From contig NZ_JARXWB010000002.1 in the NCBI RefSeq assembly GCF_029892425.1, positions 186,001 through 250,000 on the forward strand: DNA of 64,000 nucleotides, given 5' to 3'. The notes beneath the pieces were generated by a model. That model searched no databases. It was not told the origin of the DNA and saw only the letters and a program-made list of their open reading frames with translations. This DNA comes from Bradyrhizobium sp. BR13661. Lineage in GTDB: Bacteria; Pseudomonadota; Alphaproteobacteria; Rhizobiales; Xanthobacteraceae. Shown here piece by piece: positions 1 to 64,000 of the stretch (its first letter is position 1; every line of letters begins with the position of its first letter). The position numbers and the translations under genes are program-made.

Positions 1-780
1 GAAGGTTTCTCGATCGCAGCCAACGAGATCAAGGCGCCGCCTTACATCTTCCAGGCTTACAAGGATCCGGTCGCCGCCACCGTGACAATGACCGGCTACG
101 TACCTGACAACAACGTGCACGCTGCGATCGCGACCAGCGCGTCGCGAAAATTCTTCACCGAGAAAGTCGTCGATAATCTCAAGGCCAGCGTCGGTGCGCC
201 CAGCTCCTTCAACACCGCGGTGATCGCGGCGCTCGGCGCGCTGTCGCGGTTGTCGACCGGCACGCTCGTGGTCTCGGATCGCGAGGTCAAGCTGTCCGGC
301 GATGCACTGTACGAAGGCGCGGCCAACGACATCCGCGCCGGCCTCGGCAAGGACTTTCCAAAAAGCTGGCAATACAAGCCTGAAATCACGGTGAAGCCCG
401 CGGCCGGGCCGGTCGACGGCACCGTCTGCCAGCAATTGTTTTCGGAGCTCCTGGCCAGGGGCAAGATCCGGTTCGAGTCCAAGCGCGCTGATATCGATCC
501 CGACTCCGCAGGCGTCCTCGACCATCTGATCGAGACGGCACTGCGCTGCCCCACCACCAATATCGAGGTCGCCGGCCACACCGATGCCGACGGCGAGGAC
601 TCGTTCAACCAGGCGCTCTCCGAGAAGCGCGCACAGTCCGTGATCGACTATCTGGTCAAGGCCGGCCTGCCGGCAGACCGCTTCACCGCGGTCGGCTATG
701 GCAGCACGCAGCCCGTCGCCGGCAACGACACCGACGACGGCAAGGCGCAAAACCGCCGCATCGAATTTCTGGTGAGGTGA
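1..780 (+). CDS. OmpA-family outer-membrane/periplasmic protein, 5' end cut by window
   Basis: The frame is open from base 1, so the start lies outside the window; the first internal start codon (GTG 82) is not the real one. The visible part holds BON-like repeats (sections resembling VTGYVPD and VVSDREVKLSGDA) followed by a C-terminal OmpA-like peptidoglycan-binding domain. That domain shows the GHTDADG motif, the LSEKRAQSVIDYL helix, the GYGSTQPV turn and a terminal NRRIEFLV strand. BON plus OmpA is known from envelope proteins that tether outer membrane to peptidoglycan. The next gene overlaps its stop codon, so the two are probably cotranscribed. The family call is solid; the cellular role is inferred. 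Confidence 0.85.
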   Translation, partial: EGFSIAANEIKAPPYIFQAYKDPVAATVTMTGYVPDNNVHAAIATSASRKFFTEKVVDNLKASVGAPSSFNTAVIAALGALSRLSTGTLVVSDREVKLSGDALYEGAANDIRAGLGKDFPKSWQYKPEITVKPAAGPVDGTVCQQLFSELLARGKIRFESKRADIDPDSAGVLDHLIETALRCPTTNIEVAGHTDADGEDSFNQALSEKRAQSVIDYLVKAGLPADRFTAVGYGSTQPVAGNDTDDGKAQNRRIEFLVR

Positions 781-1085
781 CCATGCCCTATCTCGTCTCG
801 TTCCATATGGGCTGGCTGATCGGCTCGGTTCTGCTGGGCTTCTGCATGGGCTGGATTTCGGTGGTCCAGCGCGGCACCGGCACCTCGAAGGTGGCCGCGC
901 GCTGGCTCGCCGTGCTCGTCGCGGGCCTGGTCGCGGCCTCATTCGCGCATGTGGTGCCGGGTCGCTTCGGCTATTGGCTCGACCTCGGCCTCGTCATGTT
1001 CGCCTGCTACCTCGTCGGCTGCACCATCGGTGCGTGGCTGCGCTATTGGGTGGTCTCGCGCAACCAGCCTGCGGCCGCACTGTGA
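777..1085 (+). CDS. Small hypothetical membrane protein (about 100 aa)
   Basis: I do not recognise the family. The product has about three hydrophobic segments: near residues 8-27, 41-60 and 68-92. The last is interrupted by small polar residues and followed by the positively charged tail SRNQPAAAL. A GTG at 777 overlaps the TGA of the upstream OmpA-type gene; an ATG two codons later (783) is an equally possible start. The overlap suggests translational coupling with the envelope protein, and an inner-membrane location is inferred. No catalytic motif is visible. Confidence 0.6.
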   Translation: MTMPYLVSFHMGWLIGSVLLGFCMGWISVVQRGTGTSKVAARWLAVLVAGLVAASFAHVVPGRFGYWLDLGLVMFACYLVGCTIGAWLRYWVVSRNQPAAAL

Positions 1086-1534
1086 TGCTGCCGTGCACCC
1101 TGACCCACGCGGTCGGAGGCTGGCCGGGGGGCGTTCGGCAGATCGGAAAACCGTGAACGGCAGCCCCGCCTGCCCCTCTTTCAACGGGTGGGTGCGGTTC
1201 ATAGATTGATTTCGACTTAAGCCGTGCCGGAGCATTGTCCGTTCGAAATCATCAAAACTTCATGGCCCTTGCGCAGGATTGCCATGGAGATTCGCCTCAA
1301 GCTTGCCGTCGAAAGCGCCAAACCGTGCATCATGAGCTCGCAAGCCTGCCTAAAATATTGAAGGCACGTGATTTTGTTCGAATTGGCGAATTCCACTCCG
1401 CCCCAAAACGCGCTAGTGGAGGGACGGGGGGCATGCGCGAGACCGGAGCCGACGGCGAGGGTTCGTCGAGTGCCAGTGCGTCGTTCGCCTGTTCGCCGGC
1501 CACCCTGGCCGCTGAAGCGTTGTTCGAGGTCTAG
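1086..1534. other. Intergenic gap, no convincing gene
   Basis: This stretch of 449 bases holds only short overlapping reading frames with no recognisable domain or credible ribosome-binding site. Base composition becomes more AT-rich around 1350-1390, which may hold the promoter of the following membrane-protein gene, but I could not pick out a clear -35/-10 pair. No strong terminator hairpin was seen after the small membrane protein. Confidence 0.4.
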
Positions 1535-2593
1535 ATGCTGGAAGCCATACGCAGGGCGATGACGTTTCTGCGCCAGAAGCAAGTCCTGCATAAGCTTGGA
1601 GTTGTGATCAGCGTCGCGGTCATCGGCATCGCTTGCTATGTGCTCTACCACATGCTGCGCGGCATCGATCGCAACGAGGTGATCGAGGCGATCAAGAGCA
1701 CCGAGCCGCGCCAGATTGCGATGGCGGCACTGTTCGTGGCCGCGGGCTATTTCACCCTGACCTTCTACGATTGGTTCGCCGTGCGCGCGATCGGCCACGC
1801 GCACGTGCCCTATCGCATCAACGCGCTCGCGGCCTTCACCAGCTATTCGATCGGCCACAATGTCGGCGCCAGTGTCTTCACCGGCGGCGCGGTGCGCTAC
1901 CGCATCTATTCGGCCTATGGGTTGAATGCGATCGACGTTGCAAAAATCTGCTTCCTCGCCGGTCTGACCTTCTGGCTCGGCAACGCCGCCGTACTCGGCC
2001 TCGGCATCTCCTATCATCCGGAAGCCGCATCCGCGATTGACCAGCTGCCGGCCTGGCTGAACCGGACGATCGCGATGATGATCCTGGTGGCGCTGGTCGC
2101 CTATGTGGTCTGGGTCTGGACCCAGCCGCGCGTTGTCGGCCGCGGCCCCTGGACCGTGGTGTTGCCTGGCGGCCCGCTGACGCTGCTCCAGATCGCGATC
2201 GGCATCATCGATCTGGGCTTCTGCGCGCTCGCCATGTACGTGCTGGTTCCCGACGAGCCCAATCTCGGCTTCGTCGTGGTCGCGGTCATCTTCGTCTCGG
2301 CGACCTTGCTCGGCTTCGCCAGCCATTCGCCCGGGGGCTTAGGGGTCTTCGACGCCGCCATGCTGGTCGGCCTCTGGCAGATGGACCGGGAGGAGCTGCT
2401 CGGCGGTATGCTGCTGTTCCGGGTCCTCTATTACCTGTCGCCTTTCGTCATCTCTGTAATCTTGCTGACGTTTCGGGAGGTTATCATCGGCGCCCGATCG
2501 AAGCGCCTGCAGCAGGCGGCGCTCAAGCTCGACCCAGGTCCGGCGCGTGAAGCCGCCTATGTCAGAGAGCGCAGCGACAGCAGCGGCGCCTGA
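1535..2593 (+). CDS. Lysylphosphatidylglycerol-synthase-type (UPF0104/AglD-like) membrane protein
   Basis: The 352-residue product has about eight predicted membrane segments and the arrangement of the LPG_synthase_TM / UPF0104 family, the flippase half of MprF. It carries a polar re-entrant section around NVGASVFTGGAVRYRIYS and the late motif GFASHSPGGLGVFDA, both typical of that family. There is no C-terminal aminoacyl-transferase domain, so it is not a full MprF. The ATG at 1535 is used; an ATG at 1559 is a weaker alternative. phoR follows after 35 bases, so the two may be cotranscribed. The lipid or polyprenyl substrate cannot be read from sequence. Confidence 0.75.
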   Translation: MLEAIRRAMTFLRQKQVLHKLGVVISVAVIGIACYVLYHMLRGIDRNEVIEAIKSTEPRQIAMAALFVAAGYFTLTFYDWFAVRAIGHAHVPYRINALAAFTSYSIGHNVGASVFTGGAVRYRIYSAYGLNAIDVAKICFLAGLTFWLGNAAVLGLGISYHPEAASAIDQLPAWLNRTIAMMILVALVAYVVWVWTQPRVVGRGPWTVVLPGGPLTLLQIAIGIIDLGFCALAMYVLVPDEPNLGFVVVAVIFVSATLLGFASHSPGGLGVFDAAMLVGLWQMDREELLGGMLLFRVLYYLSPFVISVILLTFREVIIGARSKRLQQAALKLDPGPAREAAYVRERSDSSGA

Positions 2594-2628
2594 CCGGCGC
2601 AACAGGCAACAAGGAGAAGCCCGCCCCG

Positions 2629-3921
2629 ATGGCGATCGACGCTCCCTCGTCTCCCACGGTCCAGCCCTGGTCCGACCGGCTGCGGCACTCGACGATCATC
2701 CTGATCGCCGCGGCGCTGGCGCTGTCGGTCGTGGTCTCGCTCGGCGAATTATCGGTGATGCGGGCGCTGACCGTATTCCTCTGCATCGCGGCTGCAGCGC
2801 TGATCCCCTGGCGGCTGCATGATACCGCCACTTCGCGCGAGGACGTCAGGCGCGTGAATCCCGTCGAGAGCGCCGCGGTGGCCGCGGTCGTCGCCGGCAT
2901 GCCGGATCCGGCCGTGCTGCTCGACCGCGCCGGCCGCGTCATTCATCTCAATGCCGCCGCCGCCCAGCTCGCGCCGGCGCTGCGCAAGAACGAGCTCGCC
3001 CAGTTCGCGTTGCGCTCGCCGGAGATCATCACGGCGCTGCGTGAGTCCATCGCCACCACCGAGCCACGGCGCGCCACCTATCTCGACCATGTCCCGGTCG
3101 ATCGCTGGATGGAACTGATCATCACCCCGGTGCCCGTGCCGACCAATTTCGGCGGCGCCGACAAGTGCATGCTGATGACCTTCCACGACCAGACGCCGCT
3201 GCGCCGGGTCGAGGAGATGCGCGCCGACTTCGTCGCCAATGCCAGCCATGAATTGCGGACGCCGCTGGCCGCGCTGTCCGGCTTCATCGACACGCTGCAG
3301 GGCCAGGCCAAGGACGATGCCAAGGCGCGCGAGCGCTTCCTCGGCATCATGCACAACCAGGCGACGCGCATGGCGCGCCTGATCGACGACCTGCTGTCGC
3401 TGTCGAGGGTCGAGCTGTCGGCCCATGTGCGGCCCGACACGCTGGTCGACCTGCTGCCGATCATCTACCAGGTCGCAGACGGGCTCGAGCCGCTGGCACG
3501 TGAGCGCCAGGTCGAGATCGAGACGCATCTGCCCGAGACACCGGTGATGATCGCCGGCGACCGCGAGGAGCTGCTCCGCCTGTTCGAGAACCTGATCGAG
3601 AACGCGCTCAAATACGGCGCCTCGGGCGGGCGCGTCATCGTGTCGCTGACACTCCCGACGCCGGCGGATGGAACTCAGGAAATCCGGGTCATGGTGCGGG
3701 ACTTCGGCCCCGGCATCGCGCCCGAGCACCTGCCGCGCCTGACCGAGCGGTTCTACCGGGTTGACGTCGGCGACAGCCGCTCGCAGGGCGGGACGGGCCT
3801 GGGATTATCGTTGGTGAAACATATTCTTAACCGTCACCGCGGCCGTCTTTTGATCGAAAGCGTGCCCCAGCAGGGCGCCACTTTCACGGCCTGTTTTCCC
3901 CAGGCCAAGACTTTGGTCTAG
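2629..3921 (+). CDS. phoR: Phosphate-regulon sensor histidine kinase PhoR
   Basis: PhoR autophosphorylates and passes phosphate to PhoB when phosphate is scarce, with PstSCAB and PhoU as upstream sensors. This 430-residue product has two N-terminal membrane segments (about 20-36 and 44-61), a PAS-like linker, and a HisKA domain with phospho-acceptor His207 in ASHELRTPLAAL. The HATPase_c domain follows with N-box NLIENALKYGA, G1 DFGPGI and G2 GGTGLGLSLVKH. An AAGGAG ribosome-binding site lies just before the ATG. Its position directly before pstS supports PhoR over other kinases of the family. Confidence 0.95.
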   Translation: MAIDAPSSPTVQPWSDRLRHSTIILIAAALALSVVVSLGELSVMRALTVFLCIAAAALIPWRLHDTATSREDVRRVNPVESAAVAAVVAGMPDPAVLLDRAGRVIHLNAAAAQLAPALRKNELAQFALRSPEIITALRESIATTEPRRATYLDHVPVDRWMELIITPVPVPTNFGGADKCMLMTFHDQTPLRRVEEMRADFVANASHELRTPLAALSGFIDTLQGQAKDDAKARERFLGIMHNQATRMARLIDDLLSLSRVELSAHVRPDTLVDLLPIIYQVADGLEPLARERQVEIETHLPETPVMIAGDREELLRLFENLIENALKYGASGGRVIVSLTLPTPADGTQEIRVMVRDFGPGIAPEHLPRLTERFYRVDVGDSRSQGGTGLGLSLVKHILNRHRGRLLIESVPQQGATFTACFPQAKTLV

Positions 3922-3932
3922 GCGCGAATATC

Positions 3933-3950
3933 AAGCGATTCCAATCGCTT
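3933..3950. repeat. 18-base palindrome just before the PHO box
   Basis: The arms AAGCGATT and AATCGCTT are perfect inverted repeats around a CC centre. They start 12 bases after the phoR stop codon and end 5 bases before the PHO box. There is no T-tract, so a Rho-independent terminator is unlikely. It could be an operator for a second regulator of pst, or a processing hairpin at the phoR mRNA end. Confidence 0.6.
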
Positions 3951-3954
3951 GGAT

Positions 3955-3972
3955 GTGTCATCCGACTGTCAC
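3955..3972 (+). promoter_or_regulatory. PHO box (PhoB-binding site) of the pst operon
   Basis: Two 7-base direct repeats, GTGTCAT and CTGTCAC, are separated by 4 bases (CCGA). This is the 11-base-phased arrangement PhoB recognises. A possible -10 element TAAAAG lies at 3983-3988, ten bases downstream, which is the usual spacing when the PHO box takes the place of the -35. The leader to the pstS ATG at 4072 is about 80 bases. Phosphate-starvation activation of pstSCAB-phoU-phoB is inferred from this site. Confidence 0.9.
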
Positions 3973-4071
3973 GAAACCTTCGTAAAAGCACAGCCGACCG
4001 CTCCTAAACGGGCGGCGCGGGGAGCGCGATCGGGCGCTGATGGCGCTTCGTTCCCCTGTATGGAGACCAGC

Positions 4072-5085
4072 ATGAATTTCATCAAAACGATCGTCGCAGC
4101 CGGCTTGGTCGCCGCTACGACGACGGCGGCTTTTGCTGCCGACATCACCGGCGCAGGTGCGACGTTCCCGTTCCCGATCTATTCGAAGTGGGCTGACGCC
4201 TACAAGAAAGAGACCGGCAATGGCCTGAACTATCAGTCGATCGGTTCCGGCGGCGGCATCAAGCAGATCCAGGCAAAGACCGTGACCTTCGGCGCCAGCG
4301 ACGCGCCGCTCAAGGCCGAGCAGCTTGAGAAGGATGGCCTGGTTCAGTGGCCGATGGTGATGGGTGCGATCGTTCCGGTCGTCAACATCGAGGGCGTCAA
4401 GCCCGGCGAGCTCGTGTTCGACGGCGAGACCCTCGCCAGCATCTATCTCGGCAAGATCACCAAGTGGGACGACGCCGCGATCAAGAAGCTCAATCCGAAC
4501 GTGAAGCTGCCGTCGGACGCGATCACCGTCGTTCGCCGCTCGGACGGTTCGGGCACCACCTTCAACTTCACCAACTATCTCTCCAAGGCCAGCGCCGACT
4601 GGAAGAGCAAGGTCGGCGAAGGCACCGCCGTCGAATGGCCGGTTGGTGTCGGCGCCAAGGGCAACGAAGGCGTGTCGGGCAACATCAGCCAGACCAAGAA
4701 CTCGATCGGTTACGTCGAGTACGCCTATGCGAAGCAGAACAAGCTGACCTACACCGGCCTGATCAACAAGGCCGGCAAGTCGGTGCAGCCGGCCGTCGAA
4801 GCCTTCCAGGCGGCCGCTTCCAATGCCGATTGGGCCAAGGCTCCCGGCTACTATGTCATCCTGACCGACCAGCCCGGCGACAAGTCCTGGCCGATCACGG
4901 CTGCCACCTTCATCCTCATGCACAAGGATGCCACCGACAAGGCGGCCTCGCAGGAAGCCATCAAGTTCTTCCGCTGGGCCTTCAAGAACGGCGGCAAGGC
5001 TGCTGAAGAGCTCGACTACATCCCGATGCCCGACAGCGTCGTTCAGCTGATCGAGAAGACCTGGGCTGCCGAGATCAAGAGCTAA
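4072..5085 (+). CDS. pstS: Phosphate ABC transporter periplasmic binding protein PstS
   Basis: PstS captures inorganic phosphate in the periplasm and delivers it to PstCA. The 337-residue product opens with a signal peptide (hydrophobic core [17 protein letters not shown], cleavage before ADITGAG). It then has the family's [11 protein letters not shown] start, the phosphate-contacting [15 protein letters not shown] section, and GNEGVSG. The frame is open upstream to about 3949, but that would run through the PHO box and add no conserved sequence, so the ATG at 4072 with the signal peptide is chosen. A hairpin follows the gene, fitting the higher expression expected for the binding protein. 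Confidence 0.95.
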
Positions 5086-5148
5086 GCTCTCTGCTCTCTG
5101 AGCGCGGTGCGACCTTTAGCGGCCGCATCGCGGACTACACGACTTTCG

Positions 5149-5180
5149 GCCCCGGATCAGCCTCGCGCTGACTTCGGGGC
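5149..5180 (+). other. Intercistronic hairpin between pstS and pstC
   Basis: The outer arms GCCCCG and CGGGGC pair, continuing through a short interrupted inner stem (ATCAG with CTGA) around a CCTCGCG loop. No T-run follows, so it is more likely an mRNA-stabilising or partially attenuating element than a full terminator. A hairpin here would raise pstS message relative to pstCAB, as is known for many binding-protein operons. Confidence 0.5.
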
Positions 5181-5225
5181 GCGAAACTGACAGCAAGCGT
5201 ATACAAACGGGTACAGGGGATCGGC

Positions 5226-6224
5226 GTGGCTGATATGGCTGTCGAGAGCAATGTAATTGATGCCGCCGGTCCATATGATCGCGCCAAGGCTTTGAGCGCG
5301 TTCAAGCTCGGCGATGTCACCTTCTACTGGATCACGCGGCTGAGCGCGATCTCCGTGCTGCTGATCCTCGGCGGCATCATCATCTCGCTGATCGTCGGTG
5401 CCTTTCCGGCGATGAAGGAATACGGCTTCGCGTTCCTGTGGACGCAGCGCTGGGCGCCCTCGGCCGATCCGCCCGTGCTCGGCGCGCTCGGACCGATGTA
5501 CGGCACGCTCGTCACCTCCTTCATCGCGATGCTGATCGCCATTCCGGTCGGTCTTGGCATTGCAATTTTCCTGACCGAGCTCTGCCCGCAATGGCTGCGC
5601 CGCCCGATCGGCATGGCCATCGAACTACTCGCCGGCATTCCCTCGATCATCTACGGCATGTGGGGCTTCTTCGTGCTGGGGCCGTTCCTGGCCAACACCT
5701 TCCAGCCCTTCATGATCAAGATCTTCGACGGCGTCCCCGTGCTCGGCGCGATCTTCGCCGGTCCACCGTCCTATCTCAGCCTGTTCAACGCCGCGCTGAT
5801 CCTCGCGATCATGGTGCTGCCCTTCATCACCTCGATCTCGGTCGACGTGTTCAAGACCGTGCCGCCGGTGCTGAAAGAGGCCGCCTACGGCGTCGGCTGC
5901 ACCACCTGGGAAGTCGTGCGCAGTGTGGTGATCCCCTACACCCGCGTCGGCATCATCGGCGGCGTCATGCTGGCGCTGGGCCGCGCGCTCGGCGAGACGA
6001 TGGCGGTGACCTTCATCATCGGCAACTCGTTCCGCATCTCGTCGTCGATCTTCGCGCCGGGCACCACGATCTCGGCGGCGATCGCGTCCGAATTCGCCGA
6101 GAGCGACGGCCTGCATCAGTCCGGCCTGATCCTGCTCGGCCTGTTGCTGTTCGTGCTGACGTTCTTCGTGCTCGCCGGCGCCCGGCTGATGCTGCTGCGT
6201 CTGGAACAGAAGGCGGGGAAGTAA
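5226..6224 (+). CDS. pstC: Phosphate ABC transporter permease PstC
   Basis: One of the two inner-membrane subunits of the high-affinity phosphate importer. The 332-residue product has about six membrane segments and the EAA-type cytoplasmic loop ([23 protein letters not shown] ... [17 protein letters not shown]) that contacts PstB. The section [31 protein letters not shown] is characteristic of PstC. The start is GTG 5226; ATG 5235 in the same frame is an alternative. It lies 140 bases after pstS and is followed by pstA after 1 base. Confidence 0.95.
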
Positions 6225-6225
6225 C

Positions 6226-7071
6226 ATGAACCCGATTTACACACGCCGCCGCCGCAAAGACATCGTCGTCCGCGGGCTCTGCATCGGTGCCGCCGCCTTC
6301 GGCGTCACCTGGCTCGCGCTGATCCTGGTCACGCTGCTCTACAACGGCATCGCCGGCCTGAACCTCGAGCTGTTCGTTTCGGACACGCCGCCGCCGGGCT
6401 CGACCGAAGGCGGCCTGCGCAACGCCATCATCGGCTCGCTGATCATGACCGCGATCGGCGTCGGTATCGGCGCGCCGCTCGGCATGTTCGCCGGCACCTA
6501 TCTCGCCGAATACGGCCGCAACGACAAGCTGACCTCGGTGATCCGGTTCATCAACGACATCCTGCTGTCGGCGCCCTCGATCATCATCGGCCTGTTCATC
6601 TACGGCGCGGTCGTGGTGCCGATGCGCGGCTTCTCGGCGATCGCTGGCTCGCTTGCGCTAGCCGTCATCGTGATCCCGGTGGTGCTGCGCACGACCGAGG
6701 ACATGCTGCTGCTGGTGCCGAACGCGCTGCGTGAGGCGGCCTCGGCGCTTGGCCTGCCGCGCTCGCTGGTGATCAAGCGGATCGCTTACCGCGCGGCTCG
6801 CTCCGGTCTCATCACCGGTGTGCTGCTCGCCACCGCCCGCGTTGCCGGCGAAACCGCGCCGCTGCTCTTCACTGCGCTCTCGAACCAGTTCTTCAGCCTC
6901 AGCCTGAACAAGACGATGGCGAACCTGCCGGTCACCATCAACAACTTCGTCCAGAGCCCCTACGCCTATTGGAAGCAGCTCGCCTGGAGCGGCGCGCTGC
7001 TGATTACCCTGACCGTGCTTGCCCTGAACATTGGCGCGCGCATTCTCGGCGCCGAGAGGACCGCAAAATGA
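6226..7071 (+). CDS. pstA: Phosphate ABC transporter permease PstA
   Basis: Second membrane subunit of the phosphate importer, 281 residues with about six membrane segments. The motif [22 protein letters not shown] and the EAA loop [31 protein letters not shown] followed by [14 protein letters not shown] are typical of PstA. Its ATG is one base after the pstC stop, and its TGA overlaps the pstB ATG (ATGA at 7068-7071). This indicates a tightly coupled operon. Confidence 0.95.
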
Positions 7072-7892
7072 GTGATCTTTCTGTATCGATGAGCGCGTCC
7101 GGCGGGCTCCCGCACGCCCAGCAGCCGCTGCCGGAAGCCCCGGCCAAGGTGACGGTGCGCAACCTCAATTTCTATTACGGCGAGCACCACGCGCTGAAGA
7201 ACATCAATCTGGCGCTCGGCACCAACCGTGTCACGGCCTTCATCGGCCCGTCCGGCTGCGGCAAGTCGACCCTGCTGCGCATCTTCAACCGGATGTACGA
7301 CCTTTATCCGGGGCAGCGCGTCACCGGTCAGCTGATGCTCGACCAGACCAACATCCTCGACCCCAAGCTGGACCTCAATCTGCTGCGCGCCCGCGTCGGC
7401 ATGGTGTTCCAGAAGCCGACGCCGTTCCCGATGACGATCTACGAAAACATCGCCTTCGGCATCCGCCTCTACGAGAAGATCTCGAAGTCCGAGATGGACG
7501 ACCGCGTCGAGAAGGCGCTGCGTGGCGGCGCGCTGTGGAACGAGGTCAAGGACAAGCTCAACGCCTCCGGCCTGTCGCTCTCCGGCGGCCAGCAGCAGCG
7601 CCTCTGCATCGCCCGCACCGTCGCGGTGCGGCCCGAGGTGATCCTGTTCGACGAGCCCTGCTCGGCGCTCGATCCGATCTCGACCGCCAAGGTCGAGGAG
7701 CTGATCCAGGAACTGTCCGAGAACTACACGATCGCGATCGTCACCCACAACATGCAACAGGCGGCGCGCGTCTCCGACAAGACCGCCTTCATGTATCTCG
7801 GCGAGCTGATCGAGTTCGACGACACCAGCAAGATCTTTACGTCGCCGACCGACCGGCGCACGCAGGATTACATCACCGGCCGGTTCGGCTGA
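7068..7892 (+). CDS. pstB: Phosphate ABC transporter ATPase PstB
   Basis: ATP-hydrolysing subunit of PstSCAB; it also takes part in PhoR signalling through PhoU. The 274-residue product has Walker [11 protein letters not shown]-loop in [15 protein letters not shown], signature LSGGQQQR, Walker [14 protein letters not shown] and switch His in IVTHN. The [17 protein letters not shown] block is specific to PstB. The frame extends upstream into pstA, but the ATG at 7068 overlapping the pstA stop gives the normal length. phoU follows after 11 bases. Confidence 0.96.
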
Positions 7893-7903
7893 GGAGACGG
7901 GAC

Positions 7904-8620
7904 ATGGGTTCTGAACATACCGCAAAGGCCTTCGATACCGACCTCCAGGAACTGACCCGGTCGGTTGCGGAAATGGGCGGCCTCGCCGAGCGCATGATCG
8001 TCGATTCCGTCGACGCGCTGATCCGTCGCGACGTCGCGCTCGGCCAGCGTGTCGTCGCCACCGACACCGAGATCGACGCGCTGCAGAAGAGGATCGAGGA
8101 GCACGCCGTGCTCACCATCGCCCGCCGCCAGCCGATGGCGGTGGATCTGCGCGAAATCGTCGGCGCCATGCGCGTCGCGACCGATCTCGAGCGGATCGGC
8201 GATCTTGCCAAGAACATGGGCAAGCGTGTCGCGGCGCTGGAGACGGATTTCCATCCGCTGAAGCTGTTCCGCGGCCTCGAGCACATGACCGACCTCGTGC
8301 AGCAGCAGGTCAAGTCGGTGCTGGATGCCTATGCCGCGCATGATCTGCCGGCGGCGATGGCGGTGTGGAAGGGCGACGAGGAAGTCGACGCCATCTGCAC
8401 CTCGCTGTTCCGCGAGCTCCTCACCTACATGATGGAGGATCCCCGCAACATCTCGTTCTGCATCCATCTGATGTTCTGCGCCAAGAACATCGAGCGGATC
8501 GGCGACCACGCCACCAACATCGCCGAGACCGTGTTTTACATGATCGAAGGCCAGGCCATCACCGACAAGCGGCCGAAGGGCGACATGACGACCTTCGCCA
8601 CGACGGTCCCCAATACCTGA
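7904..8620 (+). CDS. phoU: Phosphate signalling regulator PhoU
   Basis: PhoU links the Pst transporter to PhoR and keeps the Pho regulon off in high phosphate. The 238-residue all-helical product contains the two PhoU repeats with their metal-cluster motifs: DLERIGDLAKNMGKR in the first and NIERIGDHATNIAE in the second. A GAGGAGACGG ribosome-binding site precedes ATG 7904. It sits between pstB and phoB, the usual position. Confidence 0.95.
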   Translation: MGSEHTAKAFDTDLQELTRSVAEMGGLAERMIVDSVDALIRRDVALGQRVVATDTEIDALQKRIEEHAVLTIARRQPMAVDLREIVGAMRVATDLERIGDLAKNMGKRVAALETDFHPLKLFRGLEHMTDLVQQQVKSVLDAYAAHDLPAAMAVWKGDEEVDAICTSLFRELLTYMMEDPRNISFCIHLMFCAKNIERIGDHATNIAETVFYMIEGQAITDKRPKGDMTTFATTVPNT

Positions 8621-8642
8621 ATCCTCAAGGAGCGACGACCCC

Positions 8643-9350
8643 ATGGGCGCACGCATTATGGTGGTTGAAGACGAGGAAGCTCTCACCGAGCTGCTTCGCT
8701 ACAACCTCGAAGGCGACGGCTATGACGTCGAGACGGTGATGCGTGGCGACGACGCCGACACCCGCCTCAAGGAGCATATCCCCGATCTGATCGTGCTCGA
8801 CTGGATGCTGCCGGGCCTGTCCGGTATCGAGCTGTGCCGTCGGCTGCGCGCGCGCTCCGACACCAAGCAGCTCCCGATCATCATGCTCACCGCGCGCGGC
8901 GAGGAGAGTGAGCGGGTGCGGGGCCTGGCAACCGGCGCCGACGATTATATCGTCAAGCCGTTCTCCGTGCCCGAGCTGCTCGCGCGCGTGAAGGGTCTGC
9001 TCCGGCGCGCAAGCCCCGAGCGGCTCGCCACCGTCCTGGCTTTCGGCGACATCGAGCTCGACCGTGAGAAGCGCCGTGTGGCACGTTCGGGCCGGCCGAT
9101 CGATCTCGGCCCGACCGAATATCGCCTGCTGGAGTTCTTCCTGGAGCATCCCGGCCGTGTGTTCTCGCGCGAGCAGCTGCTCGACAGCGTCTGGGGCCGC
9201 GACATCTATATCGACGAACGCACCGTCGACGTGCATATCGGCCGCCTGCGCAAGCTGCTCAATCTCGGCCGCGAGCAGGATCCGATCCGCACCGTCCGCG
9301 GCGCGGGCTACGCGCTCGACGATCGCTTCGCCAAGGCTGAACAGACGTAA
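8643..9350 (+). CDS. phoB: Phosphate regulon response regulator PhoB
   Basis: The 235-residue OmpR-class regulator binds PHO boxes once phosphorylated by PhoR. The receiver domain has the acidic pair D10/E11, phospho-acceptor Asp53 in VLDWMLPG, Thr83 and Lys105 (YIVKPFSVPELLARV). The C-terminal winged helix carries LGPTEYRLLEFFLEHPGRVFSREQLLD and VDVHIGRLRKLL. It begins 22 bases after phoU and ends the pst operon; a palindromic repeat follows. Confidence 0.96.
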   Translation: MGARIMVVEDEEALTELLRYNLEGDGYDVETVMRGDDADTRLKEHIPDLIVLDWMLPGLSGIELCRRLRARSDTKQLPIIMLTARGEESERVRGLATGADDYIVKPFSVPELLARVKGLLRRASPERLATVLAFGDIELDREKRRVARSGRPIDLGPTEYRLLEFFLEHPGRVFSREQLLDSVWGRDIYIDERTVDVHIGRLRKLLNLGREQDPIRTVRGAGYALDDRFAKAEQT

Positions 9351-9379
9351 AGTTTGTGAGTTGTCGCTACAACATCAGT

Positions 9380-9503
9380 GTCGTCCCGGCGAAGGCCGGG
9401 ACCCATAACCCCGAGGCGTAGTTGTTTGCGCGAGAAGGGTAACTCCGAGTCCCTGTAACCACATCTGCTGGTGGTTATGGGTCCCGGCCTACGCCGGGAC
9501 GAC
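9380..9503. repeat. Palindromic intergenic repeat, class 1 (GTCGTCCCGGC ends)
   Basis: The 31-base terminal arms (9380-9410 and 9473-9503) are inverted repeats with one mismatch, surrounding a variable core. The same arms recur at 12673-12799 and 47571-47691. It lies between the convergent ends of phoB and gcrA and could form a bidirectional terminator. No coding potential is seen. Confidence 0.85.
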
Positions 9504-9568
9504 AGCGGAGTATGTCGGGCCGTCATCGCGTGACGGCTTCACATTGGTCGAAGACTAAATCCGCAAAC

Positions 9569-10081
9569 TCAGCGCGTGCCCGGCTTGGCCGGTGCGCGGC
9601 GGCGATCGGCCGCCGGCTGATAGGCGACCCGCGAGTGCTGGGCGCAATAGGGAAGGCCGGACAGCGCCTTGCCGCCGCAGAAGAAGAAATCAGGGCTCGA
9701 GGGATCGCCGACCGGCCAGTGGCAGGTCGCCTCGTTCAGTTCGAGCAGCGAGAGCCGCTGGCTCATCGGCACGACGTTGTCGTAGGTCACGGGTTCAGCC
9801 TCGACCTCGACCTCGAAGGCCTGGGCCAGCGCGGTGTTGCCACGTGCGATCGGCCGGCTCACGCGCATCATATGCTGCACGGGACGCGCCTTGCGCGGCC
9901 GGGGAGCTGCCGAAGAGGGGCTCTTGGCGCGGCCGGACAGGCCGAGCCGGTGCACCTTGCCGATCACGGCGTTGCGGGTGACATTCCCAAGCTCGGCGGC
10001 GATCTGGCTGGCCGAAAGTCCGGCCTCCCAGAGCTTTTTCAGCTGCTCGACGCGATCATCCGACCAGGTCAAAACCGTCAT
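9569..10081 (-). CDS. gcrA: Cell-cycle transcription factor GcrA
   Basis: GcrA is an alphaproteobacterial sigma70 cofactor that activates promoters carrying CcrM-methylated GANTC sites. The 170-residue product has the diagnostic N-terminal helix-turn-helix (WSDDRVEQLKKLWEAGLSASQIAAELG, then TRNAVIGKVHRLGLSGR). After a basic Pro/Ala linker comes the C-terminal Cys/His-rich end: ATCHWPVGD, FFFCGGKALSGLPYCAQHSRVAYQP. The start at 10081 (MTVLTW) gives the canonical N-terminus and has AGGAAAGG upstream; an in-frame start 10 codons earlier is rejected. Six GANTC sites lie upstream. Confidence 0.95.
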   Translation of the reverse strand: MTVLTWSDDRVEQLKKLWEAGLSASQIAAELGNVTRNAVIGKVHRLGLSGRAKSPSSAAPRPRKARPVQHMMRVSRPIARGNTALAQAFEVEVEAEPVTYDNVVPMSQRLSLLELNEATCHWPVGDPSSPDFFFCGGKALSGLPYCAQHSRVAYQPAADRRRAPAKPGTR

Positions 10082-10403
10082 TGCACCCTTTCCTTCGCCG
10101 GCGCCTGCCATCTGTGGGGCCGCACGACGAATGCCTAAGCCTCGAAAAACCCGTGCCGCTAGAATCCCTTAAGGCTCGCCGGGCGCAATGAGACGCCCGA
10201 ACGTTTACGCCGGTACATGAGGACTCTTGGGATCAGAACCGCTGCACGAGATGTCGTATCTGACAATCCAAACGCTACAATATGGCGTGACTCGCGCGCA
10301 AGAGTCCGACGACTCGCTTCCACATGTTCCGTGGCGAAATTCCCGCAAAAACGCCACCGCAAGACTACGGATTCAGCATTTCGTGAGGCTTTCCGGGCGG
10401 CAT

Positions 10404-10433
10404 TGACACCCGTGGTGCCAAGCATAAGATAGT
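10404..10433 (+). promoter_or_regulatory. Candidate sigma70 promoter of argD
   Basis: A perfect TTGACA -35 lies at 10404-10409. Two weak -10 candidates follow: TAAGAT at 10425 (15-base spacing) and GATAGT at 10428 (18-base spacing), each matching four of six consensus bases. Transcription would start near 10437-10442, at the foot of the next hairpin. Confidence 0.45.
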
Positions 10434-10437
10434 AGCG

Positions 10438-10462
10438 CGTGCCGCCCTTAAAAGGCGGCACG
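10438..10462 (+). terminator. Hairpin with T-rich tail in the argD leader
   Basis: A perfect 9-base stem (CGTGCCGCC with GGCGGCACG) encloses the loop CTTAAAA and is followed by TTTCGTTTT. It resembles a weak intrinsic terminator but has no gene upstream on this strand. It is therefore either a leader attenuator or a 5' stabilising hairpin of the argD message. Confidence 0.45.
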
Positions 10463-10534
10463 TTTCGTTTTCCGGACCAATGATGCGCTGCGCAACGCAC
10501 GTTCAGGCCGTCCGAAACATCCAAAGAGACCGTC

Positions 10535-11737
10535 ATGACCAACAGCGCCGCGCCGCATTTGCTCCCCGTTTTCGCCAGGGCCGACATCGGTTTCGAGCGC
10601 GGTGAAGGCGTCTGGTTGATCGCAACCAATGGCGATCGCTATCTCGATTTCACCTCGGGCGTGGCGGTGAATGCGCTCGGCCATGCCCATCCCGCGCTGG
10701 TCAAGGCGCTGCAGGAGCAGGCCACCAAGTTGTGGCACATGTCGAACCTGTTCCAGAGCCCTGATGGCGAGAAGCTCGCTGCGCGTCTGTGCAACGAGAG
10801 CTTCGCCGACTTCGTATTCTTCTGCAATTCCGGCGCCGAAGCGCTGGAGGGCGTGATCAAGCTGGTCCGCCACCATCACTTCTCCAAGGGGCATCCGGAA
10901 CGCTACCGCATCATCACCTTCGAAGGCGCCTTCCACGGCCGCACGCTGGCGACGCTGGCCGCGACGGGATCGGCAAAATATCTCGAAGGTTTTGGTCCGC
11001 CGATGGACGGCTTCGACCAGATCCCGCATGGCGACATCGAGGCCGTGAAGAAGGCGATCGGTCCGCACACCGCCGGCATCCTGATCGAGCCGATCCAGGG
11101 CGAGGGCGGCGTGCGTCCGGCAACACCCGCCTTCCTGAGGGCGTTGCGTCAGCTCTGCGACGAGAAGGGCCTGCTGCTCGCCTTCGACGAAGTGCAGACC
11201 GGCATGGGCCGCACCGGCGACCTGTTTGCGCATCGCCGCACCGGCGTCACGCCCGACGTGATGTCGCTGGCGAAGGCGCTCGGCGGCGGCTTCCCGATCG
11301 GCGCCATCCTGGCGACCGCGGACGCAGCCGCCGGCATGGGCCCCGGCTCGCACGGCTCGACCTTCGGCGGCAACCCGCTGGCGATTGCGGCTGCGAACGC
11401 CGTGCTCGACGTCATGCTCGCGCCCGGCTTCTTCGACCACGTGCAGAGGATGTCGCTGCTTTTGAAGCAGAAGCTCGCTTCCGTGATCGACCGTCATCCC
11501 GATATCGTCAGCGAGATCCGCGGCGAAGGGCTGTTGGTCGGCGTCAAGGCCGTGGTGCCTTCCGGCGACCTGGTCGCGGCGCTCCGCAACGAAAAGCTGC
11601 TCACGGTCGGCGCCGGCGACAATGTCGTGCGTTTCCTGCCGCCCTTGATCGTCACTGAGGCCGAGATCGAGGATGGCGTCGCGCGGCTCGAGCGCGCCTG
11701 CACGGCGCTGTCAGGCAACAAGCGGGCAGCAAGCTGA
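10535..11737 (+). CDS. argD: Acetylornithine aminotransferase ArgD
   Basis: PLP enzyme of arginine synthesis that converts N-acetylglutamate semialdehyde to N-acetylornithine. The 400-residue class III aminotransferase shows [14 protein letters not shown], the [17 protein letters not shown] section, acidic [20 protein letters not shown], and the PLP lysine in [14 protein letters not shown]. The final pyridoxal-phosphate contact lies in [13 protein letters not shown]. Its stop TGA shares a base with the argF ATG, so the two genes are translationally coupled. argD-argF-hslO is a familiar order in Alphaproteobacteria. Confidence 0.93.
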
Positions 11738-12660
11738 TGAGTAAGTCGCCTAAGCACTTCCTCGACATCAACGAGCTGCCGCTGTCGGAGCTCAAGAGCA
11801 TGCTCGCGGCGTCTTCCGCCATGAAGGCGAAGCAGAAGGCGCATCAGCCGGTGAGGCCCCTCGAAGGCAAGACGCTGGCGATGATCTTCGAGCGTCCGTC
11901 GACCCGCACGCGCGTGTCGTTCGATGTCGCCATGCGCCAGCTCGGCGGCGAGCCCATCATGCTCACCGGGGCCGAGATGCAGCTCGGTCGCGGCGAGACC
12001 ATCGCCGATACCGCGCGCGTGCTGTCGCGCTATGTCGATGCGATCATGATCCGCATCCTCAACCACGAGGCGCTGCTGGAGCTCGCGCAATACGCGACCG
12101 TGCCCGTCATCAACGGGCTCACCCGGCGCTCGCATCCGTGCCAGGTCATGGCTGATCTCATGACCTATGAAGAGCATCGCGGACCGATCGAAGGCCGGAC
12201 GGTGGCCTGGACCGGCGACGACAACAACGTGCTGGCGTCCTGGGCCCATGCCGCCGAGCGCTTCAAGTTCCAGCTCAATGTCGCGACGCCGCCGGAGCTT
12301 GCCCCGAAGAAGGTGATGCGCGACTGGATCAAGGCGACGGGCGCGCCGATCGTGCTCGGCACCGATCCGGAGGCTGCGGTGAAGGGCGCCGACTGCGTCG
12401 TCACCGATACCTGGGTGTCGATGGGCGACAAGGAGGGCGAGCACCGCCACAACGTGCTCAAGCCCTATCAGGTGAATTCGAAGCTGATGTCGCTGGCCAA
12501 GCCCGACGCGCTGTTCATGCATTGCCTGCCCGCCCATCGGGGCGAGGAGGTCACGGATGAGGTGATCGACGGGCCGCAATCGGTGGTGTTCGACGAGGCC
12601 GAAAACCGCCTGCACGCGCAGAAGGGCATTTTGGCCTGGTGTTTTGACGCGGTGAAGTAG
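11737..12660 (+). CDS. argF: Ornithine carbamoyltransferase ArgF
   Basis: Transfers the carbamoyl group to ornithine, giving citrulline in the cytoplasm. The 307-residue product has the carbamoyl-phosphate motif STRTRVSFD, the HPCQ motif ([14 protein letters not shown]), the ornithine-binding DTWVSMG section, and the catalytic Cys in [15 protein letters not shown]. Length is normal for the family. It starts on the last base of the argD stop codon. A class 1 palindromic repeat separates it from hslO. Confidence 0.95.
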
Positions 12661-12672
12661 AGCTCGGAGTTT

Positions 12673-12799
12673 GGTGTCGTCCTGGCGAAGGCCAGGACCC
12701 ATTACCACCGAGCTTTATTTGGCGAAGATCGGCAATTGCCATCTCGCGCAGCGACTTCGCCCTGTGGTTATGGGTCCTGGCCTTCGCCAGGACGACACC
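12673..12799. repeat. Palindromic intergenic repeat, class 1
   Basis: Perfect 30-base inverted arms at 12673-12702 and 12770-12799 (GGTGTCGTCCTGGC ends) enclose a variable centre. It belongs to the same class as 9380-9503, with T/A substitutions matched on both arms, which indicates that pairing is conserved. It lies between argF and hslO. Confidence 0.85.
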
Positions 12800-12897
12800 G
12801 AATTTGCGGTATCGTATGTGATCAAAGCAGCGTTCGGTCACGTTGATCCGCGCCGCGCCCCCTTCCATTTTTCACCCCCGACCCCAGATAAAGCGCC

Positions 12898-13905
12898 ATG
12901 GTTTCCCAATCCCCTGACATGAAAACCGGGCCCGCAGGCCCGGTTCGCGCGCCTTCAGCGGTTCCGGTCGACGATGCCGTGCTGCCCTATGAGGTCGACG
13001 CGCTCGATGTGCGCGGCCGCCTGGTGCGGCTTGGCCCCGCGCTCGACGAGATCCTGACCAAGCACGATTATCCCGCTGCCGTCGGCAAGCTGCTCGGCGA
13101 GGCCATCGTGCTGACCACGTTGCTCGGCTCGGCGCTGAAATTCGAAGGCCGCTTCATCCTGCAGGCTCAGACCGATGGTCCGGTCTCGTTCCTGGTGGTG
13201 GATTATCAGGCGCCGGATCGCCTGCGCGCCTATGCGCGCTTTGACGCCGATCGGCTTGGCGATACCAAGGACTCCGGCACGTTGCTCGGCCGTGGCCATC
13301 TCGCCATGACCATCGACCAGGGCCCCGACATGAGCCGCTACCAGGGCCTGGTCGCGCTCGACGGCGGCAGCCTTGAAGATGCCGCCCACGAATATTTCCT
13401 GCGCTCCGAGCAGATCCCGACGCGCGTGCGCCTCGCGGTCGGCGAGGAGTGGCGCTCGAGCGACGGCGGCAAGCACCGCTGGCGCGCCGGCGGCATGCTG
13501 ATGCAATTCCTGCCGAAGGCGCCGGAGCGCGCGCGGCAGGCAGACTTGCATCCAGGCGACGCGCCCGAAGGCCTTGAGGTTCACAGCATTGCCGAAGACG
13601 ACGCCTGGGTCGAGGCGCGCTCGCTGATCGAGACGGTCGAAGACGTCGAGCTGATCGATCCCGATCTCTCCGGCGAGCGTCTGCTCTACCGTCTCTTCCA
13701 CGAGCGCGGTGTGCGCGTGTTCAATCCGCTCGTCCTGAAAGCGCAATGCTCCTGCTCGCGCGATGCAGTCGCCACGATGCTGAAGAGCTTTTCGCCGGAC
13801 GATCGCAGCGCGATGGTCAAGGACGACAAGGTGGTCGTGACCTGCGAGTTCTGCTCCTCGGTGTACGAGTTCACGCCTGAAGAAGCGGGCGTCGAAGACG
13901 CGTAA
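12898..13905 (+). CDS. hslO: Redox-regulated chaperone Hsp33 (HslO)
   Basis: Hsp33 is a cytosolic holdase activated by oxidation of a zinc-bound Cys4 centre. The 335-residue product keeps all four cysteines near the C-terminus: CSC at 284/286 and CEFC at 316/319. The N-terminal substrate-binding domain has the section GEAIVLTTLLGSALKFEGRFILQAQTDGPV. The first 25 residues, rich in Ala and Pro, extend beyond the usual start. A later in-frame start is possible, but no better ribosome-binding site was found. Confidence 0.93.
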   Translation: MVSQSPDMKTGPAGPVRAPSAVPVDDAVLPYEVDALDVRGRLVRLGPALDEILTKHDYPAAVGKLLGEAIVLTTLLGSALKFEGRFILQAQTDGPVSFLVVDYQAPDRLRAYARFDADRLGDTKDSGTLLGRGHLAMTIDQGPDMSRYQGLVALDGGSLEDAAHEYFLRSEQIPTRVRLAVGEEWRSSDGGKHRWRAGGMLMQFLPKAPERARQADLHPGDAPEGLEVHSIAEDDAWVEARSLIETVEDVELIDPDLSGERLLYRLFHERGVRVFNPLVLKAQCSCSRDAVATMLKSFSPDDRSAMVKDDKVVVTCEFCSSVYEFTPEEAGVEDA

Positions 13906-13974
13906 GACGCTCTAAATCGACGTTGCGAGCGCAGCGGCCGGGACCTGTGTCGCGGCTTGTCAATCCGCGCAGCT

Positions 13975-14560
13975 AAAAATATTCCACTTTACCGAAATTC
14001 GGAAATAGCGTATGTTTCGCCCATCCCGGCTCGATCTTGAGGGGCGATCGTACGTCGTCACGTTCGCGAGCCGGGCTTGCGGTGGACGCGGCAGCGTCGG
14101 CACGAGAGGTGCGGGCAGGGCGGGTAGTCCCTGTGAGTCCGAAACCGCGTGTGGATGAACGGCGCTGTGAAGTTCGTCTTGCCAACATTTTTCCGCAACG
14201 TCGACAGCGCGGGAAAACCCTGTGGCATGAGGCGAACGCGCGTACGGCAAAACCGTGTGGTCCTGGCCGTCGTCGCTACGGTCAAGCCTGTCGCGGAGGT
14301 GCAGGGAGCCCAACCGGGTGAAGTGCATCGTCAATTCGCGGGGCGAGGGAGGCCAGAAGGAATTCGGCTCCCGGGAGAGCACGGCATAAGCCGTCAACCC
14401 ATCGCGCAGGGAAGGCCGAGTGTTTGGCCACACCTGTATGCTGCTGTGCGGTTTTCCTGCGCTACATTTTCGCGCAGCAGACCGCGGGTGCGAGGTCAGC
14501 ACCCGGTCTTCCCTGCGCCCTCCTGATTGAGAGGGTGGAGAGATGAAGCAAAGCTCGGGC
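13975..14560. repeat. Long structured intergenic repeat (possible noncoding RNA)
   Basis: Most of the 865-base gap between hslO and apaG is filled by this sequence. A minus-strand frame is open through it (13960-14739), but its product is low-complexity and matches no domain I know. Between 14404 and 14535 the plus strand folds into several nested helices (see the next entry). My unverified recollection is that closely similar sequence occurs at many intergenic loci in Bradyrhizobium and relatives. The ends given are approximate. Confidence 0.5.
14404..14535 (+). ncRNA. Candidate structured RNA domain with long-range stem
   Basis: An 11-base perfect long-range stem pairs 14404-14414 (GCGCAGGGAAG) with 14508-14518. 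Inside it are a GGCC hairpin (14414-14417 with 14426-14429) and a 10-base stem pairing 14441-14450 with 14471-14480. A bulged hairpin at 14480-14508 (GGGTGC with GCACCC) follows. A CCCTC/GAGGG hairpin lies just outside (14518-14535). The 10-base stem contains one G-U pair (U14447, G14474) that only forms in plus-strand RNA, favouring that orientation. Expression is unknown. Confidence 0.4.
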
Positions 14561-14640
14561 GAGATAAGCCGCGAGGGCGAGAAGGTGTGTCTGCGATTTG
14601 AAATGTTGGTCTTAAGAGTGACGTCGTCACCAAGAACTCC

Positions 14641-14718
14641 GTCATTGCGAGCGCAGCGAAGCAATCCAGAATCTCTCCGCGGATGCAGACTGGATTGCTT
14701 CGCTGCGCTCGCAATGAC
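14641..14718. repeat. Perfect 28-base inverted repeat (class 2 palindrome)
   Basis: Arms 14641-14668 and 14691-14718 are identical inverted copies (outer ends GTCATTGCGAGC) around a 22-base centre. It is a MITE-like or REP-like unit without coding capacity, placed between the structured repeat and the end of apaG. As RNA it would form a very stable hairpin. Confidence 0.85.
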
Positions 14719-14770
14719 GATGTGGAGAGGAGGTGCCACATCCTACGGCACCTACGCTCGGGGCATCCCC

Positions 14771-15163
14771 CTAATTCAACACCCGCTTGTTGTCCGGGCT
14801 ATCCAGCGAGAATGTCGGCACGTCGATCTCGAAGCGTTCGCCGGTTTCGCTGACCATCTGGTAACGGCCGGTCATGAAGCCCGACGCGGTCGAGAGCGGC
14901 ACGCCCGAGGTGTATTCGAAGCGTTCGCCCGGGGCGAGGGTCGGCTGCTTGCCAATGACGCCTTCGCCCTTGACCACCTGCTGTCGCCCGGTGGCGTCGG
15001 TGATGATCCAGTGCCGGGTCTTGAGCTGCACGGTCTCGTCGCCGGAATTGGTGATGACGATGGTGTAGGACCAGAAATAGCGCGACCGGTCGGCCGACGA
15101 CTCTTCCGGAACAAAGTTCGGCACGACAGTCACTTCGATGTGGCGGGTCACGGCGCGGTACAT
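14771..15163 (-). CDS. apaG: ApaG family protein (DUF525, Co2+/Mg2+ efflux-associated)
   Basis: ApaG is a small fibronectin-III-like beta-sandwich protein of unclear biochemical role. The 130-residue product is the normal length and shows the family core RSRYFWSYTIVITNSGDETVQLKTRHWIITDATG, then VVKGEGVIGKQPTLAPGERFEYTSG and a C-terminal FSLDSPD. The start at 15163 (MYRAVTRHIEV) matches the usual N-terminus. ATGs at 15172 and 15175 are possible alternatives, and the longer frame upstream is not conserved-looking. It is divergent from opgC. Confidence 0.9.
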   Translation of the reverse strand: MYRAVTRHIEVTVVPNFVPEESSADRSRYFWSYTIVITNSGDETVQLKTRHWIITDATGRQQVVKGEGVIGKQPTLAPGERFEYTSGVPLSTASGFMTGRYQMVSETGERFEIDVPTFSLDSPDNKRVLN

Positions 15164-15356
15164 GGCTGCCATCATAACGAAAACTCTGCCGGGAACCAAA
15201 CGCCGCAGGCGGCCTCCGGCGCCTTTTGGCGACATCGTCCCGCCAGAATTCACGAAGAAGTAGACCCCAATTGTGATCCGGCGCGCTTTGCGAGGCGGCG
15301 ACCGGACCGGTACACTCCTTTGAACGCCGCGATTTGCGGAAGGGTTTTGGGCCCCA

Positions 15357-16643
15357 ATGAGCATTGCCGATCAAGTGACGGGATCGACGATCGCGGGAAC
15401 CGCAGGCGCCAATCCTGTTGGTGCCAATCCTCTTGCTGCGAAGCCCGCGGAAGCCAGGCCGCGCGTTGCCGCGCCGGCCATCACGCTGCCCGCCATCGGC
15501 GAGCGCGAGCTCAGGCTCGATTTGTTCCGCGGCCTTGCCCTGTGGCTGATCTTCATCGACCATCTGCCGCCGAACCTGCTGACCTGGTTCACCATCCGCA
15601 ATTACGGCTTCAGCGACGCCACCGAGATCTTCATCTTCATCTCCGGCTACACCGCTGCCTTCGTCTACGGCCGCGCGATGCTGGAAAACGGCTTCGTCGT
15701 CGCCACCGCGCGCATCCTGCGCCGGGTCTGGCAGATCTATGTCGCCCATGTCTTCCTGTTCACGATCTTCCTTGCCGAGATCTCCTACGTCGCGACCAGC
15801 TTCGAGAACCCGCTCTACACCGAAGAGATGGGCATCATGGATTTCCTCAAGCAGCCCGACGTCACCATCGTGCAGGCGCTGCTCTTGCGTTTCCGTCCCG
15901 TCAACATGGACGTGCTGCCGCTCTACATTGTCTTGATGCTGGCGCTGCCGCTGATCCTGTGGTCGATGAAATGGAAGCCCGACGTCACGCTCGCGCTGTC
16001 GGCACTGCTCTATGCGGCAACCTGGGAATTCGACCTCTACTTCTCGGCCTATCCGAACGGCTTCTGGGCGTTCAATCCGCTGGCCTGGCAGTTGCTGTTC
16101 GTGTTCGGGGCATGGTGCGCGCTCGGAGGTGCGCGACGGATGTCGCGCATTCTGGCCTCACCGGTGACGATGTGGATCTCGATCGCCTATCTCGTCGCAG
16201 CATTCTACGTAACGCTGACCTGGTACGTGCCGCAGCTCGGCCATCTCATGCCGAAGAACCTCGAGCAGTGGATGTATCCGATCGACAAGACCGATCTCGA
16301 CGTGCTGCGCTTCACGCATTTCCTGGCGCTGTCAGCGCTCACCGTGCGCTTCCTGCCGCGGGAGTGGCCGGGCCTGAAATCGCCGTGGTTGCGCCCGCTG
16401 ATCCTGTGCGGCCAGCACTCGCTGGAGATCTTCTGCCTCGGTGTCTTCCTGGCCTTCGCCGGCCACTTCATCCTGGCCGAGGTCGCGAGCGGCCCGGCTA
16501 TGCATGCGCTGATTAGTCTCTCCGGAATCCTGATCATGTGGGCGATGGCGTGGTTGATTTCGTGGTACAAGCGCGTAGCTGACAAGAGCGGTGCGAAGAC
16601 CAAAAACGCCGTCGGCAACGCCGATCTGGCGGGAGGGGGCTGA
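15357..16643 (+). CDS. opgC: OpgC-domain membrane acyltransferase
   Basis: OpgC-type proteins transfer succinyl or other acyl groups onto osmoregulated periplasmic glucans across the inner membrane. The 428-residue product has a 45-residue Ala/Pro-rich cytoplasmic lead with a short duplication (ANPVGANPLAA), then about ten membrane segments. The family signature ERELRLDLFRGLALWLIFIDHLPPN contains the conserved acyltransferase Arg and His. FISGYTAAFVYGRAM and CGQHSLEIFCLGVF are also typical. Its stop overlaps the next start by one base, tying it to two periplasmic SGNH proteins. The acyl group and acceptor are not readable here. Confidence 0.85.
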   Translation: MSIADQVTGSTIAGTAGANPVGANPLAAKPAEARPRVAAPAITLPAIGERELRLDLFRGLALWLIFIDHLPPNLLTWFTIRNYGFSDATEIFIFISGYTAAFVYGRAMLENGFVVATARILRRVWQIYVAHVFLFTIFLAEISYVATSFENPLYTEEMGIMDFLKQPDVTIVQALLLRFRPVNMDVLPLYIVLMLALPLILWSMKWKPDVTLALSALLYAATWEFDLYFSAYPNGFWAFNPLAWQLLFVFGAWCALGGARRMSRILASPVTMWISIAYLVAAFYVTLTWYVPQLGHLMPKNLEQWMYPIDKTDLDVLRFTHFLALSALTVRFLPREWPGLKSPWLRPLILCGQHSLEIFCLGVFLAFAGHFILAEVASGPAMHALISLSGILIMWAMAWLISWYKRVADKSGAKTKNAVGNADLAGGG

Positions 16644-17413
16644 TGAAGGTCAAGGTTCTCCTGGGCCTGACCCTGCTGTGCGGGTACCTCGCCGCGCCTT
16701 CGGCGCGTGCGGACGATGCTGTGCCCGCCGCTCCTGCAGCCTGCGAATTGCCGCCTTACCTGCTCGCCACCGACAGCCAGCTCCACAAGGTCGCCGACGT
16801 CGTGACCGCAGGCAAACCGCTCGAGATTCTGGTCATCGGCAGCCGCTCCACCACCATTCCGTCCTCGGAGGACAGCTCCTATCCGGCGCGCATGCAGGCC
16901 ATCCTGAAGGAGAAGCTGCCGCCTGCGGAGGTGGTGCACGTATCCGTAGAATTACAGAGCAAGAAGACGGCCGAGGAAGCTGCGGGGACCTTCGTTAAGC
17001 TGATGGAAGCAAAAACACCTACTTTGGTCATCTGGCAGACGGGAACGGTCGATGCTATCCGATCGATCGATCCCGATGATTTTCGCAGCGCCGTGACCGA
17101 TGGGGTCGCTGCGTTGCAAAATGCAGGGGCTGACGTCGTCTTGATGAATTTGCAGTACAGCCCGCGTACCGAATCCATGATCTCGGCACCGCCCTATCTC
17201 GACAATTTGCGGGTGGTGGCGCAGGAGCACGATGTCCCGCTGTTCGACCGTTTTGCGATCATGCGGCAGTGGAATGATCAGGGTCAGTTCGACCTGTTCA
17301 GCCCCTCCCGGGGCCTTGAGCTGGCGAAGCAGGTCCATGATTGCCTTGGCCGGGCGTTGGCACAGTTTGTGATCGACGCTGCCCATCTGGGACCGGCCCA
17401 GCAGCAGAATTGA
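16643..17413 (+). CDS. SGNH-fold periplasmic protein lacking the catalytic residues
   Basis: The 256-residue product has a signal peptide (residues 1-22, cleavage near ARA) and the fold of the SGNH/GDSL family. It aligns well with the downstream gene: VIGSRSTT against AFGSSSTS, VIWQTGT against VIWQVGT, MNLQYSPR against VDPQYSPR. Against that paralogue the nucleophile Ser is Arg68, the block III Asn is Val136, and the DxxH block is replaced by FSPSRG. It is therefore probably not an active esterase. It overlaps opgC by one base and precedes the intact paralogue by 12 bases, suggesting a joint role in glucan or envelope modification. Confidence 0.75.
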   Translation: MKVKVLLGLTLLCGYLAAPSARADDAVPAAPAACELPPYLLATDSQLHKVADVVTAGKPLEILVIGSRSTTIPSSEDSSYPARMQAILKEKLPPAEVVHVSVELQSKKTAEEAAGTFVKLMEAKTPTLVIWQTGTVDAIRSIDPDDFRSAVTDGVAALQNAGADVVLMNLQYSPRTESMISAPPYLDNLRVVAQEHDVPLFDRFAIMRQWNDQGQFDLFSPSRGLELAKQVHDCLGRALAQFVIDAAHLGPAQQQN

Positions 17414-17425
17414 GGTCTAGCGTTA

Positions 17426-18421
17426 ATGAGTTCTTTCCGCCCTTTTCGCCTGTCGACATGGCTGGCCGCGCCCGCAGCGGCGCTGCTGCTGCTGACGCCT
17501 GTGATGCAGGCGCCTGCTCACGCACAAGCGGCCCAGGCCACGCCCGCTCCTCAGGGTGCTAATCCCGCGCCGGCCTCACCGGCCCAGACGACCGTTGCCG
17601 CAACGAGCCAGCCGCCCGCCGAGCAGCGTGGCCTCACCTCGCGCGCCATCGACACGGTGAAGCAGGTGGCGAAATCAGCCGGTGACATTTTCAGCCGTGT
17701 GCCGTGTCTGTCGCCGAAGGGCGGCTCGAAGGCGATGGGCTCGCTGCCGCATGTCGCGAACAAGCTCATTGCGGGCAAGCCCGTGGTGATCGTCGCGTTC
17801 GGCTCGTCGTCCACGTCAGGCTATGGCGCGAGCTCACCCGATTTCAATTATCCGAATCGCCTCGCCGCGCAACTGCGCCGGCAATATCCGACCGCCGACA
17901 TCACCGTCATCAATGCCGGCGTCGGCGGCGAGGACGCGCCCGAGATGATGAAGCGGCTGCAAACGGCGGTGATCGACGTGCATCCCGACATGGTGATCTG
18001 GCAGGTCGGCACCAACGCCGTGCTGCGCAATCTCGATCCTGGCGATACCGCCAAGATGGTCGAGGACGGCATCACCCGCATCCAGGCGGCCGGCGATGCC
18101 GACGTCGTGCTGGTCGACCCGCAATATTCGCCTAGGGTCACCCAGCGTCCCGAAAACGCGAGCAGGATGGTGAAGCTGCTCGGCAAGGTCGCCGAGCTTC
18201 GTCATGTCGGCATCTTCCCGCGCTTCGAGGTGATGCGTGATTGGCACGAGAAGCAGGCGCTTCCGGTCGAGAGCTTCGTGATCGCCGACGGCCTGCACAT
18301 GAACGATTGGGGCTATGCCTGCTTCGCCCAGCTGCTCGGCGACGACATCATTCGCTCCGTCGGGCAGATCAAGCTCGGCGTCAACGTGCCCGCGGATGTG
18401 CGGACGTATCGGCCGATGTAG
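17426..18421 (+). CDS. SGNH/GDSL hydrolase family periplasmic protein, catalytic residues intact
   Basis: The 331-residue product carries a signal peptide (cleavage near AHA, residue 33), an Ala/Pro/Gln-rich linker to about residue 66, and an SGNH hydrolase domain. All blocks are present: Ser128 in FGSSST, Gly167/168 in GVGGED, Asn197 in GTN, and Asp288/His291 in DGLH. An esterase or acyltransferase acting on periplasmic carbohydrate is expected, which fits the OpgC acyltransferase two genes upstream. It ends the operon; a MITE-like repeat follows. The substrate is unknown. Confidence 0.8.
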   Translation: MSSFRPFRLSTWLAAPAAALLLLTPVMQAPAHAQAAQATPAPQGANPAPASPAQTTVAATSQPPAEQRGLTSRAIDTVKQVAKSAGDIFSRVPCLSPKGGSKAMGSLPHVANKLIAGKPVVIVAFGSSSTSGYGASSPDFNYPNRLAAQLRRQYPTADITVINAGVGGEDAPEMMKRLQTAVIDVHPDMVIWQVGTNAVLRNLDPGDTAKMVEDGITRIQAAGDADVVLVDPQYSPRVTQRPENASRMVKLLGKVAELRHVGIFPRFEVMRDWHEKQALPVESFVIADGLHMNDWGYACFAQLLGDDIIRSVGQIKLGVNVPADVRTYRPM

Positions 18422-18431
18422 GCATCGGTGC

Positions 18432-18547
18432 CGTAGGGTGGGTTAGGCGAAGCCGTCACCCACCACTTCTGTTGCTGCGGAGAATGAAGCGGTGGGTTAC
18501 GCCGAGCAGATGCGCTTCGTGCATCTGCAGGGCTAACCCACCCTACG
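18432..18547. repeat. 116-base MITE-like element with perfect 15-base terminal inverted repeats
   Basis: The ends CGTAGGGTGGGTTAG and CTAACCCACCCTACG are exact inverted copies. Inside is a second hairpin (GCAGATGC with GCATCTGC, about 18507-18530). There is no open frame of note. It separates the convergent ends of the SGNH gene and metZ and may serve as their shared terminator. Confidence 0.85.
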
Positions 18548-18568
18548 AGACCGAGCCCTTGGCTCGCC

Positions 18569-19756
18569 TCACGCCTTCTCCAGCGCCGCCGTCAGATCCT
18601 CGATCAGATCATCGGCATGCTCGAGCCCGGTCGAGAAGCGAATGAATCCCTCGCTGATGCCGAGGGCTGCGCGATCCTCCGGCTTCAGCCGCTGATGCGT
18701 CGTTGTCGCCGGATGCGTGACGAGGCTCTTGGCGTCGCCGAGATTGTTGGAGATCTTCGCAAGCTTCAGCTCGTTGAGCACGCGGAAGGCTGCCGCCTTG
18801 CCGCCCTTCACCTCGAAGCCGACCAGCGTCGAGCCGCCGCGCATCTGCTTCTTCACGAGGGCTGCCTGCGGATGATCCTCGCGGCCGGGATAGACCAGCC
18901 GCGCGATCTTGGGATGGTTCGCCAGCACGTCGGCAATGCGTGCAGCCGTGTCGGTCTGCGCGCGCACGCGTACGCCGAGCGTCTCGAGGCCCTTGAGCAG
19001 CACCCAGGCGTTGAACGGCGAGATCGAAGGGCCGGTCTGGCGCATAAAATTGTGGATGTGCTCGGCGATGAAGGCTTCCGAGGACAGGATGATGCCGCCC
19101 AGACATCGGCCCTGGCCGTCGATGTGCTTGGTTGCGGAGTAGACGACGACGTCGGCGCCGAGCGCAAGCGGGCTCTGCCAGATCGGCGTTGCGAACACAT
19201 TGTCGACGACGAGGCGCGCGCCGCCCCTGTGCGCGATCTCGGCAATCGAGGGAATGTCGAGCACGTCGAGCGTCGGATTGGTCGGGCTCTCCAGGAAGAA
19301 CGTCTTGGTGTTGGGCCTCACGGCGCGTTGCCATTCATCGAGATTGGCACCGTCGACCAGCGTGGTCTCGATGCCGTAGCGCGGCAGCAGGTCCTGGATG
19401 ACGTAGAGACATGAGCCGAACAGCGCGCGCGAAGCGACGACGTGATCGCCAGCTTTCAGCGGCGCCAGGATCGCGGTGGTCACGGCGGCCATGCCTGTTG
19501 CCGCCGAGCGTGCCGCTTCGGCACCTTCGAGCTCGATCATGCGGCGCTCGAACATCGCGATCGTCGGGTTCGAATAGCGCGAATAGATGAAGCCGGGGTC
19601 CTCGCCCTTGAACCGCGCCTCGCACTCCTCGGCGCTGTTGTAGACATAGCCCTGGGTCAGAAACAGCGCCTCCGACGTCTCGCCATATTGCGAGCGCAGG
19701 GTGCCGGAATGGACCAGGCGGGTTTCGGGACGGTAAGAGGCAGGCGACTTCGACAT
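18569..19756 (-). CDS. metZ: O-succinylhomoserine sulfhydrylase MetZ
   Basis: PLP enzyme that makes homocysteine directly from O-succinylhomoserine and sulfide. The 395-residue product belongs to the Cys/Met-metabolism PLP family: YSRYSNPTIAMFERRMIELEGAE, FLESPTNPTLDVLDI, PLP lysine in YSATKHIDGQGR, and SLVTHPATTTH. The SATKHIDGQGR context and the N-terminal TRLVHSGTLRSQYGETSEALFLTQGYVY favour MetZ over cystathionine enzymes. A SAM-II riboswitch with terminator lies in its leader, so it should be switched off when S-adenosylmethionine is plentiful. Confidence 0.92.
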   Translation of the reverse strand: MSKSPASYRPETRLVHSGTLRSQYGETSEALFLTQGYVYNSAEECEARFKGEDPGFIYSRYSNPTIAMFERRMIELEGAEAARSAATGMAAVTTAILAPLKAGDHVVASRALFGSCLYVIQDLLPRYGIETTLVDGANLDEWQRAVRPNTKTFFLESPTNPTLDVLDIPSIAEIAHRGGARLVVDNVFATPIWQSPLALGADVVVYSATKHIDGQGRCLGGIILSSEAFIAEHIHNFMRQTGPSISPFNAWVLLKGLETLGVRVRAQTDTAARIADVLANHPKIARLVYPGREDHPQAALVKKQMRGGSTLVGFEVKGGKAAAFRVLNELKLAKISNNLGDAKSLVTHPATTTHQRLKPEDRAALGISEGFIRFSTGLEHADDLIEDLTAALEKA

Positions 19757-19794
19757 AGGACCCTCCGACGTGACCGTTGAGCAAAAACGGGCAC

Positions 19795-19827
19795 AAAAAA
19801 ACCGGCCTGGATATCTCCACGGGCCGG
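19795..19827 (-). terminator. SAM-controlled intrinsic terminator in the metZ leader
   Basis: On the minus strand CCGGCC (19827-19822) pairs with GGCCGG (19807-19802). An inner TGGA/TCCA helix extends the stem, and seven T residues follow (19801-19795). The upstream copy GGCCGGG (19847-19841) can instead pair with CCCGGCC (19828-19822), giving a competing anti-terminator. Confidence 0.85.
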
Positions 19828-19840
19828 GATCACAGAGGTC

Positions 19841-19900
19841 CCCGGCCTGTTTAGCGACTTATTTAACGTGGCTGCAAGCCGGCCGGCTCAAATCACCACG
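19841..19900 (-). ncRNA. SAM-II riboswitch aptamer upstream of metZ
   Basis: The minus-strand RNA has the SAM-II layout. Stem P1 is CGTGG (19900-19896) with CCACG (19870-19866). The P1 loop contains TGATTTGA and GGCTTGCAG. The joining strand TTAAATA follows, then the conserved GCTAAA. The 3' AGGCCGG can pair with GGCC in the P1 loop to form the H-type pseudoknot. SAM-II aptamers before metA/metZ/metX genes are established in Alphaproteobacteria. Forming the pseudoknot would use up the anti-terminator strand, so ligand binding should favour termination. Confidence 0.9.
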
Positions 19901-19912
19901 GGATAAGTGATG

Positions 19913-19941
19913 CTCATATTCCGCAATGCCCTTTCCGTCAA
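19913..19941 (-). promoter_or_regulatory. Sigma70-type promoter of metZ
   Basis: On the minus strand a -35 TTGACG (19941-19936) and a -10 TATGAG (19918-19913) are spaced by exactly 17 bases. Transcription would begin near 19906, a few bases before the aptamer's first stem. This supports both calls. Confidence 0.7.
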
Positions 19942-19989
19942 GGCGTCCATCGGATAGCCGTAAAAGACTGGTATTTCCCGCAAGTCCGG

Positions 19990-21126
19990 ATGTACCTGAC
20001 CCCTGATGAGGACCCCCGGTTGACGTTCACGGTTGCCGCCGACGCCAATGGTATCCTGCCCGACCGCATGATCGCGGCGATGGCGGAAGCGGGCCTCATC
20101 CTGCCCGCATACGATTTCGTCGAAAGCCAGATCCAGCCAGCGAGCCTCGATCTGCGTCTCGGCGACATCGCCTATCGCGTGCGCGCGAGCTTCCTGCCCG
20201 GTCCCGGCGCCACGGTTGCCGAACGCATCGACCAGTTGAAGCTGCACGAGTTCAGCCTCGCCGACGGCGCGGTGCTGGAGACCAACTGCGTCTACATCGT
20301 GCCGCTGCTGGAAAGCCTCGCATTGCCGCCCGAGATCGTGGCTGCGGCCAATCCGAAAAGCTCCACCGGCCGTCTCGACGTCTTCACCCGCGTGATCGCC
20401 GACGGTACGCGTCGCTTCGACATGATCGGCGCCGGCTATCACGGTCCGCTCTATGCCGAGATCAGCCCGAAAACGTTTCCTGTGCTGGTGCGCGAAGGCT
20501 CGCGCCTGTCGCAGGTGCGCTTCCGCACCGGCGATGCCATCCTCAATGCCGACGAACTCGATAGGCTTCATGCCGCCGAGCGTCTCGTCGACATCGACGA
20601 TGCCGACCTCGCCGGTGGTGTCGCCGTCTCCGTCGATCTCTCCGGCGAGAAAGTCTCGGGCTTCGTCGGCTACCGCGCCAAGCGCCACACAGGCGTCGTC
20701 GATGTCGATCGCCGCTCGGGCTATGCGGTGGAAGATTTCTGGGAGCCGATCTCGGCCCGTCCCGACGGCAGCCTGATCCTCGATCCCGGCGAATTCTACA
20801 TCCTCGCCTCCAAGGAAGCGGTGCAGGTCCCGCCGGATTACGCCGCGGAGATGGTGCCGTTCGATCCGCTGGTCGGCGAGTTCCGCGTGCACTATGCCGG
20901 ATTCTTCGATCCCGGCTTCGGCTATGCCGGCGCCGGCGGGCAGGGCGCGCGCGCCGTGCTGGAGGTGCGCTCGCGCGAAGTGCCGTTCATCCTCGAGCAC
21001 GGCCAGATCGTCGGCCGCCTTGTCTACGAGAAGATGCTGGCGCGCCCCGACGCCATGTACGGTCAGCGCATCGGCTCGAACTACCAGGCGCAGGGCCTGA
21101 AGCTCTCGAAACATTTCCGCGTGTAG
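19990..21126 (+). CDS. Double-length dCTP deaminase family protein (2'-deoxycytidine 5'-triphosphate deaminase)
   Basis: dCTP deaminases make dUTP for thymidylate synthesis. The usual subunit is about 190 residues; this product has 378 and two copies of the dUTPase-like fold. The first copy shows SLDLRLGDIAYRV, NPKSSTGRLDVFTRVI and YAEISPKTFPVLVREGSRLSQVRF. The second shows DPGEFYILASKEAVQVP, GFFDPGFG and LEVRSREVPFILEHGQIVGRL. Each has an acidic residue at the catalytic Glu position (AEISP; LEVRS). The first 20 residues look non-conserved, so TTG 20020 is an alternative start. It lies divergent to metZ, with its start about 50 bases from the metZ -35. Confidence 0.85.
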   Translation: MYLTPDEDPRLTFTVAADANGILPDRMIAAMAEAGLILPAYDFVESQIQPASLDLRLGDIAYRVRASFLPGPGATVAERIDQLKLHEFSLADGAVLETNCVYIVPLLESLALPPEIVAAANPKSSTGRLDVFTRVIADGTRRFDMIGAGYHGPLYAEISPKTFPVLVREGSRLSQVRFRTGDAILNADELDRLHAAERLVDIDDADLAGGVAVSVDLSGEKVSGFVGYRAKRHTGVVDVDRRSGYAVEDFWEPISARPDGSLILDPGEFYILASKEAVQVPPDYAAEMVPFDPLVGEFRVHYAGFFDPGFGYAGAGGQGARAVLEVRSREVPFILEHGQIVGRLVYEKMLARPDAMYGQRIGSNYQAQGLKLSKHFRV

Positions 21127-21139
21127 CAATATTCAGTAG

Positions 21140-21165
21140 CCCGGATGAGCGCAGCGACATCCGGG
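21140..21165. repeat. Short palindrome after the dCTP deaminase gene
   Basis: CCCGGATG (21140-21147) and CATCCGGG (21158-21165) pair around a 10-base loop, 13 bases after the stop codon. No T-tract follows. It may end or protect the upstream message. Confidence 0.6.
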
Positions 21166-21237
21166 ATGATATGCCCCCGGTTGCGCCGCTCCATCCGCGA
21201 TGACACACTCCGGCAAAATAACACGCCGGGAGTGAAC

Positions 21238-22290
21238 ATGACCGCCGCAGCAGACGCCGCGCAAGACGCGCAATGGAAACGCTGGCGCGCGGTCGCCGAC
21301 CTCTACCACGCTTACTTCACCGGCCTCATCCTTACCGTGGTCACCCGGCGCGGCACGGCGGATGCCGCCGAGTTCGTCTTCCATGTATTTCGCCGCCAGC
21401 AGCAGGAACGGTTCCTGCCGGGGCTCAAGAAGCTCGGCATCGATCATCTGCCGCCGGCGGTGGCGGCTGCGCAATATCACTACCTCTCCAACTGGATCGG
21501 CGGCGTGCACGTCGAATACATGTATGAGAGCGACACCAAGGCCTGGATCCGCTATCCGCCGCCGCGCTGGATCTGGAAGGGCACCGCGATCTGCGGCGTT
21601 CCGGGCGAGGTCTCTCGCGCGATGCTGCGCGGCTGGCACGCCAACAACGGTGTTGCACTCGGCGATGTCAGGCTGGGCTTCGTCTGCACCAAGCAGAGCG
21701 TCGATGGCCAGGACGGGCTTGAGGGCTATTACCACCAATACGACCATCCGCTCGACCTCGACCAGCGTCTGGTATTCGCGCGGCATCTCGAAGCGCCGCT
21801 GTTCGATCCGGACACCGCGCCGGAATTGCCTGTCGCCAGCTGGCCGAAGCCGCGCCTTGAAAAAGCCTATCGCAACTATGCGATGGAATATGTGCGTACG
21901 GCGGCACCCGTGATGGTGCAGCTGTTCGGGCCGGAAGATGCCGGCTATCTCCTGCATCTCACCGGCAAGCTGATCGGCATGCAATATTTCGACGAGGTCG
22001 CAGCCGCGCTATCGATGACGCGGGGTGGCGCAAGCGAGTTCGCGTCGTTCCTCAACGCGCTGTTCACCGCGCAGGATGATGCGGCCGAGACCTCGCAATC
22101 CGAAGGCAGCTTCGAGATCCGCCAGCAGAGCTGGAAGCTGATGGACGACGTCGCCGATTATCACCGTGCCTGCGCCAAGGTGCTGGAGGGGCTGTTTGCG
22201 GGGCTGGCTGCGGGATGCGGTCGGCACATCGGTGTGCAACTGCGCCCCACGGCAGGCGGCCGCCCGCCGCTGGCGTGGACCGTCGGGTAA
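21238..22290 (+). CDS. Hypothetical protein of about 350 aa
   Basis: I do not recognise this family. The product is soluble-looking, with no signal peptide or membrane segment. It has a helical N-terminal third (RWRAVADLYHAYFTGLILTVVTRRG ... VFHVFRRQQQERFLPGLKKLG) and a central section with many aromatic residues (YMYESDTKAWIRYPPPRWIW). An internal GWHANNG motif resembles small-molecule-binding or hydrolase folds without naming one. The ATG at 21238 has GGGAG upstream; a frame opening 31 codons earlier runs through the palindrome and is rejected. It stands alone between the deaminase and the MATE gene. Confidence 0.7.
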   Translation: MTAAADAAQDAQWKRWRAVADLYHAYFTGLILTVVTRRGTADAAEFVFHVFRRQQQERFLPGLKKLGIDHLPPAVAAAQYHYLSNWIGGVHVEYMYESDTKAWIRYPPPRWIWKGTAICGVPGEVSRAMLRGWHANNGVALGDVRLGFVCTKQSVDGQDGLEGYYHQYDHPLDLDQRLVFARHLEAPLFDPDTAPELPVASWPKPRLEKAYRNYAMEYVRTAAPVMVQLFGPEDAGYLLHLTGKLIGMQYFDEVAAALSMTRGGASEFASFLNALFTAQDDAAETSQSEGSFEIRQQSWKLMDDVADYHRACAKVLEGLFAGLAAGCGRHIGVQLRPTAGGRPPLAWTVG

Positions 22291-22456
22291 TTCCACGACT
22301 TGAAATGCGCTGCCGCAGGGCACGCCTGCAGCTAGCGCAGGAGGAATCGGCAATCGCCGTGCTAACAAGTGCCGGCCGCGCCTTTCGCGCGAGCAAATCG
22401 ATTGACACACCTAAGCATTGCCGCGCCGCGAACGGCGCTTGTGCCCGGGAGAGGAA

Positions 22457-23884
22457 ATGACGGACATCGCCGAGATCCCGGTCGATGAGGAGGAGCGTCC
22501 GCTGCCGGCCAAGCGCCCTCTCAAGAGCGCGCTGACCGATGGGCCGATCCTGCGCACGCTGCTGGGGCTCGCCTGGCCGAACGTGGTTGCGCTGTCCGCC
22601 GGCACCTGCGTGGTGATCGCGGAAACCTCCTATATCGGGCGTCTCGGCGTCGAAGCGCTGGCCGCGATGGCGCTGGTGTTTCCGACAGTGATCCTGACCA
22701 TGACGATGTCGGGTGGCGCCATGGGCGGCGCCGTTGCCTCGGCCATCGCGCGTGCGCTCGGCGCCGGCGATCGCGATCGCGCCGGGACGCTCGCCGCGCA
22801 CGCGCTTCTGATCGGCATCACCTTCGGTCTCGTCTTCATGCTGGGCATGCTGATCTTCGGGCCCCAGGTGCTCACGATGCTCGGCGGCCGCGGCAATGTG
22901 CTGGCGCACGCGATTGCCTACACACAGGTGTTCTTCGGCGGTGCCGTGCTGCCCTGGACGCTCAACACCATGGCCGGTGTGCTGCGCGGCACCGGCAATA
23001 TGCGGCTGCCGTCGTTCCTGATCCTCAACTCCGCGGTCTGGCAGGTCGTGCTTGGCGGCACGCTGGGCCTCGGGCTCGGGCCCGTGCCGCAGCTCGGCAT
23101 GCGCGGGGTCGCCGCCGGCGCGCTGATCGCGTACTCCATGAACATCTGCGTGATGGGCTGGTATCTGTTCTCCGGCCGCGCGCGCGTCGTGCCGAAACTG
23201 CGCCGCATCCAATGGGTGATGTTCTTCGACATCCTCAAGGTCGGCGCCATCGCCTGCTTCTCGCCGCTGCAATCGGTGCTGACGATCTCGATCTTCACCC
23301 ACATGCTGGCAAAGTTCGGCACCGCGATCCTCGCCGGCTACGGCATCGGTGCGCGCCTCGAATTTCTGCTGACCTCGATCGCGTTCTCGTTCGGCATCGC
23401 CTCGGTGCCGATGATCGGCATGGCGGTCGGCGCCGGCCGTATCGCCCGCGCGCGGCGCATTGCCTGGATCGCAGGCGCAAGTGCGTTCGTCGCAGTCGGC
23501 GCGCCGGCTTGGCTGGTCGCGCTGTTCCCCGACCTCTGGGTCAACATCTTCACCGACAGCGCCACCGTGCGCGCGACCAGCCATCAATATCTGTCGACGG
23601 TGGCGCCGTTCTACGCCTTCATCGGCCTCGCCTCGACGATGTACTTCTCGTCGCAAGGTGCGGCCAAGGTGATCGGCCCGGTGCTGGCGCAGACTGTGCG
23701 CCTCGTCTATATCGCGAGCTGCGGCTGGTGGCTGTCGACGCACGATGCCACGGCGCAAAGCTTCTTCTGGCTCGCCGCGAGCTCGATGGTCGTGCTCGGC
23801 CTGCTCTCATGCTCCAGCGTCGTGCTGACGCGCTGGGGACCGCGCGAAAACAAGGTCGCGATACGACCGGCGCTGACGAGCTAA
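22457..23884 (+). CDS. MATE-family multidrug/toxin exporter
   Basis: Cation-coupled exporter of the MATE family with about 12 membrane segments in 475 residues. The two MatE halves are visible: LLGLAWPNVVALSAGTCVVIAETSYIGRLGVEALAAMALVFP in the first and DILKVGAIACFSPLQSVLTISIFTHMLAKFG in the second. [20 protein letters not shown] is a typical loop. ATG 22457 follows GGGAGAGGAA; a frame start 13 codons earlier is rejected. Its stop codon overlaps the stop of the convergent Met-rich gene. Substrate unknown. Confidence 0.88.
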   Translation: MTDIAEIPVDEEERPLPAKRPLKSALTDGPILRTLLGLAWPNVVALSAGTCVVIAETSYIGRLGVEALAAMALVFPTVILTMTMSGGAMGGAVASAIARALGAGDRDRAGTLAAHALLIGITFGLVFMLGMLIFGPQVLTMLGGRGNVLAHAIAYTQVFFGGAVLPWTLNTMAGVLRGTGNMRLPSFLILNSAVWQVVLGGTLGLGLGPVPQLGMRGVAAGALIAYSMNICVMGWYLFSGRARVVPKLRRIQWVMFFDILKVGAIACFSPLQSVLTISIFTHMLAKFGTAILAGYGIGARLEFLLTSIAFSFGIASVPMIGMAVGAGRIARARRIAWIAGASAFVAVGAPAWLVALFPDLWVNIFTDSATVRATSHQYLSTVAPFYAFIGLASTMYFSSQGAAKVIGPVLAQTVRLVYIASCGWWLSTHDATAQSFFWLAASSMVVLGLLSCSSVVLTRWGPRENKVAIRPALTS

Positions 23885-24318
23885 TGGTGCCGGTGACGCC
23901 GGCCTCCGCCGCCGAAATTCATCATGCTCATCATCTGCGGCATCATCGCCATCATCTGGCCGGCCATGGGGCTGTTCATCATGCTCATCATGTCGCCGCC
24001 GCCCATGCCCATGCCGCCGAAACCGCCCGGCATCATGCCGCCCATACCACCCATGCCTCCCATCATGCTGCCCATTCCACCACCGCCACTGCCGTCCATC
24101 ATCGGACCCATGGTCTGCATCAGCGCGGCGAAGCGGCGCTTGCCCATCTTGGCCTTCATCATCTCCAGCATCGGAGCCATCTGGGTCATCATGTCCTGAC
24201 CCCCGCCTCCACCTCCGCCGCCGAAGCCCGCGAACTGGGCATGCGCCGGCACGTTCGTGATTGAAAACAGCAGCAGCACCGCGGCTGCCTGGCAGATCAG
24301 CTTCTTGGCACCTCTCAT
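23881..24318 (-). CDS. Secreted Met/Gly-rich low-complexity protein
   Basis: I do not recognise the family. The 145-residue product has a clear signal peptide (hydrophobic core AAAVLLLFSI, cleavage after AHA, residue 27). The mature part of about 118 residues contains 33 methionines, many as MM pairs, in Gly-rich stretches (GGMGGMGGMMPGGFGGMG), and ends in RRHRHH. Met-rich and His-rich exported segments can bind copper or other soft metals, but this is inference only. GAGGAG lies before the chosen ATG. The gene converges on the MATE gene and the two stop codons overlap. Confidence 0.7.
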   Translation of the reverse strand: MRGAKKLICQAAAVLLLFSITNVPAHAQFAGFGGGGGGGGQDMMTQMAPMLEMMKAKMGKRRFAALMQTMGPMMDGSGGGGMGSMMGGMGGMGGMMPGGFGGMGMGGGDMMSMMNSPMAGQMMAMMPQMMSMMNFGGGGRRHRHH

Positions 24319-24428
24319 GACCAGCTCCTCGCGCCATGGCGCTCCACCGGGACGGCAGAGCCAACCGGACGTATCCGTCATGGTTAGAGCTGATGATCCG
24401 AATGCTCTGTGAGAAAGGTCACGCTAGT

Positions 24429-24830
24429 TTATCCGCCGGTCGGCGGAAATGCCTTGTGCATCGCGATCACAGCGGCCTTGGTCTGATCCTGCACGTAAGC
24501 TGCAAGCTCGTTCGGCAGCATGTCGATGATCCAGACCAGGCGGCAGTTTGCCTCGCCCTCGGCGATCACTTGCACGGATGCGCTGTAGTGCTTCAGTCGC
24601 TCGTTGTTGATCGCGTAGACCAGTCGCTGCCGGGCATCATCGCAATCGACCAGCACTTCGCGCGCGACCGAGCCGTTGGCGAAGGTGACGATACGCGCGT
24701 TGCCATCGCGTGAGCACGCGGTGACGAAACCCGGCACCAGCCGCTGATGCAGCGCGCCGAAATCGCGCACCGCGTCCCAGACATCGCGGGCCGGTGCGGG
24801 GAGAGGGACGTCGTTGTGGATGGAGGCCAT
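24429..24830 (-). CDS. SRPBCC (START/Bet v1-like) family protein
   Basis: The 133-residue product has the polyketide-cyclase/SRPBCC pattern: VPLPAPARDVWDAVRDFGALHQRLVPGF at the start, a central beta section and a C-terminal helix (ELAAYVQDQTKAAVIAMHKAF). Such proteins bind hydrophobic ligands; no specific ligand can be named. AAGGA lies before the ATG at 24830. It is the last gene of a minus-strand run ogt-araC-VOC-SRPBCC, and VOC plus SRPBCC with an AraC regulator is a recurring arrangement. Confidence 0.8.
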   Translation of the reverse strand: MASIHNDVPLPAPARDVWDAVRDFGALHQRLVPGFVTACSRDGNARIVTFANGSVAREVLVDCDDARQRLVYAINNERLKHYSASVQVIAEGEANCRLVWIIDMLPNELAAYVQDQTKAAVIAMHKAFPPTGG

Positions 24831-24872
24831 GAAGGTGTCCTTGATTGAGAAGTGCGTAGCGCGGGCGAAAGC

Positions 24873-25232
24873 TCACGTACAAACCGCCTCGATGTTGTTG
24901 CCATCGGGATCAATCAAGAACGCCGCGAAATAGGTTGGGCTGTAATCCTTGCGCGGGCCGGCGCCACCATTGTCGTGGCCGCCGCTCTTCAACCCCTCGC
25001 GGTGAAACGCCTTCACGGCATCATGGTCCTTGGCGCGAAACGCGATATGCGCGCCGTCGGCCTCGCGGCCCTTGTTGAGATGCAGCCAGAGCGCCGGCTC
25101 GCCCTTCGGTCCGAATCCGGCATAGCCGTCGCCGCTCGCGCACAGGACGTAACCGAGCGGCGCGAGTGCCGCGGTGTAAAACCGCGTGGCGGCGTCGATG
25201 TCGGCAACCCGCAATCCGATGTGGTCGTACAT
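24873..25232 (-). CDS. VOC-family (glyoxalase/bleomycin-resistance-like) protein
   Basis: A 119-residue vicinal-oxygen-chelate fold protein with its two beta-alpha-beta-beta-beta modules: MYDHIGLRVADIDAATRFYTAALAPLGY and AHIAFRAKDHDAVKAFHREGLKSGG, closing with AAFLIDPDGNNIEAVC. Metal-ligand positions are partly present (His4, terminal Glu). The start at 25232 has GGAG six bases upstream; ATGs further upstream lack one. It follows the AraC gene by 54 bases on the same strand. The reaction is unknown. Confidence 0.82.
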   Translation of the reverse strand: MYDHIGLRVADIDAATRFYTAALAPLGYVLCASGDGYAGFGPKGEPALWLHLNKGREADGAHIAFRAKDHDAVKAFHREGLKSGGHDNGGAGPRKDYSPTYFAAFLIDPDGNNIEAVCT

Positions 25233-25286
25233 GGTGGTCTCCATTGCAAAGCGCACCACGTTGGCGCGCGCCGGAGACGACCCTAG

Positions 25287-26126
25287 TCAGTTGAGGGCGA
25301 GCTGCTCTTGGAGAATCTTGCGCTCGCCTTTCGAGACTTGCCGAAACTTCGTCGGCGACATACCGGCGGCGCGATGAAAGGTGCGGACGAAGTTGGAGAG
25401 GTCGCCGAAACCGACGTCATAGGCGATGTCGGTGACCGCGATGTCATCATCTGTCAGCAGTCGCGCCGCGTGCCGCAGCCGCGAGCGCACCAGATATTGA
25501 TGCGGGGTGACGCCAAGCACGTTGGAGAACAGCCGCAGGAAGTGGAACGGGCTTAAGTCCGCCAGGCGTGCGGCCTGTTCGAGATCGATCCCGACATGCG
25601 AATTGTCGTCAATCCACAAGGCGGCCTCGACGGCGCGGCGGCGGTCGCGTGCCGTGGGCGAGGCCGGCTTGCGCGGCTTGCCCGAAACGACATCGACAAA
25701 ACGGCCGGCGAGAATCTGGCCGACTTCGTCAAGACCAAGATCGCTATCGCCATCTACCGCCGTCTGGGCGAGCTCGCCCAGCACCATCAGCTCGGGCAGC
25801 GGCGGCGTGGCGCCGACCTGCCAGGTCTCGCGCCGTCCGCCCAGCGTCTCGACCAGATCCTCGCTGAAGAAGAATGACAGGCAGACGTCGCCGCAGACAT
25901 GCTCATGCGTGCAGGTGTATTCGTCACCGGGCGCACCGACCAGCAGCGAGCCCGCCACCAGCTCGAAGAAGCCGGCGCGGCAATGGCAGCCGAAGCTGCC
26001 CGAGCGGACATAGGCGATGGAATGACCCGTGCGGCACTCGGCGAATGGCTTGTCGCCCGGTCCCGCGTCGCAGCGAAACTCGGAGACCGTCATCGCGTCT
26101 GACGTCAGCAGCGTGGTCGCGTCCAT
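25287..26126 (-). CDS. AraC-family regulator with Cys-rich sensor domain
   Basis: The 279-residue product ends in two helix-turn-helix motifs of the AraC type ([33 protein letters not shown] and [34 protein letters not shown]). The N-terminal domain is cupin-like and unusually rich in Cys: residues 19, 31, 47, 49, 72, 78 and 82, several in CxC or [11 protein letters not shown] arrangements. That suggests metal or thiol chemistry in sensing. It lies 9 bases after ogt and before VOC and SRPBCC genes. It lacks the Ada N-terminal domain. Confidence 0.85.
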
Positions 26127-26135
26127 TCCACCTAT

Positions 26136-26714
26136 CTAGGAGGGGGAGCGCGGCGGGGCAACGGGCAGCAACACCTCGAACAGCGTCTTGCTGGCGATCG
26201 GGTGGGCGCCTTCCAGCGCCAGCAGCCGTCGCTTGGAGATCACCCCGCCATAGGGCGAGATCCGGTCGGCATAGCTGCCGGCCTCGAGCACCCGGTGGCA
26301 AGGCACGATGATCATGTAGGGATTCCTGGAAATCGCCTGCGCCACCGAATGCGCGGCGCCGGAGGCGCCCAGCGCCTTGGCGATCTCGTGATAGGTGCGC
26401 GTCTCCCCGCGCGGGATGGTGCAGGTGTATTCGTAGACCCGCCGGTTGAAGGCCGGCACGCCGCCGGCATCGAGGCTGACGTCGGAAAAATCGGGATCGC
26501 TGCCCTGCAGCAAGCCCACGATGCCCTCGATCGCGAGCTCGGTGTTGAGCGGCGCCGCCTGCTCGCGCGCCTCCGGATGAAGCTGGAAAATCCGGCGGCG
26601 GGTGTCGATCTCCCGCGCCTCGGGCAATTGCACGGCCACCACGCCGGAATTGCTCCAGACGATGCCGCACCGGCCTATGGCCGTGTCAAAGATTGCGTAA
26701 GCGCGCCCCACCAT
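26136..26714 (-). CDS. ogt: Methylated-DNA--protein-cysteine S-methyltransferase (Ogt)
   Basis: Suicide repair protein that takes the alkyl group from O6-alkylguanine onto its own Cys. The 192-residue product has the active-site motif IVPCHRVL, the helix-turn-helix with arginine finger (TYHEIAKALGASGAAHSVAQAISRNP) and the C-terminal YGGVISKRRLLALEG. Start 26714 is chosen; a GTG at 26726 is possible. The next gene, an AraC regulator, follows after 9 bases, recalling the AraC-Ogt fusion in Ada, but here as separate proteins. Confidence 0.92.
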   Translation of the reverse strand: MVGRAYAIFDTAIGRCGIVWSNSGVVAVQLPEAREIDTRRRIFQLHPEAREQAAPLNTELAIEGIVGLLQGSDPDFSDVSLDAGGVPAFNRRVYEYTCTIPRGETRTYHEIAKALGASGAAHSVAQAISRNPYMIIVPCHRVLEAGSYADRISPYGGVISKRRLLALEGAHPIASKTLFEVLLPVAPPRSPS

Positions 26715-26821
26715 GCACAGCCCCACTCAGTGCACGTTTCTCCCCCGACATCAGATCATAACACCGTCACAATTCCGCGCACCTGGAATCTTACCAGGAC
26801 GTTAACATCCGTCCGGCTGGG

Positions 26822-26842
26822 GGCGCCAAACCGCTTGGCGCC
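26822..26842. repeat. Hairpin upstream of tRNA-Gly
   Basis: GGCGCCAA (26822-26829) and TTGGCGCC (26835-26842) form a perfect 8-base stem with loop ACCGC. It lies 47 bases before the tRNA gene, in the gap shared with the divergent ogt. The function is unclear; it may be an operator-like site. Confidence 0.5.
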
Positions 26843-26888
26843 GGACGCCGTCTCGGCTAATCAGAGCGGGCACGGAGCACGTGCATCT

Positions 26889-26962
26889 GCGGGCGTAGTT
26901 CAATGGTAGAACGGCAGCTTCCCAAGCTGCATACGAGGGTTCGATTCCCTTCGCCCGCTCCA
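26889..26962 (+). tRNA. tRNA-Gly, anticodon CCC
   Basis: The cloverleaf is complete: acceptor stem GCGGGCG with CGCCCGC, D-arm with GTTCAATGGTAGAAC, anticodon stem GCAGC with GCTGC, loop TTCCCAA with anticodon CCC at 26921-26923, T-arm GAGGG TTCGATT CCCTT, discriminator T, and an encoded CCA (26960-26962). It reads GGG glycine codons. The rpiB start codon follows only 17 bases later with no terminator between. Confidence 0.97.
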
Positions 26963-26979
26963 AATTCCTGGAACAGCGA

Positions 26980-27429
26980 ATGACCGACAAGGACGAGAGC
27001 GCAGGCTTGGTCGCGATTGCCTGTGACCATGGGGGCTTTGCCCTCAAGGACGCCCTGAAAGCGGCGCTGCCTGATGTGAAGTGGCTCGACCTCGGCACCG
27101 ATAGTGCCGCCTCCGTCGACTATCCCGACTTCGCCCACAAGCTTGCCGATGCCATCAAGTCCGGGAAGGCCGGGCGCGGCGTTCTGGTCTGCGGATCGGG
27201 CATCGGCATTTCCATTGCTGCCAACCGGCATGCACACATCCGTTGCGCGCTCGTGCACGATGTCACCGGCGCGCGGCTGTGCCGCCAGCACAATGACGCG
27301 AATGTTCTGGCGCTGGGCGGACGGACGACCGGCGACGTGGTCGCGAAAGAATGCGTCGAAGCATTCCTCAACACCGCCTTCGAAGGCGGTCGCCATCAGA
27401 AGCGCATCGACAAGCTGAGTTCCTGCTAG
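26980..27429 (+). CDS. rpiB: Ribose-5-phosphate isomerase B-type protein
   Basis: RpiB/LacAB-family sugar-phosphate isomerase interconverting ribose 5-phosphate and ribulose 5-phosphate. The 149-residue product shows IACDHGGFALKDALK, DYPDFAHKLADAI, the catalytic-Cys loop GVLVCGSGIGISIAANRHAHIRCALVHD, and NDANVLALGGRTTGDVVAKECVEAFLNTAFEGGRHQKRIDKL. The start at 26980 is 17 bases after tRNA-Gly, so the mRNA may be released by tRNA 3' processing. The family call is firm; whether the true substrate is ribose 5-phosphate or another aldose phosphate is less certain. Confidence 0.92.
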   Translation: MTDKDESAGLVAIACDHGGFALKDALKAALPDVKWLDLGTDSAASVDYPDFAHKLADAIKSGKAGRGVLVCGSGIGISIAANRHAHIRCALVHDVTGARLCRQHNDANVLALGGRTTGDVVAKECVEAFLNTAFEGGRHQKRIDKLSSC

Positions 27430-27436
27430 GTCCCAT

Positions 27437-28432
27437 TCAGCTCGGCAAGCTCCTCAGGAATTCGACAATCGCCGTGTTCACCTCCTGCGGCCGCTCCTGC
27501 TGCGTCCAGTGTCCGCAGCCCGGCAGCATCTTGATCTCGCGCAGCTGCGGCACCCATTGCTTCATGTTGGCGAGATGCTCGGCCGCGCCGGGAAAGGCGA
27601 TGACCATGTCGAGGTCACCTGCGACGAACAGCGTGGGCACGGTTACCTTCACGCCCTCGAACGCGCCCATCAGCTCCCAGTTGCGGTCGATGTTGCGATA
27701 GTAGTTGAGCGGCCCGCGAAACCCGCTGCGGGCGAATTCGGCGGCGTAATAATCGAGGTCGGCGGCGCTGAGCCATGACGGCAGCGGCACCTGCATCTTT
27801 GGCAGCATGCCGTCCTTGCGCGAGACCATGCCGACGCCCTTGGACGGCTGTCCGCTCGCGGCCGCCATGGCACGAATGGCTGTGACGCCATCGCCGGAGC
27901 CGCCGAACAGCATGGCGGCAAGCGTCTTGCGCGGGTCCGCCTCGAACTCCGCTTCGGCGACGCCAGGCTCCTGAAAGTACAGTTGATAGAACTGGGCTTC
28001 CTCGGTCCGCGGCATGACGCTGGTCGGCCGTACCTCGCTGCGCGGGCGATAAGGCACGCTGAGAATGGCAGCGGCGCGAAAACGGTCGGGGCGCAGCCGC
28101 GCCGCGTGCCAGGCGATCCCCGCACCCCAGTCATGGCCGACGATGATGGCGCTCTTTGCTTCGAACGCATCGAGCACGCCGATGAGATCGCCGATCATAT
28201 GGAAGATCGTGTACTGGTCGATCGCCTCGGGCTTGTCACTCTTGCCGTAGCCGCGCATGTCGGGCGCGACGGCCTGATAGCCGGCCGCGGCCAGCGCCTC
28301 GAGCTGGTGACGCCAGGAGTACCAACTCTCCGGAAAGCCGTGGCAGAGCAGCACCATCGGACCCTCGCCCTGTTCGGCGACGTTGAGGCTGATGCCGTTG
28401 GCCTTGATCGTCCGCTGCGTCGGTCCGCTCAT
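27437..28432 (-). CDS. Alpha/beta-fold epoxide hydrolase
   Basis: The 331-residue product is an alpha/beta hydrolase of the soluble epoxide hydrolase type. It has the oxyanion motif HGFPESWYSWRHQ, nucleophile Asp in GHDWGAGIAWHAA, cap-domain tyrosines, acid Asp in FVAGDLDMV, and catalytic His in GCGHWTQQERP. GGAGGCGATGAC precedes ATG 28432; an in-frame start 12 codons earlier is less likely. It converges on rpiB and is divergent from the XRE-cupin regulator, with an inverted repeat (28459-28473) in between. Confidence 0.88.
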   Translation of the reverse strand: MSGPTQRTIKANGISLNVAEQGEGPMVLLCHGFPESWYSWRHQLEALAAAGYQAVAPDMRGYGKSDKPEAIDQYTIFHMIGDLIGVLDAFEAKSAIIVGHDWGAGIAWHAARLRPDRFRAAAILSVPYRPRSEVRPTSVMPRTEEAQFYQLYFQEPGVAEAEFEADPRKTLAAMLFGGSGDGVTAIRAMAAASGQPSKGVGMVSRKDGMLPKMQVPLPSWLSAADLDYYAAEFARSGFRGPLNYYRNIDRNWELMGAFEGVKVTVPTLFVAGDLDMVIAFPGAAEHLANMKQWVPQLREIKMLPGCGHWTQQERPQEVNTAIVEFLRSLPS

Positions 28433-28458
28433 GTCATCGCCTCCACGGTGCATTGTCG

Positions 28459-28473
28459 TTAGGTGCATCCTAA
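28459..28473. promoter_or_regulatory. Candidate operator between epoxide hydrolase and XRE regulator
   Basis: The inverted repeat TTAGG-TGCAT-CCTAA lies 26 bases from the epoxide hydrolase start and 131 bases from the XRE start. A divergently encoded HTH regulator is the natural candidate to bind it. This is positional inference only. Confidence 0.35.
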
Positions 28474-28604
28474 ACGTTGCTCACCGGCGCGCAAACATTC
28501 CAATATATTAGCCTCTCGCCCCCGGCACGCACCGCTTCTCCGTCCTAAGCTTCTCCCGTCCGGCGGATGCGGTCCAGGTGCCGGGCGATGTTCGGAGTGA
28601 GGCC

Positions 28605-29186
28605 ATGGACCAGCAACAACTCGACAGGGCGATCGGTCGCCGCTTGAAGACCCTGAGGACGCAGGCCGGCATGACGTTAAATGAACTGGCAGCGCGATCC
28701 GGCGTCAGCCGGGCCATGATCGGGCGGGTCGAGCGGGCGCAGAGCAGCGCCACCGCAGCGCTGCTCAACAAGCTCTGCGCGGCGCTCGATGTCTCGCTAA
28801 GTGACGTCGTCGCGCTTTCGGAGAAGCCGCCGGAGCGGCTGACGCGGCTCGCCGACCAGCCGCAATGGCGCGACCCCGATAGCGGCTACCGGCGGCGCCA
28901 TGCCTCGCCGGTCGATGCGGCAAGCGGCATCGAGATCATCGTCGTCGACATGCCGGCCGGTGCGCGGGTGCCCTACAGCCCCTGGGGCCGCAACGCCTTT
29001 ACCCAGCAACTCCTGATGCTGGAGGGGGCAGTCTGCGTGCATATCGACGCCAAGACGGTGCGCCTGCGCGAAGGCGACTGCCTCGACTTCGACGTCATGC
29101 GCGCCGTGACCTTCGAGAACGAAACCAAACAGGATGCCCGCTACGTCATCATCACGCGGCGCGGCACCTCTTACGGGAAAATATGA
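28605..29186 (+). CDS. XRE-family regulator with C-terminal cupin domain
   Basis: The 193-residue product has an N-terminal Cro/C1-type helix-turn-helix (LKTLRTQAGMTLNELAARSGVSRAMIGRVERAQSSATAALLNKLCAALDVSLSDV) followed by a cupin domain (about 110-185, EIIVVDMPAGARVPYSPWG and VCVHIDAKTVRLREGDCLDF). This class often controls amino-acid or polyamine metabolism and neighbouring acetyltransferases. GGAGTGAGGCC precedes ATG 28605. Its stop overlaps the ATG of the following acetyltransferase gene, so they form one transcript. Confidence 0.88.
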   Translation: MDQQQLDRAIGRRLKTLRTQAGMTLNELAARSGVSRAMIGRVERAQSSATAALLNKLCAALDVSLSDVVALSEKPPERLTRLADQPQWRDPDSGYRRRHASPVDAASGIEIIVVDMPAGARVPYSPWGRNAFTQQLLMLEGAVCVHIDAKTVRLREGDCLDFDVMRAVTFENETKQDARYVIITRRGTSYGKI

Positions 29187-29698
29187 TGTCGCTGATCGTG
29201 CGGGACGCAACGCTCGAGGATGCCGGGGACATCCTCGCCATCTACAATTTCGCCGCGATCAACACCACGGCGGTCTGGACCGACGGGCCGGCCGATCTGG
29301 ACTCGCGGCGTGAATGGGTCCGCGCACGGCAGCAAGCGGGTTATCCCGTGCTGGTCGCGATGAAGGCCCGGGACGTCGTCGGCTTCGCCTCGTTCGGCGA
29401 TTTCCGTCCCTTCCCCGGCTATCGCCACACCGTGGAGAATTCCGTCTATGTCGACGAGCGGCATCATCGCGCAGGCATCGGCCGCAGCCTGCTGGCTACG
29501 CTGATCGAACGAGCCGCGGCGCTCAACAAGCACGCCATGATCGCCGGGATCGAGGCCCTCAATGCCGGCTCGATCGGCCTGCACGCCTCGCTCGGCTTTG
29601 TCGAGGTCGCCCGCATGCCGGAGGTCGGCTGCAAGTTCGGCCGCTGGCTCGATCTTGTCTTCATGCAGAAGACGCTTGCAAGCCAAGTGAAACCTTGA
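29183..29698 (+). CDS. GNAT N-acetyltransferase, phosphinothricin-acetyltransferase-like
   Basis: The 171-residue GNAT-fold enzyme resembles the Pat/YwnH group (amino-acid analogue acetylation): VRDATLEDAGDILAIYNFAAINTTAVWT, then FASFGDFRPFPGYRHTVENSVYVDERHHRAGIGRSLLATLIERA, where HHRAGIG is the acetyl-CoA loop. EALNAGSIGLHASLGFVEVARMPEVGCKFGRWLDLVFMQK completes the fold. It overlaps the XRE-cupin gene by 4 bases. Its stop codon lies inside the first unit of a 13-base tandem repeat. Confidence 0.85.
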   Translation: MMSLIVRDATLEDAGDILAIYNFAAINTTAVWTDGPADLDSRREWVRARQQAGYPVLVAMKARDVVGFASFGDFRPFPGYRHTVENSVYVDERHHRAGIGRSLLATLIERAAALNKHAMIAGIEALNAGSIGLHASLGFVEVARMPEVGCKFGRWLDLVFMQKTLASQVKP

Positions 29699-29755
29699 CG
29701 CGAAACCTTGACGTGAAACCTTGACGTGAAACCTTGACGTGAAACCTTGACGTGA
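29687..29755. repeat. Five tandem copies of a 13-base unit (GTGAAACCTTGAC)
   Basis: Units start at 29687, 29700, 29713, 29726 and 29739; a partial GTGA starts at 29752. Only the second unit differs (GCG for GTG). Copy 1 holds the stop codon of the upstream acetyltransferase gene, and the array ends 5 bases before the ATG of the next. Near-identity of the units points to recent slippage expansion. Each unit carries TTGAC. Confidence 0.95.
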
Positions 29756-29759
29756 GGCC

Positions 29760-30230
29760 ATGACGATGCAGATCCGCACCGGCGACACCTTCGATCCGCG
29801 CGTCGTCGCGCTGCTCGACCACCACGTCACGGCGGCGCGGGCGCAGACCGCTCCGGGCAGCGCGCATGCGCTCGATCTCGCAGGCCTTCGCGCTAGCGAC
29901 GTCGCGTTCTGGACCGGCTGGGACGGCGAGACGCTGGTTGCGACCGGCGCGCTGAAGATGCTTTCCGCCGGGCTCGGCGAGGTGAAGTCGATGCACACGC
30001 TGCAGACGACACGCCGGCGCGGCTTTGGTGGCCTGATGCTCCGCCACATCATCGCAGAGGCGCGCAAGCGTGACATGACGCGGCTCAGCCTCGAGACCGG
30101 CTCCTGGGATTATTTCAAGCCGGCGCACGCGCTCTACCGGGCCCACGGCTTCGTGCCCTGCGCCCCGTTCGAGGGCTATGTCGAGGACCCCAACAGCCTT
30201 TTCCTGACGCTCGATCTGACAGGCGGTTAG
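29760..30230 (+). CDS. GNAT N-acetyltransferase
   Basis: The 156-residue GNAT-fold protein shows VKSMHTLQTTRRRGFGGLMLRHIIAEARKRDMTRLSLETGS, containing the acetyl-CoA binding RRRGFGG loop, and YFKPAHALYRAHGFVPCAPFEGYVEDPNSLFLTLDL at the end. It is of the PanM/YafP-like small acetyltransferase type; the substrate is unknown. A GAGG sits at 29754-29757, better spaced for the second ATG (29766) than for the first (29760), so the true product may be two residues shorter. The tandem repeat array forms its leader. Confidence 0.82.
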   Translation: MTMQIRTGDTFDPRVVALLDHHVTAARAQTAPGSAHALDLAGLRASDVAFWTGWDGETLVATGALKMLSAGLGEVKSMHTLQTTRRRGFGGLMLRHIIAEARKRDMTRLSLETGSWDYFKPAHALYRAHGFVPCAPFEGYVEDPNSLFLTLDLTGG

Positions 30231-30321
30231 GGCAGAGTGCAATGCAACCGCGGCTCGAAAATATAGCCGGGCCCCTCAAAATGAGTTGCGTACCTCAAAA
30301 CGCCTCTGCTAGCCTTCAGGG

Positions 30322-31380
30322 ATGGCCCAAGAGACTTCCGAAGGTTTGATCGCCTCCGCTGCGCTGACGCTGAAAGACATCGCCCGCGAGGCCGGCGTAA
30401 GTCTCGCAACGGTCGATCGCGTCCTGCATAACCGTCCCGGCGTGCGGCCGGCGACGGTGCGGCGCGTCCAGGAGATCATCGCGCGCAACGCCTTCCAGCC
30501 GCATGTGGCCGCCGCCGAGCTCGCCCGCGGCCGCGCCCGCCGCTTCGCCTTCGTGATGCCGACGGGGGCAAACCCGTTCATGCAGCAGATCGAGGCCTAT
30601 CTCGGCGAGATGTCGGCGTGGCTCTCGGCCCGCCGTCTCAATGTCGAGCTGATCAATACGGATGTGTTCGATCCCTCCGTGCTCGCAGCCTCGCTCGAGG
30701 CGTTGTCGGGCGAATATGACGGCGTTGCCGTGGTGGCGCTGGATCACCCGGCCGTGCGCGCCGCCATCAACGACCTCGTCGATGGTGGCACCAAGGTCGT
30801 GACGCTGGTGTCCGACGTGCCGTCGTCGCGCCGTCACCATTATGTCGGCATCGACAACATCGCCGCGGGTCGTACGGCCGGCGCGCTGGTTGGGCGTCTG
30901 GTCGGCCAAAAGCCCGGCCGGATCGCCATCATCGCGGGATCGCAAGGCCTGCGCGACCACGCCGAGCGTATTTTTGGCTTCAATCAGGTGATGGGGTCGG
31001 AATTTTCGCACCTCGACATCCTGCCACTGCTCGAGGGGCGCGACGACGATGATCGCTCCGAGCAGCTGATATCGCGGTTGCTCGGCAAGCATCCCGACAT
31101 CGTCGGCCTCTACAATGTCGGCGCCGGCACGCAAGGCGTAGCCAACGCCTTGACCGAGGCGGGGCGTGGCAAGGAGATCGTATTCGTCGCCCACGATCTC
31201 ACGGCGATGACGCGACGACTGTTGCTGCAGGGCACGCTGGATGTCGCGATCTCGCAGAACCCGGGGCACGAGGCGCGCGCCGCCGTGCGCGTGCTGCTGT
31301 CGCTTGCGCGCAACGAGCCGATCTTGAGTGAACAGGAGAAGATCCGCATCGACATCCTGATGCGGGACAATCTGCCGTAG
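30322..31380 (+). CDS. LacI-family transcriptional regulator of the sugar operon
   Basis: The 352-residue product has a LacI-type HTH with hinge helix (TLKDIAREAGVSLATVDRVLHNRPGVRPATVRRVQEI) and a periplasmic-binding-protein-like effector domain (RFAFVMPTGANPFMQQIEAYL, PSSRRHHYVGIDNIAAGRTAGALVGRL, ALTEAGRGKEIVFVAHDL). It lies directly before xylB on the same strand. A duplicated CCTCAAAA motif (30274-30281 and 30293-30300) in its own upstream region could be part of an operator. A sugar effector is inferred from context. Confidence 0.88.
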   Translation: MAQETSEGLIASAALTLKDIAREAGVSLATVDRVLHNRPGVRPATVRRVQEIIARNAFQPHVAAAELARGRARRFAFVMPTGANPFMQQIEAYLGEMSAWLSARRLNVELINTDVFDPSVLAASLEALSGEYDGVAVVALDHPAVRAAINDLVDGGTKVVTLVSDVPSSRRHHYVGIDNIAAGRTAGALVGRLVGQKPGRIAIIAGSQGLRDHAERIFGFNQVMGSEFSHLDILPLLEGRDDDDRSEQLISRLLGKHPDIVGLYNVGAGTQGVANALTEAGRGKEIVFVAHDLTAMTRRLLLQGTLDVAISQNPGHEARAAVRVLLSLARNEPILSEQEKIRIDILMRDNLP

Positions 31381-31472
31381 CCGAAAGGCGCGGCGCCAGG
31401 CTTTTTAATGAGACCGATTGCCGGAAGCGCGACGTCAGATCGCGCGCAGCAACAGGGAAGGGGAGGACGGAC

Positions 31473-32930
31473 TTGTATCTCGGAATCGACATCGGCACGT
31501 CTGGTGTGAAAGCGGTGCTCGTGAACGAGGCTGGCGCGGTGGTCGCGACGGCCGCGCGCGAGCTTGCGCTGTCGCATCCGCAGCCGCTGTGGTCCGAGCA
31601 GGACCCGGATTCGTGGGTCGAGGCCGCGACCGGCGCCGTCGATGATCTCGCTGCCGCGCATCCGCGTGATGTCGCCGGCGTGCGCGGCATCGGTCTCTCC
31701 GGCCAGATGCACGGAGCGACGTTGCTCGGTGACGACGGCCGTCCGCTGCGCCCGGCGATCCTCTGGAATGACGGCAGGTCTCATGTCGAATGCGAGCGGC
31801 TCGAGCGTCGATGCCCGTCGCTGCATGCGATCGCCGGCAATCTCGCGATGCCGGGATTCACCGCGCCAAAACTGCTCTGGGTCGCCGGGCATGAACCGCA
31901 CATTTTCGAGCGCGTCGCAAAGGTGCTGCTGCCAAAGGCCTATGTCCGCTACCGCCTGACCGGCGAGATGGTCGAGGACATGTCGGATGCCGCCGGAACG
32001 CTCTGGCTCGACGTCGGCCAGCGCCGCTGGTCGGCCCTGCTGCTCCACGCCACCGGGCTCGATCTGCACCATATGCCACGCCTGGTCGAGGGCAGCGAGG
32101 CGAGCGCAACGCTTGCGGGCGAGTTCGCGCAACGCTGGGGAATGGCGAAGAACGTGGTCGTAGCCGGCGGCGCCGGCGACAACGCGGCGAGCGCGATCGG
32201 GTTAGGGGCGATCGCGCCTGGCGATGCCTTCCTGTCGCTCGGCACCTCCGGCGTCATCTTCCGCGTCACCGACAATTTTGCGCCGGCGCCGGCCTCGGCC
32301 GTGCACGCCTTCTGTCATGCGTTGCCCGGCCTCTGGCACCAGATGGGCGTGATGCTTTCGGCCGCCGCGTCGCTCGCGTGGCTCTCCAGCGTGATGGCGA
32401 CGCCGGCAGCGTCGCTGCTCGCGCCGCTCGGCGACATCGTGGCCGGACCAGGCTCGGTGAAGTTTCTCCCTTATCTCGATGGCGAGCGCACGCCCCATAA
32501 CGATGCGGCCGCAGCCGGCGCCTTCGTCGGCTTGCGCGGCGCCACCGGGCGCGACGCCATGGTGCAGGCCGTGCTCGAAGGTGTTGCCTTTGCCGCACGC
32601 GATAATCTTGCGGCGCTCGCCAGTGCCAGCTCGGCCATCCCGGAAGTCGACCTTGTCGGCGGCGGCTCGCGCTCGGCGCTCTGGGCGCAGATCTGCGCCG
32701 ACGTGCTCGGCATTCCCGTGCACCGCGTCGAGGAGGGCGAGGTCGGCGCCGCGCTCGGCGCTGCCAGGCTCGGCCGGCTCGCCGTCACCGGCGAACATCC
32801 CGCGCAAGTCTGCACGCGTCCGCGGCGCCTTGCGACATTCACCCCAAACCCGTCGCGCACTGCGGCCTATGACGAGGCCTATCAGCAGTGGCGCAAGCTC
32901 TATCCCGCGCTGAAGGAGTTTTCCCTGTGA
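31473..32930 (+). CDS. xylB: Xylulokinase XylB
   Basis: FGGY-family kinase converting D-xylulose to xylulose 5-phosphate. The 485-residue product starts [16 protein letters not shown], has [12 protein letters not shown] (xylulokinase-type MHG motif), AILWNDGR, the [16 protein letters not shown] phosphate loop, and [18 protein letters not shown] near the end. The start codon is TTG at 31473, preceded by a strong GGGGAGGACGG site. Its stop overlaps the GTG start of xylA. Confidence 0.94.
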
Positions 32931-34249
32931 ACGCGTTACCCAAATTCTTCGGCGCCGCCGACCCGGTCGCCTATGGCGGCACGGACGCCAAGAACCCCCT
33001 GGCCTTCCGCTGGTATGACAAGGACCGCGTCGTGCGCGGCAAGCGGCTCGAGGATCATCTGCGCTTTGCGGTCTGCTACTGGCATTCGTTCTGCTGGCCC
33101 GGCGGCGATCCCTTCGGCGGCGAGACATTCCTGCGCCCGTGGCATCATGGCTCCGACGCCATGGCGATGGCGCGCGCCAAGGCCGACATCGCCTTCGAGC
33201 TGTTTCGTTTGCTCGACGTGCCCTTCTTCACGTTCCACGATGTCGATGCCGCGCCGGAAGGCGCGACGCTTGCCGAATCCGTCGCCAACCTCAATGCGAT
33301 CGGCGACATCTTCGAGACAAAGATGGCTTCGGCGAAGGTGCGGCTGCTGTGGGGCACGGCGAACCTGTTCACGCATCGCCGCTACATGGCGGGAGCGGCG
33401 ACCAATCCCGATCCTGACATCTTCACCTATGCCGCCGGCCAGGTCCGGGCTGCGCTCGAGGTGACGAACCGGCTCGGCGGACAGAACTATGTGCTGTGGG
33501 GCGGCCGCGAAGGCTACGAGACCCTGCTCAACACCGATCTCAAGCGCGAGCTCGACCAGCTCGGCCGCTTCGTCTCGCTCGTCGTCGAGCACAAGCACAA
33601 GATCGGCTTCAAGGGCCCGCTCCTGATCGAGCCCAAGCCGAAGGAGCCGACCAAGCACCAATATGATTTCGACGTCGCCACCTGCTACGGCTTCCTGCAA
33701 CGTTACGACCTGCTCGAGGACGTCAAGCTCAACATCGAGCAGAACCATGCCATCCTCGCCGGCCATTCCTTCCAGCACGAGGTGGCGCTGGCCCAGGCGC
33801 TCGGCGTGTTCGGCTCGCTCGACATCAACAGAGGCGATGATCTGCTCGGTTGGGACACCGACCAGTTCGCCATGAACGTGGGCGAGCTGGCACTGGTGTT
33901 CCACGACATGATCAAGGCAGGCGGCTTCTCCACCGGCGGTCTCAATTTCGATGCCAAGATCAGGCGCCAGTCGATCGACCCCGACGATCTCATCCACGCC
34001 CATGTCGGCTCGATGGATGCCTGCGCACGGGCGCTGCTCGCAGCAGCCGACATGCTCGACGCGGAGGCGCTGACCGGGCCGCTCACTGAGCGCTATGCCG
34101 GATGGGACAATAGCGAGGGGCAGGCGATCATGGCAGGCAAACGTTCGCTCGCCGAACTCTCCGATCGCGCGCTTGCTTCCGGCTTCGATCCGCAGCCGCG
34201 GTCGGGCCGCCAGGAATATCTCGAATCTCTCGTCAACCGGTACGTCTGA
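32927..34249 (+). CDS. xylA: Xylose isomerase XylA
   Basis: Metal-dependent isomerase of D-xylose to D-xylulose. The 440-residue product has the family hallmarks: [13 protein letters not shown] (catalytic His/Asp), [78 protein letters not shown], and [15 protein letters not shown]. The GTG at 32927 overlaps the xylB stop; starting earlier would run into xylB, and this start gives the usual length. The order xylB-xylA with shared bases indicates coupling. Confidence 0.96.
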
Positions 34250-34261
34250 GCGAGGCCGAGC

Positions 34262-35025
<764 letters not shown>

Positions 35026-35026
<1 letters not shown>

Positions 35027-36096
35027 TGTCCGTACCCATGGAAACCCCGATCTCCTTCACCAATGTCGGCCGCTCGAAATGGTGGCAGCGTGGCATCTTT
35101 GCCTCGCAGACCGGCTACGTCCTGCTGGCGCTCGTGGTGCTGATGATCGTGATGCATTTTGCCAGCCCCTATTTCTTCACTGAAGGCAACATGCAGAACG
35201 TGGCGAAGAACTTTTCCTTCATCGCCATTGCCACGCTCGGAATCACCTTCGTCATCATCACCGGCGGCATCGATCTCTCGGTCGGCTCGATGATGTGCTT
35301 CTCCGCGATGATCACCTCGATGGTGATGGTCGAGCTGTCGGCGCCGGGATCGCCTTTCGTGCATATGGCCGCCGATGGCAAGACGGTCGTCGCCAATGTG
35401 CCCGGGTTGATCCTTCTGATCTCGATACTCGCAGGGCTGTTCACCGCGTTTGTCGTCGGGCTCGTCAACGGCTTCTGCATTGCGATGCTCGGGCTGTCGC
35501 CCTTCGTCACCACGCTCGGCATGCTTTCGATCGTGCGCGGGCTCGCCTATGTCGTCTCGAACGGCCGCGGCAGCTTCCCGGGCGGGCCCGATGCCGAGTA
35601 TTTCTACGCGCTGACCTCGGGCGACGTGCTCGGCGTGCCTGCGCCCTTCATCTATCTGCTGATACTCGCGGCCGTGATGGCGGTCGTGCTGCATCACACG
35701 AGTTTCGGTCGCCACGTCTTTGCGCTCGGCGGCAACGAGAAGGCGGCCGAGCTGACCGGCATCCCGGTCGTGCGCGTGAAGATCGAAGTCTATGTGATCT
35801 GCGCGCTCGCCGCAGGGCTGCAAGGCATCATCATCTCGGGTTGGCTCGGATCCGCGCCTGCCAATATGGCGACGTCCTACGAGCTCAACGTCATTGCGGC
35901 CGCAGTCATCGGCGGCGCCAACCTCGCCGGCGGCCTTGGTGGTCCCCTGGGCGCCATCGTCGGCTGCGTGCTGCTGGAGGTGATCCGCAACGGCCTCGTG
36001 CTCGCGCAGGTCAACTCCTACTGGCAGCAGACGCTGGTGGGCGTGATCATCATCCTTGCCGTGCTGGTCGACCGCATCCGCTCGCGCATGACTTAA
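35026..36096 (+). CDS. Sugar ABC transporter permease (CUT2 family)
   Basis: The 356-residue inner-membrane permease has about nine or ten membrane segments. It has the CUT2 motif LGITFVIITGGIDLSVGSMMCFSAM, NGFCIAMLGLSPFVTTLGMLSIVRGLAYVVSNG, GRHVFALGGNEKAAELTGIPV (cytoplasmic loop contacting the ATPase) and AAAVIGGANLAGGLGG. An inserted stretch of about 30 residues (SAPGSPFVHMAADGKTVVANVPG) forms a larger periplasmic loop than usual. It overlaps the ATPase gene by one base. A hairpin follows before the binding-protein gene. Confidence 0.9.
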
Positions 36097-36103
36097 CGAG
36101 TTA

Positions 36104-36145
36104 CTCCGGCAGGACAACGAAAGATCGTCTATCCGCCTGCCGGAG
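36104..36145 (+). other. Intercistronic hairpin before the sugar-binding protein gene
   Basis: CTCCGGCAGG (36104-36113) and CCTGCCGGAG (36136-36145) form a perfect 10-base stem with a 22-base loop, 8 bases after the permease stop. No T-run follows. It could be a processing or stabilising element that lets the downstream binding protein be made in excess. Confidence 0.55.
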
Positions 36146-36189
36146 CATCACATCACAAATGGATAGGCATCAAAGTGTGGAGGGAAAGC

Positions 36190-37122
36190 ATGAAGAAGCT
36201 TCTGTTGGCTGGCGTGACCATCGCGATGATGGCGACCCCGGCATTTGCCCAGACCTACAAGTTCGCCGTCGTTCCCAAGGCGATGAACAATCCGTTCTTC
36301 GACGTGGCGCGTGACGGCTGCCTGAAGCGCGCCAAGGAGCTCGGCAATGTCGAGTGCATCTACAAGGGACCCATCGAGCACGAGCCGGCGACGCAGGCGC
36401 AGATCATCCAGGACTTCATCACCCAGAAGGTGGATGGGCTCGCCATCTCGGTCGCCGACGTCGCGGCGATGACCAAGTCGATCGACGCAGCGGCTGCGGC
36501 CGGCATCCCTGTCATCACGTTTGACGCGGATGCGCCGGGCTCCAAGCGGCAAGCCTATATCGGCACCAACAACAAGGACTTCGGCCTCGCGCTCGGCAAG
36601 CAGCTGCTCCAGCTGCGCCCCGAGGGCGGCAAATACGCCATGGTCTCCGGCGGCCCGGGTGCGAAGAACCTTGCCGAGCGTGTCGATGGTGTCCGCGAAG
36701 CGCTCAAGGGCTCCAAATGGGTCGAGGTCCAGGGTTCGCCGACCTTCTGCAACGACGATTCCGCGCTTGCGGTTCAGCAGATGGCGGACCTCCGTACGGC
36801 GACGCCCGATCTCGCGGCGATCGTGCCGGTCGGCGGCTGGCCGATGTTCGCGCCCGAGGGCTACAAGGCCTTTGTCAACAAGAACAAGAAGGATATCGAC
36901 GCCGGCAAGTTTACGCTCGTCGTCGCCGATACGCTGAAGATGCAGCTCGAACTGCTGCGCGACGGCTACTCCAACGCGCTCACCGGCCAGCGTCCGTTCG
37001 AAATGGGCGAGAAGTCGATGGACACGTTGCTCGCCATCAAGAAGGGCCAGAAGGTTCCGGAGGTGATCTACACCGGTCTCGACCTGGTGACGAAGGACAA
37101 CGTCGCCCAGCTCCTGAAGTAG
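36190..37122 (+). CDS. Sugar ABC transporter periplasmic binding protein
   Basis: The 310-residue product has a signal peptide (KKLLLAGVTIAMMATPAFA, cleavage before QTYKF) and the Peripla_BP_4 fold: FAVVPKAMNNPFFDVARDGCLKRAKELG, AQIIQDFITQKVDGLAISVADV, PVITFDADAPGSKRQAYIGTNNKDFG and a GLDLVTKDN end. A GGAGGGAAAGC site before ATG 36190 fixes the start. It comes last among the transporter genes, where the usual order puts it first, behind a strong hairpin. Cargo is probably an aldopentose or 6-deoxyhexose by context. Confidence 0.9.
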   Translation: MKKLLLAGVTIAMMATPAFAQTYKFAVVPKAMNNPFFDVARDGCLKRAKELGNVECIYKGPIEHEPATQAQIIQDFITQKVDGLAISVADVAAMTKSIDAAAAAGIPVITFDADAPGSKRQAYIGTNNKDFGLALGKQLLQLRPEGGKYAMVSGGPGAKNLAERVDGVREALKGSKWVEVQGSPTFCNDDSALAVQQMADLRTATPDLAAIVPVGGWPMFAPEGYKAFVNKNKKDIDAGKFTLVVADTLKMQLELLRDGYSNALTGQRPFEMGEKSMDTLLAIKKGQKVPEVIYTGLDLVTKDNVAQLLK

Positions 37123-37152
37123 GAACATTACCAGCCCAACGTTCCTGCGTTA

Positions 37153-37186
37153 CACTCCCTCTCCCGCGCTCGCGGGGGAGGGAGTG
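37153..37186 (+). terminator. Palindromic repeat / possible terminator after the binding-protein gene
   Basis: CACTCCCTCTCCCGCG and its near-perfect complement (one G-T pair) form a 16-base stem with almost no loop. CTACTTTT follows. It resembles the GC-rich class 3 repeats elsewhere in the window and could reduce read-through into the aldo/keto reductase gene. Confidence 0.6.
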
Positions 37187-37215
37187 CTACTTTTGCGGAT
37201 TGGAAGGACATTGCA

Positions 37216-38196
37216 ATGAAGCGTGCGCAGTTGGCTAAAGGCCTCGACGTCACCACAATCGGCCTTGGCTCCGCGCCGCTCGGCGGCCTGTTTTCGGGGG
37301 TCAGCGATGCGGACGCGGAAGCCACCGTCGCGAAGGCCTGGTCGCTGGGTATCCGCTTCTTCGATACCGCGCCGCTCTACGGCTTTGGTCTCGCCGAGCG
37401 CCGTTTGGGTGCCTTCCTGCGGCAACAGCCGCGCGAGTCCTATGCGATCTCGACCAAGGTCGGCCGGCTGCTGCGCGCGCCTGGTGGCACGACGGTCGAG
37501 GATGATCATTACAAGGACGCGCCCGCGCTGCGGCCGCAATTCGATTTCAGCTATGACGGCGTGATGCGGTCGGTCGAGGAAAGTCTTGACCGCCTCGGGC
37601 TCGATCGCGTCGATGTGCTGCTCGTGCACGATCCCGATGATCACTACGACGATGCCGTCAACGGTGCTTTCCGTGCGCTGATGCGGCTGCGCGACGACGG
37701 CACGGTTAAGGCGATCGGTTCCGGCATGAACCAGTCGGAGATGCTCACGCGGTTCGCCGAAGCCGTGCCGGTCGATTGCTTCCTGCTCGCCGGCCGCTAC
37801 ACGCTGCTCGACCAGGGCGCGTTGGATGCGCTTTTCCCCATCTGCGCCGCGAAGAACATCGGCATTCTGCTGGGGGGCATCTACAACAGCGGCATCCTGG
37901 CCAATCCGCACACCGGTGCGAAGTTCAACTATGAGGACGCCGGCGCGGCGCTCGTGGCGCGCGCGCTCGAGCTCGAGCAACTCTCCCGCAAGCACGGCAC
38001 CGAGCTGAAGGCCGCGGCTTTTCAGTTCTGCATGGCCCATCCGGCGGTCACGGTCGCCGTGACGGGGGCACGCAACGCCGCAGAAGTCGCCGACAACATC
38101 GCGATGTCGGAGCGCGCGGTGCCGCAGGCCTTCTGGCAGGAGCTGCGCGCCAAAAACCTGGTCGACGCACGGGCGCCGCTGCCGGGCGGAGCGTAA
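37216..38196 (+). CDS. Aldo/keto reductase, D-threo-aldose/L-fucose dehydrogenase-like
   Basis: The 326-residue AKR barrel has the tetrad Asp/Tyr in FDTAPLYGFGLAERRLG, Lys in ISTKVGRLL, and His in LLVHDPDD. The YGFGLAE and KVGRLLR sections and the DDHYKDAPALRPQFDFSYDGVMRSVEESL block fit the D-threo-aldose 1-dehydrogenase (L-fucose/L-galactose dehydrogenase) subgroup. These enzymes oxidise the sugar to its 1,5-lactone. The next gene, 3 bases on, is a lactonase-type amidohydrolase, consistent with this step. The sugar specificity is inferred. Confidence 0.82.
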   Translation: MKRAQLAKGLDVTTIGLGSAPLGGLFSGVSDADAEATVAKAWSLGIRFFDTAPLYGFGLAERRLGAFLRQQPRESYAISTKVGRLLRAPGGTTVEDDHYKDAPALRPQFDFSYDGVMRSVEESLDRLGLDRVDVLLVHDPDDHYDDAVNGAFRALMRLRDDGTVKAIGSGMNQSEMLTRFAEAVPVDCFLLAGRYTLLDQGALDALFPICAAKNIGILLGGIYNSGILANPHTGAKFNYEDAGAALVARALELEQLSRKHGTELKAAAFQFCMAHPAVTVAVTGARNAAEVADNIAMSERAVPQAFWQELRAKNLVDARAPLPGGA

Positions 38197-38199
38197 GCC

Positions 38200-39042
38200 A
38201 TGATGATCGACGCCCACCAGCATTTCTGGGATCCCGCACGCGCCAACTATCCCTGGATGAATGCCCCTGAGCTGACGCCGATCCGCCGCGCCTTCGGCCC
38301 TGCCGATCTCGCGCCGCTCTTGAGAGCGAACGGCATCGACGCGAGCATCCTGGTGCAATGCCGTTCCTCGCTCGAGGAGACCGAGGAATTCCTGGCGGTC
38401 GCGCATGCCACGCCCACTGTCATTGGCGTCGTCGGCTGGGCTGATCTGACGAACGGCTCGCTCGGCGACACGCTCGATCGCCTGCGCAATTTGCCGGGCG
38501 GCACAAAGCTGGTCGGTATCCGCCACCAGGTTCACGACGAGGCCGATCCGGACTGGCTGTTGCGCGCCGATGTCCAGCGCGGATTGGCTGAACTGTTCGC
38601 CCGCGACCTCACCTATGATTTCCTCGTCCGCACCCGCGAGCTGCCCGCCGCGATCGCGACCGCAAAGGCCTTTCCACAGGCCCGCTTCGTGCTGGATCAC
38701 GCCGCAAAGCCGCCGATCGCCGATGGCGGCAGCGTCGAATGGTCCGACCGCATCGCAGCGCTGGCAGCCTGCAGCAATGTCTGGTGCAAGGTCTCGGGCC
38801 TCGCCACCGAAGCGAAATGGAACGATTGGGACGCCGAGCTGCTGTTTCCGTATCTCCGGCACGTTGCGAATTGCTTTGGCGAGGATCGCCTGATCTTCGG
38901 CTCGGACTGGCCGGTGTGCCTGCTCGCGGGCAGCTACGGCGAAATCAAGCGCGCGCTGGAGGCGTGCCTGGCAAAGCTGGGTCCGAGCGTGCGCGAGAAG
39001 GCGCTCGGGGTGAATGCAAAGGCTGCGTATCGGCTGACATAA
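38200..39042 (+). CDS. Amidohydrolase-family lactonase (L-fuconolactonase-like, COG3618)
   Basis: The 280-residue TIM-barrel hydrolase begins MIDAHQHFWDPARANYPWM (metal-binding HxH). It continues with VGIRHQVHDEADPDWLL, FVLDHAAKPPI (His ligand), VWCKVSGLATEA and LIFGSDWPVCLLAG (Asp). These are the markers of the sugar-lactone hydrolase group that includes L-fuconolactonase and L-rhamnonolactonase. It follows the aldo/keto reductase gene by 3 bases. Together they could run dehydrogenase plus lactonase steps of an oxidative sugar route. ATG 38203 is an equal start candidate. Confidence 0.82.
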   Translation: MMIDAHQHFWDPARANYPWMNAPELTPIRRAFGPADLAPLLRANGIDASILVQCRSSLEETEEFLAVAHATPTVIGVVGWADLTNGSLGDTLDRLRNLPGGTKLVGIRHQVHDEADPDWLLRADVQRGLAELFARDLTYDFLVRTRELPAAIATAKAFPQARFVLDHAAKPPIADGGSVEWSDRIAALAACSNVWCKVSGLATEAKWNDWDAELLFPYLRHVANCFGEDRLIFGSDWPVCLLAGSYGEIKRALEACLAKLGPSVREKALGVNAKAAYRLT

Positions 39043-39066
39043 TCGCGGTCGAGGCGCTCCTTTCTT

Positions 39067-39217
39067 CCTTCTCCCCTTGCGGGAGAAGGTGGCGCGAAGC
39101 GCCGGATGAGGGGTTGTCTGCGCAAGTCCAGGACTGCCTATGCGGAGACAGACCCCTCGCCCTAGTGAGTCTGTGTCCACCAGCGGAGCTGCCCTCTCCC
39201 GCAGGGGGAGAGGGCAC
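39067..39217. repeat. Compound GC-rich palindromic repeat (class 3)
   Basis: It contains two nested hairpins (around 39068-39089 and 39190-39216, CCTCTCCC against GGGAGAGG) and complementary GGGGTTGTCTG/CAGACCCC segments between. It fills the gap between the amidohydrolase and the convergent NTF2-like gene. No coding potential is evident. Confidence 0.7.
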
Positions 39218-39234
39218 AGTAACGAGCAGCCCCC

Positions 39235-39600
39235 TCACGCGCCCGCAGGCACCTGATCCAGAAATCCCGTGATGCTCTGGATACGGCCGTCCTTCAGCAC
39301 GGCGAAATCAGTCCCCTTGATCGGGCTGTCGGCACCATCGGGGCCGAGGCCCCATGAGAAGCGCACATGGTCGCCGTAGCCGTTGGGCTCGCCGATCAGG
39401 CTGAACTTGAAATCGGGAAAGCGCTGCTGCACGCCTGCGATCAGTGCATCGATGCCGTCCCGGCCATCGCCCTTCATCAACGGATCGACATAGCTCGCAT
39501 CCGCCGTCCAGTTTTCGCTCAGCAGTTCGCGCCGGCGGCTTTGCGCGCGCTCGTTCCAGAGATCGATGTAGCGGCGGGCGATGGTGACGTGGTCGGTCAT
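39235..39600 (-). CDS. NTF2-like / SnoaL-type nuclear transport factor 2 family protein
   Basis: A 121-residue cone-fold protein: VTIARRYIDLWNERAQSRRRELLSENWTADASYVDPL, then GIDALIAGVQQRFPDFKFSLIGEPNGYGDHVRFSWGLGPDG and FAVLKDGRIQSITGFLD. Members act as small isomerases, hydrolases or ligand binders; the role here is unknown. AAGGAGAG lies before the ATG at 39600; a longer frame upstream lacks such a site. Monocistronic, upstream of a convergent repeat. Confidence 0.82.
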   Translation of the reverse strand: MTDHVTIARRYIDLWNERAQSRRRELLSENWTADASYVDPLMKGDGRDGIDALIAGVQQRFPDFKFSLIGEPNGYGDHVRFSWGLGPDGADSPIKGTDFAVLKDGRIQSITGFLDQVPAGA

Positions 39601-39750
39601 GGGGCTCTCCTTCGATGGCGCCGTGGTTCGGCTGACCGTCACTATCGAAGGTTCGCGCGCGGGGATCGATTACCTCGGAGATCGTGTGTTCGAAAAAAAA
39701 GAGCGCGATGATGGCTCATCGCGCTCCCTCGTATGTTGGTGCTGCGAAAA

Positions 39751-40101
39751 TTACTTCGCCGCAGTCACCATGATCTCGACGGTGTATTGTGGCGCGGCCA
39801 GCTTGGCTTCGACGGTGGCGCGGGCCGGGGTGTTGCCGGGCGAGACCCAGCCGTCCCACACGGCGTTCATTTCCTGGAACGTCTTCATGTCGGTGATGTA
39901 GATCGTGGCCGACAGCAGCTTCGACTTGTCGGTGCCGGCCTTGGCGAGGTGGCCGTCGATGGTCTTCAGGATGTCCTGGGTCTGCTTGGTCACGCTTTCA
40001 CCGGCCGCGTTGCTGGCGACGACACCGGCGAGATAGACGGTGTTGCCGTGCACGACGACCTGGCTCATGCGCGGGCCGGTTTCAAAACGCTGAATGCTCA
40101 T
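39751..40101 (-). CDS. RidA-family enamine/imine deaminase
   Basis: RidA proteins hydrolyse reactive enamines such as 2-aminoacrylate. The 116-residue product has the full core: VYLAGVVASNAAGESVTKQTQDILKTIDGHLAKAGTDKSKLLSATIYITDMKTFQEMNAVWDGW, then TPARATVEAKLAAPQYTVEI with the active-site Arg of the PARATV motif. It may therefore be catalytically competent. AAGGAG lies upstream of the ATG at 40101. Tandem 18-base repeats lie in its upstream region. Confidence 0.88.
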   Translation of the reverse strand: MSIQRFETGPRMSQVVVHGNTVYLAGVVASNAAGESVTKQTQDILKTIDGHLAKAGTDKSKLLSATIYITDMKTFQEMNAVWDGWVSPGNTPARATVEAKLAAPQYTVEIMVTAAK

Positions 40102-40164
40102 TTGCGGGATCTCCTTGAGGGAATGGCGGCCCTGTCTAGCGCAGCACACCTCGCTGTGCCACCC

Positions 40165-40236
40165 CAGGCACGCATGCGTTGCCAGGCACGCATGCGTTGC
40201 CGGGCACGCATGCGATCCTGACGATGCATGCGTGCC
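40165..40236. repeat. Tandem 18-base repeat with GCATGC cores
   Basis: Two exact copies of an 18-base unit (CAGGCACGCATGCGTTGC) at 40165-40182 and 40183-40200 are followed by a partial third copy (40201-40215). An inverted piece GCATGCGTGCC lies at 40226-40236. It fills the short gap between the esterase gene's end and the RidA start, so it forms part of the RidA leader. Confidence 0.85.
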
Positions 40237-41154
40237 TCACGGAAACCGGCTGAAGAACGCCCAGATCGTCTCGGCGCCGTCGATGTCGCCATTCTGCGGG
40301 CCCAGCAGGGCGGCGGCAAGTTTCGGGAAGCGGGCATCTGGAAACATGCCGGGCATGCGATGGCCGCCATTGTTGACGCGATAGAGCGCGACATCGTGTC
40401 CCGGTGGGCAGCGTGACGAAATCAGCGTCACCGTGGACTGATCGCTGGGATTTTTGTCGGGCAGTTCGGTCACGCCGGCGTCGGTCGCGGCACAGCCATT
40501 GAGGTTGCGCCAGAACGCAAGCGTCTTTTCCGTCGACCAATAGCCGTTGGCGGCGAAATAGCTGGTGCCGCGGCCGCCCTCATAGGGGATCAGCGGATCG
40601 ACCGTGCCGTTCATCATCAGCATCGGCAGCGGCCGCGATGGATGACATGCGGCGGCCGATTCATCGGTCAGGTTCATGATGACGCTGGCGCCCGCCGCGA
40701 ACAGATCGGCGCGATTGCACACCAGCGTCATGGCCATCGCGCCGCCATTGGAAATGCCGGTGACATAGACGCGCGTCGCGTCCGCCGTGCCGTCCTTGAC
40801 GAGCTTGTTCACCAGCGCGGCGATGAACGCTATATCGTCGGTGCCCTCGGGCGGGCCGCTGCCGGCGCGCCGTTCGTCGGGCCGTGCATCGGCCCAGGCG
40901 TGGTCGAGGCCATCGGGGAAGACCACGGCAAAGTCGTCGCGCTTGGCGATCAGCGGCCATGCCGTCCGCGTCACCATGTCGGCGCCGCTCTGCGTCTTGC
41001 CGTGCAGCACGACGACCAGCGGCGCGGGCTTCTTCGGCGCCCGCATCACGATGTAACTGCGATCCGTGCCGTTGAGGTTGATCGTGTCGGCGCGAACAGG
41101 CACGGCGGCCAGCAGCGCCACCGCGAACATGGAAACACCGGCCAACCACCGCAT
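40237..41154 (-). CDS. Secreted PHB-depolymerase/LpqC-type esterase
   Basis: The 305-residue product has a signal peptide (cleavage near VRA, residue 22) and an alpha/beta hydrolase domain of the esterase PHB depolymerase (Fae/LpqC) type. It shows PLVVVLHGKTQSGADMV, VVFPDGLDHAWAD, nucleophile Ser in VTGISNGGAMAMTL, acid Asp in MMNGTVDPLIPYEGG, and His in NNGGHRMPG. Extracellular or periplasmic ester cleavage is expected; the polymer or ester is not evident. It starts 3 bases after the stop of the FAD-dependent gene, so the two are probably cotranscribed. Confidence 0.87.
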   Translation of the reverse strand: MRWLAGVSMFAVALLAAVPVRADTINLNGTDRSYIVMRAPKKPAPLVVVLHGKTQSGADMVTRTAWPLIAKRDDFAVVFPDGLDHAWADARPDERRAGSGPPEGTDDIAFIAALVNKLVKDGTADATRVYVTGISNGGAMAMTLVCNRADLFAAGASVIMNLTDESAAACHPSRPLPMLMMNGTVDPLIPYEGGRGTSYFAANGYWSTEKTLAFWRNLNGCAATDAGVTELPDKNPSDQSTVTLISSRCPPGHDVALYRVNNGGHRMPGMFPDARFPKLAAALLGPQNGDIDGAETIWAFFSRFP

Positions 41155-41157
41155 GAT

Positions 41158-42816
41158 CTATCCCACTGCCTTTGCCGCGGCGCGCCCCGCGTTGCGGCCC
41201 GAGAACAGGCAGCCGCCGAGGAAGGTGCCCTCCAGCGAGCGATAGCCGTGCACGCCGCCGCCGCCGAAGCCTGCGGCCTCGCCGACCGCATAGAGCCCTG
41301 GAATGATCTGTCCATCAGTGCCGAACACGCGGGAGTCGAGATCGGTCTCGAAGCCGCCGAGCGTCTTGCGGGTGAGGATGTTGAGCTTGACCGCGATCAG
41401 CGGGCCATGTGCGGGATCGAGGATGCGGTGCGGCGAGGCGGTGCGGATCAGTCTGTCGCCGATATAGCGCCGCGCGTTGTGGATGTTCATCACCTGCGCA
41501 TCCTTCACGTAAGGGTTGGCGATCTCGCGGTCACGCGCCTCGATCTGCATCTTGATCGCGTCGAGCTTGAGCAGATCATTGCCGGCGAGCTTGTTCATGG
41601 CGGCAACGAGGTCCGCGATCTTGTCGCGCACGATGAAGTCGACACCATGGCTTTTGAACGCCTCCACCGGCGCCGGCGCGCCCTTGTTGGTGGCGCGGCG
41701 CAAGGTCATGCGCCAGCTTTTTCCCGTAAGGTCCGGATTCTGCTCGGAGCCCGACAGCGCAAATTCCTTCTTGATGATGGCCTGGGTCAGGATGAACCAG
41801 GAATAATCATAGCCTGTCGACATGATGTATTTGAGCTGGCCGAGCGTGTCGGAGCCCGGGAAGAGCGGCGCCGGCAACCGCGTACCCGTTGCGTCGAACC
41901 ACATCGAGGACGGGCCGGGCAAGATGCGGATGCCGTGGCGCGGCCAGATCGGTGACCAGTTCTGGATACCTTCGACATAGTGCCACATGCGGTCGCGGTT
42001 GATCAGCCGCGCGCCGGCTTTTTCCGTGATGCCGATCATGCGGCCGTCGACATGCTCGGGCACGCCGGAGATCATGAACTTTGGCGGCGTACCGAGCCGC
42101 TGCGGCCAGTTCGCGCGCACGAGGTCATGGTTGCCGCCGATGCCGCCGGAGGCGACGATCACGGCCTGCGCCTTCAGCGCAAACTCGCCGACGACGTTGC
42201 GCGATGATCTCTTGCCACGCTCGACATTGGTGGCTTCGAGAATGGCGCCGCTGACGCCATCCACCACGCCGTTGGTGACGGAGAGCGCATCGACGCGATG
42301 GCGGAATTTGAAGATCAGCCGGCCGCTCTTGGCGGCTTCGCGGGCGCGACGCTCGAACGGCTCGACGATGCCGGGGCCGGTGCCCCAGGTGACGTGAAAG
42401 CGCGGCACCGAATTGCCGTGGCCCATCGCGTCATAGCCGCCGCGCTCGGCCCAGCCGACCACGGGGAAGATGCGATGACCCATCGCGCGCAGCCAGTCGC
42501 GCTTCTCGCTCGCTGCGAACGCGACATACGCTTCGGCCCATTTGCGCGGCCACAAGTCTTCCACGCGGTCGAAGCCGGCGGTGCCGAGCCAGTCCTGCAT
42601 CGCAAGGTCGAAGGAGTCCTTGATGCCGAGCCGGCGCTGCTCCGGCGAATCAACCAGGAACAATCCGCCGAACGACCAGAACGCTTGGCCGCCGAGCGAC
42701 TGCTCGCCCTCCTGGTCGATGACGATGACGCGCTTGCCGGCGTCGGCGATTTCGGTCGCCGCCACAAGTCCCGATAGTCCTCCGCCGACGACGATCACGT
42801 CCGCCTGGTCTGCCAT
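41158..42816 (-). CDS. FAD-binding dehydrogenase (KstD/fumarate-reductase flavoprotein family)
   Basis: The 552-residue flavoprotein has an N-terminal Rossmann FAD motif (DVIVVGGGLSGLVAATEIADAGKRVIVIDQE) and a SLGGQAFWSFGGLFLVDSPEQRR section. It also has AVIVASGGIGGNH and the C-terminal FAD-contact AVGEAAGFGGGGVHGYRSLEGTFLGGCLFSGRNAG. This architecture is shared by 3-ketosteroid dehydrogenases and related alpha,beta-desaturases or reductases. The substrate cannot be assigned. No signal peptide is seen. The esterase follows after 3 bases. Confidence 0.85.
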   Translation of the reverse strand: MADQADVIVVGGGLSGLVAATEIADAGKRVIVIDQEGEQSLGGQAFWSFGGLFLVDSPEQRRLGIKDSFDLAMQDWLGTAGFDRVEDLWPRKWAEAYVAFAASEKRDWLRAMGHRIFPVVGWAERGGYDAMGHGNSVPRFHVTWGTGPGIVEPFERRAREAAKSGRLIFKFRHRVDALSVTNGVVDGVSGAILEATNVERGKRSSRNVVGEFALKAQAVIVASGGIGGNHDLVRANWPQRLGTPPKFMISGVPEHVDGRMIGITEKAGARLINRDRMWHYVEGIQNWSPIWPRHGIRILPGPSSMWFDATGTRLPAPLFPGSDTLGQLKYIMSTGYDYSWFILTQAIIKKEFALSGSEQNPDLTGKSWRMTLRRATNKGAPAPVEAFKSHGVDFIVRDKIADLVAAMNKLAGNDLLKLDAIKMQIEARDREIANPYVKDAQVMNIHNARRYIGDRLIRTASPHRILDPAHGPLIAVKLNILTRKTLGGFETDLDSRVFGTDGQIIPGLYAVGEAAGFGGGGVHGYRSLEGTFLGGCLFSGRNAGRAAAKAVG

Positions 42817-43068
42817 TGAGTTCCCCCCTGTAGTTGCCCGGAATTGAAGCCAGCTGCCGTCATTGAGATCAAGGGCTTGTCGCGTAAGACCTCGTTAACT
42901 TGTTCCACTTTGGGATCGAGTCGGACCTGAGTGCAGCGCGAACGCAACACTGGATTTGAATTTGTTTTGAGCGAGCCGGCCTGCCTAGACAAAACCACGG
43001 TAACGACCGACGCTAGGCGCGCATCACCACCTGACACACAGATTCGAAAACGACTGGGGCGGGGGATA

Positions 43069-43539
43069 ATGAAGTTTCTGACGGGGTTGCTTGCGGCGGT
43101 TTGCCTGATCGCATGCATGGGGGCGTCTCACGCGGTGGTTCGGATCGCGGATGACCGCGGCGGCCGGATCGGAACCTACGTCGACAAGTACCAGGACCTC
43201 CGTCAGTCCGGCGACACCGTCATCATCGACGGCCTCTGCGCCTCCGCCTGCACCATCGTCCTTGGCGCCATCCCGCACGATCGCATCTGCGTCACCTCGC
43301 ACGCGACGCTCGGCTTCCACGCAGCCTGGGATTTCGGCAGCAACGGCCGCGCCGTCACCAATCCCGAAGCAACGCAGATGCTCTATGCGATGTATCCCTC
43401 GCAGGTGAAGCGCTGGATCTCGCAGCGCGGCGGCCTCACCCCCCACATGCTGTTCCTGAAGGGCAAGCAGCTGCAGGCCATGTACAAGCCCTGCTACCTC
43501 GACGCGCAGGCCTCGGCGATCAAGCCGTCGGCTAGGTAG
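43069..43539 (+). CDS. Secreted ClpP/crotonase-fold-like protein (COG3904-like), function unknown
   Basis: The 156-residue product has a signal peptide (FLTGLLAAVCLIACMGASHA). Its core VIIDGLCASACTIVLGAIPHDRICVTSHATLGFHAAW resembles the COG3904 periplasmic proteins of ClpP-like fold, where the Ser in CASAC occupies the nucleophile position. The protein is shorter than most such proteins. ATG 43069 follows GGGGGATA; a longer frame upstream has no signal sequence. It appears monocistronic. Confidence 0.7.
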   Translation: MKFLTGLLAAVCLIACMGASHAVVRIADDRGGRIGTYVDKYQDLRQSGDTVIIDGLCASACTIVLGAIPHDRICVTSHATLGFHAAWDFGSNGRAVTNPEATQMLYAMYPSQVKRWISQRGGLTPHMLFLKGKQLQAMYKPCYLDAQASAIKPSAR

Positions 43540-43855
43540 GCTTCGCGGTCGTCGATCGCCTTTCACACTGCTCTCGATGTGGTCATGGCCGGGCATAGCC
43601 GTCCGAAGGACGGCGTCGCTTCCGCTCGCCTATGTCCCGGCCATCCACGTTTTTGGGCCAGGCGAAAAGTTCGTGGATGCCCGGGCCTTCGCCGCGCCGA
43701 AGCGGCTTCGGCCGCGCAGGCGGGACAAGCCCGGGCATGACGAGGATAGGTCGTTGCGCCTCACCTCCGCACCACGTGATCTCCACCCCGCCCCGTTTGG
43801 CTTGCCCGGCCGCTTCCAAGCGCCTATTTCAAAGGCAGCGAACCCGATCCTTGTC
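43540..43855. repeat. Gap with compound palindromic repeat (about 43582-43741)
   Basis: The gap holds one repeat unit with GTCATGGCCGGGCA at the left end and CCCGGGCATGAC at the right, plus internal hairpins (GTCCGAAGGAC; GCCGCGCCGAAGCGGC-like). It belongs to the same broad group as the units at 55749 and 60946. The open frame running through it (43577 onward) is repeat-derived and only its last 64 codons look like a gene. Confidence 0.65.
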
Positions 43856-44050
43856 ATGGCTCAACCACTGCAACAGGCACATCCGTTACAGGACAATTCG
43901 TCCACTGCCGGTCGTACGCCATCCGTGCTGCTGTGGCTCGGCGCGGGCGTCGGTGCGCTGATGGTGATCGGCGCGCTCGCGCTCTGGTTCCACTACGGCA
44001 CCCAGGTGTTCTTCGAAATGATCAGGACCGGCTTTGCCGCCTGCTTCTGA
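43856..44050 (+). CDS. Small single-span membrane protein upstream of SCO
   Basis: A 64-residue product with a polar N-terminus and one membrane helix (VLLWLGAGVGALMVIGALALWF), ending in YGTQVFFEMIRTGFAACF. It lies 24 bases before the SCO gene, so a part in cytochrome oxidase assembly is possible but unproven. Start ATG 43856 is the first ATG after the repeat. I do not recognise a family. Confidence 0.55.
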   Translation: MAQPLQQAHPLQDNSSTAGRTPSVLLWLGAGVGALMVIGALALWFHYGTQVFFEMIRTGFAACF

Positions 44051-44074
44051 CCCGCGACAGGAAGTTTTCCGCTC

Positions 44075-44665
44075 ATGAGCTCCGCTGCCCGTCCGCTGGT
44101 GATCGCAACCGCCTTCGCCTCAAGCCTCGTCGTCGGCCTCCTGGTGCTGTTCTGGGCCATGGGCGGGGTCAGCAAGGTGGCGCAGCCGGCCGCGATCGGC
44201 GGCCCGTTTAAGCTCACCGACCAGAACGGCAAGGCGGTCACCGAAGCGAGCCTGAAGGGCAAGCCGACGCTGATTTTCTTCGGCTACACCCATTGCCCTG
44301 ATGTCTGCCCGACCTCGCTGTTCGAGCTGTCGGAAGTGCTGCGCGCGTTGGGCCAGGACGCCGACAAGGTCAACGCCGTCTTCATCTCGGTCGATCCCGA
44401 GCGCGACACGCCCGCGACCATGAAGGACTATCTCTCGAGCTTCGATCCGCATCTCGAAGGCCTGTCCGGCGATCCCGCGGAGACCGCCAAGGTGATCACC
44501 TCCTACCGGGTCTATGCCAAGAAGGTCCCGACCAAGGACGGCGACTACACCATGGACCACACCGCGCTGATCTATCTGATGGACCGCGACGGCCGCTTCG
44601 TCTCGCCGTTCAACCTGAAGCGGACCCCGGAAGAGGCTGCGACGGATTTGAAGAAGTATCTGTAA
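44075..44665 (+). CDS. SCO1/SenC-family copper chaperone
   Basis: SCO proteins deliver copper to the CuA centre of cytochrome oxidase. The 196-residue product has an N-terminal membrane anchor (residues 6-28) and a thioredoxin-like domain. It has the copper ligands CPDVC (FFGYTHCPDVCPTSLFELS) and the later His in YTMDHTALIYLMDRDGRFVSPF. FISVDPERDTPATMKDYLSSFDP is typical. The preceding tiny membrane protein may be its partner. Confidence 0.93.
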   Translation: MSSAARPLVIATAFASSLVVGLLVLFWAMGGVSKVAQPAAIGGPFKLTDQNGKAVTEASLKGKPTLIFFGYTHCPDVCPTSLFELSEVLRALGQDADKVNAVFISVDPERDTPATMKDYLSSFDPHLEGLSGDPAETAKVITSYRVYAKKVPTKDGDYTMDHTALIYLMDRDGRFVSPFNLKRTPEEAATDLKKYL

Positions 44666-44782
44666 GAAACGTCCGATCTCGCCCGGCCATGATGGCGGAG
44701 TAACCACATTCCGCACTCGCGTTCCCGGCCGGATGGTCTATAAGGCCTTCCGATCCCAACGAAATTCATTCATTTCCGGTCG

Positions 44783-45742
44783 ATGGCTCCATCGCAACAG
44801 GCGAAATCGTTCAAATCTGCCCGTGGCTTGCTGACAGGGCTGGCTGTTGCCGTGTGCCTGCTCGCAAGTGCGCCTTGCGCCCGCGCCCAAGCCCCGGCCA
44901 AGCAGCCCCCCGCCGCGCCTCAGGCCAAGCCGAAAACCGCGCCCCAAGCCGCCGTCCAAGCTCCCGTTCAGGCCGCACCCCAGGCCGTGCCCGGCTTCTG
45001 GGACCCGCGGCGGCGCCCGGAGCGGCCGGACCTGTCGCGCCTGACCGTGATCCGTTTCCTGACCGAGACGGATTACCCGCCGTTCAACTACACCGGCGCC
45101 GACGGCAATCCGGCCGGCTTCAATGTCGATCTCGCCCGCTCGCTCTGCGAGGAAATCAAGGTCACCTGCACCGTGCAGATGCGCCGCTTCGAGACGCTGG
45201 TCGATGCGCTCACCTCGAACCGGGGCGATGCCATCATCGCCTCGATGGCGGTGAGCCCGCAACTGCGCGCCCGCGTCGATTTCACCGATCCCTATTACCG
45301 CGTGCCGGCGCGCTTCGCCTCGCGCAAGGACGCGGTGATGCCGGAGATCCGGCCCGAATATCTCGAAGGCAAGAAGGTTGGCGTCATCGCGGGCTCAGCG
45401 CATGAGGCGTATCTGAAGGCGATGTTCACGGACGCCGAGCTGCACCCCTATCCCAACGACGATGCGCTCCGCGCCGCGCTCCGCAAAGGTGAAGTCGATT
45501 TCATCTTCGGCGATGCCATCTCGCTGGCGTTCTGGATCAACGGTACGGATTCGGGCGATTGTTGCGCCTTCTCCGGCGGTCCCTTCGTCGAGAGCCGCTT
45601 CTTCGGCGAAGGCATCGGCATCGCCGTGCGCAAGGGCAACGACGTGCTGCGCCAGGCCCTGAACTGGGCCCTGTTCCGCGTCTGGGAAAAAGGCCGCTAC
45701 ACCGATCTGTGGCTGCGCTATTTTTCGGTGAGCCCGTTTTAG
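44783..45742 (+). CDS. Periplasmic solute-binding protein, amino-acid type (SBP_bac_3)
   Basis: The 319-residue product has a signal peptide (cleavage near ARA, residue 36), a long Ala/Pro/Gln-rich linker (37-70) and a bacterial extracellular solute-binding family 3 domain. The domain shows IRFLTETDYPPFNYTGADGNPAGFNVDLARSLCEEIKVTC, DAIIASMAVSPQLRARVDFTDPYYRVPARF, KKVGVIAGSAHEAYL, and FGEGIGIAVRKGNDVLRQALNWAL. No permease or ATPase gene is nearby, so it is an orphan binding protein or a sensor-type component. Confidence 0.85.
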   Translation: MAPSQQAKSFKSARGLLTGLAVAVCLLASAPCARAQAPAKQPPAAPQAKPKTAPQAAVQAPVQAAPQAVPGFWDPRRRPERPDLSRLTVIRFLTETDYPPFNYTGADGNPAGFNVDLARSLCEEIKVTCTVQMRRFETLVDALTSNRGDAIIASMAVSPQLRARVDFTDPYYRVPARFASRKDAVMPEIRPEYLEGKKVGVIAGSAHEAYLKAMFTDAELHPYPNDDALRAALRKGEVDFIFGDAISLAFWINGTDSGDCCAFSGGPFVESRFFGEGIGIAVRKGNDVLRQALNWALFRVWEKGRYTDLWLRYFSVSPF

Positions 45743-45752
45743 CCATTCACCC

Positions 45753-45845
45753 CGTCATTCCGGGCGCGCGAAGCGCGAACCCGGAATCTCGAGATTGTGG
45801 CGCGAGATTCCGGGTTCGATGCTGGCGCATCGCCCCGGAATGACG
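45753..45845. repeat. Palindromic repeat, class 4 (CGTCATTCCGGG ends)
   Basis: The outer arms CGTCATTCCGGG and CCGGAATGACG are inverted; inner hairpins include GAATCTC/GAGATTC. The same class is found at 63879-63981. It sits between the solute-binding gene and lysK and forms the false 5' extension of the lysK frame. Confidence 0.75.
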
Positions 45846-45907
45846 ATCAAGACCATTTTTGCATTCCGCGCAAAAATCGCTATTTTCCGCGGCCCGGAGG
45901 CCCCTTG

Positions 45908-47551
45908 ATGTCCGTTATCGATCCGAACATGAGCCCGAGCGATCTTCGTGCGCTCGCCGAACAATCCAACGCCTGGCCGTTCGAGCAGGCGAAGGCCATT
46001 GTCGCGCGGCTGAAGAAAAGCCCGAAGGACGAGGTGCTGTTCGAGACCGGTTACGGACCGTCCGGCCTGCCGCATATCGGCACGTTCGGCGAAGTCGCGC
46101 GCACCTCGATGGTGCGGCATGCCTTCCGCGTGCTGACCGAAGACAAGATCAAGACGCGCCTGCTCGCCTTCTCGGACGACATGGACGGATTCCGCAAGGT
46201 GCCTGACAACGTGCCGAACAAGGATCTGCTGGCGCAATATCTCGGCCGCCCGCTCACCGCGGTGCCCGACCCGTTCTCGAACGAGCATCCGTCGTTCGGT
46301 GACGCCAACAACGCGCGCCTGCGCGCGTTCCTGGATCATTTCGGCTTTGATTACGAGTTCGCGAGCTCGACCGTCTATTACAAGTCCGGCCGCTTCGACG
46401 CGACGCTGCTCAAGATGCTCGCCGCCTACGACAAGGTGATGGACATCATCCTGCCGACGTTAGGCCCCGATCGCCGCGCGACCTATTCGCCGTTCCTGCC
46501 CATCAGCAAGACCACCGGTGTCGTGCTGCAGGTGCCGATGATTCGCCGCGACGTCGCCGCCGGCACGGTGACCTATGTCGATCCTGACACCAACGAGGAA
46601 GTCGAAACGCCTGTCACCGGCGGCAACGTCAAGTGTCAGTGGAAGGCAGACTGGGCGATGCGCTGGGTTGCGCTCGGCGTCGACTACGAGATGGCCGGCA
46701 AGGATCTCATCGACTCGGTCAAGCTGTCGGGCGCGATCGCCAGGGCGCTCGGCGCCACGCCGCCCGAAGGTTTCAACTACGAGCTCTTCCTCGACGAGAA
46801 GGGCCAGAAGATCTCGAAGTCGAAGGGCAACGGCCTCACCATCGACGAATGGCTGCGCTACGCCTCGCCGGAATCGCTGTCGCTGTTCATGTATCGCGAG
46901 CCGAAGGCGGCGAAGCGGTTGTTCTTCGACGTCATCCCGCGCCAGGTCGACGACTATCAGCAGTTCATCGACGGCTTTCCCAGGCAGGATGACAAGCAGC
47001 AGCTTGGCAATCCGGTCTGGCACATTCATCACGGCCATCCGCCGCAGGGCGATATGCCCGTGACGTTCCAGCTGCTGCTGACGCTGGTGTCGTCGTCGAA
47101 TGCGGAGAACGCCGAGACGCTGTGGGGCTTCATCGGCCGCTATCGTCCCGGCGTCAGCCCGCAGACGCATCCGAAGCTGGATGCAATGGTCGGCTACGCC
47201 ATCAACTACTACCGCGACTTCGTCGCGCCGACGAAGCAGTTCCGCGTGCCCAATGACACCGAGCGCGCGGCCTTGCAGGACCTGCGCGAGGCGTTGTCAC
47301 AGTTGCCGGCGGATGCGTCAGCCGAGGACATCCAGAACGTCGTGTACGAGATCGGCCGCCGCGAGCCGTTCCTCGACCCGGTCAAGAAGGGCAAGGACGG
47401 CCGCCCGGGCGTCACGCTCGACTGGTTCAACATGCTCTACCAGGTGCTGCTCGGCCAGGAGAAGGGCCCGCGCTTCGGCTCCTTCGTCGCGGTGTACGGC
47501 GTGCAGAACGCCGTCAACATGATCGACGGCGCGCTGGCAAGGAGTGCGTGA
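45908..47551 (+). CDS. lysK: Lysyl-tRNA synthetase, class I
   Basis: Charges tRNA-Lys; this is the class I form used by Archaea and many Alphaproteobacteria instead of the common class II enzyme. The 547-residue product has the HIGH-type motif ([18 protein letters not shown]), the KMSKS-type motif (KISKSKGNG), and [12 protein letters not shown] plus [27 protein letters not shown] 45908 is chosen because the 37 codons upstream come from a palindromic repeat. It appears monocistronic. Confidence 0.95.
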
Positions 47552-47570
47552 GGTCCCAACTCTCTCCAAT

Positions 47571-47691
47571 GTCGTCCCGGAGAAGGCCGGGACCCATAAC
47601 CACCGAATTGGCTTTGGCGAAGGCTGGTCGTGACCACTTGGGACTACCACTTCTGCTGCGGCGTATGGGTCCCGGCCTTCGCCGGGACGAC
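47571..47691. repeat. Palindromic intergenic repeat, class 1
   Basis: Arms at 47571-47598 and 47664-47691 (GTCGTCCCGG ends) are inverted copies, nearly identical to the arms at 9380-9503. It lies between the convergent lysK and carbonic anhydrase genes. Confidence 0.85.
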
Positions 47692-47712
47692 AGTCTTTTG
47701 CAGATCTCAGGC

Positions 47713-48465
47713 TCAAATCGACTTTAGCACGTAACGCCTGTTGTCCTTCTGCACCGGGCGCGCGTTCATCGGATAGAGCTTTGCGAACGCGGCGACGTCG
47801 GCAGCCGACACCTGGATCGGGTCGGTGAGCAGCAGCCATTCGACCACTTCCGAGCACGGCGGCGTCGTCAGAGAGCCGGGATAGCGGAAGTAGCTGAGCT
47901 TGGTTGGCAGCATGGCGTGAGGATCGATGGTCGCGTCGGCCTTCACCGGCGGGCCTTCCTCCACCGGCATGGTCTTGACGATCTTGCCGAACGCCGCGTT
48001 CGGCTTGCCTTCGGCCATCAGCACGCCGACCACGGCGAGACCGCCGGCGTCGTTGCGATGGACGAAATGCGCCTCCATCGGAAAGTTCTTGCCGCCGATC
48101 ATGTGCTCGCTCGGCCGGTGGAAATGCACCTGGAGCAGCTTGTACTTGACGTCGCCGAGGAGAAGCGTGCTGCCTTCGGCGAAGTTGAGCTGGATCGTAT
48201 GCCCGTTGTTGACGATGGTGTCGGCGCTCTTGCCCCAGCTCAGCTTCAGCGCGGGCAGTTGCGATTTGATCGCCGCTTCGATGTCGATCGGCGATTGCTG
48301 CAGACCGACCGCGCAGGCCTTGTTGGCCGCGTCGAGATCGCCCCATTTGGCGGGAGCACCGGCGCCCTCATAGCTCCAGTGCACGCCTTCGGCGGCGAAA
48401 GCCGGCTTGCAGAGCGGGCAAAGGGCGAGACCTGCCAGGGCTTTTAGGACGTGACGACGATGCAT
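47713..48465 (-). CDS. Alpha-class carbonic anhydrase, exported
   Basis: Zinc enzyme hydrating CO2 in the periplasm. The 250-residue product has an N-terminal export signal with a Tat-like RRHVLK pair and a cysteine-containing core (CPLCKPAFA). The alpha-CA domain follows: WSYEGAGAPAKWGDL, QQSPIDIE, zinc ligands in LLQVHFHRPSEH and MEAHFVHR, and LTTPPCSEVVEWLLL for substrate gating. ATG 48465 is used; the longer frame is rejected because it lacks the signal layout. Confidence 0.93.
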   Translation of the reverse strand: MHRRHVLKALAGLALCPLCKPAFAAEGVHWSYEGAGAPAKWGDLDAANKACAVGLQQSPIDIEAAIKSQLPALKLSWGKSADTIVNNGHTIQLNFAEGSTLLLGDVKYKLLQVHFHRPSEHMIGGKNFPMEAHFVHRNDAGGLAVVGVLMAEGKPNAAFGKIVKTMPVEEGPPVKADATIDPHAMLPTKLSYFRYPGSLTTPPCSEVVEWLLLTDPIQVSAADVAAFAKLYPMNARPVQKDNRRYVLKSI

Positions 48466-48578
48466 TAGATTTCCCTCTGATGAATTTGATCGGCAATGCG
48501 CGCGCAACCTAGGGGACAGGCGCGGTGAGTCGCAATGCTGATCGCGGTGCCGACGGTGTCATGGTCCGGTCGTGCATA

Positions 48579-49232
48579 TCACTGGCTTGCCCACACGATC
48601 CTTGCGATCCAGCTCACGTCGCCCGCCGCCATCGTCCGCCCGCTTTGCGCTGCATCGAGCAGCAGCAATTCGATCGCCTTGGCGGTGCGGCGTTTGAGCG
48701 TCGCGACCATCACCTCGCCCGCTTTCGTCTTCACCACCACACGATCGCCTTTGCGGACCGGCGTATCCGGTGAGACCAGGATGACATCGCCGTCGCGATA
48801 GGCCGGCATCAGCGCGTCGCCGGAAATCTTCAGCGCAAAGGCGCTGATGTCCTCGGCGGTCGGTAGCGCGATCTCGCTCCAGCCTTTGCCGGACGGCAGG
48901 CCTTTGTCGTCAAAGGCACCGGTCGCGCTGGCGAGTGCAAGGCCGAGCAGCGGCACGGTGCGGCCGTCGCCGGCATCGTCCTCGGTCAGCCTGGCAAAGG
49001 TTTCGATCGACGACTCCGCGGCCGCCAATGCCTTCGCGATTGATTCGGTCGAGGGCCAGCGCGCGCGGCCGTCGGAGGTGACGCGCTTGGACTTGTTGAA
49101 GGTGGTGGGGTCGAGTCCGGCGCGTTTGGCAAGGCCCGATGGCGACAGCCCGGCGCGCGCGGCCAGACGATCCAGCGCGCCCCAGATCTGGTCGTGGGTC
49201 AGCATCCTCTGCGCTTTGGCCTGTTTGACCAT
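48579..49232 (-). CDS. XRE-type regulator with S24 (LexA-like) domain lacking the catalytic Ser
   Basis: The 217-residue product has an N-terminal HTH-like region (WGALDRLAARAGLSPSGLAKRAGLDPTTFNKSK ... WPSTESIAKALAAAE) and a C-terminal S24 peptidase fold (ISGDALMPAYRDGDVILVSPDTPVRKGDRVVVKTKAGEVMVATLKRR). In active S24 proteins the motif reads GDSM; here it is GDAL, so the nucleophile Ser is Ala. Autocleavage is therefore unlikely. ATG 49205 is an alternative start. Its target genes are unknown. Confidence 0.8.
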   Translation of the reverse strand: MVKQAKAQRMLTHDQIWGALDRLAARAGLSPSGLAKRAGLDPTTFNKSKRVTSDGRARWPSTESIAKALAAAESSIETFARLTEDDAGDGRTVPLLGLALASATGAFDDKGLPSGKGWSEIALPTAEDISAFALKISGDALMPAYRDGDVILVSPDTPVRKGDRVVVKTKAGEVMVATLKRRTAKAIELLLLDAAQSGRTMAAGDVSWIARIVWASQ

Positions 49233-49418
49233 GGAAGGTCCAGCCCGTCGCAACTCAGGAAAACTATCCTCAAATCAACCGGTTTTCCGTTTTTCACGCA
49301 AGGGCGAAGGCTAACTCTTGAGTTCGGAGGGGGCGGCCTTTACGGTCGCGCCTTGGGTCCGCCCCATCCGGGCCGAAAACCTCAACAGATTCAAAGAGCA
49401 AGCAGGACGCCGGAACAG

Positions 49419-49763
49419 GTGGTCAAGATCTACAAAATCTGTCCGGCCTCGGCCTGGCGCGAGGCGGAACGGCAGGGCGTGTACCGGGGCAGCGCGGATG
49501 ACGCGCGCGACGGATTCATCCATTTCTCGACTGCCACCCAGGTTCCCGAGACCTTGCGGAAGCATTATTTCGGCCAGCGCGCGCTGTTCCTGGTCGAGGT
49601 CGACGGCGACGCGTGTGGTGCCGAGTTGCGCTGGGAGCGCTCGCGCAATGACGAGCTGTTTCCGCATCTCTATGGCGAGCTCGATGTCGGCGCGGTGCTG
49701 TCGGTGATGAACCTCAACATGCGATCCGACGGCGGCCACGACGTTCCGGAGCTTGTCCCGTGA
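49419..49763 (+). CDS. DUF952 family protein
   Basis: A 114-residue protein of the DUF952 family: VKIYKICPASAWREAERQGVYRGSADDARDGFIHFSTATQVPETLRKHYFG, then LFLVEVDGDACGAELRWERSRNDELFPHLYGELDVGAVLSVMNL. The fold is related to ADP-ribosyl-transferase-like proteins in some models, but no activity is established. The GTG at 49419 matches the usual N-terminus of the family; the longer upstream frame has no conserved sequence. Its TGA overlaps the GTG start of pyrD, showing translational coupling. Confidence 0.85.
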   Translation: MVKIYKICPASAWREAERQGVYRGSADDARDGFIHFSTATQVPETLRKHYFGQRALFLVEVDGDACGAELRWERSRNDELFPHLYGELDVGAVLSVMNLNMRSDGGHDVPELVP

Positions 49764-50857
49764 TTCGCGCCTTCGATGCTTTCTCGCTGCCGGTGCTGCG
49801 CTGGCTCGATCCGGAGGACGCGCACCGGCTGGCGATCCAGGGCCTGCGCTTCCTGCCGCCGGTGAAGCCACGGCCGGATGATCCGAAGCTCGCGGTGCGC
49901 GCCTTCGGGCTGAACTTTCCCAACCCGATCGGCATGGCCGCGGGCTTCGACAAGAGCGCGGAGGTGCCCGACGCACTGCTGCGGCTCGGCTTCGGCTTCG
50001 TCGAGATCGGCTCGGTGACGCCGAAACCGCAGGCCGGCAATCCGCGGCCGCGGCTGTTCCGCCTCGAGCGCGATGAGGCCGTCATCAACCGCATGGGCTT
50101 CAACAATGACGGCGCGGAAGCGGTGCTGCGCCGCCTCGCCGCGCGCGCGGCGAATGGCGGCATCGTCGGCGTCAATGTCGGCGCCAACAAGGATTCGCCC
50201 GATCGTGTCTCCGACTACGTCAAGCTGATCGAGACCTTTGCGCCGGTCGCGAGCTATTTCACCGTCAACGTCTCCTCGCCCAACACGCCGGGCTTGCGCA
50301 ATCTTCAGGAGGGCGCGCTGCTCGACGAGCTGCTCGGACGCGTGATCGACGCGCGCGAACGCGTCAGGCAGAAGGCCGGCGACACGCCGGTGCTGCTGAA
50401 GATCGCGCCTGACCTGAGCCTCGCCCAGCTCGACGACGTCGTGCAGGTCGCGCGCTCGCGCAAGGTGGATGGCATGATCGTGTCGAACACGACGATCGCG
50501 CGCCCGAGCACGCTGCGCGAGGAAATGCGCGCGAAGGAGCAGGGCGGCCTGTCGGGCCGGCCGTTGTTCCGCCTCTCGACGCGCATGGTTGCGGAGACCT
50601 ATGTCCGCGTCGAAGGCGCGTTCCCGCTGATCGGCGTCGGTGGTGTCGACTCCGGCGGTGCGGCGCTGACAAAGATCCGCGCCGGTGCGAGCCTGATCCA
50701 GCTCTACTCGTCGCTGGTCTACAAGGGCCTCGGCCTCGTCGACGAGATCAAGCGCGACCTCACCTCGACGCTGCTGCGAACGGGCCGGGATTCGCTCTCC
50801 GAGATCGTCGGCGCCGATGCGGCGACGCTGACGGCGGAAGACTGGCCGGGGATGTAA
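49760..50857 (+). CDS. pyrD: Dihydroorotate dehydrogenase (quinone), PyrD class 2
   Basis: Membrane-associated FMN enzyme oxidising dihydroorotate to orotate with quinone as acceptor. The 365-residue product has the class 2 N-terminal helix (FDAFSLPVLRWLDPEDAHRLAIQGLRF), FMN contacts in NPIGMAAGFDKSAEVPDALLRLGFGFVEIGSVTPKPQ, catalytic Ser in VNVSSPNTPGLRNLQ, and IGVGGVDSGGAALTKIRAGASLIQLYSSLVYKG. The GTG start overlaps the DUF952 stop. A palindromic repeat follows. Confidence 0.95.
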   Translation: MIRAFDAFSLPVLRWLDPEDAHRLAIQGLRFLPPVKPRPDDPKLAVRAFGLNFPNPIGMAAGFDKSAEVPDALLRLGFGFVEIGSVTPKPQAGNPRPRLFRLERDEAVINRMGFNNDGAEAVLRRLAARAANGGIVGVNVGANKDSPDRVSDYVKLIETFAPVASYFTVNVSSPNTPGLRNLQEGALLDELLGRVIDARERVRQKAGDTPVLLKIAPDLSLAQLDDVVQVARSRKVDGMIVSNTTIARPSTLREEMRAKEQGGLSGRPLFRLSTRMVAETYVRVEGAFPLIGVGGVDSGGAALTKIRAGASLIQLYSSLVYKGLGLVDEIKRDLTSTLLRTGRDSLSEIVGADAATLTAEDWPGM

Positions 50858-50863
50858 GACGGT

Positions 50864-50982
50864 CTCGTGCCCCGGGCGCAGCGCAGTGCGCCGCGTCTTC
50901 GCGGCGTGATGCGCTGCTGAACCGGGGCCCATGCCACCACACTCTGGGTCCCGGCTCGCGCTTCGCGCGTCCGGGACACGAG
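50864..50982. repeat. Palindromic repeat between pyrD and the MATE gene
   Basis: Ends CTCGTGCCCCGG and CCGGGACACGAG are inverted, with inner hairpins (CGCCGCGTCTTCGCGGCG and GCTCGCGCTTCGCGCG-like). It separates convergent genes and may act as a shared terminator. Confidence 0.7.
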
Positions 50983-50984
50983 AG

Positions 50985-52310
50985 CTAGATTTTTGAGAAC
51001 GTCGCCCTGTACAGCGCCGGATACCTTGCGCCCTGCAAGCCGCCGCGCGCCACGTAGAACGCGATCAGCGAACACCACAATCCGGCATTGCCGAACGATT
51101 GCAGCGCCCACCACATCCCTAAGAAGATCGCCAGCGAGGCCAGCATCAGATTGCGCATCTCGCGCGCCCAGGTGGCGCCGACATAGATGCCGTCGAAGCC
51201 GAAGGCGAAAACGCCGGGGATCGGCGCCATCACGATGAACGGCAGGAACTCGCGCGCCGCGCGGCGGACATCCTCGCTCGCCGTCATGAAGTTGATGATG
51301 TTTGGCCCGAACAGCGCGAACAGCACGGCGACGACCAGCGAAAAGCCAAGGCCCCACAGCAGCACCAGCCGGGTCGAATCCGCAAAGCCCCTGGCGTCGC
51401 GCGCGCCAAAGGTGCGGCCGCAGAGCTGCTGGGCGGCGTTGGCGAGGCCGTCGAGGAAGAAGGCGCTGACCAGCAGGAAATTGTTGAGCACCGAGTTCGC
51501 GGCCAGAGTCACGTCGCCGGCGCGCGCGCCCTTGGCGGTGAAGAACAGGAAGACGGTGATCAGCGCCGCGGTGCGGATCAGGATGTCGGTGTTCACCGAC
51601 AGCAGCCGCATCAGCTTGGCACGGTCGAACAGAATGGCGCGGGGAACGGCAAAGCCGCCATGCGCATAGCGGCGGCAGACGATGACGCCGAGCAGGAAGC
51701 CGATGCCCTCCGACAACAGCGCGGCGATCGCCGCACCGGCAATGCCGGTGTCGTAGACCAGCACCAGCAAAATCGTCGCCGCCATGTTGATGAGGTTGAT
51801 GACGACTTGCAGCGCCAGCGCCGGATTGGCGCGGGCCTGTCCCACCAGCCAGCCGAGGATGACATAGTTGGCGAACGCGAACGGCGACGACCAGATCCGG
51901 ATCATGAAATAGGTCTTGGCGGCGTGCGTCACGCCCGCGCTGCCGCCCATCAGATCGAATAGCACGCCGGCCAGCGGCAGCTGCAGCACGATCAGTGCGC
52001 CGCCGATCAGGCCGGCGACGATGAAGCCGCGGACCAGGATCACGGTCTCCTCGCGCGTCTCGCCGGCGCCGAGCGCCTGTGCGGTGAAGGCGAGCGTGCT
52101 CATGCGCAGGAAGCCGAACAGCCAGAACAGGCAGTCGAAGATGACGGAGGCCATCGCGACGCCGCCGAGCAGGGCGGCATCGTCGAGCCGTCCGATCGCG
52201 GTGGTCGAGACCACGCCGATCAGCGGCGTCGTCAGGTTCGCGATCATCGCGGGGCCGGCGATGGCGAAGACCTGGCCGGAGCCGACTTTGGGGTGAGCGG
52301 GTGCGTGCAT
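50985..52310 (-). CDS. MATE-family exporter (DinF-like)
   Basis: The 441-residue product has about 12 membrane segments. The N-terminal half shows VFAIAGPAMIANLTTPLIGVVSTTAIGRLDDAALLGGVAMASVIFDCLFWLFGFLRMSTLAFTAQALGAGE, typical of the DinF branch. The C-terminal half contains DGLANAAQQLCGRTFGARDARGFADSTR. Cation-coupled efflux is expected; the substrate is unknown. It is separate in sequence from the other MATE exporter of the window (22457-23884). It appears monocistronic. Confidence 0.87.
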   Translation of the reverse strand: MHAPAHPKVGSGQVFAIAGPAMIANLTTPLIGVVSTTAIGRLDDAALLGGVAMASVIFDCLFWLFGFLRMSTLAFTAQALGAGETREETVILVRGFIVAGLIGGALIVLQLPLAGVLFDLMGGSAGVTHAAKTYFMIRIWSSPFAFANYVILGWLVGQARANPALALQVVINLINMAATILLVLVYDTGIAGAAIAALLSEGIGFLLGVIVCRRYAHGGFAVPRAILFDRAKLMRLLSVNTDILIRTAALITVFLFFTAKGARAGDVTLAANSVLNNFLLVSAFFLDGLANAAQQLCGRTFGARDARGFADSTRLVLLWGLGFSLVVAVLFALFGPNIINFMTASEDVRRAAREFLPFIVMAPIPGVFAFGFDGIYVGATWAREMRNLMLASLAIFLGMWWALQSFGNAGLWCSLIAFYVARGGLQGARYPALYRATFSKI

Positions 52311-52397
52311 GTCAGGTGCGTGTATCCGACCCCAGCGCCGAATGCACCATCGCGGCCGGCATGGCGTGCTTGCGCCGGCCGCGCAGTTTGGAAAGCC

Positions 52398-52700
52398 TTA
52401 CCTCCGCGGCGAGCCGAAGATACGCGACAGCAGCCAGACCGGGACCACGATGACCGCGCCGAGCAGGAAGTAGCGCCACAGCCAGTTCACCGCATCGAAT
52501 CCGAGATCCCAGATGCGCTGGAACAGAAGGCGAATGCTGATAAGGATATTCCAGGGGTCGAAGCCGATCGCCGCCAGCACGACGCCGACCAGGATCGAGA
52601 GCAGCACCAGGCGAAACGCGACCGCCAGCGGCGAGCCGCCGAGAAAGCGGTTCAGGCCATCGCTGTGGCCGGCCGGCAAATCTCTGACGTCGTGGGCCAT
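52398..52700 (-). CDS. Small hypothetical membrane protein (100 aa)
   Basis: A 100-residue product with a polar N-terminus, a hydrophobic segment at about 27-47 (LAVAFRLVLLSILVGVVLAAIGF), an amphipathic middle (DPWNILISIRLLFQRIWDLGFDAVNW) and a second segment at about 75-92. Similar small proteins occur widely in rhizobia without known function. It lies between the MATE gene and the DNA ligase gene on the same strand. Confidence 0.7.
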   Translation of the reverse strand: MAHDVRDLPAGHSDGLNRFLGGSPLAVAFRLVLLSILVGVVLAAIGFDPWNILISIRLLFQRIWDLGFDAVNWLWRYFLLGAVIVVPVWLLSRIFGSPRR

Positions 52701-52775
52701 CGCAGAAAACTCCTCGTGGGGGCTAGCCCCGATTATAGGTCACGGCGGGGCACATGGGGAACCCGCTCGTCGGCG

Positions 52776-54677
52776 TCAATGGCCGTCGGCGGACGCTGCA
52801 ACCTTAATTGTTAGTAGGGATTCGTCCGCCTTCAGCATCTTTTCCAGCGTTTCCAGCCGATCGGCCTCCCGTGGCGGCTTGTCCCACCGCAGGCGGCTGA
52901 TACGGGGAAAGCGCATGGCGACGCCGGATTTGTGCCGCGGTGAGCGCTGCAGCCCTTCGAAGGCGACCTCCAGCACCAGCCCCTTGTCCGCTTCGTGCAC
53001 GACATGACGCACCGGGCCGAACTTCTCCGTGGTGTTGCGGCGGACGAAGCGGTCGATCTGGAGCAGCTCCTCGTCGGTGAAGCCGAAATAGGCTTTGCCG
53101 ACCGGCACCAGCTCCTCACCGTTCTCGGTCTCGGTCCAGACGCCAAAGGTGTAGTCGGAATAATAGGACGAGCGCTTGCCGTGGCCGCGCTGCGCATACA
53201 TCAGCACGGCATCGATGATGTGCGGGTCGCGTTTCCACTTCCACCATTGGCCCTTCGGCCGTCCCGGCAGGTAAGGTGCATCGCGCCGCTTCAGCATCAC
53301 GCCTTCGACGGCGTCGGCATCCTCGCCCGCGCCGGCGCTCGCGGGATCGGCGCGCGCGGCGGTGAGGGCGTCCCAATTCGCGAAGGGAACGGTGGGCGAG
53401 AGATCAATGCGGGGATCGCTAAGCTTTGCGATGAAGGTCTCCAGCCGCGCGCGCCGTTCCGAGAACGGCAACTCGCGCAGATCGTTCGCGTCGTCGCCGA
53501 GCAGATCATAGGCGCGCAGGTGGATCGGAAATTCCTTGATCAGCTTCGGCGAGACGATTTTGCGGTTGAGCCGCTGCTGCAGGACGTTGAAACTCTGCAC
53601 GCGGCCCTCGCGCAGGATCAGCAGTTCGCCGTCGATCGCACCGGGCAGGCGCAGCGACGGCACCAGATCGGGAAAGCTCCGCGTGATGTCCTCGCCCGTG
53701 CGTGAATAGAGCCGCGCGGTGATCTGCCCATGATCATCGCGCCCGGCAACCGCCTGCACGCGGATGCCGTCCCATTTCCATTCGGCGATGTAGTCGGCGG
53801 GATCGAGGCTTGCGAAATCGCTGTCTTCGATCGCATGCGCCAGCATCACCGGGCGGAACGACGCGGGATCGCGATTGACAGGCTTTTCGGCGTGACCTTC
53901 CAGCCACGCGAACAGGTCGAGATAGGGCGGGCTGAGGCCCGGCCAGATCAGCTCGACCTCATGCGGGTCCTTGTCGCCGAGCGCGGCGGCTGCGGTCTTG
54001 GCGAGGCGCGCCGAGATGCCGATGCGCATGGCACCGGTGACGAGTTTCAGCAGCGCCCAGCGGCCGGTCTCGTCGAGCTCGTCGAGCCAGCGTTCGAGCT
54101 GCCTCGGCAGCTCGGACTTGCCGAGCGTGCGCAGCGTGGTGACGACTTCGGTGAGGGTCGGCGGAGGTGGGTTGTTGTGGTTGCTTGGCTGGAGCGCGTC
54201 ACTGGCGTCTCGCCCGCGGTACCCCTCTCCCTGACCCTCCCCCGCAAGGGGGGAGGGAACGGTGAGAGTTGTGCGTCCATCACTCGCTGAATCACTATCA
54301 GTCGCCGAACTCGCCTGTCGCTCCGCACGCAACTGCGCTCCCTCCCCCCTTGCGGGGGAGGGTGGGGGAGAGGGGTGGCCCGGAAAAGATTGCAAATTGG
54401 TTTGCGCCTTCGGCCACATCAGCGCCACCGTCTCCGAGAGATCGCCAACATAATCGTAGCTCAACCCGAACAGCACCTCATCGGTGCGCGAGGCAATGAG
54501 ATCGCGGATCAGCGCGGGCTTGGCGTGCTTGAAGCTGAGCGCGCCGGTGAGTGCGGCCAGCGCGTAGCCGCGATCGGGATCGCCGACGTCGCGAAAGTAG
54601 CCGGTGAGCAGCCGCAGCTTGTTGTTGCGGCCGGGCTCGTAGGCGAGGCGGTCCAGGAGTTCGGCGAAGCGGTTCAT
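52776..54677 (-). CDS. ATP-dependent DNA ligase of the ligase-associated repair set, with in-frame repeat insertion
   Basis: Seals DNA nicks using ATP. The 633-residue product has an N-terminal DNA-binding domain, the adenylation domain with nucleotide-acceptor Lys301 in AEWKWDGIRVQ, IDGELLIL, EGVMLKRRDAPYLPGRPKGQWWKWKRDP, and an OB-fold domain ending in SGVAMRFPRISRLRWDKPPREAD. Residues about 99-154 (Ser/Pro/Gly-rich, PSPPPSPARGEG) are encoded by a palindromic repeat inserted in frame. ATG 54677 overlaps the exonuclease stop by 4 bases. Ligase plus exonuclease, helicase and PdeM form a known DNA-damage set. Confidence 0.92.
   Translation of the reverse strand: MNRFAELLDRLAYEPGRNNKLRLLTGYFRDVGDPDRGYALAALTGALSFKHAKPALIRDLIASRTDEVLFGLSYDYVGDLSETVALMWPKAQTNLQSFPGHPSPPPSPARGEGAQLRAERQASSATDSDSASDGRTTLTVPSPLAGEGQGEGYRGRDASDALQPSNHNNPPPPTLTEVVTTLRTLGKSELPRQLERWLDELDETGRWALLKLVTGAMRIGISARLAKTAAAALGDKDPHEVELIWPGLSPPYLDLFAWLEGHAEKPVNRDPASFRPVMLAHAIEDSDFASLDPADYIAEWKWDGIRVQAVAGRDDHGQITARLYSRTGEDITRSFPDLVPSLRLPGAIDGELLILREGRVQSFNVLQQRLNRKIVSPKLIKEFPIHLRAYDLLGDDANDLRELPFSERRARLETFIAKLSDPRIDLSPTVPFANWDALTAARADPASAGAGEDADAVEGVMLKRRDAPYLPGRPKGQWWKWKRDPHIIDAVLMYAQRGHGKRSSYYSDYTFGVWTETENGEELVPVGKAYFGFTDEELLQIDRFVRRNTTEKFGPVRHVVHEADKGLVLEVAFEGLQRSPRHKSGVAMRFPRISRLRWDKPPREADRLETLEKMLKADESLLTIKVAASADGH
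54220..54379. repeat. Class 3 palindromic repeat inside the DNA ligase coding sequence
   Basis: Inverted arms (CCCTCTCCCTGACCCTCCCC side and GGGAGGGTGGGGGAGAGGG side) enclose about 100 bases. The same class of unit is intergenic at 61766-61905. On the minus strand the reading frame stays open throughout, adding about 55 residues to the ligase. Confidence 0.85.
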
Positions 54678-55720
54678 GCCTCGGCCTCGCCGGGAGCCGC
54701 CGGCTCGCTTTCTTCCTCCTCGCCATAGCCGACGAGATCGAGCGGCCGTGCCCGCAGACGTCGCGTCTTGCACCAATGCACCAGCGCGTCTTCCTGGCCG
54801 TGGGTGACCCAGATCTCGCCGGCGCCGGTCGCCGCGATCGTCGCGGTGAGGCCGTCCCAATCGGCGTGGTCGGAGATCACCAGCGGCAGTTCGATGCCGC
54901 CCTGCCGCGCGCGGGCGCGCACGCGCATCCAGCCCGAGGCGAAGGCGGTGACGGGATCGGGAAAGCGCCGGGCCCAGATATCCGACGTCGCGGACGGCGG
55001 TGCCAGCGTGATGGTGCCGGCGAGCTGAGCCTTCTTCATGCCGGCCACAGGCCTAAGCTCGCCGAGGTCGATGCCGCGGCTCTGGTAGTAATAGGTGATC
55101 TTTTCCATCGCGCCATGCAGGTAGATCGGCGCGTCATAGCCGGCCTGCCGCAGCAGCGCGATCACGCGCTGGGCCTTGCCGAGCGAATAGGCGCCGACGA
55201 GATGGGCGCGTTCCGGAAACAGCGCGACCGAGGCCAGCAGCTTCTTCACCTCGCCCGCTGCATCGCCATGGCGAAACACCGGCAGGCCGAACGTGGCCTC
55301 GGTGATGAAGACGTCGCAGGGCACCAGCTCGAACGGGACGCAGGTCGGGTCGGGCGCATCCTTGTAGTCGCCGGAGGCGACGATGCAAGTGTCCCCACAC
55401 GTCACGGCGATCTGCGCCGAGCCCAGCACGTGGCCGGCCGGGTGGAATTTGGCGGTGACATCGCCGAGCCTGATCTCCTCGCCATAGCTGATCACTTGCG
55501 TCGCGCCGGCAAAGTTCTCGCCATAGCGCAACCGCATCATGTCGAGCGTTTCCTGCGTCGCCAGCACGGCGCCATGGCCGGCGCGGGCATGATCGGAATG
55601 GCCGTGGGTGATCAGGGCCCGCTCCACGGGCCGGACGGGATCGATGTGGAAGCCGCCCGGCTTGCAGCACAGGCCGTCAGCAGTTGGCAGCAGGATGTCT
55701 TGCGGGCGCATGGTCGTCAT
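54674..55720 (-). CDS. Ligase-associated DNA exonuclease (metallo-beta-lactamase fold)
   Basis: The 348-residue product is an MBL/beta-CASP-type nuclease of the COG1236 group. It has the metal motif LITHGHSDHARAGHGAVLA, then VTAKFHPAGHVLGSAQIAV, CIVASGDYKDAPDPTCVPFE, ISDHADWDGLTATI and WVTHGQEDALVHWC. This subgroup is regularly linked to the ligase and the DEXH helicase. Its stop overlaps the ligase ATG, so exonuclease and ligase are made together. The start could also be ATG 55711. Confidence 0.9.
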   Translation of the reverse strand: MTTMRPQDILLPTADGLCCKPGGFHIDPVRPVERALITHGHSDHARAGHGAVLATQETLDMMRLRYGENFAGATQVISYGEEIRLGDVTAKFHPAGHVLGSAQIAVTCGDTCIVASGDYKDAPDPTCVPFELVPCDVFITEATFGLPVFRHGDAAGEVKKLLASVALFPERAHLVGAYSLGKAQRVIALLRQAGYDAPIYLHGAMEKITYYYQSRGIDLGELRPVAGMKKAQLAGTITLAPPSATSDIWARRFPDPVTAFASGWMRVRARARQGGIELPLVISDHADWDGLTATIAATGAGEIWVTHGQEDALVHWCKTRRLRARPLDLVGYGEEEESEPAAPGEAEA

Positions 55721-55748
55721 ATAGGAAGGTCGTGCTCCAAATTAACCC

Positions 55749-55830
55749 GTCATGCGCGGGCTTGACCCGCGCATCCATCCTCTTAAAGAGGTCTCTTTTG
55801 ATGGATTTCCGGGTCAAGCCCGGCAATGAC
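55749..55830. repeat. Palindromic repeat, class 5 (GTCATGC...CAATGAC)
   Basis: Inverted arms (GTCATGCGCGGGCTTGACCC on the left; GGGTCAAGCCCGGCAATGAC on the right) with a short centre. It lies in the divergent gap between the exonuclease and the methyltransferase genes, where their promoters must also be. Confidence 0.75.
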
Positions 55831-55880
55831 AATCGGTTCCTCCAATGCCTCTCCGCCTGTTCCAATCCTCCGGCGATCTC

Positions 55881-56771
55881 ATGGCCGACCGCCGTTTCGA
55901 GTTCGCACGCGACCTGCAGCTCAAGGGCGATCTGCCCGCCGCCGCCGATCTGATCGAGCAGGCCATCGAGCTCGCGCCTGACTTCACCTCGGCCTGGTTC
56001 ACGCTCGGCGAAATCCGTCAGCAGCTTGGCGAGCGCGACAAGGCCATCGCGGCATTCCGCAAAGCGCGTGAGTCCGACCCGGAGGACCAGCATGGCGCCC
56101 ATTTGCATCTGATCCGGCTCGGCGACGCGCAATTGTCGGAAATGCCAAAAGCCTATGTGCAGGCGCTGTTCGATCAATACGCGCCGCGCTTCGAGCACGT
56201 CCTGATCAACGATCTCGACTACCGCGCGCCTTCGCTGATCTTCAAGGCGGTGGTGGCGGCGCGCGTGGCTGCGAAGAAGCCGGCCTTCTTCAAACGCACC
56301 ATCGATCTCGGCTGCGGCACCGGACTTGCGGCGGCCGCCTTCGCAAAGCAGGTCGATCATTTTATCGGCATCGACCTCTCACCCGGCATGATCAAGGAGG
56401 CGCGGACGACGGAGCTTTATGCCGAGCTCGAGGTCGCCGACATGATCGAGGGCTTGCGCGGCAAGCCTGAGACAAGCGCGAACCTCGTCGTTGCCGCGGA
56501 TGCCTTCGTCTATCTCTCCGATCTCGCGCCTGTTCTTGTCGAGGCCAGGCGCGTGCTGGCATCGGGCGGCGTGCTCGCCTTCACGCTGGAGACGCATGCG
56601 GGCGATGGCGTCGTGCTCGGCGAAGGCCTGCGCTATGCCCATTCGGCGGAATATGTGCGTGGTGCGATTGCGAAGGCCGGGCTGAAGCTGCTGACGCTGG
56701 AGCCGTGCTCGCCGCGCAACGAGAACAACGAGCCGGTGCGCGGTCTCGTCATCGTCGCCGAGAAAACTTAA
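55881..56771 (+). CDS. TPR-containing SAM-dependent methyltransferase
   Basis: The 296-residue product has an N-terminal TPR-like region (FARDLQLKGDLPAAADLIEQAIELAPDFTSAWFTLGEIRQQLGERDKAIAAFRKARESDP) and a class I methyltransferase domain. SAM motif I is IDLGCGTGLAAAAFAKQ, followed by FIGIDLSPGMIKEA and NLVVAADAFVYLSDLAPVLVEARRVLASGG. The substrate is unknown. The start at 55881 omits a 12-codon extension next to the repeat. It interrupts the ligase-associated gene set. Confidence 0.85.
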   Translation: MADRRFEFARDLQLKGDLPAAADLIEQAIELAPDFTSAWFTLGEIRQQLGERDKAIAAFRKARESDPEDQHGAHLHLIRLGDAQLSEMPKAYVQALFDQYAPRFEHVLINDLDYRAPSLIFKAVVAARVAAKKPAFFKRTIDLGCGTGLAAAAFAKQVDHFIGIDLSPGMIKEARTTELYAELEVADMIEGLRGKPETSANLVVAADAFVYLSDLAPVLVEARRVLASGGVLAFTLETHAGDGVVLGEGLRYAHSAEYVRGAIAKAGLKLLTLEPCSPRNENNEPVRGLVIVAEKT

Positions 56772-56791
56772 AGAGAAAACTTGAGTCTAGG

Positions 56792-56815
56792 CGCTAAACA
56801 CGCGGCAATTTAGCG
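56792..56815 (+). other. Hairpin between the methyltransferase and binding-protein genes
   Basis: CGCTAAA (56792-56798) pairs with TTTAGCG (56809-56815) around a 10-base loop, 20 bases after the methyltransferase stop. There is no T-tract. It may be a weak terminator or an operator of the next gene. Confidence 0.4.
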
Positions 56816-56899
56816 TCACTGCGTCATCAGGCGACGAACTTCCTACTTGCGAGCCGTGCGGATGCCAGCACAATGCGCGCATTAGGGAGAGAAACAACA

Positions 56900-58129
56900 A
56901 TGACGAAGAATCCATCGCGGCGCGATGTCGGCGCCGCCGCGCTCGCCACCATCGCTGCATCCGTCCTGCCCGCGCCTTACGTCTGGGCCGCGGAGAAAAA
57001 ATACGATGCCGGCGCCAGCGACACCGAGATCAAGATCGGGCAGACCGTGCCGCATTCCGGTCCCGGCTCGCTCTATGGCGTGCTCGGTCGCGTCGGCGAG
57101 GCCTATTTCCAGATGCTCAATGAAGGCGGCGGCATCAACGGACGCAAGGTCAACTTCCTCACCCTCGACGATGCCTACAGCGCGCCGAAATGTGTCGAGG
57201 CGACGCGGCGCCTGGTCGAGCAGGAGGAGGTGCTGGCGCTCTACGGCTCGCTCGGCACCGCGCCGCAAACGGCCGTGCACAAATATCTGAATTCCAAGGG
57301 CGTGCCGCAGCTGCTGCTCAACACCGGTGCCTCGAAGTGGAACAACCCGAAGGAGTTCAAATGGACGATGGCGGGCTTGCCGCTGTATCCGACCGAAGCG
57401 CGCATCCTCGCCAAGCATGTCCTCGCCGTGAAGCCGAACGCCAGGATCGGCATCCTCTATCAGAACGACGATTTCGGCCGCGACTTCCTTGGGCCCTTCA
57501 AGAAGGTGCTCGCGGATGCCGGCGGCGCCGCGCAGGTGATCATGGAGCAGACCTACGACCTCACCGATCCGACGGTCGATTCCCAGCTGATCAATCTCTC
57601 CAAGTCGGGCGCGGACGTTTTCTACAACATCTCCACCGGCAAGGCGTCGTCGCAGTCGATCCGCAAGGTCGCCGAGCTCGGCTGGAAGCCGCTGCAGCTG
57701 CTCTCGGCCGGCTCGACCGGCAAATCCATTCTCAGCGCCGCCGGCTTCGAAAATGCCAAGGACATCGTCTCGATCAGCTATGCGAAGGATGCCGGGCCTG
57801 GCCGTTGGGAAAAGGATCCGGGCCCGATGGCGTTCGAGGAGCTGCGCAAGAAATATCTGCCGAACATCGCGCCCGACAACACCATCGCTTATGCCGGCTA
57901 CGGCCAGGCCGTCACCATGGGCGAAATCCTGCGCCGCTGTGGCGATGAGCTGACCCGGGCCAATGTGCTGAAGCAGGCCTCCAACCTCAACGGCTTCCAC
58001 TCCCCGTTCTTCCTCGACGGCGTCACTTACAGCTACACCCCCGACGACTACACACCGATGAAGACGCTGTTCACCCAAATCTTCAACGGCAAGGACTGGG
58101 ACGTCTCGGACGGGCCCGTGGTGGAGTAG
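56900..58129 (+). CDS. Branched-chain amino-acid-type ABC binding protein (Peripla_BP_6), Tat-like signal
   Basis: The 409-residue product has an export signal with SRRDVGAAALATIAASVLPAPYVWA, resembling a Tat signal. It then has the Leu/Ile/Val-binding fold: IKIGQTVPHSGPGSLYGVLGRVGEAYFQMLNEGGGINGRKVNFLTLDDAYSAPKCVEATRRLVEQEEVLALYGSLGT. Genes for the permeases and ATPases are not adjacent. GGGAGAGAAAC precedes the ATG; a longer frame is rejected. The ligand could be an amino acid or an aromatic or aliphatic acid. Confidence 0.88.
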   Translation: MTKNPSRRDVGAAALATIAASVLPAPYVWAAEKKYDAGASDTEIKIGQTVPHSGPGSLYGVLGRVGEAYFQMLNEGGGINGRKVNFLTLDDAYSAPKCVEATRRLVEQEEVLALYGSLGTAPQTAVHKYLNSKGVPQLLLNTGASKWNNPKEFKWTMAGLPLYPTEARILAKHVLAVKPNARIGILYQNDDFGRDFLGPFKKVLADAGGAAQVIMEQTYDLTDPTVDSQLINLSKSGADVFYNISTGKASSQSIRKVAELGWKPLQLLSAGSTGKSILSAAGFENAKDIVSISYAKDAGPGRWEKDPGPMAFEELRKKYLPNIAPDNTIAYAGYGQAVTMGEILRRCGDELTRANVLKQASNLNGFHSPFFLDGVTYSYTPDDYTPMKTLFTQIFNGKDWDVSDGPVVE

Positions 58130-58147
58130 AGTCTCCGCTGCCTCTTC

Positions 58148-58300
58148 CCCTCTCCCCGCCTGCGGGGAGAGGGTAGGGTGAGGGGGAGCCTCCGCGGGGA
58201 CGGAAGCAGATGGACTCGCGGAGACTCCCCCCTCACCCGGAATTCGCGCTTGCGCGCAAATTCCGACCTCTCCCCGCACGCGGGGCGAGGTGAGAACCCA
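58148..58300. repeat. Class 3 palindromic repeat before the helicase gene
   Basis: Contains CCTCTCCCCGC/GCGGGGAGAGG at the left, inner GACTCGC/GCGCGC pieces, and ACCTCTCCCCGCACGCGGGG at the right. Its right end overlaps the first possible GTG (58290) of the helicase frame, so a start further downstream is preferred. Confidence 0.7.
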
Positions 58301-58340
58301 CCCCTCGACGAACCCGCCCCCACGGCTTACCTGTGATGCC

Positions 58341-60908
58341 GTGCCGCCCCGCATCCTCAAAATCCCGGCTGATCCGGCCGCGCTGCTGTTGCCCGACCGC
58401 TTCCAGCAATGGTTCGCGGGGCGCGGCTGGTCGCCGCGCGAGCATCAGCTGGCGCTTCTGGAGAAGGCGCGTGAGGACCGATCGGCGCTGCTGATCGCGC
58501 CGACCGGTGCCGGCAAGACGCTGGCGGGATTTTTGCCGACGCTGGTCGAGCTGAGCTCTGCGAGCGTTGGTTCTGCGAAATCCGTGGTCTCCACGGGCCG
58601 CTCCGTTCAGCGCAGCGCCGGTCTGCACACGCTCTACATCTCGCCGCTGAAAGCGCTCGCCGTCGACATCGCGCGCAACCTCGAGCGCCCGATCGCCGAG
58701 ATGAACTTGCCGATCAAGGTCGAGACCCGCACCGGCGACACGCCGGTGTCGCGGCGCCAGCGGCAGCGACGCTATCCGCCTGATATTCTGCTGACGACAC
58801 CCGAACAGCTCGCGCTGCTGCTCTCCTCCGACGACGCGCCATTCCTGTTCTCCTCGCTCAAGCGCATCGTGCTCGACGAGTTGCACGCGCTCGTCACGTC
58901 GAAGCGCGGCGATCTGCTCTCGCTGGGCCTTGCGCGACTCTGGCGGCTGACGCCGCAGATACGTGCCATCGGCCTATCGGCAACCGTCGCCGAGCCGGAC
59001 CAGCTCGCGCGCTTCCTGGTGCCGCAACCCGGCGGCAACGAAGCTGCGGCCGACATCGTCGTCGCCGGCGGCGCCGCGCCGCCGCAGGTGGAGATGCTGG
59101 ATACGCGCGAGCGGCTGCCCTGGGCCGGCCATGGCGCGCGTCACGCGCTCGCCGAAGTCTACGAGCTGATCAAGCAGAACAAGACGACGCTGGTCTTCGT
59201 CAACACCCGCAGCCAGGCCGAGATGCTGTTCCAGGATCTCTGGCGCATGAACGATGACGGCCTTGCCATCGCGCTGCATCACGGCTCGCTCGATGTCGCC
59301 CAGCGCCGCAAGGTCGAGGAAGCCATGTCGGCGGGTCGTTTGCGCGGCGTTGTCTGCACCTCGTCGCTCGATCTCGGCATCGACTGGGGCGATGTCGATC
59401 TCGTCGTCAATATCGGCGCGCCCAAGGGCTCCTCGCGCCTGATGCAGCGCATCGGCCGCGCCAATCACCGCCTCGATGAAGCATCGCGCGCGGTGCTGGT
59501 GCCGGCGAACCGTTTCGAGGTGCTGGAGTGCCGCGCCGCGATCGATGCCATCGCCGAGAATGCGCAGGACACGCCGCCCTTGCGCACGGGCGGGCTCGAT
59601 GTGCTGGCCCAGCACGTGCTCGGCTGCGCCTGCGGCGAACCGTTCCTGAGCGATGATCTCTTCGAAGAGGTCCGTACGGCCGCGCCCTATGCCGGTCTCG
59701 CGCGCGACGATTTCGACGACGTCGTCGATTTCGTCGCCACCGGCGGCTACGCGCTGAAAACCTATGAGCGCTTCGCCCGCATCAAGCAGGACAAGCAGGG
59801 CCGCTGGCGCGTCGCCAATCCAAAAGTGCGGCAGAGCTATCGGCTCAATGTCGGCACCATCGTCGAGGAGCCGATGCTGAAGGTGCGGCTGGTGCGGGGA
59901 CGTTCCACCGGCAGCGGTTCGACCGGCGCCATCGCGCGCGGCGGCCGCGTGCTGGGGGAGATCGAGGAATATTTCATCGAAGGCCTCACGGCCGGCGACA
60001 CCTTCGTGTTCGGCGGCGAAGTCGTGCGCTACGAGGCGCTGGCCGAGGACCAGGTCTACGTCTCCCGCGCCAGCGACAAGGACCCGAAAGTGCCGTCCTA
60101 CATGGGCGGCAAGTTTCCGCTCTCCACCTATCTCGCCGAGCGCGTCCGCCGCATCCTCGATGATGCCAGCGCCTGGAATGGCCTGCCCGAGCAGGTGCGC
60201 GACTGGCTGTCGCTGCAAAAGGACGTCAGCAGAGTGCCCGGCGTCCGCGAGTTGCTGGTCGAGACCTTTCCCCGCGGCAACAAGCACTACCTCATCTGCT
60301 ATCCCTTCGAGGGCCGGCTCGCGCATCAGACGCTCGGCATGCTGTTGACGCGTCGTCTCGAGCGCGCCCGCGCGCGGCCGCTCGGTTTCGTCGCCAATGA
60401 ATATGCAGTGGCGATCTGGGGGCTCGGCGATGCCTCCTTCATGATCCGCCACGGCCAGCTTGATCTCGATGCGCTGTTCAACCCGGATATGCTGGGCGAC
60501 GATCTCGAAGCCTGGCTCGCTGAGTCCGCGCTGATGAAGCGCACGTTTCGTAATTGCGCGCTGATCTCAGGCCTGATCGCGCGCCGCTTCACCGACGAAG
60601 ACAAGAGCCGCCGTCAGGTGCTGTTCTCGACCGATCTCGTCTACGATGTCTTGCGAAAACACCAGGCCGACCACGTCCTTCTGCGCGCCGCGCGTGCCGA
60701 TGCCGCCACCGGCCTGCTCGATCTGCGCCGTCTCGGCGGCATGCTCGCCCGCATCCAGGGCCACATCACCCACCGGGAACTCGACCGCGTCTCCCCGCTC
60801 GCCGTCCCCGTGATGCTGGAAATCGGCCGCGAGTCAGTTTATGGCGAAGCTGCAGACGAGCTGTTGGCCGAAGCCGCCGACGAGCTGGTCAAGGAAGCGA
60901 TGTCGTAG
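58341..60908 (+). CDS. Ligase-associated DEXH-box DNA helicase (Lhr-like)
   Basis: A 855-residue superfamily 2 helicase of the Lhr-core type. It has Q-motif-like PREHQLALLEKA, Walker A IAPTGAGKT, LYISPLKALAVDIARNL, LTTPEQLALLL, DEXH box VLDELHAL, SAT motif IGLSATVAEPD, VFVNTRSQAEMLFQDL, and motif VI RIGRANHRLDEASRA. The C-terminal half has the winged-helix and Lhr-specific section (LGMLLTRRLERARARPLGFVANEYAVAIWG). GTG 58341 (VPPRILKIP) is chosen because the upstream frame lies in a repeat. It works with ligase, exonuclease and PdeM in DNA damage repair, by family association. Confidence 0.92.
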   Translation: MPPRILKIPADPAALLLPDRFQQWFAGRGWSPREHQLALLEKAREDRSALLIAPTGAGKTLAGFLPTLVELSSASVGSAKSVVSTGRSVQRSAGLHTLYISPLKALAVDIARNLERPIAEMNLPIKVETRTGDTPVSRRQRQRRYPPDILLTTPEQLALLLSSDDAPFLFSSLKRIVLDELHALVTSKRGDLLSLGLARLWRLTPQIRAIGLSATVAEPDQLARFLVPQPGGNEAAADIVVAGGAAPPQVEMLDTRERLPWAGHGARHALAEVYELIKQNKTTLVFVNTRSQAEMLFQDLWRMNDDGLAIALHHGSLDVAQRRKVEEAMSAGRLRGVVCTSSLDLGIDWGDVDLVVNIGAPKGSSRLMQRIGRANHRLDEASRAVLVPANRFEVLECRAAIDAIAENAQDTPPLRTGGLDVLAQHVLGCACGEPFLSDDLFEEVRTAAPYAGLARDDFDDVVDFVATGGYALKTYERFARIKQDKQGRWRVANPKVRQSYRLNVGTIVEEPMLKVRLVRGRSTGSGSTGAIARGGRVLGEIEEYFIEGLTAGDTFVFGGEVVRYEALAEDQVYVSRASDKDPKVPSYMGGKFPLSTYLAERVRRILDDASAWNGLPEQVRDWLSLQKDVSRVPGVRELLVETFPRGNKHYLICYPFEGRLAHQTLGMLLTRRLERARARPLGFVANEYAVAIWGLGDASFMIRHGQLDLDALFNPDMLGDDLEAWLAESALMKRTFRNCALISGLIARRFTDEDKSRRQVLFSTDLVYDVLRKHQADHVLLRAARADAATGLLDLRRLGGMLARIQGHITHRELDRVSPLAVPVMLEIGRESVYGEAADELLAEAADELVKEAMS

Positions 60909-60945
60909 AGAATTTTGCCAGTGAGGCGCGCAACCCTATCCATAT

Positions 60946-61027
60946 CGTCATGCCCGGGCTTGACCCGGGCATCCACGTCTTTGCTTCAGCAAGAGCGTGG
61001 ATGGCCGGGACAAGCCCGGCCATGACG
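60946..61027. repeat. Palindromic repeat, class 5, between helicase and PdeM genes
   Basis: Arms CGTCATGCCCGGGC and GCCCGGCCATGACG are inverted around a centre with CACGTCTTTGC. The right arm contributes an in-frame ATG (61022) to the pdeM frame, which may or may not be used. Confidence 0.8.
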
Positions 61028-61063
61028 GCGCAAGGGGCACTCTCCATTACTTCAACGCTGGCA

Positions 61064-61720
61064 ATGGACGTTGCCGGTGTTTCATTCCACGCCGATCTCT
61101 CCGGCGCCCTCTATTGGGAAGAGCAGCGCCTGCTCGTCGTCTCCGATCTGCATCTGGAAAAGGGGTCCAGCTTCGCCACGCGCGGCGTGCTGCTGCCGCC
61201 TTACGACACGCTGGCAACGCTCAGCCGCCTCGCTGCTGTCATCTCCCGCCATGATCCCAAAACCGTCATCGCGCTCGGCGACAGCTTTCACGATCGTTCC
61301 GCGCATGAGCGCCTGTCGGCGGACGACCGCGACGCCGTCGCAGCACTCCAGGCCGGCCGCGACTGGATCTGGATCTCAGGCAATCACGATCCGATGCTGC
61401 CGCGCGATCTCGGCGGCACCGTCGCCGACGAGGTCTCAATCGGCCCGATCACCTTCCGCCACGAGCCATCAGGCGCGCATGGCGAGATTGCGGGCCATCT
61501 GCATCCCAAGGCCCGTGTCTCCGCGCGCGGCCGTTCGATGGAGCGGCGTTGTTTCGCCAGCGACGGCCTACGCGCCGTGATGCCCGCCTTCGGCGCCTAT
61601 GCCGGCGGCCTCAGCATCCGCGATGCGGCGTTCGCGAAGATCTTTCCGAGCAATGGTTTTGTCGCACATCTGCTCGGCGACCGCCGCGTCCACGCGATCG
61701 CCGCGTCGCGCTGTTATTGA
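61064..61720 (+). CDS. pdeM: Ligase-associated DNA phosphoesterase/endonuclease PdeM
   Basis: A 218-residue calcineurin-like metallophosphoesterase with all metal motifs: VSDLHLEKGSSFA (DxH), IALGDSFHD (GDxxxD), ISGNHDP (GNHD), and IAGHLHPKA (GHLH). This subgroup always travels with the DNA ligase, exonuclease and Lhr-like helicase. It follows the helicase gene by 155 bases on the same strand, separated by a palindromic repeat. ATG 61064 is chosen; ATG 61022 inside the repeat is an alternative adding 14 residues. Confidence 0.9.
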   Translation: MDVAGVSFHADLSGALYWEEQRLLVVSDLHLEKGSSFATRGVLLPPYDTLATLSRLAAVISRHDPKTVIALGDSFHDRSAHERLSADDRDAVAALQAGRDWIWISGNHDPMLPRDLGGTVADEVSIGPITFRHEPSGAHGEIAGHLHPKARVSARGRSMERRCFASDGLRAVMPAFGAYAGGLSIRDAAFAKIFPSNGFVAHLLGDRRVHAIAASRCY

Positions 61721-61765
61721 AGCGGGTTCCGCCTCGATTGAACACTCTCTCCATGCGCACAACTG

Positions 61766-61905
61766 CGCTCCCTCCCCCCTTGCGGGGGAGGGCGGGGGAG
61801 AGGGGTAGCCCAGCAAAAGGTTTATCTGTCTGCGTTCGCCCGAATGGAGAGAATCCCCGTGTGGACCCCTCTCCCTAACCCTCCCCCGCAAGGGGGGAGG
61901 GAACG
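61766..61905. repeat. Class 3 palindromic repeat after pdeM
   Basis: The inverted arms (CTCCCTCCCCCC/GGGGGGAGGGA and flanking GGGGGAGAGGGGTA/CCCCTCTCCCTAACC) have the same design as the unit inside the ligase gene. Read on the minus strand it also encodes PSPPPSPARGEGAQL, the same peptide seen in the ligase insertion. It sits between convergent pdeM and the LysR gene. Confidence 0.85.
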
Positions 61906-61945
61906 CACCGACATCGCGGCCGCAGATTGCGACAACCGAAACGGC

Positions 61946-62821
61946 TCACGCCGCCTTCGCCTGCACGTTGTCGCAGAACTCCGCCAGCCGGTCCGCGAGC
62001 CGCAGCGTTGCCGGGCTCGCATCCGGCGCGGCCATCAGCGCCACCTCCGTCTTGTTGATCGGCGCAAAGCCCTCCTTGGCCGTCAGCACGCGGTGATCCG
62101 ATTGGATTGACATCTCCGACAGGATGCTCAGCCCCATGCCGGCAGCGACCGCGGCCTGGATGGCGGAGAGACTCGATGAGGTGTAGGCGGTGTGCCAGGC
62201 GCGGCCCGTGCTTTCCAGCGCGTGGATGGCGCCGGCGCGATAGACGCAGCCGAGCGGAAAGCCGATCAGCGGCACTGATGGCACGTCGACGTCGACCGGA
62301 TGGCTCTTGCTGGTGACCCAGTGCACTCGCTCCGGCCACACCGCGATCGCGCCCTTCGCGCCAGCCTCGCGCTTGTAGAGCGCAAGGTCGAGCTCGCCGC
62401 GTTCGAGATCGCGGGCGAGGTGCTTGCTCTGGTCGGCGCGCACGTCGAGGCGTAGCCGCGGATGCGAGCGCGAGAACGCGCCCAGCAGCTTCGTCAGCCG
62501 GTAGGCCGCGAAATCCTCGGGGATGCCGAGCCGGATCGCGCCTTCGCCGCCCGGCTGCCGCAGCACGTCGCGCGCTTCTTCCGCGAGCGCGAGCAGCCGC
62601 CGCGCATAGGACAGCAGCCGCTCGCCGGCCTCGGTCGGGCGCACGTCCTTGCCGTCGCGGTGCAGCAGTACCTGGCCGACATCCTCCTCCAGCCGCTTGA
62701 TCTGCTGGCTCACGGTCGATTGCGTGCGGTGGACGCGCTCGCCGGCGCGGGTGAAGCCGCCGGCCTCGACCACCGAGACGAAGCTGCGCAGAAGCTCGAG
62801 ATCGAGCACATCAGCCTCCAT
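61946..62821 (-). CDS. LysR-family transcriptional regulator
   Basis: The 291-residue regulator has a LysR HTH (LDLELLRSFVSVVEAGGFTRAGERVHRTQSTVSQQIKRLEEDVGQVLLHRDGKDVRPTEAGE) and a co-inducer-binding domain (IRLGIPEDFAAYRLTKLLGAFSRSHPRLRLDVRADQ ... AVAAGMGLSILSEM). It is divergent from an EamA-family transporter gene, which it probably controls, as is common for LysR regulators. An in-frame ATG at 62851 in the AT-rich gap would add 10 residues. The inducer is unknown. Confidence 0.9.
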   Translation of the reverse strand: MEADVLDLELLRSFVSVVEAGGFTRAGERVHRTQSTVSQQIKRLEEDVGQVLLHRDGKDVRPTEAGERLLSYARRLLALAEEARDVLRQPGGEGAIRLGIPEDFAAYRLTKLLGAFSRSHPRLRLDVRADQSKHLARDLERGELDLALYKREAGAKGAIAVWPERVHWVTSKSHPVDVDVPSVPLIGFPLGCVYRAGAIHALESTGRAWHTAYTSSSLSAIQAAVAAGMGLSILSEMSIQSDHRVLTAKEGFAPINKTEVALMAAPDASPATLRLADRLAEFCDNVQAKAA

Positions 62822-62906
62822 TCGAAAATCCACTGACCTAGAGTTAATCATTTAATTTCCAAATGGCAAGCGGCGTCCTTAGATCGAGGGCTCAGGAGAA
62901 TGCCTC

Positions 62907-63815
62907 ATGTCCCTTGCGCCTTCGATTTCGGTTCCCCGCACCCGCTTCAACACGCTGCCGCTCGCCATCGGCCTGTTTTGCCTGCTCTGGAGCTATGCCT
63001 TCGTCGCCGGCAAGATCGGCGTCACCCATTGCCCGCCGTTGATCCTGCTCGCCGCCCGTTTCTCGCTCGCCGGCATCTTGATCCTCGGTGCCACGCTGAT
63101 CCGCGGCGACTGGTCGTTGTCGTGGCGCGACGTCCTGGTCTTCAGCGTGATCGGCATCGCCAACAACGCGCTCTATCTCGGGCTCGGCTATACCGGCCTG
63201 CAATCGGTCTCCGCCGGTCTCGGCGGCCTGATCGTTTCGACCAATCCGGTGTTCACGGCCGCGCTCGCCGCAACGCTGCTCGGTGAGGGTATGACATGGC
63301 GCAAGGCGAGCGGCCTCCTGCTCGGCATTATCGGCGTCACGGCTATCGTCTGGCATCGCCTCTCGGTCGGCACCGACTCACCGCACGGCATCGTCTTCAC
63401 GCTGGCTTCGCTCGCCTCGATCGTATCAGGCACCATCCTGTTCAAGCTGCTCGCGCCGAAGGGCTCGTTGTGGATCGGCAATGGTGTGCAGAACATCGCT
63501 GCGGGCATCGTGCTCGCGCCAGTCGCGTTCACCTTCGCCGATGTCCACGCGATCGACTTTACGCCGGGCCTGATCGGTGCCTTCGCCTTTCTCGTGCTCG
63601 GCGGCTCGATCCTCGCCTCCTGGCTCTGGTTTCATCTCCTGAAGGTGTGTGGCGCGACCGCGGCCAGTGCCTATCACTTCTTGATGCCGCCGCTCGGCAT
63701 GCTGTTCGCCTTCATCGTGCTCGGCGAGCATGTCGAGGCGCGCGACTTGCTGGGGATCATTCCAGTGGCGCTCGGCATTTACCTGGTGACGCGCCCTGCG
63801 AAGGCGGCTTCTTAA
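62907..63815 (+). CDS. EamA-family (DMT superfamily) transporter
   Basis: The 302-residue protein has about ten membrane segments and two EamA repeats. The first contains LLWSYAFVAGKIGVTHCPPLILLAARFSLAGILILGATLI and ALYLGLGYTGLQSVSAGLGGLIVSTNPVFTAALAATLLGEGMTWRKASGLLLGIIGV. The second ends TAASAYHFLMPPLGMLFAFIVLGEHVEARDLLGIIPVALGIYLV. These exporters move amino acids or metabolites outward. CAGGAG precedes the ATG. Its divergent partner is a LysR regulator. Confidence 0.9.
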   Translation: MSLAPSISVPRTRFNTLPLAIGLFCLLWSYAFVAGKIGVTHCPPLILLAARFSLAGILILGATLIRGDWSLSWRDVLVFSVIGIANNALYLGLGYTGLQSVSAGLGGLIVSTNPVFTAALAATLLGEGMTWRKASGLLLGIIGVTAIVWHRLSVGTDSPHGIVFTLASLASIVSGTILFKLLAPKGSLWIGNGVQNIAAGIVLAPVAFTFADVHAIDFTPGLIGAFAFLVLGGSILASWLWFHLLKVCGATAASAYHFLMPPLGMLFAFIVLGEHVEARDLLGIIPVALGIYLVTRPAKAAS

Positions 63816-63878
63816 AAACACCTGCGGCTCCTGGAGCCCGGCGTGCCGACGACTGTGGAGGCCATCGCTGCTTCAACC

Positions 63879-63981
63879 GTCATTCCGGGGCGGCGCGAAG
63901 CGTCGAGCCCGGAATCCATCGCGCCATCAACTCTGCGGACGGATGGATTCCGGGTTCGCGCTGCGCGCGCCCCGGAATGAC
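63879..63981. repeat. Palindromic repeat, class 4, after the EamA gene
   Basis: Outer arms GTCATTCCGGGGC and GCCCCGGAATGAC are inverted; inner pieces include GGAATCCATC/GATGGATTCC. It belongs to the same class as 45753-45845. The remaining bases to 64000 hold no gene. Confidence 0.8.
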
Positions 63982-64000
63982 ATCATTGAATCAATGCGCG

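Follow-up and report, generated by a model that had tools for sequence, protein, structure and literature searches.

A palindromic repeat dimer in frame within a Bradyrhizobium DNA ligase gene, and the association of its repeat family with DUF559 nuclease genes

REPs and BIMEs, including the GTAG and CGTC families, are short GC-rich hairpins that often form inverted dimers and sometimes lie in frame in repair genes. In Di Nocera et al. (2013; PMC3733652), both families are reported from Bradyrhizobium, REPs are described within genes, in many cases repair genes and including a DNA ligase of O. terrae, and the abstract describes CGTC repeats as apparently having no dedicated transposase. Other REPs of the genus, Br-REP1 and Br-REP2 of B. 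japonicum USDA 110, are described in PMC5082802. Proteins with in-frame palindromes are known from Rickettsia and from some free-living bacteria (PMC10969869, PMC3733652), and Rickettsia palindromic elements (RPEs) are reviewed along with MITEs in PMC10969869. The DUF559 protein VsrA of Caulobacter has been studied as a Vsr-like repair enzyme (PMC12907096); in the main text of that paper the strings 'palindrom' and 'transpos' are absent.

The locus described here, in a DNA ligase gene of Bradyrhizobium sp. BR13661, resembles each of these systems in part. It shares with REPs and BIMEs the short GC-rich hairpins, the inverted dimers and the in-frame position in a repair gene, but its arms bracket DUF559 rather than RAYT genes, only part of them end in GTAG, and one ligase linker holds several arm families. 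As with RPEs, the palindrome lies in frame in a protein gene and is tolerated in the product; unlike RPEs, it has a single recognised in-gene site (one host gene, in a partial scan) and a nuclease-bearing relative, and the two are likened by design, not by sequence. The Rickettsia-like parallel, already drawn in the preliminary description of this DNA, is thus supported by PMC3733652 and PMC10969869. MITEs are comparable in that short non-coding copies share their ends with a longer gene-bearing element, whereas the short copies seen here, judged by eye, share arms and little interior with the DUF559 element. Br-REP1 and Br-REP2 are likewise dispersed palindromes of the genus, with consensus sequences that differ from the present one. 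VsrA carries the same Pfam domain (PF04480) as the DUF559 copies reported here, which differ in lying mostly between inverted palindromes, at one site polymorphic between species.

The window, that is, the whole stretch of 64,000 nucleotides analysed, corresponds to C2:186001-250000 in an 8.94-Mb genome of 91 contigs, and the genus Bradyrhizobium was inferred from the named relatives. The ligase gene and its functional neighbours are the following:

52776-54677, minus strand: cisplatin damage response ATP-dependent DNA ligase (TIGR04120), 633 amino acids, with the in-frame insert (NCBIfam, Pfam, Foldseek).
54674-55720, minus strand: ligase-associated DNA damage response exonuclease (TIGR04122), the ligase's partner gene upstream (NCBIfam).
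58290-60908, plus strand: ligase-associated DEXH-box helicase (TIGR04121; NCBIfam).
60554-61720, plus strand: open reading frame containing the ligase-associated endonuclease PdeM (TIGR04123) as its residues 172-363 (NCBIfam).

The ligase belongs to TIGR04120, with 808 bits against a cutoff of 400 and a match to profile positions 2-526 of 526. Ligase domains were also matched by Pfam, and the top Foldseek matches of the predicted structure were archaeal ATP-dependent ligases. The exonuclease gene adjoins the ligase, and the helicase and PdeM genes lie a few kb away. Within the ligase, the insert is composed of these parts:

54180-54404, minus strand: extra linker, residues 92-166, where the short-linker orthologue L103 has 4 residues (orthologue comparison, predicted disorder).
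54336-54376, minus strand: arm 1 in coding order, ACCCCTCTCCCCCACCCTCCCCCGCAAGGGGGGAGGGAGCG, containing the hairpin and matching dispersed genomic arms.
54262-54335, minus strand: spacer between the arms (genome BLAST).
54221-54261, minus strand: arm 2 in coding order, CGTTCCCTCCCCCCTTGCGGGGGAGGGTCAGGGAGAGGGGT, an inverted copy of arm 1 (repeat and pattern searches).

The two arms are 41-nt inverted copies, 93% alike by BLAST, and the ligase frame on the minus strand stays open through both, which bears out the earlier claim of a palindromic repeat in frame within the gene. Each arm holds the exact 23-mer CCCTCCCCCGCAAGGGGGGAGGG and a hairpin, CCCTCCCCC-GCAA-GGGGGGAGGG, that is absent from shuffled sequence. 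The insert had previously been put at about 55 added residues (99-154); between the same anchors the linker is 71 residues longer than that of L103 (84 against 13), and the extra residues are 92-166. Upstream of the insert, the N-terminal domain is strongly conserved among the orthologues, with invariant residues from F4, A5 and L7-L11 to W88. A downstream translation start, which the preliminary description named as a refuting finding, is therefore unlikely.

In this 8.9-Mb genome, the 23-mer has 55 matches with at most 3 mismatches and 29 with at most 1, against 0 for the reversed pattern, and it is thus a short hairpin in many dispersed copies, as REPs and BIMEs are. The window alone contains 4 exact copies and 5 with at most 3 mismatches (0.00 expected by shuffling). 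Other genomic matches found by BLAST comprise the arms and their near flanks, some extending into one end of the spacer; no other locus of this genome matches across the ligase spacer (54262-54335). The insert has no match in Rfam. Among 19 genomic arm loci, where the scan covered 20 of the listed open reading frames, the ligase is the only recognised conserved protein with an arm inside; 5 of the 20 arm-overlapping frames matched Pfam, none with an arm inside the matched domain.

A second dimer of the same arm family lies in the window:

61766-61905, strand not assigned: intergenic dimer with tails inward, downstream of pdeM (arm comparison).

The two units do both encode PSPPPSPARGEG on the minus strand, as the preliminary description stated, but, contrary to what it held, they are not of the same design: the GAGGGGT arm ends point outward in the ligase copy and inward in the intergenic one. 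Inward is the orientation of most arm pairs listed for this genome, the outward one being found in the ligase pair and in L013. In related genomes, the site of the 61766-61905 dimer is cleanly empty in two (G025 and G072), filled in one (G215) and occupied by other sequence in three (G060, G206 and G031), in a comparison made without L353, which gave no useful alignment. Such presence/absence polymorphism of the repeat family at orthologous sites supports the suggestion that the repeat is mobile. In the alignments of filled and empty sites no target-site duplication was seen, and the boundaries there are blurred by intergenic divergence.

The ligase query was matched in 265 of 265 genomes of the genus, although a few weak matches (G097, G167) may represent another ligase. 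A set of 170 ligase loci (L031-L200) was compared, composed of the best 80 of 347 matches to the insert-bearing query, the best 30, and 60 picked in part for matches that started beyond the insert; query and choice both bias the sample, and its counts are not population frequencies. One open frame from the conserved start was found in 164 of the 170, both anchors in 162 (L071 and L101 were left out for missing anchors), and 137 of these ligases are distinct. The six unparsed loci are L175, which has no N-terminal half, L177 and L178, with a broken frame, L179 and L180, cut by contig ends, and L187, missed by the start motif. In L175, from G015, the part missing from the open frame is the N-terminal half that precedes the second arm of the insert.

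By regular expressions, the 137 distinct ligases were sorted into linker class A (76), short (34), B (10), C (9), D (2), a C+A tandem (1) and others (5); class A takes in partial or mixed forms such as L058, L090, L097 and L107. Class A is the insert type of the BR13661 ligase (PSP-RGEG...PSPL-GEG), class B reads SPSPACGGG...TSPASGRG, class C is heterogeneous, mostly SSPLPPRSGGEGSGVGG...PPTPDPSPP, and class D is a Rhodopseudomonas form; most B, C and D linkers have hairpins of their own. The insert is accordingly not peculiar to this strain, many Bradyrhizobium ligases carrying it. The comparison of orthologues proposed in the preliminary description also shows that repeat-free orthologues lack the insert residues, and the insert is in this respect an in-frame palindrome of the RPE kind, absent from the 34 short-linker orthologues. 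Linkers L081 (C plus an A arm) and L097 (A plus a B arm) contain tandem pieces of two palindrome families, possibly snapshots of repeat replacement. In L033, L050 and L061 the loop is expanded in both arms, with a SAFAKASADK-like peptide in arm 1 and a different expansion in arm 2, a variant repeat unit.

An order-wide search returned a short linker in all of its 30 best loci (3 from the genus, 2 from other genera of the family and 25 from other families), with a query that itself had a short linker and favours such matches; the short form is probably ancestral, given this uniformity. Long linkers occur in a few other families, some with inverted repeats (L235, L236, L237). In a tree of the ligase core, the BR13661 ligase groups with those of B. 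zhengyangense, B. manausense and two further genomes, all short-linker (support 90, not starred); its identity to the B. zhengyangense and B. manausense ligases is 96% and 95%. The insert did not arise recently in strain BR13661 but is an allele long present in the genus.

Presence and absence of the insert are interleaved on this gene tree, which was built without the linker by a quick method and has many weak branches. At least 39 changes are needed for all linker classes and 20 for A and short alone, compared with 26.3 +/- 2.2 under shuffled labels (minimum 18, 1000 shuffles). The figure of about 20 switches is approximate because the ligase gene recombines strongly: the left and right 150 bp of the gene gave a Mantel rho of 0.16-0.20. 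At 24 amino-acid sites of comparable frequency, 7 to 24 changes were counted, which places the linker at the homoplasious end of their range and not outside it. Some pairs in opposite states differ by few of the 120 flanking bases (L168/L042 by 9, L150/L115 by 3, L164/L183 by 5).

The insert state showed no association with the nearest flanking windows (Fst about 0) and a weak one with some farther windows, such as those at -267 to -132 and +945 to +1080 (Fst 0.05-0.07). Among SNPs, 1 of 125 was less associated with its flanks than the insert state at 3-30 bp, and 11 of 125 at 30-75 bp. Linkage was considered as a demonstration of allelic exchange, and the flank association that it predicts is absent nearest the linker. 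The whole gene is near linkage equilibrium, so that the test neither proves nor excludes allele recombination. Switching is thus either allele exchange or gain and loss in place, and neither is preferred here.

The insert is under almost no amino-acid constraint, to judge from codon positions. Across 190 pairs of A-type inserts that were equally long and at least 80% identical, the shares of differences at the three positions were 0.33/0.27/0.41, and in the spacer 0.35/0.30/0.35, compared with 0.13/0.07/0.81 in the ligase core of the same pairs. A location in a linker between helices, proposed earlier, is supported by the structural model, in which residues 90-169 are predicted to be disordered (pLDDT below 50, about 30 in the insert), with helices 80-85 and 175-184 on either side. 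That model is of moderate quality, with a mean pLDDT of 69 and helix 80-85 itself below 50; a first model, on close orthologues, was discarded at pLDDT 35.6.

The Ser/Pro/Gly segment might instead have a selected role, for example as a flexible tether or a protein-protein contact in a repair complex. The frame is open in the same 164 of 170 loci, with or without the insert, other palindrome-bearing linkers recur at the site, and the long linkers of a few other families of the order point in the same direction. The codon-position bias is nevertheless almost nil in the insert, short-linker ligases are common among close relatives, and in L177 and L178 the frame is broken, apparently within the insert (sequencing error in the G/C runs is possible). 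Domestication is on this evidence very unlikely. The preliminary description had offered "domesticated or tolerated" as alternatives; toleration fits the codon comparison, domestication does not, and the insert would best be regarded as tolerated.

Another alternative is that selection acts on the nucleic acid, the arms being preserved because they pair, in the mRNA or as a cruciform in the DNA, and thereby regulate the ligase. The loop base is the same in both arms in 56 of the 61 rows, out of 76 of type A, in which both loops were readable (59 of 65 by a second parser), and 8 to 10 phylogenetically independent contrasts favour agreement against 0 for the opposite. Against this explanation, the varying base sits in the hairpin loop, the insert has no Rfam counterpart, and the 35 non-loop departures from the consensus are all confined to one arm, with 0 shared by both. 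The agreement is accounted for by inserts being inherited or exchanged whole, and we regard a maintained pairing structure as highly improbable, the least expected of the readings weighed here. Arm-to-arm gene conversion was rejected, like selection for pairing, on the same ground that non-loop changes are never mirrored. Loop agreement thus reflects the transmission of inserts as units rather than a continuing repair of either arm from its partner.

The link between the repeat family and DUF559 nuclease genes went unnoticed in the preliminary description. In this genome, inverted arms of the ligase family enclose a DUF559 gene at C1:44909-45229 (element C1:44845-45280), a second at C44:24468-24791 is flanked in the same way (element C44:24408-24860), and a third, on C17, lies between palindromes of a related family; a fourth copy of the domain is part of a long open reading frame without arms. 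The three arm-flanked copies match PF04480 with 132, 131.9 and 128.1 bits and have no internal stops. The short repeats therefore share terminal repeats with longer gene-bearing elements, C1 and C44, as MITEs do, the autonomy of these elements being putative. The ligase pair is turned inside-out compared with the arms of the nuclease elements.

To score the association, the 250 bp to the left of the domain were compared with the 250 bp to its right, and the best inverted repeat between them was taken, with a threshold of at least 18. This score was reached at 29 of 33 loci among the best matches in the genus, 16 of 20 among the lower matches, 16 of 27 among the best matches in other families of the order, and 25 of 28 loci from 20 genomes chosen for other ligase linkers, a set from which two cut loci were left out. 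Together, 82 of 101 full-length DUF559 loci and 28 of 35 genomic contexts have inverted arms; the 101 loci include duplicates of one record, which makes the 35 contexts the safer unit, although the largest context cluster (33 loci) was formed by single linkage and may be chained. The loci are mostly the highest-scoring matches of each search. Controls of the same geometry reached the threshold in 0 of 250 positions in ligase loci and 0 of 156 positions shifted by 850 bp in the same loci (highest score 14), and in 0 of 30 loci around HSP20, another small gene family. Hairpins were found on both sides in 23 of 25 parsed DUF559 loci (8 of 33 were unparsed), against 5.2% in the control. No strong inverted repeat was present at 19 of the 101 loci, nor at 11 of the 27 in other families of the order. 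The palindrome-DUF559 association is nonetheless strong.

Within the genus DUF559 was found in 116 of 117 genomes, and within the order in 92 of 199. Its arms stand at near-fixed distances within a family and differ in sequence between families. The codon positions of type A DUF559 genes, 0.18/0.09/0.73 in 14 pairs from 6 sequences, indicate purifying selection. By alignment, the intergenic site of the C1 element is empty in 10 relatives and filled in 3 others and in this genome, and BLAST spans suggest that it is filled in at least 6 more, some of them distant (G018, G042, G161, G174, G238, G257). With distant species also among the filled ones, change at this site may have gone in either direction, and the element may have been lost from the ten empty sites instead of newly gained elsewhere. 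In one locus (L001:1538-1993), the ATG of an arm-flanked DUF559 gene directly follows the GAGGGGT end of one arm, and the frame runs into the other arm, which would encode the C-terminus of the nuclease.

A simple correspondence between ligase linker type and resident DUF559 type mostly fails: linker arms match the sampled DUF559 arms of the same genome in 8 of 28 loci, so that the ligase insert is not generally tied to a resident nuclease. Among the heterogeneous class C linkers, L106 scores 41 against a DUF559 locus in the genome that carries it, and the L083/L085 form at most 19 among the matches listed.

An ordinary intragenic REP or BIME dimer, moved by RAYT or by an unknown transposase, with the DUF559 genes as captured passengers, must also be weighed. 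Intragenic REPs in repair genes are published, the O. terrae ligase among them (PMC3733652), and Y1_Tnp-family genes are present in this genome. By eye, GGGGTAG occurs in about 11 of 29 listed arms, giving these a GTAG end, the rest having GTGG, GTGC, GTAC or others. The Y1_Tnp (RAYT-family) loci of this one genome, however, carry no ligase-family arms and have inverted-repeat scores of at most 14; the RAYT association that characterises REPs and BIMEs is thus not seen here, and RAYT was set aside as the partner of the arms. The DUF559 tie also recurs across arm families and families of the order, beyond what passenger capture would lead one to expect. This account is on balance unlikely, and the arm-bearing elements are proposed to carry their own nuclease and to be distinct from RAYT-linked REPs. 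The DUF559 gene could itself be cargo, since DUF559 has a known part in repair in Caulobacter, as a Vsr-like nuclease.

The reading that we favour, and consider reasonably probable, is that an ancestral dimer resides in a disordered ligase linker as a neutral allele and belongs to a palindrome family linked to DUF559. A dispersed GC-rich palindrome dimer would have lodged in the ligase linker in an ancestor of Bradyrhizobium and since been carried as one linker allele, a neutral and presumably translated filler. It would have survived there because the loop is free of structure, its length being tolerated and its amino-acid identity unconstrained. Lineages would swap the insert, the short linker and other palindromes, presumably by allele recombination or by further insertion and deletion. 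Larger elements of these palindrome families enclose a gene for DUF559, a Vsr-like PD-(D/E)XK nuclease, between inverted arms, and this nuclease, rather than a RAYT transposase, may spread the arms: its nicks or cuts, made at hairpin arms or target sites, would be mended by the host with arm-flanked DNA copied into the break. The short dimers would be nuclease-less products of such elements.

A broader proposal is held more tentatively, and we think it somewhat doubtful as a whole: DUF559 nucleases would mobilise a large, unrecognised class of palindrome-ended elements in Hyphomicrobiales, each lineage with its own arms and scattering nuclease-less dimers, some in frame in genes, and the TIGR04120 linker would be a recurrent, interchangeable docking site across a bacterial family. 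No report of DUF559 between palindromes was found in the literature searched, a search that left most subscription papers outside. The ligase insert adds a well-documented case to a known kind, and the DUF559-palindrome tie is the part worth following up. More than 100 orthologues show one site filled, emptied and refilled by different repeats, and this natural variation in the ligase makes the cost and fate of protein-coding repeats measurable. If DUF559 drives the repeats, a common gene family gains a role in mobility, and palindromes that travel without RAYT gain a testable candidate engine.

Other repeats were observed in the window. Inverted dimers of TGTCGTCCCGGCGAAGGCCGGGACCCATAACC, with the look of CGTC-type REPs, lie at 9376-9505, 12670-12802 and 47549-47693. 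At 14640-14719, CGTCATTGCGAGCGCAGCGAAGCAATCCAG forms a perfect inverted repeat of 30 nt around a 20-nt loop, and a 13-bp tandem repeat, GTGAAACCTTGAC, is present in about 5 copies at 29687-29764.
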